From NCBI GenBank assembly GCA_001600635.1, contig BCKL01000003.1, positions 1,628,235-1,692,234 of the forward strand: 64,000 nt of DNA. The letters run 5' to 3'. Of the stretch, positions 1-64,000 are shown piece by piece. The notes under the pieces are model-generated. The model did not search any database, was not told the origin of the DNA, and worked only from the letters and a program-made list of their open reading frames with translations. The stretch is from Leucosporidium creatinivorum. Taxonomy: Eukaryota > Basidiomycota > Microbotryomycetes > Leucosporidiales > Leucosporidiaceae. The translations under genes were made by a program, and so were the position numbers. The first letter of the stretch is position 1, and the number at the start of each line of letters is the position of its first letter.

Positions 1-1672
1 AGAGAGTGAAGGCGTGGTGGAAGTCCTTGGCGTCCAGAGCGTCGAAGGCGAGTTGGAGGGTGCGGTCGCCCTGCGAAGGGTTGGTGGGAAGAGTGGGGTG
101 GGCTTCTGTAGGTGTGAAGTATCGAGTCAGTGCTGTATCGACTTTCAAAGCGAGCGAGCGAGACGCACGAGGACGGAAGGCTTCGAGGTAGGCCTTGATG
201 AAAGTAGGGGAGGGCAGGCGGGGTTCCCGAGTCTTGATGAGCTCGGCGGCCTTCTCGGTCGCGAGCTTCTTCATGACCTTCTCGACCGAGACCTGAGTCG
301 ACTCGGTTGCGAAGTTGTCGATGATGGCGGCGGCGGTGAAGTCTGTGAAGCGAGCGGAAAGTCAGCTACGGGCGAGGTGAGCCGTTGGGAGCTTGGACGT
401 ACCGCAAAGGGCGAGGTACAGCGACTCGACGCCTCCAATCGACTCCCGAGCGGTTCCACGGCGGTTGAGAGCCTTGATGTAGCTCGGGTCTAACCGAAGC
501 GCCGAAGTGCAGTCCTCGACGACCTTCTCCTGCTGGCCCATGTTGGTGTAGCCTGTTCGAGATAGCGAAGTCAGCTCTGTCGCTAGCAGTCAGCGGTCTT
601 CAGAGAGCCAAATCACTCACATGCAGCTCGGTTGCTGTAAAAGACGGCCTGCTCCTCGCACTCGATGGCCTTGGTGTACTGCACAACGGCCTCGGGGAAC
701 TTCTTCGCCGAATAGAGCTTGTTTCCCTTGGCCTTGAGCGACAGAGCGAGCTTTGATCGCTCGGCGCGGTCCATAATCTCGAGGTCGGCTTGCGAGGGAG
801 CTGGGGGCAGTGGGGAAAGGATGTTAGCTCGGTGCAAAACGTTTTTTAAAGGACAATGAGGCAGTTGCATCGACGAGCGAGATCGAGTCGAAGGGTGATG
901 CATCAGTTGTCACGAACAACCTCGGCTGACCCTGCCTCGACTACCTCCTCGCCGAGCGTTGAACTGCGTCCGCTGACCCCGGCTGACGCACGCGAGAGCT
1001 CGGGATGGGGGACTAGCACTACAGCGAGGTCTAGTGAGCCTCACTGCCTAAGCATCTTCCCATCAACGCCGCCGCCCCTCGCGAGAAAGCGTCATCTGCC
1101 GTGAGAGACCGCTCCAGCTGCCGACAAAGCTGCTGCGAGCCTCTGGGGACTAGCGGAGTGCAGCTGCGAGCAAAGCGATAAACGATCTGACCTCCCGCTA
1201 CACTGTAGCCAGGAGCGCGAGCCGAAAGCGCCCGTTCGTCCAGCTGTGCTCCTCCTGCAACTCGCTCTTCATACGCTCCGCCGAAGCTGTAGCCGAACAG
1301 CCTCAGCCGTCCAAGACTCTCCCGAGATTCCCACCAAGTCCCTGCAGCACGCTCGAACTCACCAGAATCGGCCTCAACATCCTTCTCGCCCGCCGCGCTC
1401 TTCTCGCTCTCACTGGTCTGTCCCGCCGCGGCGGTGGACCCAGCTACACCTTTATTCTTCTTGCTCTTCTTCTTCTTCTTCTTCTCGCCGTCCAATCCTG
1501 CTCCTCCTCCGCTCGACGATCCAGCCGAGCCCGAGGAAGCGCTGGTGGTGAGGTAGTAAGCTCCAGCGGCGGAAGCGGCGACGGCGGCGGTCAAGAGGAG
1601 GGCCCGACGGTGCGAGGTGATGAAGGTCGAAAGGGAAGAGGTGGCCGTAGCGGGGACTGGTGTAGCTGACAT
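1..1672 (-). CDS. TOM70: TOM70 mitochondrial import receptor (partial, C-terminus beyond window edge)
   Basis: TPR-type receptor of the outer mitochondrial membrane that binds chaperone-delivered precursor proteins. The ATG is at 1672-1670. Exon 1 (1363-1672) encodes a hydrophobic anchor around residues 20-40, then a Gly/Ser and Lys-rich linker (KKKKKKSKKNK), as in Tom70. Exon 2 (621-801) starts the first TPR with KAKGNKLYSAKKFPEAVVQY and ends in YSNRAAC. Exons 3 (403-552), 4 (169-342) and 5 (1-105) follow, and all junctions keep frame with GT-AG introns. The segment around 190-340 (IKTREPRLPSPTFIKAYLEAF) matches the Tom70 linker before the C-terminal TPR block. The gene runs off the left edge, so the C-terminal TPRs are not seen. 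The identification is firm; the exon ends are manual calls. Confidence 0.9.
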
Positions 1673-2015
1673 GGCGATATAGACGATGTTGTGGGAGCTG
1701 GTCAACCCTCCGTCGAAGGGGAAGGCACTTTTACGATGACGACGGGTTGAGTTGTTCACCTCGCTTGTTGCAGTGTGGTAGCTGGCTGGTATTATGTATT
1801 TAGACAGATTTGTATCACCAGCTCGCTGCGTCCTCTTTAGTGAGCTGAAGAAGTGCCGAAACCGAGCGATTCGGCCTTTGCGAAGGATCTACGAGACTGT
1901 ACAGCATCCTCCTCCGCCATGATCACGTCTCGCGGCCTCTCCATTGTCTACTACCTGGGTCTGCGAAACGTCGACTATCGAACGTCCTTCGCCGGCGAGA
2001 AAAAGAAGCCGAAAG

Positions 2016-2288
2016 TCAGCGCCGAACCTCTTCGACCGAGCCAAGCAAGCTCAACTCACCTTGTGCATCTCGCTGCATACCCTGAAAGTTTCTTCGAGGT
2101 TCAGACCCGGGATGTGAGCCTGGTGCTTGGGCATGACTACCGGTCACCCACTCCGAGTCGGTGTATTGCGAGGGCGAGCTCGGCTTGTCCTTCTTCACCA
2201 GTTGCTGTCGGAGGATAGGGAGTTCGGCAACAGCTCGTTTAACACGCGTCAGTGTGAGACCCACGTAGATGATTGCGATGAGAGCCAT
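2016..2288 (-). CDS. Possible small membrane protein exon, unassigned
   Basis: An ATG-initiated frame begins with a hydrophobic segment (MALIAIIYVGLTLTR) followed by a charged stretch (RQQLVKKDK). A good donor (GGTGAGTT) lies at about 2058, so the gene would continue downstream. In a second frame of the same strand, an ATG at about 2134 opens a compact peptide that runs into the same donor. The same strand also stays open and hydrophobic upstream, in frame with the first segment, at 2290-2420. I could not find a downstream acceptor that settles which frame is real, and I do not recognise the family. It may be a small multi-exon membrane protein lying between TOM70 and the long intergenic region, or noise. 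Confidence 0.25.
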   Translation of the reverse strand: MALIAIIYVGLTLTRVKRAVAELPILRQQLVKKDKPSSPSQYTDSEWVTGSHAQAPGSHPGSEPRRNFQGMQRDAQGELSLLGSVEEVRR

Positions 2289-3932
2289 GGCACGGAGCGA
2301 GGCAGGTAAGAGTGAGGGGGTTGGGAAGGAGGTCCCGAGAATGTTGATGGAGGGAAGTGCACGGGGTTGGTCGAGGGCGATTTGATGAGTAAGGAGAAGA
2401 GTAGCGATGTAGGAAAGCCTGCCGCTCTAAGTCCCGAAATACGTTCCTGCGAAGGCGAGTACGAGCGCCGACACAAAGTCCGAGCAGCAAGCGCGAGCAG
2501 CCCGAAGTAGCGACGGGACGTATCTACGTCTCGAGTCGAGCTTGCGACACGTGCAAGAGGATCTCGTGTGTCAAGTCAGCTCAGCAGAGAAGACAGCAGC
2601 CCTCTTGGCTCCCGGGCTTTCTTCGCAGCTCCACAGATTCCTCCGAGTCCCCTTTGCCTGCACCGAGCTTCGACGAGAAGGACCCCTTGGTTCAGCGAGA
2701 GCTAACCCTCAGCGATATTATCACGCTCAGAGCACTTCCTGCTGCCCGCAGCAGTTCCATCGCCCGCTTCTTCAAGCATGGCAACCTGAACCGGGTGCGC
2801 CGAGCTGGCTCCGAGCTCAGTCTGCGGGCGAAGTGAGCACGCGACGTGCAGACAGTACGCGTCTTAAGACCCCGCCGAAGGTTTGCAGTCCTCCAGACCC
2901 ATCGGAGCAGCCGTCGGCCCTACAAGGCCGGAGGCTGATCACCGAAGCTGGGGGCTGAACCTCTTGCCCGTCCTCTTCGAGCTGATACAGCTGGAGCAAA
3001 TAAGGAGGTCGGCTGGTGATATATCTCCGATCCAATCTTCCCACCGTACTCCACCAGCCGACCCTCGACGGCCACTGCAGCAAGCGAAAGAGGTGCATGA
3101 GACAGCTCACAACGAGCAGCAACAGAAAGCGGCTTTGCCGGCGCTCAAATACGTACACTACGGCTCTGAATGCATTTGACCAACCTCTGCGAGCAGCGCA
3201 CCGCTTGCCATCGCTGACAGCAGGCGGAACAGGTGCAAGCGAGCACGATCCCCCTGCTCGGCGTGAGCTCGATGGCTTGCCTTGGGAGGCTGGGCAGAAT
3301 GTACGGAGACATCGGGCGCCCAGCATCGGGTCGCTCTCAAGATCAGCAACTTGCGGCGGCTTGCAGGTCCCGCTACAAGAGTGACACAGGTCGTGAGCTC
3401 AAAGCGAGTCCCATGTGGAGATTCGGCGCTTAGCAGCGCCCGGAGGACAAAGTAACCATCACGGATCGCTCAGCATAGGTGAGAAGCAAATATACATGAG
3501 TGCGGTCCTCACCGCTCACGACCCTCGACCCTGGCCGGTCGAGGTCACTGCCGAGCATCGAGACGGCGAGACCATCTCCCGCCATCGTTCATGGACTGAA
3601 GTTTCCGCACAGCGAACGCATCCAGACGAGCATAAGGAAGGCTTTTCACGCTCCGTACGTACTGTGTGGCCCAAGTGCTGCTGCTTGGCTCTCAAGGCGG
3701 ATCCGGAGTGCGCCGAGCAGAGCCCTCCTTTCTGCCTTCTTACTCGGCCCTGTTCTGCAGCTCATGGAAATTCCCAGCTTGTTTGCAGGAGGCTTTCCGG
3801 TGTATCACCCCCGTCAATGCCATTCTCAGAGGCAGCAGCGGGCAGAGCGAAGCGTAGAGTGCCCCGCGAAAGTCAGGCTTCACTGGGAGAGTCTGCCCCG
3901 CGTCGCTCCAGAGTGAGCATTTTTCTGCAAGA

Positions 3933-3954
3933 CCCCCCCCCCCCCCCCCCCCCC
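3933..3954. repeat. Poly-C tract (22 C)
   Basis: Uninterrupted run of 22 cytosines, followed after one T by further C-rich sequence. It is the first of two tracts that lie 85 bp apart. Confidence 0.95.
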
Positions 3955-4039
3955 TCCCCTCGTCGCCAGAAGCTCATTCGCCGGGCACAAAAGAGAGCTC
4001 GGTTTTGTCAGCAAAATATACAGAGCCCGGTCGCCTCCG

Positions 4040-4080
<41 letters not shown>
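4040..4080. repeat. Poly-C tract (41 C)
   Basis: Uninterrupted run of 41 cytosines as printed; the true length may differ, because homopolymers are error-prone in assembly. On the other strand it is a poly-G run able to form G-quadruplexes. Open frames that cross it encode poly-Pro or poly-Gly and are not credible genes. Confidence 0.95.
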
Positions 4081-5351
4081 ATACAATCAGTGGTGAAGAA
4101 GTGAAGGGCCTTTCGCATGGTCGTGCAACCGGCTGAGTGCCCTGCTCCCTGAACAGAGCAACTCGAGCCGCGATCGCCGAGCTGGCCCCAGCCTCTCCAA
4201 GGGTCCACAAGTTACAAGCTCACGTCTGGCGTGTGGCTGTGTATGTAGAAGATCGGGCATCCATCACAGCAGCGGAGCTCGCCTCCCTATAGGAGAAGCG
4301 AGGCTCATCGCCGAAGGGAGGGTGGGAGCTGGCGAAAACCTCGGCCAGTGTAAGCAACTACTGGAGCCCAGCGATATGAGGAAGTACATAAGCTGTGGAA
4401 CTTTGACTGCTCGTCAACATCTCATCATTGACCGACCAGTCGCCTTCGGCAACCAGCCAGTGAAGCGAAAGAGGGCCGAGCGAGTGCAGCGCTCGGCGTT
4501 GGCTCAGCTCGGATTCAGCTCGAGGCAGGCTCATTGCTGCGATGCACGCCGTCGACCCGTCGCATACCACATCACTCACGACCGCTGTTCGGGAAAGACG
4601 CTGAGAAGGGAGCCAACAGCTGCATCAGGCGAGAGAGCGAGTTGGCTCGGCGTAGAGAGAAAGGCTGCCAGACCGCCCCTGGTCGAGCATGCAGCGGCGG
4701 AAAAATGTACTCGAGTCATCTCCCGACAAGAACAAGCAGCCCCCCACCCGTCATCCTCGACGGCGAGCGAGAGAGCTGCAGTCGAGGTTGAGAGGCCCGC
4801 TCAGAGCCCCCAGGCGAGCGAAACGTGAGCTCGGAACGCACAGCATAGCGTACGACTCGGCAACACATCTCGTGCTATCTCTTACCCCCTCGTAGTTCTT
4901 ACTACGAGAGAGACACGAGAGGAGCAGCGAGCTCGAGAGTCGGTCGGGATTCAGCGGCTTGGAGCTGTAGCTGAGTGCAGCAGAGCAGGCGCGGAAGCAG
5001 TATGGCTGTAAGGTGATACTCTGAGTGAATCAACAGTCGAGCAAACGAGACAAGTAAGAAGCAGCAGGAGACGGTCAAAGCTCAAGCCTCAGCTCAGCTC
5101 CAGTCCAAGTCCAAGCTCAAGCTCAAGAGAGGGTCTCGCTTCTGCTACAATTCAAGCTCACCTCTTTCGGTCGAACAAAAGGAGGAGCTACAAGGCTACA
5201 GCTCCCGCCTTCGTCTGCACTTCCCTACAGCAGCGGGCCCTCTTCGAGTGCACCTACCTCCGACCTCACGCGCCCCCTCGTCGCTCTTCGGCTCGCCTCT
5301 TCGCTCTTCTCGTGCCGTTGCCAGGGCAGCTACGAGTATAGCAGAGTATTG

Positions 5352-5550
5352 GTGAGTCACTGCTCTAGTGTAGCGCGCCCCTCGGCTCATCGTACAGCAG
5401 AGAACTGACCCTCTTTGTTGCGTTGCTCCACCACCTCATCCGCCTTGCTCGCTCTCTACCAGGCGCTCTTCAGCTTTTTGTGCACCGAGCTAGGTAGGAG
5501 GGTATCGCTGCCTGAGAGCTGTGTAGTAACTGACCCTCGTTCTACCACAG
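5352..5550 (+). other. Two probable 5'-UTR introns of KIN1
   Basis: The first runs from a GTGAGT donor at 5352 to an acceptor at 5461-5462 (CTACCAG), with a CTGACC branch site near 5405. The second runs from GTAGGA at 5494 to CCACAG at 5550, with branch site CTGACC about 20 nt upstream. The KIN1 ATG follows 13 nt after the second acceptor. Both have the same architecture as the coding introns of the window, so the KIN1 leader is transcribed and spliced. Confidence 0.6.
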
Positions 5551-5563
5551 AACCGACCTCAAG

Positions 5564-8500
5564 ATGAGTACCGCGTCTACCGAGCCGCCCTCCGGCTCAC
5601 CAGCAGGGACAGGCCTGTCCAACCCGATTCCAATGGCAGCGGTAGCAACGTCGCATGTCGACCAACCCGGCTCGCACTCCCCTCCGCAACCGCCGCTCGC
5701 CTTCTCCCCTTCGGACCATTTCAACTCGTCACCCCCAGCTCCACCGCCGCTTACGCTGGACACCTCAACCGACCCGCTCGTACAGCACAAGCAACACCCA
5801 GCAGACCTCGTCTCATTGCAGAACCCCGACCCGCACACTTCCCCGCCCGCCTCGCCAGTAGAGAGCTCCACGGACCACCACCATCACGCTCACTCGTTCT
5901 CCCAGGCGTTCGACGACGACGACCAGTCGGCTGCCTCGTTCCCTACAGCAGAAGGCGGATCGCATCACCATGGTCGAGGCGCAGCCAGCTCCATCCTCAG
6001 CGCGAGTGAGAATGGAGTGACGCTCGGGCACGGCAGCGAGGGAGGGCACGGGCATGCCGATTCGCCGAGGCTGAATGGGAGGAGGAGAAGTGGGAGTGCT
6101 TTCGGGGATAGTCAGGTGTTGGTCGAGTCGGATGCTGAGGGGGAAGAGTCGCACGCGGAAGACGGCGAGGAGCAGGACGGCGAGGAGCAGAACGGCGAGG
6201 GAGAGGAAGCAGGAGATCAAGTCGAGTCACTCGTACCTCTCGCATACAGCGCCAACCACTCTACCACGCCCTGGCCGATTCCCTCCGCCAATGCGACCCC
6301 TCGGAAATCTCACGGCCGAAGTCAGTCCGTCGCCTCCCCTTCCACCTCCCGCCCTCCTTCCTCTTCCTCCTCGCCCCGCCAGCCCCCATCAACTTCAGCA
6401 TCCAACGAACGGCCGTCTTCCTCGCGCGATGGCACTTCCGCCGAGCGAGAACGGGAAAGGGAGCGGGAACGAGAACGAGAACGGCGAGGGGACCGGCGGG
6501 ACCGAGAACGGGAGAGGGAGCGGGAAGCTGCTGGCGCCAATGGGAGAGAGAAGGAGCCACGGAGTGGAGAGAAGGAGCGGGAGAAGGAGAGTACGAGGAG
6601 CCGGAGGGTTCTCGGCGAGTGGACGATGAGCAAGACGCTCGGCGCGGGTAGCATGGGCAAGGTCAAGCTTGGCATCAGTGGAGTCACTGGAGAGAAGGTG
6701 TGTCGACTTTCTCTCTCCTCTTTCACCTCCGACCGAGCTTACCGCTGACACTCGCCGCTTCTCTCTCAGGTCGCCATCAAAATCATCCCCCGCTTCACCT
6801 CCACCGCCGCCGCCAACCGACCCCCACCGAAACCCTCATCCAAGGACGCCGCCGCCGCTCCCTCCGCCTCCGAAGAGAAGGAGTTCAAGCCTCCGACCGC
6901 CTCTTTCCTCGCCAAAGCCGCCGCCAAGGATCAGAGCAAGGAGGTTAGGACAATGAGGGAGGGTAGTCTGAGTCTGCTGCTGCATCATCCGTATGTGTGT
7001 GGGATGAAGAGTATGATGCTGTACCCCGTTCGTCCACCTCTCGCTCGATCCCGCTCTCTCGGCGCTCGCTGACCTCCCTTTCTCTCGCCCTACCTCCCTT
7101 CGACCTCGACACCAAATTGATCACGCAGAACCACTACTACATGATCTTCGAGTACGTCAACGGCGGCCAGATGCTCGACTATATCATCTCCCATGGACGC
7201 CTGCGGGAACGGAGCGCGAGGAAGTTTGCGAGGCAGATTGGGAGTGCTCTGGAGTACTGCCACGCCAATTCGATTGTGCACCGAGGTGAGTACTTGGTTC
7301 TTCTCTTTGAGTGCTCGGGCGACGGCTCTGCTTGAGTTGGCTGAGTGTGGGAGAAGCGGACGAGGAAGGTGGGGAGCGCCGAGGCTCGACGACGATCACT
7401 GACCCTCGCCCTCGCACTGCGACAGACCTCAAAATCGAGAACATCCTCATCTCAAAGACGGGCAACATCAAGATCATCGACTTTGGCCTCTCGAACCTCT
7501 ACTCCCCGACCTCCCACCTTTCGACATTCTGCGGTTCCCTCTACTTTGCCGCTCCCGAACTCCTCAACGCCAAGCCCTACACAGGTCCCGAGGTCGACGT
7601 CTGGAGCTTCGGTATCGTCCTCTACGTCCTCGTCTGCGGCAAGGTACCCTTCGACGATCAGAGCATGCCGGCGCTGCATGCAAAGATTAAGAGGGGCCAA
7701 GTCGAGTACCCTGGATGGCTGAGTGCTGGTGAGTGGTCTGCTTCTCGTTTCTGACTGTCTCTCTCGACGAGCGTAGAGGAAGCGATCGCCGAGCCGAGCT
7801 GACCTCGCCCATCGCTCAAACAGAATGCAAGCACCTCCTGTCGCGCATGCTTGTCACCACTCCCGCCTCCCGCGCCACTCTCACAGAAGTCCTCGCTCAC
7901 CCTTGGATCGTCAAGGGCTTCTCCGGCCCTCCCGCCTCTCATCTCCCTCCTCGCTCTCCCCTCCGCGCCGACGACCTCGACCGCGAGATCATCAAAGGCA
8001 TGGTCGGCTTCGAACTCGGCTCGGACGACGAGATCTATGAGAAGTTGAGGGACGTACTGTCGAGCGATGGATATCGGCAGGCGGTGAGGATGTGGGAGGG
8101 GAGGAGGGCGGCGGGGTTGGGGAGCCTGGGGGAGAAAGAGGAGGGGAGGGAGAGCGACAAGGAGCGGCCAGCGACGAGGGTTGATGGCAAGGATATGAAG
8201 GGGCTGGGGAGGAGCCCGACGAACAAGAGGTTCAGTGGGTTGGGATTCTACGGCAAGAAGCTGGCGGGAGGGCTCAACGCTGCGTTCAGCGCCGGAGGGT
8301 CGGGAGGAGCGAGGAGTTCGGACGACTCGGATGGAGGAGGAGGAAGTCATGGTCCCTCAAACGGGCATCATGCAGGAGTAAGGGCCGAGTCCCTCGATCC
8401 CACGAGGGGATACCACCCGCTCATCTCGCTCTACTTTCTCGTAAAGGAGAAGGTCGAGCGCGAGAAGATCTGGGGACCAGGCGTCTTTGCTTCCTCCACT

Positions 8501-10248
8501 CTGTCCCTCAACGGTCCTCCTCCACCTCCCGCTCCCGCCATGGCCTACCAAGCCGGCTCGGGCCCAATCCCCGTCGCTCCTCCTCCCACCGTTTCGGGCA
8601 TCAAGCCTCCTCCCTCCGCGCTCTCCGCCACAGCTCCCAGCGACGTCTCCGCCCCTCCCATCGCTTCGCCTCTCATCCCCATGACACCTCAACCTCGTCA
8701 ACGAGCGACAGGCGAGGAGTACCCTCAGCACCCTTCCACCGCGCCTCAAGGATCTCGAGTGGGAGACGACTACCGCTTCGCCTCCAACTCGGCCTCGAAA
8801 CGCTCCTCGTTCCACCCCGCCTCCTCGGCGCCCAACACTCCCGTCCTCACCTCCCAATTCGCTCAGCGCCCTCGGTCTTCCTACGAGCCCGCTTCGCCGA
8901 CGCCTCAGCGCACCTCGCACATCATCGACCGCACAGGCTCGGGCGTCGGCTCGCACACTCAACAAGAGCCTTCCTCCTCCCTCGCCGCCCCCGACGACGT
9001 TCCCCTCTCGTCTTCGCCTTCAGGCTTCGCTCGCCGCTTTGGCTCGCTCCTCGGTCGATCCTCCTCGACCAACGCGGACTTCAAGCCCGGCCATCGTCAA
9101 CGCGCTTCCATCGCCGGCACCTCCCACCGCGCCAGCACCAAGACGCCCGCCTCGGCCCTTCCTCAGGTCACCGAAACGAGCATTCGCGCCTCGGGCAGCG
9201 ACGTGCCGCTTCCGAGCCCACCAGAGGGCAAGGCGGTCCATCGCTCGAGCACGGTCGGCGAGCTCAGCCCCAACAGGCATCAGAGGGGGGTGTCGATGGG
9301 AGCGGAGAGCTTGGGACGATCGACCATCGGCGCAGGAGCGGCGGGAGACAGGAGGAGGATGGTCAGCATGAGCTCGAGCTCGCGCCCCCGGACCTCGGGA
9401 GACGTGCAGAACATGTTCGACGAGGTCGAGGAAGAGTTGACCGACTCGGCTGCCACGGGAGGAGCGCCATCTACGGCGCAGGATCGACACCACCAGGACG
9501 AGCCACCGCATCAGCTTCAGCAGGACGTCGGCTTCGTTGGACGAACCGCTTCCGCTTCGGGCGCTGGATCCGACCAGGCCAAGCCCGTCTGGCTCAAGGG
9601 GCTCTTTTCGGTCACCACCACTTCAACCAAGCCCATCGCCACAATTCGATCTGACCTCATTCGCGTGCTGGATCGTCTCGGAGTGCAGCATCGCGACGTC
9701 AAGAGCGGATTCGAATGCGCTCACGTGCCGAGCATCGACCTGTCGAGCGTTGGAGCGGGCAAGAAGGATCAAGGCGGGAGGGGCACGATTCGGCGACGGG
9801 CGAGCAACCTCCTCCTCTCGAGCGGCGGGAGTCGCAAGGACAAGGACTCGACCACCGCCAACGCCGACGACTCTTCGACTTCGCTCGGCAACGCTCAAGG
9901 AGGAGGCCCTACACACGCCGCCTCGTCCACCTCGTTCGACCCCATGTCCCCGACCCTCGACTCGCAAGCTCAAGGATCGCCGAACCAGCCCCAAGCCGCT
10001 CGCTTCAACTCGTCGACCGCAGAAGGCAGCAGCGTCTCGAGCGAGTTGATCGTCAGGTTCGAGGTGTTCATTGTTCGGATGCCTCTGCTCCCCGGCATCA
10101 GCGGACTGCAGTTCAGGAGGATCGGAGGCAACGCCTGGCAATACCAGATGCTCGCTCGCCGAGTTCTCGCCGAGCTCAAGGTTTGTTGCTGGTCTTCGTT
10201 TGATTCGTCGCTCTGTAGCTGATTTTCCTCTTCTCACTACAGCTCTGA
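5564..10248 (+). CDS. KIN1: KIN1/PAR-1 (MARK) family Ser/Thr protein kinase with KA1 domain
   Basis: Cell-polarity and exocytosis kinase of the Kin1/Kin2/PAR-1 family, about 1,400 residues. Exon 1 (5564-6697) encodes a long disordered N-terminus with His and Arg/Glu runs (near 6445-6530), then the kinase Gly loop [11 protein letters not shown]. Exon 2 (6770-7020) has VAIKII and ends at [12 protein letters not shown]. Exon 3 (7129-7285) has [20 protein letters not shown]. Exon 4 (7426-7728) has [14 protein letters not shown] and an activation loop ending AAPE. Exon 5 (7824-10180) holds the rest of the lobe, a Ser-rich spacer and the KA1 domain (about 9600-10180). The terminal exon (10243-10248) encodes only Leu and the stop, which restores the family's Leu-Lys-Leu end. 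Oddity: the exon 2/exon 3 junction does not keep frame with the only GT and AG available (7021, 7128). Family call firm. Confidence 0.93.
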
Positions 10249-10527
10249 TCGTCGCCTCTTGATTATTTCTCCCTTCCCACCACACACGCCCTCCTCGTTC
10301 GTATAGCAGAGCTCCCTCTCCTCTCTTCAGCTCTCTTCCCCCTTCGTTTGGTTACTCATGATAATTACGCAAAAAGCATCGTTCGACTCAAGCCGATCCT
10401 GAGAGCCTTCGCTGCAGCTTTCGAGAGACCGCCCGAGCGAACGACTTGGCCGCGAGAGGTCGACTCGTCTCTTGCCCTCCCGCTTCTCGCTTCGTTTTTC
10501 TCAAGTCCACCTACGCCGCCTCGGACT

Positions 10528-11363
10528 ATGGAGCACACTACACCTAGCAGCGCTACCAACTCGGACAGCGAGGAGAGCTACCAGACCGAGCCTCTGCTCC
10601 CCAGCACGGTCAGCGACGAGACGGAACAGCAGCCCGCCGGACAAGAGCAGCCTCGCGAAACGGCGAAGCAAGAGAGGTTGTGCGTGGCTCAGAGCTCTGA
10701 GATTTCAGTGGACTAACCCTCCTCCGTTGCTAGGCGTCGTAGGACGTCTCTCCTTCTCGGCTTCGCCGTCCTCTCGATTTGGATCGCCCACCTCTCTTTC
10801 AGCATCGCTCGACGAGCTCTAGCCTGGTCGAGCCGCTCTGGAAGAGTATCGAGCAAGGAGCGTTCGAGATGGATATGACCGAGCTGTACTTCGACGCGCA
10901 GAATGCCGCCGCTGCGAGGTGGTCTTTGGCGCGATTCGCGAACGGCTCGTAAGTTCGGCGTTGTTCCCTTCTCAGTTTCGGCCTACGTCTGTCTCGTCAA
11001 GGAGTGTCTGACCCTTTCTTCCAACATCATCAGCGAAGAATGGGTACCCCGTCTACAACACTCGCCGCAAATGGACCTTCGGCTACAGCTCGACGTCGCC
11101 CTTCCTCGGCGATGAGATCCTCGTCAGCTCGTGCGTTATCGACCTGGACCACACCTGCGAGTCTTCTCCCGACTCTCCCGACAAGGAGGTCCTCGGCTTT
11201 GAGCTCGCTTTGGCCGAGACGGACGACACGCACAAGGGTTGGTGGGAAGCAAGGACAGCTGGTCAGGCGTTTAAAGCTGGAGCGGAAACTCGTCTTCCAC
11301 GCCGAAGCTCCCACATTATCTTCGCCGCTTAACGTCACCATCTACTCGATTGCTAAGCATTGA
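10528..11363 (+). CDS. Type II membrane protein A, unknown function, frame disturbed
   Basis: The ATG at 10528 opens an acidic Ser/Glu-rich cytosolic tail of about 50 residues. An intron (about 10677-10734) follows, then a transmembrane helix (LLLGFAVLSIWIAHLSF). Downstream, segments in other frames clearly belong together: VEPLWKSIEQGAFEMDMTELYF (10829-10890 region), a GTAAGT intron at about 10949, the part with WTFGYSSTSPFLGDEILVSS, and a C-terminal beta-rich end closing in SIYSIAKH-like residues before the stop at 11363. Joining them needs about three single-base frame changes that introns do not explain. It is therefore either a decaying gene or one with assembly indels. The C-terminal part resembles the product at 42767-43754 (SPFLG/SPYLG, LVFHA/LSFHA), so the two are probable paralogues. 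No known family recognised. Confidence 0.5.
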
Positions 11364-11781
11364 GCGCATGGCAGAAGATGAGAGCTCTTGGCTCTGCTGT
11401 GTCCCCCGTCATCACCGTCAACGCTGACGCCTGTCGCTCTGCCCCTTGCCTTTCGCAGCTGTAGTTGAGCTCGCTTGATACGATACCTTGATACGCCGAT
11501 ATAGCTTGGACTTGTGCTGGAGTGGGCCGGAGAGAGCGGAGAGCAGCAAGCACCGTCGCGAAAGACTGGCAGGCGAGCTCGGCAAGAGCAGGAAGCAAGG
11601 TCTCTCACGCTCTTCGCTTCCATCTACACTCGAGCGTCGTCAGTGAGAGTAGCAGTACATTTTTAAAAATTACGCGGAGACTACTATAACAGCTACAAAG
11701 CCTGAAAACGTCTCGCTTTCGTCGACAAGTAGAGCTGACTCGGAGCTCGAGCTCGGCGCAACGTCCCGGCAGTCTTCCTCG
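11364..11781. other. Convergent intergenic region
   Basis: The 3' ends of type II protein A (+) and the four-helix membrane protein (-) face each other across 418 bp. An AT-richer patch lies near 11660-11700. No gene or clear signal seen. Confidence 0.5.
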
Positions 11782-12787
11782 CTAGTTGACACTGTGACCC
11801 TCACCCTCGGCGCTGCTCATGGCACCGACATCACCCTTCTCGAGGTCGCTCTCCACTCGGTGGACTAGCATCCCCGAGTCGCCTCCTTCGGTCTTCTGCT
11901 CGGCGAAGGCGAGGTGGGATGGTCCCGCGGTGCTGAAGGCCGACTCCGCTTTGATAGTTGCTGCAGCGGTGTTATATTGAGCGCCGAAGGGAGTGAGCCA
12001 GCTGTGTGGATGCAAGATGCCATCTACGCCAATCGAAAATCTCAGTTCCGCACGCTGAATCGCCGAGCCAAGCCTCACTCACAGATGAGGAGCAACACGT
12101 CCAAGCTCGCCAGCAGCCCGAAGGCAGCCCACGCAGACCCCATCCCTCCCTTCTCCACTCTGCAGTACCAGCTGTAGCAGGTCATGGTCGCCCAGTTGTC
12201 GTCGGAGAGGAAGAAGGAGTCGGTAAAGGAAACGTTGGAGGGGCGGAGTTGGTTGGCGAGGAGGCCGCCTGTGTAAGCGTCGAGTCAGTATAAACTGAGA
12301 CGGAAGTGAAGGGTGCCGCACCGAGGTAGAGGAACAGGAAAGACGAGACGAGGAGGATCTCGGCGATGAGGGAGCCGAGGAGGGACTTGCACCTTGGTCG
12401 GCAGAGGAAGATGCGCCTGTACGAACACCACCAGAGTCTGCGAGATCAGTATGAAGGCCAACCCTTCTCGCTTGGTCGTGCGACACTCACCAAGGCAGCA
12501 GCACGACGACCGTCAAAACCCCTGCAACGACCAGCTCGGCGCGAGGATTGAGGATGCTGTCGTAGGAGCCGGGGGAGAGCCACCAGGCGATGTAGCTGTA
12601 GCTCAGAAAAAGTGAGCTGAGCTCTACAGTGACTGCCCACCCGCTCAGCGAGCTCCAACAAAACTCACGCGGCGAAGAAACCGGTGGTTAGTAGAGCGGG
12701 AAGGACGATGAGGGCGTAGAGCACGTTGCGAGTGATGGACCAGCCTCTAGCGAGGTGCGTAGTGGTGTTATCCGTAAGACTGCTCAT
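11782..12787 (-). CDS. Four-transmembrane (MARVEL-like) membrane protein
   Basis: The ATG is at 12787 (MSSLTDNTTTHLARGW). Five exons give four hydrophobic helices: one in exon 1 (VLYALIVLPALLTTGFFAA), one in exon 2 (VVAGVLTVVVLLPW), one in exon 3 (LIAEILLVSSFLFLYLG), and one near the end of exon 4 (WAAFGLLASLDVLLI). An extracellular loop contains two Cys (TMTCYSWYC). A soluble C-terminal tail of about 90 residues ends at 11782. All introns have GTGAGT-type donors and CTGAC-type branch sites, and the exon 4/5 junction closes in frame (LIYGILHPHSW). The topology matches small fungal MARVEL-type eisosome or tetraspan proteins, but no diagnostic motif is visible, so function is not assigned. Confidence 0.7.
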
Positions 12788-13111
12788 GTTGAGGATTGTG
12801 GAGACCCGCTTGTCTGCGCGGGAAGTAGTAGTTCGGCGTTCGTTCGGCGCTGATGAGAAGGGGTCGAGACGGCGCTCACCAGGTCAAGCTCGACGAGATG
12901 GGGGAGCAAGCACTTTGTAGTGTTGCATATGGTGGTAAGGAGAGAGAAGCACAGCGCTGCTTTCTGTTCTCGCATCCTCGACCATGCCAGCGGGAAGCGC
13001 TCTCTGACGCCCTCACTCGGGAAGCTTCTACTGCTAGTCTCCCTTGGCTTGGCTCACTCGCTCTGAGAGTTGGACGCACAACTAAATAGGCTTGATTACG
13101 ACCAGCACAAT
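12788..13111. other. Intergenic promoter region of the four-helix protein gene
   Basis: 324 bp between two minus-strand genes. It must hold the promoter of the 11782-12787 gene and the 3' end of the next. No distinct motif seen. Confidence 0.4.
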
Positions 13112-14523
13112 TTAAACGCCCTCCCCTCCAATCTTTGCCTCAGCCTCAGCCTCAGCCTCAGCCTTGTCCCTCGCCTCCTTCCTCTTGCGAGCCCATTCCC
13201 TCACTTTCTCCGCCTTGGCTTCCCGTTTGGCTCGTTCTTCGTCGGTGAGGGGTGGTGGAGTCGATACTGCTGGGGGAGGGTCTTCGGCAGCTGGTGGAGG
13301 AGCGTCGACGGGAGTGGGTTCGGCGATCGTCTCCTTCTCCTCCTCGACGTCCGAGTCCTCATCCGAGTCGCTCCCATACCCCACCAAACCTGCGCCGGCA
13401 CTCTCGGCCTTCTTCTCCTCCTCCTCCACTTTCTTCCCATTCCTAATCCCCTCCCAAACCTCCCTCCATCTCCCGCCCTTCCTGAGAAAGCCGAACCTCG
13501 GATCCGCGCCATGGTTGGCCAGGATCCTCATTTCCAGCATCGCGGGATCAGGCGACGTCGAGAGCGTTTGATGTAGTTTGCGCATGAGGGAGAGTTGCGT
13601 TTCGGAGGGCTGGAAATCGAGTACCGGGGAAGCAAGTCAGCGCCGAGAACCGCGAAAGCACGGCAAAGTAGAGGCAACGCACCTCGGTCTCCTCCACCTC
13701 CTCCTTCTTCTCAGCCAAACCTTCCTCCTCCGCTTCCAGCGCCCTCATCCTTCCCTCCCTCCCCATCTCCATCCTCCTCCTCTTCTTCTTCCTTGCAATC
13801 TCCTCCCTTTCGGCAGGAGGGAAGTAGAACATCTCCTCCGAGTCAGAGGGCAGGTCGGAGAAACCTATTGAGGGTGTTGGAGAGGGTGGACTGGGGTTTG
13901 AGGAGGGATTGGGCAGGGGAAGATGCGAAGGGAGCGAGGTGACGAGGAGGAGGGCGTCGTATCTGTTCAGTTCGAGTGAGGGACGAGAAGAGGAGAGAAG
14001 GTCAGTATAAGGTACTGAAGAAAAAGTCAGGCTGTCCGTAGATGTACCTCGGTACGTTGAGCCGTCGACAAACTCATTCGGCGCGCTCGGCTCTTCTCCC
14101 CCAGCTCAACTTGAGCGCGCGCGCCGAGAGTACCCAGAGCCTCTGCCAGAGCATATGTGGACTCTTCCTGGGTCGATCTCCATCTCTGTACCATCCCTTC
14201 GCTCATACAGCCCCCCTTGCGGCGCCCGCAAGCAGAACCTACCTATCGACCCAAACGCTCTCCCTTGCCTCCTGCTCTCCCTCTCCCCCCTCAGCGTTCC
14301 ACTGCATCATCCTCCCTCCCATCCGTTGATCCCAGCTCTCCGTCCTCCGCCCCAGCTCCTCATGCCCGCGGACCAGGTTCGCCTCATGCGCTTGAAGGTG
14401 GAGGTGGTGGTGCGCGTTCTCCCCTCCTCCTGCGCCGGCGGAGAGAGGAGGGAGCGTGTAGTGCAGTAGTGGTGGTGGCGATGCTGAGCGAGAGAGGCGG
14501 CGACGTTTTGGTTGGGAGGACAT
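13112..14523 (-). CDS. SURP-like acidic coiled-coil protein, probably nuclear
   Basis: The ATG is at 14523 (MSSQPKRRRLSRSASPPP), a basic, nuclear-signal-like start. Exons are about 14243-14523, 14048-14183, 13683-13962 and 13112-13609. Exon 2 is open only from the second AG of a CAGAG acceptor. Exon 3 encodes FYFPPAEREEIARKKKRRR and a long charged helix. Exon 4 has MRILANHGADPRFGFLRKGG followed by WREVWE, which resembles a SURP (SWAP) module of splicing proteins, then an acidic patch (GYGSDSDEDSDVEEE) and an Ala/Glu/Lys tail. The exon 2/3 junction is one base out of frame with the sites I can see. An RNA-processing role is an inference from the SURP resemblance. Confidence 0.55.
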
Positions 14524-14854
14524 GAGATGAGGTCGCGAGATGAGGACGGAAGGGAAAGAGGGAAAGGCGAGGCGCGTCTGGTTGGAGTGGAGAAGAGGAG
14601 GCGAGTCGAAGGACTACATTTCCCTTTCGCGTCGGTCTCGGAGCTTGTAGTACTCTCGTACTGCTCCCGCGCCCCTCTCCCTCTGCAGCGAGGCCATCTC
14701 GGCGTTCGCACCTCTCCCTCTCGGCGCCAGCTCGTCAAGCGAATGGAAAAAGGCAAGATACAGCGAGAAGAAACGACGAGACCCCAGTTTATACTCGTAC
14801 ACCCTTCAAGTCCCTCCTCCTCTTTCACCACGATGCAAGCGAGCCAGAGTCGTC

Positions 14855-15704
14855 TCATGGCCTTCCCCCTCCGCTGTGGATGTCCGAGAGTCAGCTCGGA
14901 GCCGAGGGCGCGAGAATAGGAAGGGAGACAGCAAGCGTACATCTGCTCGACGACGTAATCGAGTTGCTCCTCCTGTAGGGTGCGAGTAAGGGGTCAGTCA
15001 GGCGTAGTCTGCGGACCGCGAGACAGAGGAGAGCCTGGACAAACCTCCTCCATTTCCATCTGCTCGGCGGGGAAAGCAAGGCGCGCAAGGAGAGTCAGAT
15101 GGTCAGCATGGGGGCGAGCGCATCACGAGGAAGGAAGCGAGCGCACCATTTTTGGAGCTGCAAGAGAGGCAGGCATGATCAGCTAGAGTACGGAGCATCC
15201 TCCTCGTCCTCGCTCCGAACGACTCGACCCAAGACTCACTATGCGCCGGGTCGAGCCTCTCTCCATCGTACAGCAGCTTGAACGAGGAGCCAGCGATTCC
15301 CTTTTGCTTAGCTACGGCCTGTTGGGAAGAGGAAAGGTCAGCCCTTGTACAGTAGCAGCTCCTGCAGCCCGCAAGACGCGTCGCGCGTGCCCCCGAGAGC
15401 TGCTGAGACGGAGACGTAGAGGGTGGTGAGCAGCAGCGCACAGTGTAGATCTTGCTGAAAGGGGTTGTAATCTTGCACTTGATTTGGATGTCTGCCGAGG
15501 GGCGAGAGTGCGTAAGAGGTTGGTCGAGGCGGAAACGAGCAGCCAGAAGGAGGTGAGATAGGTACCTTCCTCGGGTCCCTGGTGCTTGATGATCAGGTTG
15601 ATCTTGTAGTGGTACAGAGGAGAGGGTCAGCTAGAGCGTAGGAAGTTGCAAGTGACGCAGAGGAGCTGACCTTCTTCCCAGCGGACTCGACTTCAGCGGA
15701 CATG
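14855..15704 (-). CDS. SMT3: SUMO (SMT3) ubiquitin-like modifier
   Basis: Small ubiquitin-like modifier of 91 residues, conjugated to lysines after the tail behind Gly-Gly is removed. Eight exons: 15672-15704, 15566-15602, 15442-15491, 15240-15318, 15147-15157, 15045-15059, 14941-14972 and 14855-14873. They total 276 nt and close perfectly in frame. The product has the SUMO beta-grasp pattern (INLIIKHQGPEE, TTPFSKIYTAVAKQKG, FKLLYDGERLDPAHTPKM) and ends EQLDYVVEQIGG, then the short tail GRP that a Ulp-type protease would cut. Two exons are only 11 and 15 nt. The gene is oriented away from the membrane-protein gene at 16092, with about 390 bp between the starts. Very firm identification. Confidence 0.93.
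15045..15059 (-). other. 15-nt micro-exon of SMT3
   Basis: Encodes five residues (MEMEE) between a CAG acceptor and a GTTTGT donor. Needed to keep the SUMO frame and length. Confidence 0.8.
15147..15157 (-). other. 11-nt micro-exon of SMT3
   Basis: Completes the Thr codon and adds Pro-Lys-Met of the conserved HTPKM motif. Flanked by TTGCAG and GTGCGC. Confidence 0.85.
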
Positions 15705-16091
15705 GCTTTGGAGGGGCCTTGGAAGAGCTGTAGGAGTGTAGAAAGGTGTGCGCTGTTTGCTGTAGTGGACCAGGTGGGTCACGAACAGGTGAGAGAGCGA
15801 GAAGCGAGCGAGTGGTGCAAGTGAGAGAGCCGGCCAGCAGGCGCGTCCAAGGGCCAAGTTGAGAGCTACAAAGAGGGGTCTCGTGTCGAGATGAAGAGCT
15901 ACAGAGCAGTTGCAAGTAGATTAGAAGCTTAATTGCACTCTGCTAGTGCTTCAGACAGTCTTACAGAGGCTTTCAGGCTTCACTTGAGTTCATTTGAGAA
16001 TTCGAGGTCTTCACGCGCGAATTGGTCGTTTCACCTCTCTCCCTCTTGCCTCTCACTCGTCGTCTCAGCTTCGACTCTACTACAGCGTACG
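15705..16091. promoter_or_regulatory. Divergent promoter region SMT3 / 16092 gene
   Basis: 387 bp between two divergent start codons, AT-richer than the genes (for example near 15915-15935). No specific binding site could be named. Confidence 0.4.
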
Positions 16092-17332
16092 ATGCCTCCT
16101 AAGAAGCTCACCAAGGGCAAGGCAGCAAAGCAGCCTACAACTTCGACCTCGACCTCGAACAGCTCTAAGATCCCCAAGGCTTCCTCCTCGTCTTCCTCTT
16201 CGCCCATCCAAATTCGCGCGAGTAGCAGAGCAGCAGCACCTCAAACTTCCTCTCAACACGTTACAGGAGAAACCTCGACCGACAACGGCTCCCTCAGAGG
16301 AGGAGGAGCAGCTTCTTCTGTCGCTCGGTCAGTCCTACCCTCTCTCTCCACGCTCACTTCAAGCTGACAGCCTCTTTCTATCGACCTACAGCTCCCAATC
16401 CTCCTCCTCTTTGCAGCCTTCTACTCCTCCCAACCCCCCCCCCTCCTGCTCTCCCTACAGCTTCCTCCTCCTCGGCCAACCCCTCCCCTCCCTCGACTCA
16501 AACTACGTCAATCGACACTTCGCCGCACCTCCCTCATTCCTCCTCGGCTTTCCAACCTGTCAATGAAGAGCAGGATGGGGAGGAAGAAGGCTCGGCGTTC
16601 AGTCAATTGAGGAAGAAAATGGAGCAGGATGAGGTGAATAGGAGGGAACAGGCGGCGTTGGCGGCTGAGAGGGAGAAGGCGCCGAGAAAGTTGATGCGTA
16701 AGAGGCATAAGAGGGGGCAGGAGAGCGTTGATGCGGGGAGTATGATGAGCTATGAGGAAGTCGAGGAGGGGGAGGATCCTACGCCCCCCGAGATTGAACA
16801 GCAACAGCCGACGCAGGACCTGCCCCCTCCTCGCCCCCCCTCGCCCGAGCGCATCGCCGACCCTATTCGCTCGCTCGCTCCCACCACCTCGGACCCCCAA
16901 CAGCAAGAAGAAGTAGGAACGACTTACTACCTCCTCGCCCTCCCCCGCTTCGGCGTCCATTGCCTCGTCACGACCCTCCACTACTCCCTCAGGACGACCA
17001 AATCCCTCCTCCTCCTCCCCCTCACGCTCGCCTCTCACCTCCCTTTGATCGGCTCTCACATCCCCTTCAATCCGACCCGTCAATCGAGCATCACCTTCGC
17101 TCCCTCGCCTTCGCGTCCCAACTCGAGACCCGCTTCTATCCGCTCGGTGAAGAGGGAGGAGGAGCAGAAGCCCGGGATGGCCTGGCAGGCGGCAGAGTTG
17201 GGCTTGGGACTGACGCTGGCGGGAGTGTTGGTTGCTGGTGCGGGAGTGAGTGCTGTGTGGGAGGGAGTGACGGGCTCGGGGTCGAGCAGTCAGAAGGGCA
17301 AGGGCAAGGGCAATGGCAAGGCGAGGGAGTGA
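16092..17332 (+). CDS. Uncharacterised membrane protein with Ser/Pro-rich N-terminus
   Basis: The ATG is at 16092 (MPPKKLTKGKAAKQ). Exon 1 ends at 16327 and exon 2 begins at 16417. This second of two acceptors (TTTGCAG) is the one that keeps frame with the downstream coding part; the nearer CTACAG at 16391 leads to a stop at about 16566. The protein has a low-complexity basic and Ser-rich N-terminus, a charged coiled coil (QLRKKMEQDEVNRREQAALA) and an acidic/Pro-rich spacer. A hydrophobic region of about 40 residues follows (near 16920-17060). A second helix (ELGLGLTLAGVLVAGAGVSA, near 17200) and a Gly/Lys tail complete it. Not recognised; probably a double-pass organelle membrane protein of about 383 residues. 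Confidence 0.7.
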
Positions 17333-17537
17333 GGTTGAGGAGGTTCGGCGATGATGAGGCCGGGTCGGTGCTTGAGAGGACGATTGCTGTGCTGTAGTGC
17401 TTTAGTGTTTCTGTGTCGATGTCGTGCTGTGCTGTGCTATACCTGTAACTCTCATCGTCCATGACTCAGCCGACCCCCACCTCTTTGAGCCGAAGGTCGA
17501 GCTCGCTGGTTGACTCCCTTTCGCTCACTCGTTCGCA

Positions 17538-18614
17538 ATGCCTCTCAACTTGTACCGCCCTCCGACGGGTTTGTCACTACAAGACGATCTACACCAGGAT
17601 ACACCTGCTGAGGCGTATGATTTGAACTTTGTGTTTGAGGTCCAAGACGAGCTGAGGAGCGACGGAGGAGTGTTGATGAAGCCGCTTGTGGTGAGTCTCG
17701 TCTGCTGCTCCGAGCGTTGAGCCAGCTGACCGGGATTGAACTACAGCCCTCGCAACACGCCGAGGCCCTCTTCAACCAGCTGATCAAGTACCCTGAGATG
17801 TTCAGATACCTGCCTTGCGCGTTTCTCTCCCCTCTCTCTCGCTCTCCCAACCTCGGCCTGGCGCTGACCTCTTCAACAACCAAAAAACAGACACCTTTAC
17901 CACTCTGGAAGGGTTCTACCTCTTCCTCGAAACACACCGAAGGGAGCCGAGCACGCTGTTGTACATTGTCTACGACTTGAGCTTGACTTTCGAGGATGGG
18001 GATGGCGCCGACGGCGACGGGCAGGGAGAGGGGGAGGAGGATAGTAGGAGGATTGCCGGCTTTCTCGGTCTGATCAAAGCTAGTGAACAGACGAGGAGTG
18101 CCGAGTTGGCGTGAGTTTGCTTCTCTCGTCACTTTCGGCTCGGCGCTGCGATGCTCGGCGCTCGCTGAATCCTTGCCCATCCCCCACGCGCGCGACACTA
18201 CCTACCACACAACCAACAAGCCACTTGAACATCCTCCCCCCCTTCCAACGCTCCCACATCACCACACACACCTGTTCCCTCCTCCTCTCCTACCTCTTCT
18301 CCACCCTGCACCTCCGTCGCGCGCAATGGTACTCCAACGCGCTGAACCAACCCTCCATCACTGCAGCGCAGCGACTGGGTTTCCGGTTGGAAGGGATCCA
18401 GAAATGGGAGCGCGTTCTTGGGGTCGGGAAAGTGGGACTTGAGCTGCCTGAGTGGGCGCGGGAGGAGGAGAGGGAGATGGGGAGGGGACCGGGGAGGCAT
18501 AGTGCTGTGCTGGGGATTGGGTGGGATGAGTGGAGGGAGGGCGGGGAGGAGAAGGTGAAGCAGTTGATGGGGAGGGAGGTGAGGAAGAGGAAGGAAGGCG
18601 AGTTGAGCAGGTAG
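17538..18614 (+). CDS. GNAT-family N-acetyltransferase (RimJ/RimL-like)
   Basis: Acetyl-CoA-dependent acetyltransferase fold. The start is MPLNLYRPPTG. Exons are 17538-17690, 17747-17820, about 17890-18110 and 18221-18614. The typical fungal RimL pattern is visible: LFNQLIKYPEMFRYLP, TFTTLEGFYLFLETHRREP, a beta strand IAGFLGLI, the acetyl-CoA-binding region ILPPFQRSHITTHTCSLLL, and the late motif QWYSNALNQPSITAAQRLGF followed by RLEG. The tail is rich in Glu/Lys. The exon 2/3 junction is one base out of frame with the canonical GT and AG sites. Only 70 bp separate its stop from the convergent NAS6 stop. The substrate cannot be told from the sequence. Confidence 0.8.
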
Positions 18615-18684
18615 AGCGGGCTTGCTCTCGTTTCGTAGATGGTGTTGAGGATGTAGAAAGCGAGTAGCAGTATTGCACTAGACA

Positions 18685-20114
18685 CTATGCCGAGTCTAAC
18701 GGTCCGCATCGCTGGATGACTGCAGAGAGAGAGACGAGGATCAGCGAGCGCCGAGAAGAGGCTTCGACCGAGCAAGACCCCAAGCTCACTGTAATCCCTA
18801 ACCTTCTTAGCTTCCTGTCCTCCAACACCATCAATCTCTTCTGGCCTTCGTCTGCGCTCACACCACAGAATCAGCATCTGCCTCTCTCCTTAGCCCCATC
18901 ACTCAGACTCACCCATCCGGATCGCACCTCTCCCTATCCGCTCCCGCCTCGATGAGCGCCACCGCCGCCTCGGCATGGCCACTCTCGATAGCAAGATGCA
19001 GTGGCGTGTTGCCCGCTCGGTCCGCTTGGTTCAAACGCGGAGCGTTGGGGCGTGTAGGGGAGAGCGAGGCAAAGATGAGGCGCATGAAGGGGAGGGAACC
19101 GGTCGTGGAGGCGCGGTGGCTTTGATAGGAGGGAGAGAGGGTTAGTCGGGACATGAGGAGAGGGAGAAAGAGGAGGAAGACGGACAGTGGGATCTGGTTG
19201 GCCTTGTCGCGGGTGTTGATGTCGGCTCCCTTTGAGATGAGGAGCTGGCCGACCGAGACGTGCCCTTTCGAGGCGGCGTAGTGGCTGTTGTTCGTTGGGC
19301 GAGAGGTGGTCAGTACGGCTTGAGATGTGGTAGGACACGGGAGAGAGACGCACAGCCCCGTCAGTCCTTTGTTGTTGGCCGCTGTAACGTCCGCACCGGC
19401 GCCGACGAGGAGGGAGAGGATCTCGAGGTTGCCCGAGGCGGCTGTGCGACGAGAAAGGGGGTCAGCGTGGCTCGGGTGGAGTTTTGTGTGAGCTCAGAGT
19501 CCCTGGAGGCAGAGGTCTCAGCCCATCTGCCCGAGCAGGCATCGCCGAGCGAGACAGAATGGGCTTGCGATGTCGCCCCCTCTCGGCACTCGTGCCCAGC
19601 ACCTCTACCAGAGCAGCCCCATCTCCTTCCACTCCTCGACCCGGTTTGACTACCCCTTCTGAAACACCTGCACGACTCACCTGCCGAGATCAACGCGGTA
19701 GACCCCACTTCATCGCGGTTCTCGAGCATTCTTGTCCTCTGCTCTGGCTCCAATTGAGGGAGGAAGTCAAGGATGGTGGATACAGTAGTGGGTGCTGGTG
19801 GGACTGCTCCTACAGCGTTTTGGAGCGGGGTGCGAGAGTCCTAGAAGGAGAGGTGGAGCTGCGTCAGCGCGGGGGGGTTGAAGGAGCTGTAGCGAAGCGA
19901 GAGAGGAGTGTACGGTGTCGACTGCCAAAAGGAGATCTGGGTTCTCCTCTACTTGGATCCTCAAGAGGTTTGATTGCCCTACAGGTAAGAGCGAAGGTGA
20001 GCTGACGCGGCGGCGCGAACTTGAAGCAGCTGGGGCTGTAGCTTTGGCTGTAGCTGTAGCTGTGCAGAGCTTACCTTCACGAGCGAGTTGATGTACTGCA
20101 GGTTTAGTCGACAT
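18685..20114 (-). CDS. NAS6: NAS6/gankyrin-like ankyrin-repeat proteasome chaperone
   Basis: Ankyrin-repeat protein of the Nas6/PSMD10 type, which helps assemble the 26S proteasome regulatory particle by binding an Rpt subunit. The start is MSTKPAVHQLAREG at 20114, split by an intron containing a GCTGTA repeat. Ankyrin units seen in order: QENPDLLLAVD, DSRTPLQNAVGA, VGSTALISA, ASGNLEILSLLVGAGADV, HYAASKGHVSVGQLLISKGAD, and GNTPLHLAIESGHAEAAVAL. The last exons give RRPEEIDGVGGQEAKKVRDY and then IIQRCGPLDSA before the stop at 18685. The repeat layout and the C-terminal pattern fit Nas6 better than a generic ankyrin protein. The start is only about 150 bp from the divergent spermidine synthase fusion. 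Confidence 0.8.
20047..20064. repeat. Short GCTGTA hexamer repeat
   Basis: Three tandem GCTGTA-like units inside NAS6 intron 1, with further copies just upstream. Small and probably unstable; no function evident. Confidence 0.6.
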
Positions 20115-20265
20115 TGTACAGTAACAGAGCAGAGAGTGAGAAGCAGAATATGGTCGGAGCTCAACCCTTTGCGCTGCCTCTGCCTCCGAACTGCTCGGGG
20201 CCAAGTCGAAACTGGCGAGCCGTACTAACTCTTTCCCTCCCCCCGCTCACTTCCTCTCAAGCAAC

Positions 20266-23200
20266 ATGTAAGTGGGCAGTCTTACAGTTTGAACGAACAG
20301 CCTACAACACTCGCCCCTACCCTACACGACTACAGCTCGCTAATTCCAACTTGCAACCGCACTTTTTCGCTCCCTCTCTCACTCTCCCTTTCGCTCTCGC
20401 TCTCGCTCTCGTTCAACAGGTCCGGAGAGCTCACCCACAGGCTTATCGAGAACGGATGGTTCAAGGAGGTTAGCGAGCAGTGGCCTGGTCAGTAATCTCC
20501 TACAGCCCCCTTCTCTGTAGCCCCCTTCGAAAGCCTCCAAGGGCGCCTCCATCTCGACCTCCGCTCCCTGGGCCTTTGTATGAACTCCCTCTCTGACCCC
20601 TAGGGGATGGTACTGCAGGTCAGGTAAATTGGACTCCTCTGCTCTGCTCTGCTCGTTCTCGTGCTCCTCGTGAGTTTACTCCCCTCTCGCTTCATCTCCG
20701 CCGAAATCAACCGCTAACGCCCGCTCTCTTTCTCAACAGATGCTAACCTCTACTACACCACATGAAGGCCATGACGCTGCGCGTCGAGAAGATCCTCCAC
20801 ATGGAGCAGTCGCTCTACCAGGACGTCCTCGTCTTCAAGTCCACCAACCACGGCAACGTCCTCGTCCTCGACGGTGCGATCCAGTGCGTGGAGCACGACG
20901 AGTTCTCGTGAGTCTTTGGCTTTCTCCTCGATGCGATTCCGAGCCTTCTAGCTAGTTGCTGGATGGCTGGACATTGCTACTCGAATGAGAGGGCCTGAGC
21001 TGACTCTTAACCTTCGCCGAACAGCTACCGTGCGCCGAACTCGCTCTTCCTAGCCGCTAGTGAAGCCCCAGCTGACCTCTATGCATCACAACAGAGGAGA
21101 TGATTGCCCACTTGCCCCTCGCTTCCCACCCCAACCCCGTCTCGGTTCTCGTTATCGGAGGAGGAGATGGAGGAGTCCTCCGCGAGGTCCTCAAGCACCC
21201 CTCCGTCAAGAACGCCGTCCTCTGCGACATTGACGAGGCCGTGCCCCGCGTCTCCAAGCAGTTCCTTCCCCACATGGCTGCCGGCTTCGACGACCCTCGC
21301 GTGACGGTCCACATTGGCGACGGCTTCAAGTTCCTCGACGACAAGAAGAAGGAGTTCGACGTCATCATCACCGACTCGTCCGACCCCGTCGGACCCGCCA
21401 ACTCGCTGTTCGAGAAGCCCTACTTCCAGCTCCTCAAGGAGTCGCTCAAGGACGGCGGATCCATCTCGACCCAGGGAGAGTGCATCTGGCTCCACCTGCC
21501 CCTCATCAACGACCTGATGACCATGACTCGCGGTCTCTTCCCTGTCGCCGAGTTTGCCTACACTTCGATCCCTACCTACCCCTCGGGCACGATTGGCTTT
21601 GTCGTCTGCACCCTCGACGAGAAGCGCGACCTCCGCACCCCCCTCCGCGACGTCAAGAACGTTCGCTACTGGAACAAGGCCGTCCACAAGCAGGCCTTCA
21701 CCCTCCCCACTTTCGCCCAAAAGGTCGTCGATGCCGCTGGACGCGACGCTGTCGCCGCTCCCAAGGACGCCGCCGCCAAGAAGGTCCTCCTCCTCGGCTC
21801 AGGCTTCGTCGCCCAGCCCGCCGCCGAGTACATCCTCCGCCGCGCTGAGAACAGCCTCACCGTCGCCTGCCGCAACGTCGAGACCGCTCAGGCTCTCGCC
21901 GACCAGCTCTCGGGCAACGCCTCGGCCATGTCGGTCGATGTCAACGACGAGGCCTCCCTCGACGCTGCTGTCAAGGAGCACGACCTCATCATCTCCCTCA
22001 TTCCTTACACCTTCCACGCCAACGTCATCAAGTCGGCCATCAAGTTCAAGAAGAACGTCGTCACCACTTCTTACGTCTCGGACGCCATGAAGGCTCTTGA
22101 GCCCGCTGCTATCGAGGCCGGCATCACCGTCCTCAACGAGGTCGGACTTGACCCCGGAGTGAGTTGTGAATTTCCCTCCTCTCGTGGATCTTACGCTGAC
22201 CGTTCTCCTACTACAGCTCGACCACCTTTACGCCGTCAAGAAGATCACCGAGGTTCACGCCGCCGGAGGAAAGGTGAGCTCTTCTCGTTGATCCGACTCG
22301 ACTCTAGAAAGCATATTCACCATCTCTCTCTCCACCCCAGATCAACGGCTTCATCTCGTACTGCGGAGGTCTCCCCGCCCCCGAGTCGGCCGACAACCCC
22401 CTCGGCTACAAGTTCTCGTGGTCCTCGCGCGGTGTCCTGCTCGCCCTCGGCAACTCTGCCCGCCTCTACAAGGAGGGCAAGCTCGTCGAGATCAACGGAT
22501 CGGAGCTCATGGCACACGCTCAGCCCTACTTCATCAACCCCGCCTTTGCCTTCGTCGCCTACCCCAACCGCGACTCGACTTCGTTCCGCGAGAAGTACGA
22601 GATCCCCGAGGCCGAGACTGTTGTTCGTGGTACCCTCCGCTACCAGGGATTCCCCGCCTTCATCAAGACCCTCGTCGACATTGGATTCCTCAACGAGACT
22701 CCCGTCGAGTCGCTTAAGGCTGGCTCCAAGGGCCTCCCCTGGGTGAGTGATAGCTAGAGCAAGGGGAGATTCCTGCCACTGACTTTCTTCTCTACTACAG
22801 AACGAGGTCACCGCCAAGGCCATCGGCGCCGCTGATGCCACCGAGGCGTGAGTTTGCTCTCTCTCCCCAGCGCTTGAGCTCGCAACTGACCTTGTTCTCC
22901 CCAACAGCTCTCTCGTCGCCAAGGTCAAGGAGATCGCCAAGTTCTCCTCCCCCGCCGAGGAGGAGCGCCTTCTCTCCGGCCTCCGCTGGATCGGTCTCTT
23001 CTCCTCCGAGACCGTCACCCCCCGCGGCAACCTCCTCGACACCCTCTGCGCCACCCTCGAGGCGAAGATGCAGTACGAGCAGGGCGAGCGCGACATGGTT
23101 ATGCTCCAGCACAAGTTTGAGGTGGAGAACAAGGATGGCTCTAAGGTGGGTTCCAAGCGCTCTGAGAGGAACTCTTGCTGACCCTCGTCGCTTCCTTCGC

Positions 23201-23499
23201 TGCTCGCAGGAGACCCACACTTCGACTCTCCTCGACTACGGAGCGCCCGTCGGATCCGGCGCTGGACCTTCCTCGATGGCCAAGCTTGTCGGAGTCCCCT
23301 GCGGAGTCTCGGTTCAGCTCATCCTCGACGGCGTCATCACCAAGAAGGGGTGGGTTCTCTCGCTGTCTCTTGACCTACAGAACGATAGCTGACCATACTG
23401 TGCTGCAGTATCCTCGCCCCCTACTCGATGGACATTGTTCAGCCCATCATGGACGCCTGCAAGGCCGAGGGCATCGAGCTCGTCGAGAAGGTCCTGTAA
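20266..23499 (+). CDS. SPE3-LYS9: Chimeric spermidine synthase / saccharopine dehydrogenase (SPE3-LYS9)
   Basis: Bifunctional polypeptide of 752 residues. The N-terminal part is spermidine synthase (putrescine plus decarboxylated SAM to spermidine); the C-terminal part is saccharopine dehydrogenase of the alpha-aminoadipate lysine pathway. The fusion is known from basidiomycetes such as Cryptococcus. Motifs: [26 protein letters not shown], then from about residue 300 the Rossmann start [29 protein letters not shown] and [10 protein letters not shown]. Twelve exons total 2,259 nt (753 codons): 20266-20267, 20420-20487, 20619-20623, 20768-20907, 21025-21029, 21095-22158, 22217-22273, 22341-22742, 22801-22847, 22908-23145, 23210-23349 and 23409-23499. 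The start codon is split by intron 1, and exons 3 and 5 are 5 nt each. Coding GC is high with strong C-ending codons, which suggests high expression. Confidence 0.95.
20619..20623 (+). other. 5-nt micro-exon of SPE3-LYS9
   Basis: GTCAG between a CTGCAG acceptor and a GTAAAT donor. It yields the conserved junction WPGQAMTL. An alternative 20-nt exon starting at 20604 would also keep frame but would add five residues (DGTAG) not expected in the family. Confidence 0.7.
21025..21029 (+). other. 5-nt micro-exon of SPE3-LYS9
   Basis: CTACC between AACAG and GTGCGC. It supplies the Tyr and part of the Gln codon in the conserved spermidine synthase motif EFSYQEMIAH. Without it the frame is lost. Confidence 0.85.
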
Positions 23500-23831
23500 A
23501 CAGCGACAAACTACATCTACTTAGACTTCCACTCCACACCACACCACCACACCCACCACAAAACCCAACTCGTCCTAATGTAGCAGTCACCTAGCACTTG
23601 CGCTGGTACGAGTGAGAGGAGAGCGCCGAGAGAGCTGCCTTCGCTTGATGTTCTCGAGACGAGAGTTACATATACCGAGCTCGTTACAGGACATAATATG
23701 CAGGGGGCATAGCAAGAACGCTATGCACCGAGAGTTGCGGAAGGCCTGCCACCGCACAGAGGTGAGCCTGTGCGCCGAGAGCGAGGTCAGCTCGCGCCGA
23801 GGCTCGAGACGATGTCGCGCGGCGCTTACCT
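23500..23831. other. Convergent 3' region, SPE3-LYS9 / HMG-box gene 1
   Basis: 332 bp between two facing stop codons. ACCACACC-rich sequence lies just after the fusion gene. No gene seen. Confidence 0.5.
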
Positions 23832-26817
23832 CTACCTATAAGACTGGAGCTGATCGACGAGACGCGTCTCCGCCGAATACGTCGACTCCATCACATCCAG
23901 ATGCAACCCGAAATCCATCGCCGAGGGCTGTCCTCCTCCGCTCGCAGCTGATCCGCCCGAGCCGTTCCTCCCTTTCGCCATCTTGCCGCCGAATAGGTCA
24001 TTCGAAGGTGCGCTGAAGAGATCCTGACCGCCAAAGTGGTACTCGACGGGAGGGAGGGCGTAGGTCGTGTGCTTGGCGAAGGAGGAGGTGGGAGGGGAAG
24101 GCTTGCTGGGCTTGACGGGGGTCGAGAAGTGAGGTTGAGACGGCGCTTGCGAGGGGAGGTAGTTGCTTGCGTACTCGGCCTCTTCCTCGAGCCCCGCCTC
24201 GGCGAGGAAGAGCTGAGGGTCAATCGTAAATGCCTTGGAGACGATCCTCCCTCCTCCCGCTCCAGCGCCGAGCTGCATCGTCTCCTCCTCCTCCTGCGCC
24301 ATCATCTCGCGACGGCTCATCGTCATGGAAGGCTTCCTCAACTCCCAGCGACCGAGCGAGGACTTGCGGTCGGCGCCTGAGCCGCCGAGGAGGGGCGAGT
24401 TGTCGAAAGATCGGCCGGCGAGGAAGGGGCTCTTGCCCAAATTGAAGGAGGGGAAGACGACTGAGGGAGGGTTCTGAGAGTCGGAGTTGGCGGGTGTGGC
24501 GGTGGGGGCGATGCCGAGCTGACCGTAGCCCTTCGAAGGGCGCTGGCAGGTGACCGACTGCGAGAGAGGGCTCTTGACGGGCGAGGTCGATCCGCTGCCT
24601 TGCTGCTGACGCTGAGGCGAGGTGCTGGACGACGAGAGCGCGGGAGAATCGCCTCCTCGGCTTTCCCAAGTCGAAGTGCTGCCACGCTTGGCGAGGCGCG
24701 TCTGACGAAACGATTGATCGCGGGAAGGAGAGGCAGTGGAGGTCGAGCTGGCGGGCGAGTTGACGATAATGTCGGAGGAGGGTGAGTCGTACGGTGCAGC
24801 ACGAGTGGAGGAGCGCGTTCTGCGAGGAGTGGTGGGCTTGGAGGGAGAAGGAGGGAGAGGAAGCGCCGAAGGATCGACGTTGAGCGGCTGGCGACGGCGA
24901 TGGGGTCGAGGCTTCTCCTTCTTGGTCGAGGGAGGAGCGATGCCGAGTTCTACTTCTAGATCCATCTCGAGCTTGACGCGATCTTGGATGACCTCCTTCT
25001 TCTCCCCCTCGGCGAGAGCTTCTCCGACGAGCTGCATCTTCCTCGCCGTGACCTCGGGCAACTCGTTCGGCGAGAATGGTTTGGGCCCGCTCATCTGCTT
25101 GAGGTTTGGCTTCGGCTGGCGTACCGTCCTCGTCTTGGTCGTACGGCGAGGGACGTATTCCTCCTCGTTGTCTGAGATGGATCCGTCGTTGTCGTCCTCT
25201 CCTTCCTCCTCCATCTTCGCCTTCTTTGCCAGCGCCTTCTTGCCCTGTGGATGAGTAGAGCCGTCAGCGAGAGCTTGGTAAGCGTAAGACGGAACAAGCT
25301 CACCTGGCCGACCGGCTTCCTCGGACCCTTCTGCTTCGGCTTGAAGACGTAATCGGGGTACTTCTCCTTATGCACCCTCTTCTCCTCCTCGGCCAACCGC
25401 TCCCAAAGCTTCTTCTCCTCGGGCGGCAAGCTCCTCCACACCTGCGCAACGACCTGCGAGATGTTCTTCTCATTCTTGATGCCCAAATCGCGCGGGATGA
25501 GGTTGGTCGAGACGGCGTGAGAGCGGAAGAGGATGAAGGCGTTGCGAGGGCGAGTGACGTGGCCGATGGAGCGCTTGCGGGCGTGTGACTTGCGGTGCTC
25601 GTTGAGAGGTGGGAGGGAGGGAGGTGGGAGGGAGCTGAAGATGGCGATGTCGAGGTCGAGCATGGTGGGAGGAGGCGGAGCTTCGGTCGGAGGGAAGGCG
25701 AAAGCGGAGGACGATCCGTTGAAGGAGGAGGACTGGCTTGGGTACGGAGCTGAGCGATGGCTGGAGCGACCGGGAGTGGAGGAAGGCGCCGTTCGAGTGC
25801 GAGTGCGAGTGCGAGGAAGGGGGAGCGCCGAAGGTCCGCTTGCCTCGACGATGAGGTCGTCTTGCATGGCGTGAGAGCCGCTGGTGCTACGCATGTCCGA
25901 CTGAGCGAAGGGTTGACCCTGCTCGGTGCCGGGAAAGGGGGATGGCGCCGGCAGCGAAGGAAGCTCGGGAAGGGGAGGAAGGGGCGGAAGGTCGTCGTCA
26001 GGCGAGGGAGGAGGTAGTTGCGAGTGGCTGTAAGGTGTATCGGCGAGATTGTAAGGTTGAATTGTCGAAGGGAACGAGTAGCGAGGCGAAGGCGGCTCGG
26101 CCCAGCCTTCGGCGTTCGTTTGCTGAGGCCGGACGGGTTGGTAACGAGTCGGCGCCGGCGCCGATGGAGCCTTCTTCTCGACAGGATCAAATCCTCCGAG
26201 ACGAAGCCACTCCTCCTTGCTGAACAGCGCCGGCGGCTCGATCATCTCCTCCTTCAGCTCGGGCAGCTCGGGCAGCCCTTCGAACGTTGGCGACGAGGTA
26301 GGCGAGCCATGGTCGATGACGGTCGAGGACGAGGCTTGACGTTGGCGCTCCTCCCAGCTATTGGAAGCGGGAGTAGGTGCAGGCTCGTAGAGTTGAGGAG
26401 CTGAAGCGCTGGGGTAGACGTCAAAGGGCGAAGGGGCGGGGGGCGAGGACTGCATCTCGTGGAAGACTTGTTGAGGGGTGGTGGCCAGCTTCGGCTCGAC
26501 AAGTTGGTACTGCTGCTGCTTTATATGAGAGATCAGCTTATGCACCAGCGCCCTCCTCGGCAAGGACTCACCTGCTGTCCCTCCCATCGCTGTCGCTCCC
26601 CTTGCTGCTGCTGCCCTCTCTGCCATTCCCTCCACTCATCCGCCGTGTACACAGTCCGCTGCTGCCCCAGACCGTGCATCGCGAGAGCAGGCAGCGGTGC
26701 ACTAGTGCCCGAGTAGAGCGGCAATCCTTTCGCTCGCCGAGCTCGAGCATTCGGCCCATCGGTAGTAGGAGGGACGTCCCAGTTGTCCAATGACGAAGAC
26801 TGGTGCGGTCGGTGCAT
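23832..26817 (-). CDS. HMG-box transcription factor 1 (MATA/Ste11/Prf1-type HMG box)
   Basis: Probable sequence-specific DNA-binding protein of 957 residues. Exons 26572-26817, 25304-26518 and 23832-25244 are all in phase 0 and close in frame. An acceptor (CACCACAG) lies 4 nt before the ATG, so a leader intron precedes it. The HMG box, at about residues 395-480, reads RPRNAFILFRSHAV, ISQVVAQVWRSLPPEEKKLW and RVHKEKYPDYVFKPK, the pattern of the MATA-HMG group that includes Ste11 and the pheromone response factors Prf1/Mat2. Outside the box are a short N-terminal motif PTTDGPNARAR, the motif EEWLRLGGFD, a Pro/Ser-rich middle, RLAKRGS, and a C-terminal HFGGQDLFSAPSNDLFGG. All four recur in the HMG gene at 61842. 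Target genes are unknown; a mating or morphogenesis role is only an inference from the family. Confidence 0.85.
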
Positions 26818-27462
26818 GTTGCTGTGGTGCAGAAGTCGGACGGGTCAGACTTGTTGACTGACGCGTTTGAGCGGGAGAAGAAGAGAAAGAAGCGGGACTC
26901 ACCTCTTGAAGGAAGGGCGAGCGAAGGTGGGTGCAGGGATAACGGTGCTCCGTTTCACGCAGGAGAGTTCCAAGTCGGAGGAGCTTGAAGGAGAGGGAGA
27001 ACAAAGGTATCAAGTCGCTGAGCTGAGGCCGCCTCGCTGATTGATGGCCGTGCTGAAGGGGGAACGCCGAAGGGGGAGCGGGAGCTGTCCTGGATAGAAG
27101 TGCTGGTGCTGCTTCTGCTGCTGAGTCGTCTTGTAGCTTGCTAGCGATTCCGAGCCGCGATTCAGAGGTTTGTTGTGAGGTGAAAGGCCAAGAGTACGGA
27201 CGGTCGGAGCGAGAAGGTCAAGGCGAGGTTCGGACCTGGGCCGAAGCGTTTCTGTAGGCGATTCCAAGGGGGACAAGTCAGGCGTAATCGTTATCAATTC
27301 AAGCTTCTGACTCGCAGAATCCGACTTACACCTCTGCAACAGCCGAAGCGCTATCGCCGCACTTGCGCCGAAGCTCGGTTCAGTCTCTTGTCGCTCATGT
27401 CTGCTCAACTTGCTCGCCTGCCCGCTTCGAAATGATCTGAATAGCCGCTTCGAGTGCATCAG
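26818..27462. promoter_or_regulatory. Upstream region of HMG-box gene 1
   Basis: 645 bp between the HMG-box gene 1 start and the stop of the next minus-strand gene. It contains at least one leader intron ending just before the ATG. An Arg/Gln-rich open frame at 27010-27459 lacks coding character and is not called as a gene. Confidence 0.4.
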
Positions 27463-28425
27463 CTACCTCCCATACCCCTCCATCGCCATCTCCCTCCTCG
27501 CCACCATGCTCGCCGACGATTCACTAGCTCCTCCTCGCTCGCTCCTCGAATGAGCTCTTGCGCGTGGCTGTGGGGGAGTCATCGCTGGTCAACGGATTTC
27601 TACAGTGGTGGACCGAGGCCGAGCTGAACCAAGCAACATGGTGCAGAAGACTCACAAACCTCTCCTCCCACTTCCTCTCCTCCTCCGCCGCCACCTCTCT
27701 CGCCATCTGCATTCTCGCACAAGGTCCACAGCATACCGTCGCCATCAGATCACCGCAAGTCGAGCCTGCTATACCGTACCGCGCTCGGACCCGTCTGTGA
27801 TAGGCGGGGAAGTCAGCTCGGCGCCCGGTCTTGGGAAGGTGGAGCGAGACGAACGGCCGGAGTAAGCAGTCGAGGATCCAGGAGCAGCCTGTTGTTTGTA
27901 TTAGACAGTAGACGACGCAGCTAGTGGAGCAGCACCCTGTTTTTGAGCAAGAAGCGAGCCCGATTAGCCAACGCCGAACGGGTTCCCTTTCACCGAAGCG
28001 AAACCCCGCTCACCTCGTTCAGTAGTAGGCTCTCCCGTCTCTTCCAGTGCTGCTATCCGATTTCTCGTTTTGCCGTAGATGATACAGGGACAGCTGTTGG
28101 CCTCTCTTCAAGGTCAGCGAGCGAGCATTCTCGGCGGTTGGCTCCGAGCCGAACGGAGAAGGGAGAGAGCAAAATCTCACCAACAGCTCCCCACCGCCCT
28201 CCCCGGCTGTTCCCACCACCCACACAACGCCCTACTCCACTCCCGCCCTTCGAATCTCCCGCTGGGTAGAGGAAACCCGTCCGTCCTTCGAAGGACAAGC
28301 TGGCCGAACGGCGAAGGGCCTCCCTCCTCCTCCTTCTCGTGCGAGACGTAGGCGAGGGGAATCATAGCGGGTGTGGGTGAGGGAGGGGTGATGATTAGTG
28401 AGGGGGAGGGGAAGGGCGGGGACAT
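27463..28425 (-). CDS. PLAC8-family cysteine-rich protein
   Basis: A 216-residue PLAC8-domain protein. Five exons (28181-28425, 28014-28093, 27855-27936, 27656-27794, 27463-27567) total 651 nt and close in frame. The domain is read in order as REWSRALCGWWEQPG, CCCPCIIYGKTRNRI, the Cys-rich hydrophobic exon 3 (CCSTSCVVYCLIQTTGCSW), RARYGIAGSTCGDL and the signature CCGPCARMQMAREV. In other eukaryotes such proteins act at the plasma membrane or in cell-size and metal-tolerance control; the role here is unknown. The start is placed at the ATG nearest the domain (MSPPFPSPS), and the frame is open further upstream. Confidence 0.8.
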
Positions 28426-28747
28426 GTCCGCTTGATGGACGGGAGAAGGAAGAGGGAAAGCAGCGAGAGAGGGTGCGCCGAGTCGGCTCAGCCTACGGAG
28501 TGGCGGCGCGGCGTTCGCTGTTCGTTTGGCTCTGGAGGTTAGCGTTCGTTCGGGAGGGGAGGAGTTAAAGAAAGGAGGAGGGTTGATGAACTCACGTGAA
28601 CCCCTCCTGCACAGTCGTCTCGCTTGCCCGACTTCTCCTCTCCTCTCCGCCGAGCCAAGCGACGAGTTGAGGGAAAGGGTGAAGCAAGTGATTACAAGCA
28701 AGTAAGTAACGCGTGTGTAGTAGCACAGAGGTGAGATCACACTATAA

Positions 28748-28764
28748 GTCGTCGTCGTCGTCGT
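28748..28764. repeat. GTC trinucleotide repeat
   Basis: About 5.7 uninterrupted GTC units in the intergenic space between two minus-strand genes. Confidence 0.8.
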
Positions 28765-28885
28765 ATGATAAAGATAAGGGGGGCGTAAGATGGTATGGTC
28801 GGGGTCTGGGTCGTCAAAAAGTTCTGGTCGTCGGGTTCATTCGTAAGCTTCTTGCTGCTCCTCCTTCCTCCACACGGAGAAAAAG

Positions 28886-30185
28886 CTAAGGCTCCGCCGC
28901 CCCACCGCCCGAGCCCTCCTCATGCTCCAAAGCTCGGCCGTAAGCGTAGAGCGAAATGGAGAGGGCGAGGAAGACGAAGAGGAAGAGTGGGGGGAGGATG
29001 TACTGGTTGCGTGGTGTTTCGAGGTGGGCGAAGAAAGAGATCAAAGTCGGTGGAGACGAACGCGGAGAGTGGGACAAGTTTGAGAGGTGGGAGAGGGCAG
29101 GAGGGAGAGAAGAGGGTTCAGCGGATCCGTTGTCGCTAGCGCCGAACGCCCGAGCATCGCATCCCCTCATCCTCGCTCATCATAGAGCAAGGAAGGAGGT
29201 TCGAGATAAAGTGAGACGAGCTCACCTTCCCATAGCACTTGACCTCGGCGACCAAACATCCCCTCGTAACTTTTGGCAAGCCCTCCTGCCTCGCCCTCGC
29301 CCCCGCCGCACCTCCTCCCGCTCGGTCCAGCGGATGAGGCCTGATCTCCTCCTCCAGGCCCAACAACCTCGCCCGTTCCCCTAAGCTCGAATGCTGAGTA
29401 TGCTTCCCGCTCCTATCATTCCCTGCTGCCTCTCCAGCCCCGCTCTCCAAGTCTCCCTCCCTCTGCGCCTGCGCCTGCGCAGAGGAAGCAGAGGAAGGCG
29501 TAAACCACCCCCAAAATGGTATCCTCCTCTCCTCCGTCGCGAAGTCACCGGGCGTTCTCGGTGGTGGGAGGGGGAAAGAAGTGTAGGTCGTGGAGGAGGG
29601 GCGCTCCATTTTCGGCCGAGGAGGCATGGAGCAGCGCCGAGCGGAGCTTGTCGAGAGCGAGGAGGAGGGGGAGGAGGAGCAGTGGATTGGCGCTGCTGGT
29701 GAGGGGGTGAGATGGTTCGAGGGGGAGGAGGAGGGGATGGAATAAGCCGAGGAGGAGGAATGGGATTGGGCCGAGGGGAAGCGGATTTGTGGTGGGTGGG
29801 CGAGGGTTGAAGGGGCGCGAGGTGCTGAGAGGGAGGGATGGTGAGGATGTGCTGCAGAGGACGATGGTGAGGGGTGATAGGACTGCAGCAACTCCCTTCT
29901 CGGCGCCGAATGCGACTCGGCCGGGCGGTCCCTCTCCCTCGTCTCCATCGCTGTCACCTCCCTAGACCTGGCCACCGGCATCGATACGCCTCTCGTTCCT
30001 CCTTCCCTTTTTTTCTCCTCGTAGCCCATCCTACCAGCCGCCGTTGGCATCCTCGGTGAGCCTGGTTGGGAGGTCGAGCCGGGTTGAGCTGGGATCGAGA
30101 GCGAGGGCTTCCGTTTGGGTATGCGAGAGGAACGCTGGGAGGGGGATGGGGGTGCGTTGGGAGACGAGGGTGAGGCGGAGGGCAT
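28886..30185 (-). CDS. Low-complexity protein with C-terminal transmembrane helix
   Basis: A 358-residue protein. Exon 1 (29226-30185) is Ser/Pro/Arg-rich and disordered (MPSASPSSPNAPPSPSQRSS), with one ordered-looking patch EERRIPFWGWFTPSS and LGERARLLGLEEE. Exon 2 (28886-29002) starts at YILPPLFLFVFLALSISLYA, a single membrane helix near the C-terminus, and ends in a short Glu/Gly tail. The junction is phase 0 with GTGAGC and CAACCAG. The layout is that of a tail-proximal, single-pass protein with a large cytosolic domain. Family not recognised. Confidence 0.65.
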
Positions 30186-31085
30186 GAGGGGCTGTAGGTG
30201 ATGGTGCGATTAGCGGAGAGAGCGGAGCGGCGAGGCGAAAGGGGAGAGCTTACCTGTCGAACCGAGAGTAGGGAGCAAGACTATGTACAGCTACAGCAGC
30301 TCTTTTGCTCTGCTCTGCTAAGCTACAGAGCCGAGGGGATCGAGGTGGCAAGCCAGACAAACGTCGAAGGGGATCGCGTCGCGAGAGTGAGGTCAGAGGG
30401 ACTTGGCGATTGAGGTACAGAGTAGAGCGCTGTGTGGGCGTAGGAGAGGGAGATGTAGGTCGGTTGGTCGTCCAATTGCTGCTGTAGCCTTTGCCAGCGA
30501 GACGAGAGCGAAGGAGAACGAAAGAAGGCGGAGGGAAAGAAATGGGCGCGGAGATGTTCGATGTTGGAAGAGATCTGAGCGACGACGAGATCGAGGGTTG
30601 CTCTCCTACGTGTGTGTTGACCTACAGCTTGTATCGCTCTACTCGACTAGATCTATCGCCCTACAGCTCCCACCATCTCGCTCAATAAGCTCCGCTCGGT
30701 CCGCTTCCCCAGACCTCCTCTGGCACGCGACTTTGCGTAGGACGACGATGGCTCGCTCAAAGCTCGTTCTGTAGCTCAGCAGCTGTACCGAGCTGTAGAC
30801 TCTACACGCCTACTGCTCCAGTCCCCGCTGAGCGCTCGTAGACGAGTTGAGAGCTCAAAGGCGTTGGCTGCTCTCGACGAGCAAGTTAACTCCGTGCTAC
30901 TCTCGGACCTCTTCAGAGATGTGATGGCCTTGGCAGCTGGAATTTACGTTCAGCTCGCTAACTCAGACTTCAGACAGCCCACTGCAGCCTCTTTCGCTCT
31001 TGCCGCTCGCTGCTCTTAGACTCGAGCTTCTCAGGCAGCAGCTCGCTTCTACCGCACTACAGCTCACACAGTAGAGCACGAGAGG
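30186..31085. promoter_or_regulatory. Divergent promoter region (900 bp)
   Basis: Lies between the divergent starts at 30185 (-) and 31086 (+). It contains many CTACAGCT words and short frames without coding character. No site could be named with confidence. Confidence 0.4.
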
Positions 31086-34000
31086 ATGGCACACCACTCG
31101 ATCTACCCATCTACACCTCCCACCACCTCCGACTCACTGCTCTACTCGACCCCTTCAACACCACCTCACCAGCAGCTCACCTCACTCCCTCCTTCGCCCG
31201 ACTCGCCTCTACATCGCCCTTTACCTCGATCACATCCACCCCTAGTCCAGCAACACATTCAAGAAGAGGAGACTGCTGCAGAGGAAGAAGCGCAGGCAGG
31301 ACCCCTCTTCCTCTCCATTGACGCAGCGCAGAACAAGGTCCGCGCCTGCGTGTTGGACAGCAGATTGCAAGTCGTCTGGGTTGAGCAAGTCGAGGTGGAT
31401 ACAGAGCTCGCAGAGTATGGGTGAGTCCTGCCTGGCGTCTCTCTCGCTCATTGCTCGAAGTCGCCGAACCGCAGCTCATCGCCGAGCTCCCAACGCCGAA
31501 CTCCCCACTGGACCCATCTCTCTCACCTCGACCAGCACTCGCAATGGCGCCTACACCCTCGGGAATGAGATCACCTGTCCCTCCGAGCTGAGGATCAAGG
31601 CGGTGGACTTGCTTTTGGAGAAGCTGGCGTTGGATGGACCCGAGGCCATGTTAGGAAGGATCAAGTCCGTGTCGGGGGCTGCGCAGGTGTGTCGTCTCTT
31701 TCCCCTTTACTCTTAGCTCCATCTCCGAGCTCCTCGCCAGCTCACTAGATCCGACTCTCGAACCCTTTCTCGGCGCTAACTCTCGGCGCTGTCTCATCGC
31801 ACAGTCCTCCTCACCCCATTTCCTTTCGCCCTCTTTCACCCGCCTCCTCGCCTCCAGCACGCACCCGACCTCCTCCTCGCACCGCCTCTCCTCCCTCCTC
31901 ACCTCCTCCACGGCCTTCTCCCTCCCGACCCCTCCGACTCGGAATGACACCTCGGCGATGAGACAAGTGAGGGAGATTGAGCTCGCTGTGGGGAGAAGTG
32001 TGATGGAGATGGAGGAGGAGGAAGAGGTGGAGAGTACGAAGCAGACGCCCGCACCGCCCAGTACGCCGGTGAGGGGGGAGTCGCCTTCGCCTTCGCCTGC
32101 GCCGAGGGTCGGTGAGGGGAATCATCTGCTGCCGAGTTCGGTCGACGCCTCGCCCTCCACCTCGACTTCCACCTCGACTACGCCCCCTCCCTCGACCTCG
32201 ATCTCTTCCCCTCAAGCTCAAGCTCAACCGCGCACCCCACCCCGCTTCAGCACCTCACCCCCCACTCTCGGCCGTTCGCACCTCACGCAGCGTACCGGTA
32301 CGATTCTCCAATCCTCCTCGCTCGCGTGTCAGCTACTCCGTCTCCGCCAGCTGGACGAAGCGAGGGCGGCGGATCAAGAAGCCGAGCATGAGGGAGAGAC
32401 GAAGAGCGATTGGAGCGGCGAGAGGGAAAATAGCAGGGAGGATGAGAAGGGCGGTGTGTTGGAGAGGACGGCGCATGTAGTCAGTGAGGGGACGCTATTG
32501 AGCTCGCTGTTCCTCGGCCGGTGAGTCGTCTTTTATCCCGCTCCTCTTCGACGAACCTCGCCGAGCAGCGCTGACCCTCGCCGAACCGCCACAGCCTAGC
32601 CCCCACCTGCTCCTCCGACGCCTCCTCCTCCTGTCTCTTCGACCCTCAAGCCAACGAGTGGGACCCCGAGCTGAGCAGCATAGTCATGGGGGACTCGGAG
32701 CCCGAGCGCGAGTTTTTTGAGGGGCAGATGAGTGGGGGGGGGAGGTTGAGAGGCATGCTTGGAGAGGTGGTGAGCGATGGGGGGAGGGCGGTGAGTCCGT
32801 TTGAGCTTCTGCGCGAAGGAGGAGAAGGCGGAGAACTGATGAGCCGGTGTTGAGCAGATTGGGACCGTCTCGAGCTACTTTGTCAACCGTTTCGGCTTCT
32901 CGTCGGGTGCGTTTCAAGCTCTCTTTTCTCCTCTCTCCTCATACTCCATTGCTGACACTCTCTCGCGTATCGCCGAACAGACTGCCTCCTCCTCCCATTC
33001 ACCACCGACGTTCTTTCCTCCTTCCTCTCCTACCCCTCCAACACCGAAGAGAGGCCAGCGATCTTGTCCCTCGGCGTAGGAGGCGACGATACCCTGCTCG
33101 TTCCTTGTGGAGCGTGGAAACCGAGTATCGAGGAGGGGAGGAGCGTCGTTGGGCATCCGGCGAGGAGGGGCGGGTCGGCGCTGGGAGGGGGCGAGGAGGA
33201 GGATGAGTGGGTGGCGATCATCTCGTGAGCCGTCTTCCTTCACTCTCTCGAAGGCGAGATCGAAAGCTGACCGACGACGAGGATAAACAGCAACCAGGAC
33301 GCCGCGCTCGGCCGCTCCCTCGCCCGCGACCTCTACTGCAACGGTCAATGGAACGTTTTCAGTCGGTTGACGGCAATCGTCCCACACGGAGGGACCATTG
33401 GGTCTGTCTCTCTTCTCCCTCTCTCACTCATCTCTCCGCCGAGCTGACCTCGCTCGCTCCCGCACCTTACAGCCTCGACGACAAGTACTTCTCCTTCTTC
33501 TTCCCCCACGGCGAGACGAGCGGCACCAACGTCGCTCAGCAGGGGTTCATGAGGTTCATGAGTGGGACGAGGGTGCAGGAGTTCCCGGATAGGAAGGCCA
33601 ACCCGAGGTTGTTGTTGGAGAGTCAGTGTGAGTTGGGCTCGGCTTTCTCTCCTTCTTTCGTCGAGCGTTCGGAACTCGTAGCTTTCGGTCGCTCAGCGTT
33701 GTTGACGGAGGCGGGAATGCTGATCTCTGCATCTCACACACAGTCCTCTCCCTCCGCTACCGCCTCTCCCTTCTCTACTCCTCGCTCTCCCCCTCCTCTC
33801 CTCCGCCGCCCTTCAACAGCCCACTCCCCTTCCCCCCTCTCTCCACTTCTCACCTCCCGACGACCCTCCTCCTCATAGGCGCGCCCGCCCAAAACCCCGC
33901 CATCATCTCCCTGGCCTCTACCATCTTTGGGTGCCGAGCCTACTTTGTCGACGAAACGACCGAGATGGCCTCTTCCTCCCCTTCGGCGTTGGGGCTGAGT

Positions 34001-34586
34001 GTGGAGGGAGGGGGCGGAGCAGGGTGGAAGACGACGAGTAGTGCGTTGGGAGCGGGGTATAAGGCTGCTTGGGGGTTTGCGAGGGCGAGGGGGTGGGATT
34101 GGAGCGAAGGGGAGGGAGGGGGAGCAGGAGAAGGAGAAGGAGAGGGAGAAGAAAAGGAGAAGGAGCAGAGGAACTTCTCGGCGTTTGTGAGGGACGTCAA
34201 GGCCTCCGCTCACTCGAGCTCGAGCAGTGAGAAGGATGACCAGAGGGGAACGAGCCCGAGGAACAGGGAGAGGGAGGTGATTGATTTGGTCGGTGTTGGA
34301 GAGGAGAAGGATGAAGACGGAGTGAGGAGGCGATTGGAGGAGGTGTCGGTCTGGTGTAGGGAGGATGGAGAGGTCGACTCGGTGGCGGCGGTGGCGGCGG
34401 CGGTGGAGGAGGATGGGAAGGAGGGTTTGACGCTCGTTGCGAGCCCCGACAGGGAGGAGTTCAAGTTTTACGCTTCGAGTGAGTTCTCTTCTTCATCTTT
34501 AGATGCCGATGCTGACCTCGTCAACGAGCACAGTGCTCCGCGAGCACGTCCGCCTCGAATCCAACGCTCGCCGAGGGCTCATCTAA
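31086..34586 (+). CDS. Divergent xylulokinase-like FGGY carbohydrate kinase
   Basis: Ten exons (31086-31420, 31536-31686, 31805-32520, 32595-32790, 32858-32906, 32981-33224, 33291-33401, 33473-33627, 33744-34478, 34534-34586) total 2,745 nt and close in frame, giving 914 residues; yeast xylulokinases are about 550-620. Family landmarks: FLSIDAAQNKVRACVLDSRL, AEYGTRNGAYTL, AVDLLLEKL, IGTVSSYFVNRFGFSSDC, NQDAALGRSLARDLYCNGQW, KYFSFFFPHGET, and a C-terminal FGGY-C segment (APAQNPAIISLASTIFGC, ALGAGYKAAWGFARARG). It carries a 70-residue N-terminal extension and long Ser/Thr/Pro and acidic insertions. The usual GDN motif before the second domain reads TTDVLSS here, and the substrate-loop region is replaced by low complexity. 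Whether it still phosphorylates D-xylulose is doubtful. Confidence 0.75.
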
Positions 34587-35426
34587 GTCGCCTACCGCCG
34601 TCCCTTCTCGTTCACCCCCTCGCTTCACATACACTCGACTCGAACCGTATCTTCTTCCTCTTCCACTCATGTACCATCTACGCTTGCTTTCGGACGACGA
34701 CTCGGCGAGGATCGGAGGCAGAGAGGGGAGTTCTCGGCTGGGGACGAGGAGAATGAGAGGACGACGGCTTAGCTTGCTTGCTTGGTAGAGTGATGGACTA
34801 CATGATCTCTCTTCCTGTATCAGCAGCCTTCCCGCCCGCGCCAAGTCTCGCAAGCAAAAGATCGTCAAGCTTCAACGCCGAGCAACCTCAACCTCTGCCG
34901 TTTCGGACCCGCCGAGAAGCTTCTGCGTACCCACGCGGTGCTGCAGCAATCTGATCCTTGCACACCGGATCAGATCGGGTACAGTAACCCTCGCTTACCC
35001 TACGGAACCTTGGAGATGGCGGTCGAGGCTGCCGAAAGAGCGGGGGGTCGGCGTTTTGCGCTTGGAAGCGGGTAAAGGCAATGCTGTGCAGCTTTACGAG
35101 CTCGCTTGGAGGTTGTGTGGTAACAGCTTGGACTTACGAACCTCGGCGGCTTCTGTAGCTGACCAGGAGCCATAAAAAACCTCTTCTCGGCGAAGAAAGG
35201 CAAGGTCGACTCCTGCCTGCCTTCTGCTGAAGCAGTGACTTTCAACCGCGAACGCGCGAACGCTGGAGCCCACGAACAAGACACCCCGCAGAAGCACAAG
35301 CCTTCGTCGGGAGCTCGGCACCGTCTCGCTCAAATGGCGCTCGCAAACCCTTGGACTTTTCTTGTGCCGTTCTCTTCCTTCTCTTGCTTCTTCCCTTCAC
35401 CTTGAGTTCTTATCATCAGAAGAAAA
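34587..35426. promoter_or_regulatory. Intergenic region upstream of the siderophore-type transporter
   Basis: 840 bp. It contains a perfect 9-bp inverted repeat at 34949-34975. No credible gene is seen; a minus-strand frame at 35094-35333 lacks conserved features. Confidence 0.5.
34949..34975. promoter_or_regulatory. Perfect inverted repeat with ATCWGAT half-sites
   Basis: ATCTGATCC, a 9-nt spacer, then GGATCAGAT. Each arm contains ATCWGAT, the core of the site bound by fungal iron-responsive GATA repressors (Urbs1, SreA, Sre1 family; fuller consensus ATCWGATAA). It lies about 450 bp upstream of a siderophore-transporter ATG. The repeat is seen directly; the binding role is inference. Confidence 0.45.
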
Positions 35427-38165
35427 ATGGCCGACAGCATCGCCAAGCAGCAGGAGCAGGGGCGCAGGGAAGACGAAGACGAGAAACGGAGCAGCCTCGA
35501 CTCGCCTCATCCTCAGGACCACCTCGCCAGCAAGGAGAAGACGCATGCTACACCCATCACGGCGAAGGGAGAGCCTACGTTTAAGAGTCGAGGTGTCATT
35601 GGAGTAGAGGCGATGGCTCGCTCGGCTGCAGCTAGCAAGAAAGGGCGATATTCGCTGTATGCTCTCGCTGTGCTCATCTACATCCTTCAGTGGGTGGTGA
35701 GTGCTCTCGTACAGGACTTGGGTTATTGTTTGAGCTGACGCACGCTGCACGATGACCTGCAGTCAGCCATGGCATCGTCGTGAGTTTCTTTCGCCGAGCT
35801 TTCGTCGCCGAAGCTAACCCGCACGCTCGCAGGATGACTGGGTCTCTCTCGGTCTTTGCCACTTCCCACTTCCAACAGCACTCGTCTGGACTATCTACTC
35901 TCTCCGTCGCCACGTCGCTCATCGGATCCGTCGGCCTTCCCTTTCTCGCCAAGGGAGCCGATGTCTTCGGCCGACCCGGCGTCTACGGCGTCTGCATGAC
36001 ACTCCAAGTTATCGGATACGTCATCACTCTCAAGTCGCCCACCCTCGCTGCCTGTACGTCCTCGCTTTATCGTCTCGGCGCTCGCTCGGCGCTGACTTCC
36101 ACTCCCTTTCTCGCCTGTCTAGACGTCGTCGGCAACGTCTTCTCCGCCATCGGATCGAGTGGCTTCGACCTGATGAACTCCATCCTCATGGCTGACCTCA
36201 CTCCGCTCAAGTGGCGCGGTCTCGCAATGGGACTCTTGACCTCCCCCTACCTCGTCACCGTTTGGTACACCAGCGAAATTGTAGCCGCCCTGAGCACTGA
36301 CGAGAAGTGGCGATGGGGCTACGGAATGTTCGCTATCATCTACCGTAAGGAATCTAGGCATCTGTAGGGCTCTCTATAGCTCCCGTAGCCCATACTGACC
36401 CTTCGCCGTCCTTTTTCAGCCGTCTTCTTCATTCCCGCCGTCGCTGCCATGTTCTGGCTCGAGCGCCGAGCGCTGCAGGATGGTCTCATCAACGTTGAGC
36501 TGGCCCGTACTGGTGTGGATGACGCCGAGGTCGCCGCCGAGGTCGCAGCGCAAGCCAAAGCCGAGGAGAGGACGTTCGGGCAGAAGCTTCACCAGCTCTT
36601 CCAGGAGGTCGACACTATTGGTTTGATGCTCCTTGGTTTCGGATGGTCTCTAGTGAGTTATCTTCTCCTCTACAAGTCGAGGCGAGGCGCTGGAAGTGGG
36701 GTGGACCTCGCCCGAATTTCTCGGCGCAAGCGGCTCTTCGTTCAATGAGCGCTCAGAGGCTGTAGCAGCTCATCCATAGGACGAAAACTGATTCATAATC
36801 GATTACACAGCTCCTCCTCCCCTTTTCGCTGTACGGAGGCGCTCGCGGCGGCTTCAAGAACAACTCGCTCATCGCCATGCTCGCCGTTGGATCCGCCTGC
36901 CTCGTCGCCTACCCATTCTACGAGTGGAAGTTTGCCAGGTTCCCTTCCATGCCCAAGCGCATCCTCCTCAACCGCTCGTTCATCACCGCCGTCGTCATCA
37001 ACTTTGTCTACATGCTCGCGGCCTACCTCCAGCTACTTTACCTCAGCTCCTACGTCTACATCGTGACCGATATCGATGTTACGCACTGGAACTGTGAGTC
37101 TGCAGCCACTAGCTCTTCACCCGCCCTTCAGGCTCCTAGCATGGTCGCGGCTTCGGAGCTCGGCACTCAGACTCGATCGAAAGCTGACCTCCTCCATGAC
37201 AGACTACAACAACGTACAGAACATGGGTCTCTGCGGTGTCGCAATCATTGCTGGCTTTCTCTTCAAGGCGACTGGACGATTCAAGCTGTGGCAGATCTTC
37301 GGTCTCTGCATCCGCATCATCGGCTACGTGAGCACTTGAGCTCCTGATGCCTACTTGGAGCTTTCTGACGTCCCTCGGACCACTGCAGGGTCTTCTCGTT
37401 GACAAGAACGGTGTTCACAACTACGGCCGCCTCGTCATGTCCCAGCTTCTCGCTGGAGCCGGTTCGGCCTTCTCCTCACTCGGCAGTCAAGTCGCTGCGC
37501 AGGCTTCCGTTCCCCACCAAGATCTCGGTCTCGTCGTCTCGCTTCTGCTTCTTTGGTCCTCGATTGGAGCTTCTGTTGGTGAGTACACGCTGGGCTCTCT
37601 CGGTCTCGTCAAACGGAGAAGACTTTCGCCGAACTCGAGCCTGACTTTGCTCCCACTTCCCTTTTCTCTCGACTGCTCTTCTCTCTGTCCCCACTTCTCT
37701 CCTCTCGCTCCCTCGACGCAATTGGCAGGCGACGCCATCGCTGGACAATACTGGGGCTCTCGCATGCCAGGCAACCTTCGACAGTACATTCCCGAGTCTA
37801 TCAGCGACGAGCTTGTCGAGAGCTTCTACGCCGATATCACCACGATCAAGGAGTACGACTTTGGCTCCGCTGTTCGCGAAGGAGCAACCAAGGCTTACGA
37901 GTGAGTGCTCGCTCCATGTTCTCCTCCAGCACCGGCTGATCCGTCTCGGCGCAGGGTTACCGTCTTCCCCCTCTGGTCCGCCGCTCTCGGCCTCTCCTTC
38001 GTCTGCCTCATCTGCGCCTGCTTCCAATCCAACTTTTTCCTTGGCGACGCTCAGAACTCTTACGACCACAAGGACACCTCGGGCCATGTCGTCGCCAACG
38101 ATAAGGACGAGCATGTGCAGCGCAAGACGTTGAGGCAGAAGATTTTGCGCGTTTGGGATTGGTAG
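35427..38165 (+). CDS. Siderophore-iron transporter, MFS (ARN/SIT family)
   Basis: A 647-residue major facilitator protein of the ARN/SIT group, which imports ferric siderophores. Ten exons (35427-35696, 35763-35779, 35833-36053, 36123-36344, 36420-36652, 36811-37093, 37203-37327, 37389-37578, 37729-37900, 37955-38165) total 1,944 nt and close in frame. Seen: a hydrophilic N-terminus of about 65 residues, SKKGRYSLYALAVLIYILQWV, KGADVFGRPGVYGVCMTLQV, the SIT-like loop FDLMNSILMADLTPLKWRG, PSMPKRILLNRSF, SSYVYIVTDIDVTHWN, and the extracellular loop near the C-terminus before the last helix (FPLWSAALGLSFVCLI). About 13-14 helices are expected. Exon 2 is only 17 nt. Substrate not determinable; iron control is suggested by the upstream repeat. 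Confidence 0.88.
35763..35779 (+). other. 17-nt micro-exon of the siderophore-type transporter
   Basis: Encodes SAMAS plus part of the next Ser codon, between CTGCAG and GTGAGT. The frame of the neighbouring exons needs it. Confidence 0.85.
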
Positions 38166-38425
38166 AGCGCTTTGCTTTGATAGATATTGGCGCAAGGTCG
38201 GATCGGATTAGCATACTCTTGGCCAGCGAACGTGTGAGAGAGCGAGGCTCGTCTGCGCCGAGCAAGAGGCAGCGCTCAGAATGGCTTCACTGGCGCTGTT
38301 TGCACTTCTGTACAGCTTCTTTGGTACTGCTTCACCCTCATGTATCCTTCTCAAGCGATGATGGAGCCGCTGAGGAGCTGCAAGGAGGGCAACGCATCAG
38401 CGTCGGCGCAAACGTCGAGTCCAGC

Positions 38426-39737
38426 TCAGCCTTGACTGACCAACGACCTTCCTCCACCAACGTCGAGCGTGTTCCCGTTGATATATCCTCCAGCGCGAGA
38501 AGTGAGGAAGAGGACGGGTCCGGCAATGTCGGGAGGAGCGCCGGCGCGACCTTAGAAGAGGTGAACCATCAGCGAGTGAGAGAGGAAGGAGGTGAGGGGG
38601 GAGCAGGGCTCACCCTCGGGCATGGCCTTGAAGTGGGTCTTGTGCGTCTGGCGGATGGTAGCTGGGTCGGTGTTGGTCATCTCGGAGGGGAAGAGTCTGG
38701 AGCGAGGAGGAGGAAGGATGCTCAGCAGTCGTCCTCGCTCGGCAGAGAGACAGCCTCGACTCACCCAGGTGCGAGAGCGTTGACCCTAATCCTCAGAGGC
38801 AGGAAGCGAGTAGCCAGGCAGGTAGTGAGATGTACGACGGCCGACTTGGAGACTTGGTAAGAGACGGGAGCGGCGTCTCGCTGTTGAACGTTGAGAGGCG
38901 AATCAGCTCGGCGCTACTCCACAGTCAACTCGAACTCACGGCATTGTGAAACCCAGCGATCGACCCAATGTTGATGATACAGGGCGTCTCTTTGGGTTCG
39001 GCCTCGCTCGAAGGGTCAGCCTTGTAGGCAGCATGGAGGTAGGGAGCAAAAGCGACCGAGGTGAAGTAGAGCGAGCTGACGTTCAAGCTCATGCTGTCGG
39101 TCCAGTCATCCCAGGGGGTGGAGAGGAGACTTTCGACGAGGGTGTTGGCTGCGAGACAGTGCAGGATCAGCACGGGAGAGGAGCTCGGCGCTCTGCTCGG
39201 CGAAGCCAACTTACTGTCATCGGGATGAGACTTGAGCGGCTCGGGTCGAAGGATGCCGGCAGCGTTGACGAGAATGTTGAGCTTCGACTCGCGAGCGGCG
39301 AAGGCCTACAGAGCGGAGAGCATCAGCGAGGAAGTAGCGCGGCGGAGCGAGTGGGGGGTGGACTGACGGCGACGAGCAGGGTGATTGACTCTTTCGTCGA
39401 GACGTCCCCCTGGAGGCTACAGGACAGGTTGAATCAGCTTGCCGTACGCTCGATGAGCTGCAGCTACTCACGCGATGAGCTCTCCCTGATCCTTGTGGCC
39501 CTCTAGCGCGCAAGAGGGTCATTGGTCATCGCAAGCTGAGGAAAGCAGCGAGCACTCACTCCAGTTGGCTACAGCCTCGTCCAGCTTCTCCTTCCTCCTC
39601 CCTACTATATAGACCCTCGCGCCGTTTGTAGCGAGAGCGCGGGCGCACATGTTTCCGAGGCCTGTTCCCCCTCCAGTCACTAGCGCTACCTTGCCCTCGA
39701 CTGAGAAGAGTGAGTCGATTTGTAGAGATTCGGCCAT
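38426..39737 (-). CDS. Short-chain dehydrogenase/reductase
   Basis: NAD(P)-dependent SDR with a classical Rossmann fold. The ATG is at 39737. Exon 1 has the cofactor loop [19 protein letters not shown] and [14 protein letters not shown]. The following exons close in frame: [25 protein letters not shown], then [15 protein letters not shown] (NAAG motif), [33 protein letters not shown] (catalytic Ser region) and [18 protein letters not shown] (YxxxK). The last exon is [20 protein letters not shown] followed by [13 protein letters not shown], with the stop at 38426. The catalytic Asn-Ser-Tyr-Lys set is complete, so an active enzyme is expected. The layout is like the fungal RhlG/3-oxoacyl-ACP reductase-type SDRs, but the substrate is unknown. 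Confidence 0.85.
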
Positions 39738-40178
39738 GGTGTTGCTGCTGAGGCAAGTGTTGTGGTAGGAAGAAGAGAGAGAGTTGAATCTCGGCGCGGC
39801 GCTCCGCTCGGCTTCGTGGGGGTTGCTTGCCGAGAACTGTGAGAGCACGGCAATAAGACGGCAGTGGCATCGAGGAGCAAAGTTACTGGCACTGCTTTCC
39901 GGTCGACTGCTCTGCAGGGTGGCTCGCTCCGGCTGACAGCTTCGACCGAGATCGCCGCGCGATGAGCTCCTTCGCATCCGAAGGAGCAACGCCGAGCCTT
40001 GGACGCCCTCGTAGCAGGCTAGTCTAGCTCTTCACAGTCCTAGCTGCCCGCTGCAGCCTGAACTCGCGCCTCTCTGAGCTGCTCGGGGCCGAAGCCGGCC
40101 AGGGTGCGTCCTTCGAGAGCCATGATCGTACATTACGGCGGCCTGGATTAACCGCCCAGCTTCCTACATACTCCTCGC
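39738..40178. other. Intergenic region between VPS55 and the SDR gene
   Basis: 441 bp between two minus-strand genes; it must contain the SDR promoter. Short frames here are not gene-like. Confidence 0.4.
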
Positions 40179-40789
40179 TCAGTAGTCCTGAATTTGGATG
40201 GCGAAGAAGTGCGAGTAGGTGATGACTGGCGAGGGAGAGAGGGTCAGCTCCGGTATTCCAGCTCGGCGTTGCTCTCGCAGGCCGCCTTAAAGCACCCAAC
40301 TCACTCGTAGCATATCCCACGATTCCACCAATTGCGCTCATCCACCCTGCCATCTCTGCAATTACGCCCGAGTGCGCCAGAACGAAGGGGAGGGCCACTC
40401 CGCTGACGAGGAACATGGAGGTGACGAAATGGCCGAAGTCGACGGGGCCGGACGAGTACTCGGCGCTGAAATCATCGCCTACACATCTTGAGCAGATGAA
40501 GTTGGGCAGAGGGGCGAGGGCGAAGATGAGGGCTGTTCGAGGGAGAGGAGAGGCGCGTCAGTGGGGTTGAATAGCTGGCTAAAGAGCTGTAGAGCGGTAG
40601 GTGAGCACTCACCGGTGAAGAGAGGCAGCCAATTGGACCACAGAGCGCAGGAGAGGATGACGAGCAGGAATGAGATGGCCAGCACGAACGAGAGGAGGAT
40701 GATGGCTGTGGGCGGCGAGTGTCAGCTTAGTTGAGATCTGCAGCCTAGGTAGCTATCCGTAGCTCACTCTTGAGTCCTGCCTGTACCAT
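40179..40789 (-). CDS. VPS55: VPS55 endosomal sorting membrane protein
   Basis: Small four-helix protein of the Vps55/LEPROT family, which acts with Vps68 in late-endosome-to-vacuole transport. Exon 1 is short (MVQAGLK); the next gives IILLSFVLAISFLLVILSCA, WSNWLPLFT and LIFALAPLPNFICSRC. This is followed by SAEYSSGPVDFGHFVTSMFL, VSGVALPFVLAHSGVI, a helix GWMSAIGGIVGYAT and the last exon VITYSHFFAIQIQDY. The conserved WWPLF-like motif, the APIP-like motif and the exon sizes match the family. Stop at 40179. Confidence 0.88.
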
Positions 40790-41048
40790 CTTGAGCGACC
40801 CGAGAGCTGAGTTGGAGCCGAGACGAGCGATAGCGGAGGAGGGAGACCCGCGAGCTGGAGTTCGAGCCGCTCCTTGGCTTTAGACTACAACTCGCTCGTC
40901 GCCGGTACCTCGACATCTCGGTCTTTTGTACAGCTCGCTCGGCTACCTCGGCTGCGCTCCCAAGCATGCTGGTCTCTCCCTGCCTCGTCGACAGCTCCGG
41001 CTAAGCCCTCTCAGCCCTCGCCCGCTCGCTCACCTCGAGTGTCTTCTG

Positions 41049-41123
41049 GTAAGCTCCGCTCGGGTACAAAGAGCACCGCTTACCGTCTACTCAAGCTCCT
41101 GCTGACCCTCCTACTACCTTGTA
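41049..41123 (+). other. Probable 5'-UTR intron of the BTB gene
   Basis: GTAAGC donor, GCTGACC branch site near 41100 and TTGTAG acceptor. No start codon upstream opens a credible frame across it. The flanking 40790-41380 region is otherwise without a gene. Confidence 0.5.
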
Positions 41124-41380
41124 GATCCCACAAATTGCGCTTCGGCAGCCCCACATCCTCCTCCGCCGTCTCCGGATCTCGCAAGTCGCTACACAGCTAG
41201 AACAGAGCGGCATCGCTCCATTCCTGCTGTCACGTCTGTCACTAGCACCCCCGACCGAGCTCGACATCCTCCCTAGCCTCGAACGAACGACGCTCGGGCC
41301 TCTGCAAAAGATGCGATTCGTTTCCAGCTTTCGCTGTTCTTCCTCCCGCCTCTGTCTCGCATCAGCAGCACTCGTCAAAG

Positions 41381-42518
41381 ATGCCCACCAATGGAGGATG
41401 CCCTGTCAAACGGACCAAGGAAGCTAGCGAGGAAGCTCGGTCCTCAGGCAGCCGCTCGCCGATGAAGCGGTTCAAACCGAGTGAGGAGGGCGATTGCGAG
41501 GTCGTTTCAAGTGAGTGCGTAGTCCTACAGCATTCATCAGCCCATGTCTGCTCGCTCATCCTCTCACATCCACAGCGGCATCCGCTTCAATGTCCTCTCT
41601 CGGCTCCTCTTGTCCTCGTTCGAAGCCTGGGGTCTGCCATCGCCGACCGACGGCGTAAAAGGCCAGCTGCCGGCCATCGAGGTCGAGGAGGACTCGGAGA
41701 CGCTCGACTACATCCTCCAATTCCTGTACCCTCAGCCCATCGCGCCGAGGGCGCTCGAGTTCCCGAGGGATTGGAAAGTCATTCGGGCGTTCGAGAAGTA
41801 CTCGGTGCGTAGTCATTGACGAGGTGATGGAAGAGTTCCTAGCTGACACAGTCTCCTCTCCAACCGCAGATCTGGCGAGGTCTTGATGCCATTGCAGCTG
41901 CTTTCAGGTCGGCTCCTCATCGCCGAGCCTCTCCTACACGACGGCTCGCTCACCCCCTCTGCCTCTCTTCAGCAAACAGGGCTGCGTCGAGCACCCTGCC
42001 TTCGCCTACGCCTTTGCCACCCACTTCAACTTCCCGTCGCTGGCCTCCGAAGCCGTTGCCGAAGCTTCGACTTGCGAGACGCCCATCGCCGACATTGGAC
42101 CCGACTTGGTCGTGCTGATGGGCGAGCTTCCAATCACTGTCGAGGATATGACGCTTCTTGTGAGGCGCGCTCAGCTCGACTTCAACCGCCTTGCACTGAC
42201 TGTCACATCCCTTCGCAGCTCGGCTTCCTTGCAACTCGGCAGGAGCACCTCCTCCAAGGCCGACTCGCCGCAACCCAGCTCCTCCGCTCATTCGACACGG
42301 AATACGACTGCGAGCACAGCTGCACAGGGATGAAGTACAGCTACATCGCCGATGCTCTCTCCACTCGTTCGCTCAAGAAGCTGGCCAAGCTCGAGGAGGT
42401 GGACTTTGATTGCAAGGATTGCAACGTGCAGTGGGAGGCTTTTGTCGCGAGGTTGGTGGCGATGTTGGAGAGCATCCCCGTGTGGAGTGAGAAGGGGGGC
42501 GCGGTTGAGGAAGAGTAG
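41381..42518 (+). CDS. BTB/POZ-domain protein
   Basis: The ATG is at 41381; exon 1 (to 41510) encodes a basic, Ser-rich start (MPTNGGCPVKRTKEAS). The BTB fold follows: GIRFNVLSRLLLSSFEAWG, LPAIEVEEDSETLDYILQFL and YPQPIAP. A helical back region comes next (FEKYSIWRGLDAIAAAF, AFAYAFATHFNFPSLASEA), then GFLATRQEHLLQGRLAATQL and a C-terminal Cys-rich stretch (EYDCEHSCTG, DFDCKDCNVQWEAF). Such fungal BTB proteins are common and mostly uncharacterised; some are Cul3 adaptors, but no Kelch or other partner domain is present. The exon 1/exon 2 junction (41510 to 41576) is one base out of frame with the visible sites, so the N-terminal exon may be wrong or the sequence may have an indel. Confidence 0.7.
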
Positions 42519-42766
42519 AACGACTCGGCGGCTGGAAGCTCGGCGTTCGTAACTTCTGATGCTCGGCGCTTCAGACAGGCGTGAGAGCTGTCTTACTCCT
42601 CGACGAGGGCAAGAGCTGAACCGAGCAATGCACAGCAGCTGCTTTGCAGCACCAGAGCAGCCCAGCTCCGTGCTCCGAGAGCCTCGCTCGAGTTTGAACT
42701 TTGACTGTCGCCATCGCGTTCTCTTTCCTTCCCTCTACTCATTCTCGCTCGCCCTGACTCGCTGTC

Positions 42767-43754
42767 ATGGACAACAAGACGGACGTCGACTCCTGCAGCG
42801 TCGACTCGCATGCTACCGAGGAGCTGCTGCCCGCCGAGCCAGCAAAGCCGATCCCGGCGCCCAAAGAGCGAAACGCTGTCATGTCAGTCCTCCTCCTCTT
42901 CTCAGCCCTCGGTCCTTGCTGACTTGGTGTCTAAACAGCGACACCATCCCCGTCTCCATTGTCTGCATCCTCATGATTGCCGGCCTCTTCTCCCTCGTCA
43001 CCGGCCTGCGCTCTATCCTTCGCGAGCGCTCAGGCTGCGATTGTAGCTTTGACGTCGGCTTCAAGCGGATGGAGGCCTTTGTGAATGATGAGGCTGGATG
43101 CAAGAATCAGCTCACTACTATCCAAGCCGACCTTCATGCCCTCCAGGCCGACCATCGAGCTCTCCGCTTAAGCCTCACTTCCGCCGAACAAGCTCGGGAC
43201 TCGATCTCCTTCAAGCTGGTCTTGGCCCTCGACGAGCTAGAGACGGAGCGTCAGGGAAGAGCTGGTGCTGTTCAAGATACAACAAGGCTGGAGAAGGCTC
43301 TTGAGGTGGAGCAGGGGCGCAGCGTCGAGCAGAATGAGCGGCTGGCGGAGGGGGCGGCTTCGGCGGTCAGATGGGGAATGGACCAGGGAGACTGGAACCG
43401 GCAAGTAATCGAGGGCAGCTTCTCTCACGCGAAGCCTAATCGATTTGACCCACAGCCATACACACGCCATCTCACCCGCCAAGCTCTCCTGGATTGTGGG
43501 CTATCAGCCCCTACCTCGGTCGCCGAGTGGTCGTGAAGTCCTGTACATTCTCCAACCGCACACCCTGCAGCATCTCTCCGCGATACGATATCATCGGGTA
43601 TCGTGTGTCGGTGGACAACCTCTCGCCTCACAAGTCGGGGTCGTGGGTGGCAGGAATGTCCGAGAAGGGAGGGGAGGGTAGAGCGCTTTCCTTCCACGCG
43701 AATATTCCGCGGGGGGCGTCGCCACTTCGAGCAGAGACCTATGTACTTGAGTAG
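42767..43754 (+). CDS. Type II membrane protein B with coiled coil, unknown function
   Basis: The ATG is at 42767. The cytosolic tail MDNKTDVDSCSVDSHATEEL is split from the transmembrane segment by an intron (42883-42938). The helix is IPVSIVCILMIAGLFSLVTG. A coiled coil of about 110 residues follows (LHALQADHRALRLSLTSAEQ region). After a further intron-like stretch near 43405-43460 comes a beta-rich C-terminal domain: AISPYLGRRVVVKSCTFSN, RYDIIGYRVSVDNLSPHKSG and ALSFHANIPRG, with the stop at 43754. The junction into the last domain does not close with canonical sites. The domain aligns by eye with the C-terminus of the 10528-11363 product. The family is unknown. Confidence 0.55.
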
Positions 43755-43929
43755 GCTCCCGCCACCCTCATCAAAGCTGTGCAACGATGTGCCGTGTTTC
43801 TCAGCCGGTCGAGCCAGAAGTAACTGCCTCGGCGAAACCGCATTCTCGTCAATAAACAAGCTCTAATGGCTTAATGGCTTTGCGACTTGTCTCCTCGTCT
43901 TTGATACAGTCTGTAACGGTTTCATACTA

Positions 43930-45320
43930 TCACTCCCACACCCAGCTCACACCCTTCAGCCCCGAGCTCAGCACGTCGGTCTTCGCGAGCGTGAGGTAGG
44001 CGAGGTCACTGAGGTCGACATCACCCTCGTCGCATGGAGAAGGTGCAAGACCTTGATTCCGGTCCTACAGTGGAGAAGAGCAGAGATCAGCGTCGACTCA
44101 GCGAAGGAAGCAAGGAGAGAGCGCAGGGCTCGGCGTACCACGATCATGATCCCTTTGACCGTCTGGCCGTTATCTGAGGGGAAAGAAGGCTGAGCAACAG
44201 CGAGGTGAAAGGTTAACAGGCGACTCACAGGTCGCTGCAATTGTCCGCGGTACATGGCAGCTGCAGAAGCGTTGGGATCAGCGCCGAACTCTTCGACCGA
44301 GCTTGCTACAACTCACCGGACCGCTTCTGTCCCCACGCAGACCAGCGCTCCATCTCCGCCTACTACAACCCAATCCTTACTCTCCTTGCCCACCCACTTT
44401 CCCTCCAGATCCTTCCTCCCTGCCACAAACGCTCCGCACACGGGATTTCGGTTTTGGCTCTTCAGCGCATCACCGCTGATGCCTGGCGGGCTGTCGTAGA
44501 GCGAGTTGCAGAGGGCGGCGAAGAGAGTGGTGGAAGGAGAAGAGTAGACGTCCCCGCAGGCGAGTGGTGCGGAGGCGCCTGGGACTATAGAGTGTAGGAG
44601 CACGAGCGCCGAGTCAGCGAGACTGCGATGGCCGCACGGGCCGAGCTAAGCTTACAATGTGTGCCGACACCGGTATACGTCGTTTTCCAGTACGAGTCAC
44701 TCTCCCCGCCGCTTGATGTGGTGGTAGAGGTGCCGGCCGAGTTAGGCGCTGCTTCGGTCGGCGAGGGATCGCTCGGTTTTGGGTTGGTGGAGGTCGATTG
44801 ACCCGTCGTCGAGGTGCGAGAGGTTAGATATTCTTGCTGTGATCCAACATCCAGTGTGCTGTTGCTTCTGGACGAGCCTGGAGGTGCTGCAGCCGCTGGT
44901 GAAGCGCCCGCCGAGCCTGCCGACTGCGCCGAAGTCGAGATGAAGTGGACCGAGGGGGAGGCAGCTGAGGTCGTTGAGTCTTCTGCGGCTGTACCAGGAG
45001 TAGATCTACTCTCCCACCGAGTGTAGAAGCAGAATCCAGTGAAGACAACGAGGATGAGGATGAGGATGACGAGGCCTCCGATGGCCATGAAGATGGCGCA
45101 GTGGTTGGTCGGTGGTTTGGCCTGCAGAGTCAACGGCGAGTCAACGGCATCTCATGAGTAACCTGTAGTCACTTAATGCCCCTCTTTTTGGGCTGTGGAG
45201 ACGACTCACCTGCGCTCGGCGCTGTTCACCCGCTTCTGCCTCCTCATCATCGTGCTCCAGTGACCTGTAAACCACCTGCCCTCGTCCACCTGTACTCGTG
45301 TAGTCCCGCGCACTTCTCAT
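43930..45320 (-). CDS. Membrane-anchored double-psi beta-barrel (expansin/RlpA-like) protein
   Basis: Type II membrane protein. Exon 1 (45210-45320) encodes an acidic cytosolic tail; exon 2 (44656-45141) gives a helix (FMAIGGLVILILILVVFTGF), then a long Ser/Thr-rich stalk likely to be O-glycosylated. The barrel follows in four further exons: GASAPLACGDVYSSPSTTL, LCNSLYDSP, NPVCGAFVAGR, CHVPRTIAATYNGQTVKG, IMIVVDRNQGLAP, DEGDVDLSDLAYLTLA and the end GVSWVWE. The Cys spacing, the NGQTVKGIMIVV motif and DLSDLAY fit the DPBB/barwin-like fold of fungal expansin-like secreted proteins. In this protein the barrel is displayed on the membrane and not released. Substrate, presumably cell-wall glycan, is inferred. 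Confidence 0.75.
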
Positions 45321-45533
45321 CGCGTGGGTTAGAGCAAGAAGAGGAGGAGAGACGAGAAAGTTGTCCTTCCTCGGAGATGAGCCCCTGGGAGCGAGAAACA
45401 CCTCCCTTTTTCTTTCCCTTCTCTCCAGAGCAGAGGAGCGGTCCTACAGAGATACAGCACTTGATCAGCTACAGCCCACCGACCTCCTCCACTACATTCG
45501 ACGTACCAGCCGAATCGCTCTCTCCCTCCTACC

Positions 45534-46465
45534 ATGGTCTCGACTCCGACGTGGCCAACACTCACGGAGGAGCACCCACTGCTCGAGCTCTACGCTCGCC
45601 TGCCTACAATCCTCGAGACAGCCCAGCACTCGCGCATCTGGGGCGTCCAGCTCGCTTCCACCGCCCCTCCGCCGTTCAGCACGCTGCTCGTCGTACAAAA
45701 ATACCTTCGGAGCGAGGCCAACGACGTCGACAAGGCGCAGGAAGCACTCATCAAGACCCTGAAGTGGAGGAAAGAGTTCGGATTGGATCAGGAGGGAGAG
45801 AACTCGGCGAAAGAGCTCGTGGCGGAGGGACGCGATGCATTCAAGGGATTGGGTGCTGTTACTGAGGTCAGAGATGGTCAGGAAGGAAACTGGATCGTAA
45901 CGTGGAACCTATGTGGAGCTGTCAAGGACAATGAGGCAACCTTCGGCGATGTCGACAAGTGAGTTGTGCCCTTCGCCGAGATGTAACTCGAGTCAAACCA
46001 GACCTCGGTGCTCTAGGAAAGGTCCACTAACAGCTGCTTACTATGTACAGATTCCTGCGCTGGCGGGTCAACCTCATGGAACAGGCCGTCGCCCTCCTCG
46101 ACCTCCGCTCGGCGACGACTCCCATCCCCGACTACGGTGCCGGCCCCGACCCCTACCAAATGATCCAAATCTACGACTACAACAACGTCAGCTTCCTTCG
46201 CATGCACCCCGCTGTCAGGAAAGCTTCCGGCGCCGTCATCTCCCTCTTCTCTCACCATTACCCCGAGCTACTCTCCCGCGCTTTCTTCGTGGCCGTCCCG
46301 GTTTTCCTGGCATGGCTCTTCGCAGCAATGTCCCTGCTATTGAAGACGGAGACCACGAGGAAGTTCGTCGTCGTCAGCCATAGCTACCAGCTCGCAAAGG
46401 CGCTCGGCGGGAACGTGAGGGACCTTCCTGTCGTGTACGGAGGCCACGGACCGCCCCTGCCTTAG
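45534..46465 (+). CDS. SFH5: SFH5-like CRAL-TRIO phosphatidylinositol transfer protein
   Basis: Sec14-homologue family; Sfh5 members bind phosphatidylinositol or haem and work at ER/plasma-membrane contacts. A 279-residue protein from two exons (45534-45958, 46051-46465), which close in frame (VDKFLRWRVNL). The N-terminal helical part reads HPLLELYARLPTILETAQH and WGVQL; the CRAL-TRIO N domain has LVVQKYLRSEANDVDKAQEA and LKWRKEFG. The lipid-binding domain has YQMIQIYDYNNVSFLRMHPA, SHHYPELLSRAFFVAVPVFL and the end ELLKALGGN-like VYGGHGPPLP. Length and order match Sfh5. Confidence 0.85.
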
Positions 46466-46893
46466 TAGAGTTGAAGGAGGTTCGGTCAGGGGGGTGGTGT
46501 GGTGCAGCGTTGGGGTCTGATCTAGGCTCGGTGGCAAGAACGAGAGGTGCACCGTACGCCGAGCGGAGCTCGGTGGGGAAGAGGATTCGACGGAGGCAGG
46601 CCTTCCAGGAGCTCTTAGATTCTGTATAAACATCCATTCGGTACTAGTGCTCTATTATTTGAGATGGGAGACGAGTCAGGAGAGCTTGTAAGTGCGCCGA
46701 GCGCCGAGAAGGGAAACTGCGAGCGAGAGAACAGAGGCTTTGCGGTACCGCAGTGACGGGATAGGTTTCCAAAGATATCTTCGCTCCATTGCTGATGTGG
46801 GACAACAACCTCGGACCCCTGACCTAGTCTCGCCGAAATGGACCCTCCGCCGGGCTTGTTTGCTGCTCTTTCGCTTCGCCCGTTCGCTTCAGC
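46466..46893. promoter_or_regulatory. Intergenic region upstream of the DDT/PHD gene
   Basis: 428 bp between two co-directional genes, with an AT-richer patch near 46620-46660. No distinct signal. Confidence 0.4.
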
Positions 46894-49800
46894 ATGCCTC
46901 GCTACGGTCAGGCGCAGGCTACGCCAGAGGTGGTACTCCCACCTGTCCTACCACCATCCGAGACGGTGGTCAAGCTACGCGCGGACGTGAGGATGGCCTA
47001 CATCTCTCAATTCACGAACCTCTTCTCGCCTCACGTCAATTTGGAGTTCAACATCGAGGTAGGTGCGGATCTACTCTTTCCTGGCAGTAGCTGTACCTGC
47101 TGCAGCCCATCCCGAGCTGTAGCGGAGCACGAGAAGCTCGCCCGCTTCACGCGCCGCTCCCCTCCCTCGTTGAGCAGCCCTCGGCGCTCCTCTGCTGCCT
47201 CCGCCGCTCCCCGCAGCGCGCGCTGACCTCTGATATCTTACTCTTGTACAGGACCTGGAAGCAGATCTTGAAGGAAGCCGCCCTAACTGCTGCATTCCCA
47301 CCCTCCTCGGCAAGTTGTGCAACACTCTCGCCAACGACCGCAACACCAAGTGAGCTCGCCCTTGCATATGTAGCCTCCTAGATCGTTCGGACTGGCACAC
47401 GCCCGAGCTGCTGGCTGACCGTCGTCGCTTCCATTCCTCTCTCGCTCGCCCCGCCGCCTCCCGCTCTCCCACCCTTCGCACTCGCCTGCTTCCCTCGGCC
47501 CTCTTAGCGCGTCCAACTGGATGCTCGCCCTTCGTCGCGCCCACAATCGTCGACTCCCACAAGAGGAGAACCCTTTCTACCGCTACGTGCGCGTGCCGAT
47601 CCCGCTCGAGGAGGAGGACAACAAGCCCGATTCGGCGCAGGAGCAGGAGCAGAGCGAGAAGCTGCCTGAGGGGGATGCACAGGCCGTGCCTACCGTCGAC
47701 ACCAAGCAGCACGATGCTCCAGCCGTCAAGATGGAAGTCGATGCCCCCGCCGACGCGTCGACTTCGCTCAACCCAGAGGCTACTTCGACCGCCGAGCCCA
47801 ACCCTTCCACCTCTACCGACGCTCCCAGCGTACCAGCAGTCGCCCCGGGACCGAGCTCAGTAGAACCAACTGCAGAAGCTCCCGATGGCACTCCGCTCGA
47901 AGGCAAGGAGGGCGACGAGGCGAAACTCGGCGAGGGAGAGGCAACGGAGGGTGCTTCAGTGGGCGATGAGATGGAGCTGGACTATTATGAAGATCGCATC
48001 GACGTCGAGTGGTCCGAGGTGGATTTGGAGACCAAGGTGCGTTGCTTCGGCGGCCCAGCTCTTTCTCGTTTGACCTCGACCGAGCTGACGCCCTCCCCGC
48101 TCGTCTCCCCAGATCCAAGCCATCTACAACATCTGCCATTGGCATATGCAAGACGCTGAGCGATTCCGTCGCAATCTCAAGTACGAGGACGACGATAGTT
48201 GGGTGAGCTCACTTGGCCTCTCCCTCGAAGTTTGGCTCGCTAACTCCCCTTCCTCTCTTCAGCGAATCGACCCCATCGGCTCGGACGTCAAGAAGAACCA
48301 ATACTATTTCTTCGACGACAACCGGCTCTGGATCCACCGCGCCGCTCCTCCCCCTCCCCGCTCCCACAAAGCTTCGACCTCCGCCTCGACTTCCAAGTCC
48401 AAGTACAAATCCAAAGCCTCGAAGGGCAAAGCAAAGACCACCACCTGTACCGCCGCCGCCACCACCTCCACCAACACTAAGAAACGCGCCCTCTCCTCCC
48501 CCGAGCTCGCTGCGTCAGCGAAGGAGGAGCAACGCCCAGCTCCCCCTCCACCTCCCGAGTCGCCCAATAAGCGCGCAAGGATTAGCCGGAATCGCAACGA
48601 GGAATGGGAGGAGATTCCGCTTGAGCTGCAAGCCGAGTGGGCAAAGGAGAGCGAAGTCAAGAAGGAGGATGAAGAGGACGACTCGGCGAGGCGGGAACGA
48701 GAGGATTCGGATAGCTCGGCGTTGACCAGCTTGATGGATGAGGATGAGGAGGAGGAGGTGGAGCCCGAGCCAGCAGAGGATGAGAAGCCCAAGCCTGCAC
48801 CTCGCCCGACAGATACGAAGGGCGACGAGGAAGCCGAGTCGGATTTCGACCCTGACGAGGAGGACGAGGAGGACGATGCCGATTCGATTGAGGAGCGGAG
48901 CGAGTGGGGCGTGGACGAGGATGGGTTGATGAAGTGGGAGCGAGACTTTTGGGCCGAGCGAGAGCGGATAGAAGCGCTCGAGGGGTTCGTTGAGTGGGAG
49001 GCGGTGAGTTGACTCGCTTCTCGGACTCTCCTCTCACGTCGCTGTTGGCTGATGGCTCGCCTACAGATCTGCGTCACTCGTCAAGAATGGGAGGCCTTCG
49101 CCGTCAAGTTCAACACGAGCAAGAACCGCAACGAACGGGCCCTTCGCGATCTCATCAAGACCGAGATCCTTCCTCAAGTCATCTCGACCATCGAGGTGAG
49201 CTAGCTTACTTTTACCTCCTCGTATTCTCGCTGACCCCACTTGCTTCTACAGGCCAAGGAGAAGGCTCAGATCCAAGAGATCATCGCCATGAACCGCAAA
49301 CGCTCGACTCGCATCGCCACCAAAGAGTCAGAGGAGGACGAGAAAGCTCGCATCGCCGCCGAGAAGGCCGCCGAGTCCTCCAAGCTCTCGCGCGCCTCTC
49401 GTCACAAGATCATCGCCAACCTCAACGGCGGCATCGGCGAGGACTCGACCTCGGAAACTGGCTCAAGTAAAGGCGGTGCAGCGGTGCAGGAGTCTCGGGA
49501 GGATCGATTGAAGAAGAGGGAGGAGGAGAAGAAGGCGAGGGAGGCGGCTGCTGAGGCGGCGCAGATGGAGGAGGTTAGGAGGTTGGAGAGGGAGGCGGCG
49601 ATTGAGGCGAATGGAGGGATTGTGCCGCCGGGGATGGAGACGCCCGAGGAGCTCGAAGCGATGAGGGTGGAGAAAGAGAAGGAGGAGAGGAGGGTCGCGA
49701 GGGAGGAGGCGAAGGAGGCGAAGGAGTTGGAGAAGAGGGAGAGGACCAAGGCTGCCAAGGAGGCGAGGGCGAGCGTCAAGGCCGTCGAGGTGCAGGAGTT

Positions 49801-50781
49801 CGAAGAGGAGCCGCCATGGTATCTCGACTGCGAGATCTGCAAGGATGCTGGATGGAACCTGGTGAGTCGTATCGCCTCGGTCACTTCTTCCTCGCCGAGC
49901 TGACCTCTTCCCTCTCTTTCGTAGGACGACGGCCGCGACCTCCTCTCCTGCGACAAGTGCGAGGAATGGCAGCATCTCCAATGTCACGTCCAAGCCAACG
50001 CCGTGCCCGGCCGACCTCCCGTCGACTTTGGCGCCGAGGACTTTTCGTTCATCTGCGCTCGGTGTCGCGTCAACCCGAATCGACCGCCCCGGATACCGCC
50101 GCCAAACCTCCCGCCTCCCCAAGCCTACGTACCGATGGCGCCACCACCACCAGCAAAGAGGGGACGGCCAAAGAAGGAGCTCCCTCCGCCGCCCAAGCCT
50201 GCTCCGCCGAGACCATCGCCCGCCGAGCGGAAGCAGCACAGGCAGAACGTTAGTTTCGGAGGCTGATAATCGCTCGACCGATCGCTGACCTGTCTGCTCA
50301 TCCACAGCCCACTCCGTCCGCGCCACCACCAGCCAAGAACGGCAGCACCTCGTCAGCATCGCCCGCCGCTCCCTCGCCTTCCATCCCCGGTCCCGGGCAA
50401 CCTCCCCTCTCCTACGACGCCCTCAAAGCGCTCATCGAGTCCCAACCCGTCCTCATCAATCAACTCCCCGCTCAATATCAACAGCACTTTAGCCAGCTCC
50501 TCAAGATCCCCGTCCCCTACCCTACTTCGGGTTCGCCTGCTCCGCCGGCACCAAAGGCTTCGACTTCAACTCGGCCGGAAGTATCACCACCAGTACCGGC
50601 ACAAAACACCGCTCCTTCGGAAGCAGCAGCAGCAGCGCCTCTTGCTCAACCTCCAGCGCCGAGCGCCTCGACCCCCGCTGCTCTCGTCGCGCCGAGTTCG
50701 CAACAACGGCCGGCCGTTCTTCAGCAGGGAGCTGTCGAACAGCAGCCTTCTGCACTTGCACTCGGCAACGGACGTGCGTGA
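46894..50781 (+). CDS. DDT/WHIM-type chromatin protein with C-terminal PHD finger
   Basis: Probable chromatin-remodelling subunit of the RSF1/CECR2 type. Nine exons (46894-47058, 47252-47349, 47508-48036, 48113-48202, 48263-49003, 49067-49195, 49253-49861, 49925-50248, 50308-50781) total 3,159 nt, giving 1,052 residues. The N-terminal helices (VRMAYISQFTNLFSPHVNL, CIPTLLGKLCNTLANDRNT, SNWMLALRRAHNRRL) resemble a DDT region. The WHIM-like strand is RIDPIGSDVKKNQYYFFDDN followed by RLWIHR. Acidic and basic low-complexity segments and long coiled coils follow. The PHD finger (about 49830-50080) is CEICKDAGWNL, then LLSCDKCEEWQHLQCH and FICARC, with the complete Cys4-His-Cys3 ligand set. The tail is Pro-rich and carries one AT-hook-like RGRPKK. 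It would read histone tails in an ISWI-type complex; partner not identifiable. Confidence 0.8.
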
Positions 50782-51103
50782 GCGGAGCAGTCGGAGGAAA
50801 GAGGATGGAGCCACGGGAGCGCCGAGCTGTAGATCTGTATGCGTGGCATTTAGTGGGAATGCGGTGAATACCCTGTCGTCTCTTTCTCAGAATCTCTCTG
50901 CTGCAGAATCTACGCCGAGAGCTCTGAGAATGCTACAAGTCTGGGGTAGACCGAGTCTCGACTTGGCCGTGGCGGCGAAGTCCAATTCACAGCTCGCCTT
51001 CCTCCCTCCTCCACCTCGTCTCTTGCAGCTGCTTCGACCAGCTCAGCTTCTAAGCTGTACTCCATCACGACGTCCCGGTAGCCTCCACCCTTTACAAGCG
51101 GCC
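50782..51103. other. Intergenic region upstream of the EXS gene
   Basis: 322 bp between co-directional genes. No gene or clear signal seen. Confidence 0.4.
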
Positions 51104-53043
51104 ATGTCGGACATTGACACGCCCTTCAGTTCGAGCTACGACTTTAGCTCGCGGTTCCCCCTGCCGTTTCGCGTGCTGTGGCTCTCCTTCCTGACCTTGG
51201 TAGGATTCGCCACCAACCTGCACATACTCGCCTTCCTCGGTATCGACACCTCTTTGGTCCTCGACATTCGGTTGGACGACTACAGAGCTCAAGGCTCAAC
51301 GACAGCAGCAAGTCACCTCCCTCGAGCAGCAGCGCCTTTCGTACATCCTTCCCGACTGTACCCACCACTCTACGCCCTCGCTGCTTTCGGTCTCGGATGG
51401 ACTTTGCTCGGATGGAGCGCATTCATGAGGATCACTGGAGGAGACCCCGTCGAGATGGTTCAGTGGAGGGGAGTGCCCGCTTTCGTCGCGTTGACGGTGG
51501 GAGCTGTGGCCATTGCACCATGGAACATCATCTACCGCAAGGAGCGCTTCATGCTGCTGAGGTGAGCTATATCTCTTCTTACCTTTTTACGCGCCAAGGG
51601 CTTGTAGCGAAGCGCTCTCCACGTCGCGTGCGAGATGATACTTGGCGAGCAACAGGCAGCTGACCTACAATTCTAATACATTTGCAGGGCCCTCCGACGC
51701 ATCATCTTTTCACCATTAAACTCGCACGTCCCCTTCTGCGACATCATCCTCGCCGATATCCTCACCTCGAGCGCCAAAGTGCTCGGCGATGTTTGGGTCT
51801 CGGGCTGCCTCGTCTTTACCACGACCAAGCAATTCGGGATTGGAGGGTTCGAAGAGCTGGATGATAGCTGCGCGAGGGTGTGGATGGTACCCTTCATGAC
51901 GGGGTGCGTTTCTTGCTCGGCTCGGCGATGAGGTCGAGGGGGCGGCGAGCTGACGTCTTCCTTCTCGCAGTCTCCCCTACATGTTCCGTTTCCGCCAATG
52001 CATCTCCGAGGTCGTCAGCGGGTCTACACCAACACCAAAACGCTCCATGCTCAACGCCCTCAAGTACGCGACGGCATTCCCCGTCATCTTCTTCAGCGCC
52101 ATGCAGGGAGTCATTGGCGATCCGTTTGATGAGGAGCAGGTGGAGAAGGATGCACATGCGTGGATCGGGAGGTCAACTCTCTTTTACTTCTGGTGAGTTT
52201 GAGTGCTGTCGTGAGAAGAGCAAGGACCCGAGCTGACCTTTCGGCTCAATCAGGGTACTCGCCGTGCTCGTCAACTCGCTCTACTCCTTCTGGTGGGACA
52301 TCACCAACGACTGGGGACTCTCCCTCCTCACTCCCGCCGGATGGTCCTCCTCCCCTTCCGTCTCCTACGCCTTCGTCAACACACCCTCCCACCTTCAATC
52401 TCGCATGTCCCTCTCCGCCCCCTCAGGACGCGCGGCCCAACCCCACGCCCGCGCACGAAGCACCCAGCACGGCCCAGTAGGAGGAGCACCATCACTATCC
52501 GTACCCTCCGTCGAAGCTCCTCCACCCTCCCGCCCTCACTCCCCGACCCTCGGCCTCGGTGCTACTTCCTCCCCCTCGAAAGCCCCTCACGCCCACTCGC
52601 GAGGGCACCATTCACGGGCCTTCTCGACGGCCTTCTCGCCCAACATCACCTACCCCTTCCTCCGCCCAATCCTCCTCCTCCCCGACCCCCTAATCTACTA
52701 CCTCGCCATCGCCCTAGACCTCATCCTGCGATTCACCTGGTCCCTCAAACTTTCCTCCCACCTGCACTCGGTGCACGAGATCGAAAGTGGCATCTTCCTC
52801 ATGGAAGCGCTCGAAGTCGTGCGCCGATGGATGTGGGTCTACCTCCGTATCGAGTGGGAAGCAGTAAGGAAGGGAGGAGGTGGGTTCATGATGGATAAAG
52901 GGGAGGGGGATAATCGGTTGAGAGCCGAGGATGAAAGTATCGAGATGGCGAGAAGGGAGCAAGGAGGGTATCGGGATGAGGAGGTGCCGCCGGAGGAGGA
53001 GATTGGATTGGGCATTCAGGTGGCGATTATGAAGAGTCCGTAA
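51104..53043 (+). CDS. EXS-domain membrane protein (ERD1-like)
   Basis: A 561-residue polytopic protein. Exons 51104-51561, 51688-51903, 51971-52192 and 52254-53043 total 1,686 nt and close in frame. N-terminal helices (VLWLSFLTLVGFATNLHILA, ALAAFGLGWTLLGWSAFM) precede the EXS region: RRIIFSPLNSHVPFCDIILA, DILTSSAKVLGDVW, PYMFRFRQCISE, NALKYATAFPVIFFSAM, and VLVNSLYSFWWDITNDWGL, the most typical motif. There is no SPX domain, so this is the Erd1 type (Golgi glycosyltransferase recycling and phosphate handling in yeast) and not Syg1/Pho90. It has a Ser/Pro-rich insertion of about 80 residues at about 52395-52640, before the last helices, and an acidic C-tail. Confidence 0.85.
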
Positions 53044-53402
53044 CGAATGAGGAGGACGTAATGATGATGCATTATTTCATGTTGGCGTGCTCGTTTGCTC
53101 GGTTCGCTGTGGAGAGGCGGTCAGAGAAAGACGAGCTCGGCGCTCCTTCTCGGCGTTCGCTCTCGACGCCCAAAGTCGGGGTGCAGGCGACGAGACAGGC
53201 TTGTAAACGGATTCGCTACCGGACAAAGGCCATCTGCCCTGCTTCACCAACACTTCAGCAGCAGCAAGCAGCAGCAAGAAGCACCTCGCCTGCCAGTCCA
53301 GCCCCTCCCGGCCTTCCCCAGAGGTTCCGATTCCGGCGAGCGCGCTATTGAACTTCTGCTGCATCAGTACTCTCGCTCGTGCCGTTTGCAGCCCATCCGC
53401 CG
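53044..53402. promoter_or_regulatory. Intergenic region upstream of the thioesterase gene
   Basis: 359 bp with a short CAGCAG-rich stretch near 53255-53280. The thioesterase start at 53403 is the first in-frame ATG of a frame that is already open upstream. Confidence 0.4.
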
Positions 53403-55691
53403 ATGTCGAGGAACCCGCTCGGTCGGAGTTCGTCGTCGAGCAGAGCTGCCCAAGACTCGCCGGACTCGGTCCCGACAGCTCTCCCTCCGCCATCTACCTC
53501 GACTTTCACTCGACGCTTCGGGGCACTTTTGCAGGGCGGTACGAGGTCTTGGCCAGAGCCTACAGATCTGCCCGACATGTTCAGCAGTAACAACTCTGCG
53601 GCGCACAAGCGGGACGGGAAGGGATCCGACGACGAGGACAACAATCAGCGGCAGGATGTCGGAGCAGGCGGCGAGGGGGAGCGAGTGCCGACGCTGTTGG
53701 AGCGAAGGAGGACTTCAGCACAGCTATCAGCTATCAACGTACAGGCTGCATCGTCCGCTGTAGTCGTTGGAGCAGAGGCTTCCCCATCAGCAGGAGCGAC
53801 TCCCACCTCTGCCACGCCCCTCACCAACCGCCGAGCATCCCTTATCCCTTCGATTCCCACTAAAATCGACTCGCTTACTACACCTACAAAATCCAAACTC
53901 GACGCCCGCCGCTCCTCCGCCATCCTAGGCCAAATTGGCGGCGGGAGTAGCGAAGCCAGCCCATCCAGCGCTACTCGGCGCGGCTCCGGCATGTTCGCTA
54001 CAGGATCTAACGCACCACCACCCGTTCGCCATCCCTTCCGCTCCTCCGTCCGTATCGACTCTTCCCTCGGCGCCAAATTCCCACCCTCCGACATCAACAA
54101 GTTCGCCCCTCCTTCCTCTTCGGCGCGAGACCCCCTCCTCGCCATGAGTGCATCAGATGTCCGGCGACCATCCTTTGCCCAAACTGTCGCTGCGACAGGC
54201 GAGAGTCTGCTCAAAGGGCAGCAACCTCGGCGCAAGCTGCGCAAAGCAGCAACTCGGATCCTCCTCGCCGCGACCTGCCTCTTCTTGCTCGCCAAGTTCC
54301 TCGGTCGACAATTTCCCTCCTACGACCTCATACCCAGCCTGGACGACCTCGACGAGCGGAGACCTCATATCCAGTTCCCTCCTTCCTTCACCTCCCTCAT
54401 CAACCGCGAGAATGAGCACGCTTCACCGCCGCTCTCTCAGCCTTCGCCGTCGCTCAAGGCAGCTAAAGGTGGACCAAGAACCTCGGACGAGCCGGTGCTG
54501 AAGGGAGATGCGCTCAGGCGGTTCAGGGAGGACCATCTATGGGGACCGCCGAGCGACAAGGTCGAGACCGAGATGGTCAAGCCGGTGGAGGGCTATGAGC
54601 ATGAGGCGACCATCGTTTTTGTACATGTGCGTTCTTCCCCTCCTCTACTGCTACAGTTCACCGGCTAACATCTCCACTCGCAACTCGCAGGGCCTCCTCC
54701 AGCGCGCTTCCGACTCACCTCTCGCTCAGCACCTCCCAAATCGCTTCCCTAACGTCCGCTGGGTCATGCCTCAAGCGTACGTCGATCTCCGAGCGTCGTC
54801 GATCAACGCTCAAGCTCATCTTCATCCTTCTACAGACCCACCAAGCCCGTCACGGTGCAAGACGGCGCCGACGTCTTTGCCTGGTTCGACATGCTCGGCT
54901 TCCCCTACGACAACACTCTGGACGAAGATCCCGTAAACCTCTACTCCTCCGCCCGTCTCATCAACCGGGTCATCTCTATGGAGCTAGACGAGCTCGTCCG
55001 CACCCTTCGCCGAAAAGGAGGGTTCGCTTCATTACCTGAAGGACAGAGGCCTAGCATTGCTAAAGGAGACGAGGTGGAGGAAGAGGGAGATTTTGGGACC
55101 AAGGCGGAGAGGAAATGGGCGGCGCAGAGGATGGTCTTGTCGGGCTTTTCGCAGGGGAGCGTGATGACCTTGCTGACGGGGTTGACGAGCAAGGAGCGGC
55201 TGGCGGGCTTGATCGTCATGTCGGGGTTCATGCCTTTGAGGAGTACGCTGGCGAGTGTGCGTAGACTCAGCCTCTCTGTGTTCGCTGGCTCTGGCTGACC
55301 TCTCCTCGCTCTTCTCGCAGCTCACCGCCGACCTCCATCGTCAAACCCTACCGATCTTTTGGGGCCATGGAGAGGCCGACGAGTACCTTACGTTCGTCCT
55401 AGTCTCTCCCTCATGCTCTCCTTCTCTTTCTCACCTACCTTGCCCTACAGCGTGGACGACGCCCATCACTCCATCTCCCTCCTCCGCTCCCCCTACCTCG
55501 ACGCCCGCTCGCAAGGCGGCCTCGGTCTCACCGACATTGAAGTGCAAACTTACCCCGGTGTAGGGCATACCTACTGGGGTGGTGAGCTGGATGACATCTC
55601 GTTGTGGATTGAGAGGGTGTTGCCGATGGCGAGGGGCGAGGCGAAGCCGCTGGTGGAGAGAGATGGCTTCCGGAAGAGAGTGGAAAAGTGA
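53403..55691 (+). CDS. Acyl-protein thioesterase-like alpha/beta hydrolase with N-terminal membrane anchor
   Basis: A 680-residue protein. Exons 53403-54626, 54691-54776, 54836-55256, 55321-55391 and 55451-55691 total 2,043 nt and close in frame. The first 290 residues are low-complexity and Ser-rich; then one transmembrane helix (ATRILLAATCLFLLAKFLG, near 54250-54305). The hydrolase domain follows: EATIVFVHGLLQ (oxyanion region), FPNVRWVMPQA, VFAWFDMLGF, the nucleophile elbow VLSGFSQGSVMTLLTGL (GFSQG), LIVMSGFMPL, PIFWGHGEADEYLT (catalytic Asp region) and TYPGVGHTYW (catalytic His). This is the APT1/lysophospholipase layout, which removes palmitate from proteins. Typical APT1 proteins are about 230 residues and soluble, so the anchor and long extension are unusual. 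Confidence 0.83.
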
Positions 55692-56196
55692 GCTGAGTGG
55701 GGTGTATCGGTATAGCATTGCATAGTTCGTAGACGGTGTTGTGTGGCTACATAGGAGCATGGCCTTTACCATCGGACTTGGCGAGAGCGGCTCGGCTTCG
55801 GCGAAGGTGAAAGGGGCGAGCTCGCAAAACGCTTCGGCTCCTGCTCTTCTGCGGTGTGATAGAAGGCTGGTTGAGACCAGCTTATATGTACGGACTGAAG
55901 AACACCGTTCAGCAAGGTTGAGGAGGTGTGGGGTCGAGAAGGCCATGAGTGATCGAGGTTGAACGAGAATCCACTTTCCCCTTTGACGCGCTGCCTTTCC
56001 TTTCCCTCCTCCCACTCTTCGACTCGCTTCTCGCACTCGCTCCTCTGTAGCGTACTGTCTACCGAGCTACACCCAGCACCGAGGTACTTGTCTCCTTACA
56101 GAGCAGCCCTTCGATGTGAGCCCCTCCTCCCGACTTCTTCTCGTCTTCTTGCCGCTGCGCCTCGAGCTAATCAGTACCGCTCTCTCTCCAAGCAGC
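55692..56196. promoter_or_regulatory. Promoter and leader region of the Mid2-like gene
   Basis: 505 bp. The last part is probably a leader with an intron (GTGAGC near 56116, acceptor CCAAGCAG just before the ATG). No gene seen. Confidence 0.4.
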
Positions 56197-58752
56197 ATGG
56201 CCGCCGTCTCGTATGACAATGGGCTCTACACTCCCGATACTTGGGACTCACTTGCTACAGCTGCTGTAGAGGAGCAGACGACGGAGGATCCTGTCGAGAG
56301 CACCGCAGCTTGGGCAGCAGACGCAACCTCGACCGCCGCTGATGAGGAGGAACCGGCACCCACTACTAGCACCACTCCCGCCGCCATCGCTACTACCAGC
56401 AGCAGCTCCTCGTCGGCTGCACCAGCTTCCACCGTCGATGCGGGCCCTCCTCCTTCGACCTACACCATCTCGCCAGCCGCCGTCGTCGTCTCGGCGTCTA
56501 GCTCGTCTATTAGCCCTACCTCCTTCCTCTCCCCTTCCACCTCAGCATCCTCCAGCTCCTCAGCACCCCTCGCTTCGGCTTCGCTCAACGCTCTCTCGGC
56601 GACCGACGAGATCTCGCCGACCTCCTCCTTTGTCAGCATGAAGCAATGGCTCATCCCTGTCATCGTTGTGGCACCCATCCTGATCGGAATCCTCGTCCTC
56701 GGGTGTCTCTACGGAAAGTGCTGGGGAAGGAGACGGCAGCGAGCTCAAGAGCAGGAGATGGGAGGCGACGGCGGAGGTTGGTTCGGCGGCGCAGGATCGC
56801 TCGGTCGTCGGAGGAGGGATCACGGAGGCGAAGAGGGAGGATTCGTCGGGGGAAAGCACGCCGAGGACGACGCCGAATGCGACGATTTTGACGAGAAGGC
56901 CGCCTACGCCGGGACCGGCCCTCCTCCCCAACGCTCCTGGTCGACGATGCTTCGCTCAGGACTCGGTCGCGGACTCTCGCACGCTAGCTCCATCCGCCCT
57001 CCTCGCCGTCAAAAGGTTCCCTTCCTCGCCGTCTCGCGCCCTTCGATGGTGGACGAGCCTTTCCTCCCTCCTTCGCAATCTCAATCCCACTACGACCAGG
57101 CCTTCCGCGCCGTTCCCAACTCGCGACCTGCTCAAGCGGGAGGATGGAACTACGGCGGTCGACCGCAGCCTACCATGTCGCAGCCTACCAACGCCGGCCT
57201 GACGAGCGGCTGGGGCGTAGGCAACTACCGAGCCAAGAGCACCTCGAGTCGCAACAGCTCGGTCAAGAGTCGTCTCAGCGCTCGCCTCTTCGGAAACAGA
57301 AACATGGAGGAGCCGCCTTCCCCTTCCTGCTACTCGCATACCGATGGAGCGTACGCTGGACTCGAGGGAGAGGAGGATGATCCCGAGATGAAGGAGGAGG
57401 AGCTCAACGAGATTCTCGCCGAGTCGAGGACGGGCGACAGTCATCTCGCACGTCGCTATATGGGAGGAGAGACCCACCTCGCCGACGTTCGCCCTTCGAA
57501 TGCTCGCCAACCGCCAGCTCGTGAGCAGGAGCAACTCGCCAAGGACCGCTACTTTGCTCGCCACCCCACCGCCCCCGCTTCCCACCAGCGCGACCTCTCT
57601 TACGACCACCTCGTCGAGCAAATGGGTATCGACCTCCCCTCTCCTCCTCGTCAATCGCATGTCTCGCCCACCAAGACCTCCACCGGCTCGGCGCTCCTCC
57701 GACCAGCCATGTCGGGCACACCTGCTCCCTCCAAGCTTCTCTTCTCCTACGACTCCCCTCCCGTGCATTCGACCTACCAGGCTCCCTCCTACCAGCCTCA
57801 ACTCGTCAGCCCCGAGCGCGCTCCCGGCTCGCCTCGTGGTCCTCTTCCCCGTCCTCCTCAGCCTCAGCAGCCCGTCTTTGGCAACCCCCCTCCCCCTCCT
57901 CGTCAGCAGGAGAGCCAGTTTAACAAAAGTCGCCCTCTCTACCCCTCAGCTCAGCCTGGCATCTTCTTCACGACGACGACTCAACCTCCCCTCGGCGGGC
58001 CCCCGATGAGGCAGTCGATGCCTCATAGCAGCAGCAACTACTCGCTCTCGGGCGCTCGGGGTGTTGCCTACGGTGCTGGAGGCGAGCAAGCGGAGATGAG
58101 CGGCCAGCAGCAGCAACAACCTCAAGGAGCGCCGAAGCAGCGTCCCATTTCGCCGACGAAGGAAGGCGGTGCCAAGCTCCGCAAGGCCAACCCTAACGCT
58201 CCTCTCCACAACCCCACCATCCTCGCGGACCGCCCTCACCTTCCCTCTCACGACCCCTTCGCCTCTGCCCCTCCTCCTGCTCAGCCCTCAGCGCCCGAGC
58301 AGCAGCCCCAGCCGACCTTCAACCCCATCTTCCCTGACTCAGCCCCACTCCCTCCCCTCCAACATCCCTCTCGGGTCCGGAACGCCATTCATAACCTCGA
58401 AGCCGCCTCGGCTGGCTCGCCCCCTCCTTCGCCGACCAAGCCGGCCTCGCCTTATAGGCCGGTGAGCGCTTCCTACCCTTCTTCTTCCGCCCTCGCCCAG
58501 TCCACCTCCACTCCATCGCCTCAGCGAGTGATCCGCTCGCACACGACCTACCAGCGTCCGATGAAGTCGGGCTCAGACTCGGACGACGACGAGGATAGGA
58601 TCGCCAGCGACAAGTTGCAGAGGAGTAGGACCTCCGACTCCATGGCGGCGAGGCCATTGAGTAGTGATCCGAGAAGGTTGAGTCAGATGCTGAGGAGGCC
58701 GAGTGGTGGTGGAGGGTTGGGCAGGCCGGTGGTGGTTGATTCGGAGGAGTAG
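56197..58752 (+). CDS. Mid2/Wsc-like single-pass surface protein with long cytoplasmic tail
   Basis: An intron-free 851-residue frame, starting MAAVSYDNGLYTPDTWDS. The first 150 residues are Ser/Thr/Ala-rich (O-mannosylated stalk type). A single helix follows (WLIPVIVVAPILIGILVLGC, near 56645-56705), with Cys and basic residues behind it (YGKCWGRRRQR). The rest is a cytosolic, Pro/Ser-rich tail of about 680 residues with repeated SPTK/SPERAP-like motifs and an end rich in Ser and Arg (RPLSSDPRRLSQMLRRPSGG). No signal peptide is evident at the chosen start, so insertion may be type III. The layout is like fungal cell-wall-stress or bud-site proteins (Mid2, Axl2-like), but there is no diagnostic domain. 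Confidence 0.7.
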   Translation: MAAVSYDNGLYTPDTWDSLATAAVEEQTTEDPVESTAAWAADATSTAADEEEPAPTTSTTPAAIATTSSSSSSAAPASTVDAGPPPSTYTISPAAVVVSASSSSISPTSFLSPSTSASSSSSAPLASASLNALSATDEISPTSSFVSMKQWLIPVIVVAPILIGILVLGCLYGKCWGRRRQRAQEQEMGGDGGGWFGGAGSLGRRRRDHGGEEGGFVGGKHAEDDAECDDFDEKAAYAGTGPPPQRSWSTMLRSGLGRGLSHASSIRPPRRQKVPFLAVSRPSMVDEPFLPPSQSQSHYDQAFRAVPNSRPAQAGGWNYGGRPQPTMSQPTNAGLTSGWGVGNYRAKSTSSRNSSVKSRLSARLFGNRNMEEPPSPSCYSHTDGAYAGLEGEEDDPEMKEEELNEILAESRTGDSHLARRYMGGETHLADVRPSNARQPPAREQEQLAKDRYFARHPTAPASHQRDLSYDHLVEQMGIDLPSPPRQSHVSPTKTSTGSALLRPAMSGTPAPSKLLFSYDSPPVHSTYQAPSYQPQLVSPERAPGSPRGPLPRPPQPQQPVFGNPPPPPRQQESQFNKSRPLYPSAQPGIFFTTTTQPPLGGPPMRQSMPHSSSNYSLSGARGVAYGAGGEQAEMSGQQQQQPQGAPKQRPISPTKEGGAKLRKANPNAPLHNPTILADRPHLPSHDPFASAPPPAQPSAPEQQPQPTFNPIFPDSAPLPPLQHPSRVRNAIHNLEAASAGSPPPSPTKPASPYRPVSASYPSSSALAQSTSTPSPQRVIRSHTTYQRPMKSGSDSDDDEDRIASDKLQRSRTSDSMAARPLSSDPRRLSQMLRRPSGGGGLGRPVVVDSEE

Positions 58753-58997
58753 GGAGGGAGAGCGAAGGCGCGACGAGGCGTGTAGTATAATCTAGTGTGA
58801 TCTTCTAGTAACTTATCCTTATTTGCTATTCTCAACTCGAGCAGCTGAGAGACGAGAGGCAAGCCAGACAGCGCCGAATGCTCTTCGCCGAGAATCGCTC
58901 TCCGCCGCGCAACCTCGCGTCTCTCTCCTCACCTGACGGCTAAGATCAACTAGTCTATTTCTTTGCACCACCACTCAACAAGCGTCTCACTCCTCGC

Positions 58998-61096
58998 TTA
59001 CAGATCCTTCTTCCCCTCGCTCTTTCCCTTGCCCTCCGCGAGCGCTCCATCCAAGGCATCCAAACGCTCAATGAGGGTCGGGTGGTTGTTGTGGTACGCC
59101 GAGTAGATCCAGTCGGTGCCGGTGAGGGCCTGATTGACGAGTGCGGAGGAGGAAGAGGTCAGCTCGACTCGACTCGACTCTCGGCGCTGCGCGGCGTAGG
59201 AGAGCAAGCGAGAGGACGTACGAGGTTCTTCTCGTGAATCGACACAAGTGCGCCCTTGAGGTTCTTGGCGTAGCTCTCCCCCAGCTGCACGGCAAAGTTA
59301 TCCGCATCATACTCGAGCTTCCTCGTCACTCCATTCGTCAGAAACTGGAGGACCGAGCTCATGGGGCTGAATAGACTGGCGGCGAGTAGCAGGCTAATGA
59401 TCGTTGGTCCACCTCCACCCAAGAGGGAAGGAGTAAAGCCGAAGGAGCTGAGCAGGGAGCGGTTGGAGAGGAAGAGCGTGAAGGTCGAGAGGGAGAAGGC
59501 GGTTTGGAGGAGGGAGGTGAGGAGGAGGATCAGGACGTGCGCGTGGGCGTAGTGGCCTAGTTCGTGAGCTGTTGGAGGAGGTGGGTGGGAGAGGGGAGGT
59601 TAGCGAGGGAAGGGAGGCAGGAGGAGCGAAGGGACGAACCGAGGATGGCTTCCACTTCCTCGGGCGTCGATTTCTCGAGGAGAGTGTCGTAGATGACGAC
59701 TGTGGGTGATGGAGCCAGAAGAAGGTCAGCAATTGAGCTCCGATGCCTCTCACGCCCGGCTTTCCAACTCGAGCGCTTCCTCGGCGCTCCCTCCGCCTTC
59801 CGTTCTCAGACGCCAGACTCACTATGCTTAGTCAAGAACGGCAGCCCAAAGAAGAAAGCATTCGAATGACTACTCCTCTTACTCCCATCCATGACCCAAA
59901 TCCTGCCCAACGGGAACTCGAGCCTCTCGGACAACTTCTTGACGAGGGGGAAGACGGGCGAATCGGTGGGGAGGGGCGTGAAGGTGTTGAAGAGGGGGGC
60001 GATGAGGTAGGGGTCTGTGGGATGGAGGGCGGGGATTAGTACAGTGCGCGAGAGAAGGGGGAAGGGAGGAGGGCATGTTAGGCGAGCGCCGAGATGTGGT
60101 TGAAGTGGGGTAAGGGAGAACGCTGACTTCGACGTTACTTACAGGCAGGGATCATGATAAGCTGGAAAGCGAGGCTGTGGTATATTCAAAGGTCAGCGCT
60201 GCCCTCTCTCGCCTCAAACTCGGCCGACCTTCCCAACTCACATGAACGCCATGATCCAAGCCACGATCCTCAACATGCCCGCCGCTCCAACCCACTCGAT
60301 AATCCAAAGGATTCCCGCAATGATAGGGATCTCGAGCGCGAGGGAGAGAGCAAATCCTTTGATTTGGTCGGCGACGAAAGTGCCTGCGCGGAGCGGAGGT
60401 CAGCCGAGCTCTGGAGGGTAGGAGAGGTAGGAGGGAAGAGAGGACAAACCCTTGGTGGTCTTATTGAAACCGTGCTTCTCCTCCAGGACAAAGTTCTTGT
60501 AGTACTCCTTAGGCAGAGAAAGGACCGTGCCGAGCGTAGTCATGAGCGCGACAAAGGCCAAGCTCTGCTTCAACTCGGTCGTCGCACCCGGTACACTCCC
60601 CGCCAGATCCCAGAAACCCTTCAACAGGGTCCACCTGCCCTCCTCCGCTCCTCCAAACCAAGGGAACTTGGATAGGACTACGCTGCCCAAACCGAGGGCA
60701 GCGACTACGGGCGCGGTGACACTCGAAAGAAGGAGGAAGGATTCCACTAGGTCGATGCGGCCGATGAAGGAAGCGTAGGAGAGTTTGTCCTTGCTGTAGG
60801 ATTGCGACTTGCGGTAGGTCTCTTGTGCTTCGACGGCGTTGGGCAGGAAGGGCTTGAGTGTTGAAGGAAGGTGAGGGTGCAGAGTGGAGGAGAGGTAGGG
60901 CTTTTGGCGGTGTCTATTGTAGCAAAATAGAAGAGGTTAGCTCGCTGATGAGCTGCAGACTCGAAGGAGAGAGGCAAGCGCACCCGATCCAGCTTTCGAA
61001 TGCTCCTACGCCGAGAGCGATACAGAGGAGGATGGTTTGGTAGTCGATTGTCGGGTCTTGTAGCCTCTGTTGGAGGTCCTGTAGGAGAGCAGCCAT
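58998..61096 (-). CDS. STE24: CAAX prenyl protease 1 (STE24, M48 zinc protease)
   Basis: Integral ER/nuclear-membrane zinc protease that trims prenylated CAAX proteins and clears translocon clogs; it processes a-factor-type pheromones. The start is at 61096 (MAALLQDLQQRLQDPTIDYQ). Segments seen in order: FESWIGC helix, RKSQSYSKDKLSYASF, helices LVESFLLLSSVTAPVVAALG, KEYYKNFVLEEKHGFNKTT (a conserved Ste24 motif), helix EIPIIAGILWIIEWVGAAGM, YLIAPLFNTFTPLP, SNAFFFGLPF, the zinc site EVEAILAHELGHYAHAHV (HExxH), and the third ligand region KLEYDADNFAVQLG. It ends TDWIYSAYHNNHPTLIERL then a Lys/Gly tail. All catalytic residues are intact. It diverges from the second HMG-box gene. Confidence 0.93.
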
Positions 61097-61841
61097 CGCG
61101 AGTCGGAGTTGTGAAACGAGAGCGAGTCGTGGCGGGAAGGAGAGAGGCGACGCGTTGGAAGCGAGAGAGGGTTGAGCTCTTGACAATTCGCTCGCTAGCT
61201 CTTGCTCGACTCAGGAATGGTTCGATGGACTACAAACGACTGCTCCGGTGCTGAAATAGACAGCCCCCTTCGCTACAGCTCTCGTTCGAGCCCGTGACGT
61301 CGCGCTTCTCGTCTCTGTGAGCCCTCTCCTCGCTCGCTAAGGCTACAGAGCTGACTCCTCTCACTCGACAGCTGTACAAGAGTACTGAAACGCTCATCTG
61401 CTGCTCGGAGATGTAACCCTCGGCTCTTAAGCTCGACCCTCCTGCCGAGTTCCAGCGGCGTCCGTCTCTCCTCTCGCTCGAGCCCTGCCAATCCTTTGTC
61501 CTATACAGGCCTTGTCCTTCGCCCATATTCGAGCAAACGAGCAAAGATGGCTTCTCCCGCTCCCACCACCACCAACGCAAGACCCGAGCTCCCATACAGC
61601 AGCAACTCAGCTCGCCTCAGCAACCTCAGCTCGGCCCTCCCCTTCTCGACCAAGACAGAGGGCACTTGCTCCCTCCCTTTCTTTCGCCCAAAGTCTCGCC
61701 CAGCTCATTCAAGCCGATTGAATAGAGTCCCGCAAGCAACTGTCTGTGCGTAACCCTGCATCTCGTCAGTCCTCTCGCCCGCTCCCTTCTCTCCCTCTCG
61801 CCGTCGTCGCTCGCCGCTGACCCGACGCGCCCTTGTCCCAG
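61097..61841. promoter_or_regulatory. Divergent promoter/leader region STE24 / HMG-box gene 2
   Basis: Shared upstream region. An ATG at 61547 opens a 60-residue frame (MASPAPTTTNARPELPYSSN) that can be spliced in phase 0 from GTCTGT (about 61741) to the acceptor just before the HMG gene ATG at 61842. This is either an extra N-terminal exon or a leader intron with an upstream ORF. Confidence 0.45.
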
Positions 61842-63850
61842 ATGGATCCCTACCATCCCACCTCACCCTCAATAGACCATTGGTCCCACCTCCCTCCAAC
61901 AGACGGGCCCAACACCCGCTCCCGCCTCTCCTTCGGCCTCGCTCCCATCTCCGGCCAAGTCGCTCCCCTCCCACGACCGCCCGCTTCGTATCCTTCACCA
62001 GCAGAGTCACCGATTGAGCAGTGGAGCTATTACCCTTCCGAGCGTGCTGCAGAGGGACGTCAATACGAGTACGAGGAGGAGGAAGCGCGGTGGCGTTGTG
62101 AAGAAGACGAGGGACCGGCTCAGGTGGGTTGTTGTCTGATCGGGTTCGATGCGAAGGAAGTCGAGCTGACTTACAGGACATTACACAGTACGCCTACAAC
62201 CCAACGTACGACCCTCCCGCACCCGGCTCCTTCTTCGCTCTCGACCCTTCGCTCCCTCTCCCCTCTACCGCCGAGCTGGAGCAATACGCCTACCCTCTCC
62301 ACTCGCCCTTCCCTTCTCACTCGACTTCGAACACTACCGTCTACTCCTGGGAGTCCTCCAGCGCTCATCCATCGACCTCGACCTACAAAGAGCCGACCAG
62401 CTCGGACTTCTCAACTTTCGCCGAGCTGCTGCCGCTCGCTGGGAGTGCGGATGTGACGGGATTGGTGTCGAGGGAGGAATGGCTACGGTTGGGTGGGTTC
62501 GAGGAGGGTGGATCGGCGGTACAGGAGGGCGAAGAGCGGTTTGTTCAGGGAGGATTTCCGTCCCGAAGGAGTCGAAGCGCCTTCGCCGAGCAATCTCACT
62601 TCGCCGAGCTCCCATCGCCACACTACGCCTTCCCTTCGCCAATCCCACTTTCCCACCTCTCCTCTTTCGCTCTCTCACAATCCTCGAGCTCGACGTCCGC
62701 ACCCAACCTACCTCAGCCCGACCCCGGCGCCGTGTCTCAAACTCCAGACCCTGCTCTCAATCCCCCTCATCAACCTCCTCCTCTCCCCATCCCCACCTCC
62801 CCCTCCTTCTCCTTCACGCCCCTCCCCATCCTCCCCCCTGCCCTCGCCCCGTCCTCCCGCAAATCCCACTCCCGGCGTCACTCCACCAGCCACATTCCCC
62901 GCCCCCGGAACGCCTTCATCCTCTTCCGGCAGCACTACGTCTCGTCCACTCCTTCCTCCTCCGCCTCCTCGACCGCCGCCCCACCCCTCCCAACGCACCA
63001 CTCCAACATCTCCCAACTCGTCGGGTCCATTTGGCGCGGTCTCACCGCCGAGGAGAAAAGGCCATGGGAGCTGATGGCTGAGGAAGAGAGGCGGGTGCAT
63101 AAGGAACGGCATCCGGAGTACAGGTTCCAGCCGAAGGCGAAGGGAGTGAGGAGAAAGGTCGGGAGTGGGAAGAAGGCGTTGGCCAGTAAGGCGCGCCGAG
63201 AAGCGGAGGTAGAGAGGGCGGAGGGAGGAGAGATTGGGGTGGAGGGTGGGAAGAAGAAGAGGGTCAGGAGGAGTAGAGCGAAGGAGGTGCAGACGACGGA
63301 TCTGGCCGTCGAATCTAGTCCGAGCTCGGCGACGGTGGCGAGGGGGTCGGGGCTGCTGGAAGGCGAGGACCAGGACTCGCTCGTCGTTGGCGCAGAAGGC
63401 GATATGGCGCAGGATGAAGCGCCGTACCCCTTCCAAGACTCAGCCCCCCTCCCTCTCCCTTCGCCTGCGCCGAGCAGGACTCACCGCCCCTCTCTCAACC
63501 ACCGCCCAGCGACCTACTGCAACCCTCCCAGCGCCCATTTCGCAAGCTATGCCCTCCCTCCCTCCGCCTCGCCCTCGGCTCTCCCCTCCCCCTCCTCTAC
63601 CGCCGCGACACGCACAGCCTTCCGTCCCTCTCGCCTCGCCAAACGAGGCTCTCTTCCCCTCACCTCTTTCTCTTCCTCCCAGCCCCTCTCCTCATCCTCG
63701 CCGCTTCCTCCAACCGCCGCTCCGAAGCACGCACCACAGCAGCAGCAGCCGTTCCAGTTCCATCTCGGCGGCGCAGACCTCTTCAGCGGCGAAACGCAGC
63801 AGGCGGGGGATCTGGAGAGGTTGTTTGGTGGGAGAGTGGTAAGGCGTTGA
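61842..63850 (+). CDS. HMG-box transcription factor 2 (paralogue of the 23832-26817 gene)
   Basis: A 651-residue protein; exons 61842-62123 and 62177-63850 (1,956 nt) are in phase 0. An acceptor abuts the ATG, as in the paralogue. The N-terminal motif is WSHLPPTDGPNTRSR. The mid motifs are REEWLRLGGFEEGG and ELPSPHYAFPSPIP. The HMG box, at about residues 330-415, reads RPRNAFILFRQHYV, ISQLVGSIWRGLTAEEKRPW and RVHKERHPEYRFQPK, followed by GSGKKALASKARR. RLAKRGS and the C-terminal HLGGADLFSG and LFGGRV are shared with the paralogue. It lacks the paralogue's second intron, which falls where GSGKKAL begins. The MATA-HMG type box suggests a regulator of mating or development; this is family-based inference. 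Confidence 0.86.
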
Positions 63851-64000
63851 CGTGTAGCTCTAGATGGACGCTGAGGTGAGATGTCCGAGGTGCAGGAAGA
63901 GAGCGGCCAGGAATGGGTGGGAGGAGGAGCGCCGAGCAGAGATTGGGGGTCGGGTCAGTCGAATACTGGGGCGTAGATCGAATGTCGAGCAGTGTGAAAG
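63851..64000. other. 3' flank at the right window edge
   Basis: 150 bp after the HMG-box gene 2 stop. Nothing recognisable. Confidence 0.4.

Follow-up and report, generated by a model that had tools for sequence, protein, structure and literature searches.

Two probable 5-nucleotide exons in a spermidine synthase/saccharopine reductase fusion gene of Leucosporidium creatinivorum

We analysed a 64,000-nt stretch of the Leucosporidium creatinivorum genome (contig BCKL01000003.1, positions 1,628,235 to 1,692,234; hereafter the window) that carries a fusion of spermidine synthase and saccharopine reductase on its plus strand. Scripted splicing from 20266 to 23499 joined 12 exons into 2259 nt, or 753 codons with the stop. 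A preliminary description made from the letters alone had proposed this exon count, length and fusion, and matches to solved enzymes bore the fusion out. In a PDB search, residues 3–286 matched solved spermidine synthase and residues 300–751 saccharopine reductase, which places an N-terminal spermidine synthase in frame with a C-terminal saccharopine reductase, as in SPE3-LYS9 fusions. The N-terminus GELTH pairs with SELTH of the Kluyveromyces lactis spermidine synthase in the alignment, and the spermidine synthase family had one match across the 27.7 Mb genome. The features of the gene are given below, where "gene finder" denotes a homology-free finder trained from two seeds and described further on.

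20266..20267, plus strand: coding part of exon 1, the AT of a start codon split AT/G by intron 1 (spliced model; gene finder, both seeds)
20420..20487, plus strand: exon 2, 68 nt, ending TGGCCTG (W-P-G) before gtcagt (one finder version agrees, others stop at 20468)
20488..20618, plus strand: intron 2, 131 nt, with donor GTCAGT, branch-site-like CTCTGACC (A at 20596) and acceptor tgcag
20604..20618, plus strand: 15-nt segment between rival acceptors TAG (ends 20603) and CAG (ends 20618), reading D-G-T-A-G in frame if exonic
20619..20623, plus strand: exon 3, probable 5-nt microexon GTCAG, completing Gly and encoding Gln of WPGQ, flanked by tgcag and gtaaat
20624..20767, plus strand: intron 3, 144 nt, with two branch-site/acceptor modules
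ending at 20739, plus strand: module 1 of intron 3, CGCTAACG and aacag, out of frame
ending at 20767, plus strand: module 2 of intron 3, TGCTAACC and gaag, productive
20768..20907, plus strand: exon 4, 140 nt, starting GCCATG and ending GAGTTCTC (TTCTC, then gtgagt; spliced model; gene finder, both seeds)
20908..21024, plus strand: intron 4, 117 nt, with donor GTGAGT and branch site AGCTGACT 21 nt from aacag
21025..21029, plus strand: exon 5, 5-nt microexon CTACC, completing Ser, encoding Tyr and starting Gln of FSYQEM, flanked by aacag and gtgcgc
21030..21094, plus strand: intron 5, 65 nt, with donor GTGCGC and branch site AGCTGACC 19 nt from aacag
21095..22158, plus strand: exon 6, 1064 nt, starting AGGAGATG after aacag; remaining spermidine synthase, linker and beginning of the saccharopine reductase half
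22217-22273, 22341-22742, 22801-22847, 22908-23145, 23210-23349 and 23409-23499, plus strand: exons 7–12, LYS9-type half with stop TAA (spliced model, PDB match, gene finder)

The 5' end of the gene is finely divided in other respects as well. The start codon (20266-20420) is split AT/G by a 152-nt intron, and a first coding exon of at most 2 nt was seen in the fusion gene and in one other among the 65 predicted genes scoring at least 40. Intron 3 contains an ATG (20762-20764) in frame with exon 4 (a ten-residue reading). A caller starting there could swap the first 25 residues for MK, and the Pfam tetramerisation score drops to 57.3 bits for the protein so started.

We took a microexon to be an internal coding exon of at most 30 nt, with an ultra-short class of at most 15 nt. 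Exons 3 and 5, at 5 nt each, read AG-GTCAG-GT and AG-CTACC-GT, so that both pieces named in the preliminary description are there in sequence with AG/GT flanks, GTCAG as a probable exon only. Both are needed for conserved protein sequence and for the frame. Omitting either one shifts the frame and brings a stop at codon 118, and omitting both brings a stop at codon 73. The restored motifs, WPGQAMTL and EFSYQEMIAH, align gap-free with the K. lactis spermidine synthase. We then enumerated, within set bounds, all one- or two-intron splicings with GT-AG, GC-AG or AT-AC boundaries and introns of at least 35 nt. DEFSYQEMIAH was restored by one of 5768 splicings and the first motif, as a 12-residue string, by two of 8302. 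The earlier claim that only these exons restore the motifs therefore stands for the second, whereas for the first there is one further solution, a 1-nt exon (20542) with a GC donor. We rejected that solution, whose acceptor and branch site lie at the 1st percentile of a set of 315 trusted introns; all 315 trusted donors are GT and none GC. When intron interiors were shuffled by dinucleotide, leaving 8 nt at the start and 40 nt at the end in place (3000 shuffles each), a motif-restoring exon of at most 30 nt arose in 3/3000 cases for the first motif and 2/3000 for the second.

The trusted introns used for such percentiles have flanking exons of at least 60 nt, leave out the fusion gene, and are predictions rather than transcripts. 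They show the two microexons to be unequally equipped. For CTACC, acceptor and branch site together stand at the 70.2 percentile, and the downstream donor is below average at the 23.5 percentile. For GTCAG the corresponding values are 11.7 and 36.5, and the context of its acceptor CAG 20618 taken alone is weak (1.3 percentile). The expectation of a good acceptor and donor on each exon is thus borne out in part, the GTCAG acceptor being weak. An in-frame exon of at most 30 nt scoring as high as CTACC appeared in 1/3000 intron shuffles; an in-frame short exon scoring as high as GTCAG appeared in 231/3000.

We next asked what a gene finder blind to homology would call. The finder was small and purpose-written, imposed no minimum exon length, and was seeded with the coding sequence of the fusion gene and its introns 6–11 (seed 1). 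It was retrained for 16 rounds on its own predicted genes from the window and 200 kb of contig C1, with the fusion gene left out, and a second training was seeded from PRP8 alone to exclude the seed as cause. The design is simple, and the finder was trained on genes that it had itself predicted. Both the seed-1 finder and the PRP8-seeded one recovered the split start codon, the later exons and CTACC, CTACC thus being called without homology input from two seeds. Its splice sites appear usable by the host on these calls and on the branch sites lying 21 and 19 nt from the acceptors. Removing the CTACC donor cost the finder about 10 log units and made it drop a conserved stretch. GTCAG, in contrast, was chosen by no finder version, whether seed-1, PRP8-seeded or in site-removal runs. 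Ab initio evidence backs CTACC strongly and does not back GTCAG. The prediction that automatic callers would miss the two exons accordingly came true for GTCAG in every version and failed for CTACC once no minimum exon length was set. The predicted consequence, a truncated enzyme, did not follow: with the microexon donors removed, the finder changed or lost short peptides instead. Together with the shuffles and the motif, these results lead us to regard CTACC as almost certainly a genuine 5-nt exon.

For exon 3 the finder offered other solutions. One seed-1 version picked 20604-20623, a 20-nt exon using acceptor TAG 20603. Another seed-1 version, the PRP8-seeded version and the runs after removal of TAG 20603 picked the pair 20420-20468 and 20521-20577, which we rejected as it destroys the WPGQ motif. 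The PRP8-seeded run left our probabilities for GTCAG and CTACC unchanged, because the same choice had already come with TAG removed. The 20-nt exon would keep CTACC as a microexon and set DGTAG within WPGQ. It is open and in frame (WPG-DGTAG-QAMTL), one finder version favours it, and its TAG has the better pyrimidine context (16.8 against 1.3 percentile for CAG). Once the branch site is included the two acceptors tie, at 6.70 for CAG and 7.03 for TAG.

Protein comparison and branch-site spacing point the other way. DGTAG faces a gap in the K. lactis and human enzymes in four of the five displayed alignments; the fifth, with Caenorhabditis elegans, begins within the insert, and its match to the 5-nt version pairs 81 residues with 81. 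The Pfam tetramerisation domain scored 71.6 bits with GTCAG and 65.2 with the 20-nt exon. N-terminal PDB searches with the two versions shared 23 chain sequences, of which 22 gave the 5-nt version the higher score, the first 14 by 8.1–10.6 bits. The one exception differed by 0.1 bit and aligned downstream only, and several of the remaining matches begin 3' of the insert and so carry little information on exon 3. The sole strong branch-site match in reach, CTCTGACC with its A at 20596, lies at a distance of 7 nt to TAG and 22 nt to CAG. A strong branch site is present in 213 of the trusted introns. In these, one AG lying 3–10 nt past the site serves as acceptor and 25 are passed over, and 64 of the AGs used lie at 20–24 nt; a case listing gave an AG skipped in 36 of 207 introns. 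This skip rule is not built in, since the model behind the trusted introns has no branch-site term. On this evidence we hold GTCAG to be probably a genuine 5-nt exon and the 20-nt exon to be unlikely. The spliced sequence would contain TGGCCTGGTCAGGCCATG and TTCTCCTACCAGGAG under the model with two 5-nt exons and TGGCCTGGGGATGGTACTGCAGGTCAGGCCATG with the 20-nt exon.

The near-equal scores of the tandem acceptors could also mean that splicing employs both TAG 20603 and CAG 20618. The two isoforms would then be in frame and differ by 15 nt, and the out-of-frame acceptor at 20739 in intron 3 might be used as well. Acceptor 20739 scores at the 99.7 percentile and the productive acceptor 28 nt downstream at 10.8; splicing at 20739 would bring a stop after 128 residues. 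Chance, however, easily yields tandem AGs, and the insert of the longer isoform would hit a conserved motif. We consider dual use rather unlikely; it overlaps the preferred explanation, in which the mRNA normally carries GTCAG. A bolder form, in which the 5' part of the gene acts as a splicing switch through the nested TAG/CAG and the strong 20739 set against the weak 20767, seems to us very unlikely. If it did operate, the acceptors could set the level of full-length enzyme against an insert form or an early-stop form, and the two frame-critical 5-nt exons would make errors self-destructive.

GTCAG occurs twice exactly, at the start of intron 2 (20488-20492) and as exon 3 (20619-20623). Because of this, the same mRNA would result from one non-canonical intron, 20493-20767, with exonic GTCAG supplied by 20488-20492 and no separate exon 3. 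That reading draws on the exact duplication. Against it, canonical sites are available for two introns, and its donor would be TAATCT, for which we know of no fitting spliceosomal class; we regard it as extremely improbable. Donors starting GTCAG number 8 of the 315 trusted, which makes the repeat an event of about 2.5%. It may be chance, or may reflect an insertion with target-site duplication. An introner-like origin, by recent multiplication of an intron, was rejected: introns 2 and 4 matched only themselves in the organism's own genome (E up to 1, simple repeats skipped). The shared bases also mean that cDNA aligners could mask exon 3, so that long-read cDNA alone is not decisive.

Taking the two exons together, we put the probability at roughly 0.84 that the fusion gene has 12 exons and that GTCAG and CTACC, as constitutive 5-nt exons, are both normally present in its mRNA. 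The frame, the restored motifs, the splice- and branch-site scores and the skip rule were established on the sequence and on introns predicted in this genome; that both exons are included in the RNA, and constitutively, we infer. The introns flanking the microexons are 65–144 nt long, each with a donor, branch site and acceptor of its own and with predicted branch points near 20596, 20746, 21003 and 21075, and all four could each be recognised as a short unit by intron definition. The introns on either side of each microexon would probably leave one after another, because five bases are too few for acceptor-side and donor-side machinery together; the first ligation would make the 5-nt piece the end of a normal-sized exon. 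In intron 2, the branch A at 20596 may be too near TAG 20603 (7 nt), in which case the scan would continue to CAG 20618 and leave GTCAG. Intron definition with stepwise removal appears to be the simplest account. Stepwise removal has a precedent in the human MPC1 gene, since constructs whose microexon was 4 bp or 0 bp yielded lariats from each of the two flanking introns (PMC9929638). The 4-bp MPC1 microexon was still included at 2 and 1 bp, and resembles the present exons in a length not divisible by three and in constitutive use, which for the fusion gene is our proposal; it differs in that its proximal introns carry an exon-island element (PMC9929638). The introns of the fusion gene around the microexons are short.

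Tiny exons were also predicted elsewhere in the genome. PRP8 is a core spliceosome protein, and both models called a 5-nt exon, GCAAC (C1:339358-339362, L015:9358-9362), in its predicted gene, within KLW-Q-LNNYR and with a 59-nt intron on either side; the gene has 41 exons in one model and 40 in the PRP8-seeded model. Fourteen chain sequences of solved structures matched the 185-residue stretch around GCAAC, in 13 cases over its full length and in one from residue 2 onward, and the three displayed alignments were gap-free. A SUMO-like gene on the minus strand of the window (14855-15993) has two tiny predicted exons side by side in a conserved fold, 15147-15157 with 11 nt and 15045-15059 with 15 nt, and the stretch with the 11-nt exon is gap-free against SUMO structures.

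A wider census of 65 genes and 580 introns called 29 exons of 1–12 nt, CTACC included, 12 of them with a site score of at least 15. In the control, 39 genes without such calls were re-run six times with introns longer than 60 nt shuffled, and 15 exons of 1–12 nt, two with a score of at least 15, were called in 1482 shuffled introns. The census list does not equal the number of true microexons, since several calls in real sequence look false (for example, zero-length exons). A 4-nt call at C1:355251-355254, in a gene that we take by motif to be a PI 4-kinase, is apparently one of these. For a 12-nt exon called in a gene with a C2 domain the match was weak (best E 2.8e-6). In exon-by-exon searches of the genome, the squalene/phytoene synthase family had two loci and the lycopene cyclase family no match anywhere, which neither shows nor excludes a red yeast, the group named in the preliminary description.

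Exons this small are of an already known kind, found in other yeasts, plants and humans, and GTCAG and CTACC add to them. The nearest case by organism is the bglA beta-glycosidase gene, for which Table 3 of PMC9142197, set against cDNA, gives a minimum exon of 6 bp in Rhodotorula minuta and 5 bp in Sirobasidium magnum, with ten exons below 30 bp in the former. These are likewise basidiomycetous yeasts with many short introns and exons, although bglA is an unrelated gene, its exons were fixed by cDNA, and its shortest exon is perhaps not internal, a point on which the table is silent (PMC9142197). Among ascomycetes, a single-nucleotide exon in the Fusarium P450 gene CYP621A was, as here, deduced because an overlong apparent intron interrupted a conserved protein motif; it is 1 nt long and was confirmed by public RNA reads (PMC12940212). 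Trichoderma virens Xlr2 has a microexon absent from the gene model and required for a conserved domain, which at 20 nt and under glucose regulation differs from the 5-nt exons here; the same 2024 paper describes fungal microexons as poorly characterised (PMC11121469). Plant microexons of at most 15 nt, including the 1-nt exons of APC11 and VPS55, are described as mostly absent from reference annotations; they are similarly tiny and frame-critical, but were found from RNA-seq, with some confirmed by RT-PCR (PMC8831610).

The host gene is also of a known type. The basidiomycete SPE3-LYS9 or SpdsSr fusion of spermidine synthase and saccharopine reductase, about 750 residues long, has been described, and the present gene is the same fusion; the description of the Flammulina gene that we drew on gives six exons and mentions no microexon, against 12 exons here (PMC10051792). 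Our literature searches returned no report of the GTCAG or CTACC exons in the fusion gene, which is not proof of absence. As for relatives, none was confirmed among viral contigs, and a tblastn search of plasmids gave 26 records, none of which reached 60% identity; the five listed were bacterial.

Because the 5-nt exons lie within conserved motifs and their lengths are not multiples of three, a gene model lacking them would have a wrong N-terminal domain. A microexon that copies the start of the intron before it adds a further hazard, as read aligners can bury it in one apparent non-canonical intron. Both 5-nt exons would thus sit, easily mis-annotated, within a core metabolic enzyme of polyamine and lysine synthesis. 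PRP8 and SUMO carry similar predicted exons in the small portion of the genome that was read, so annotation of such fungi may drop or corrupt conserved residues in further genes as well.
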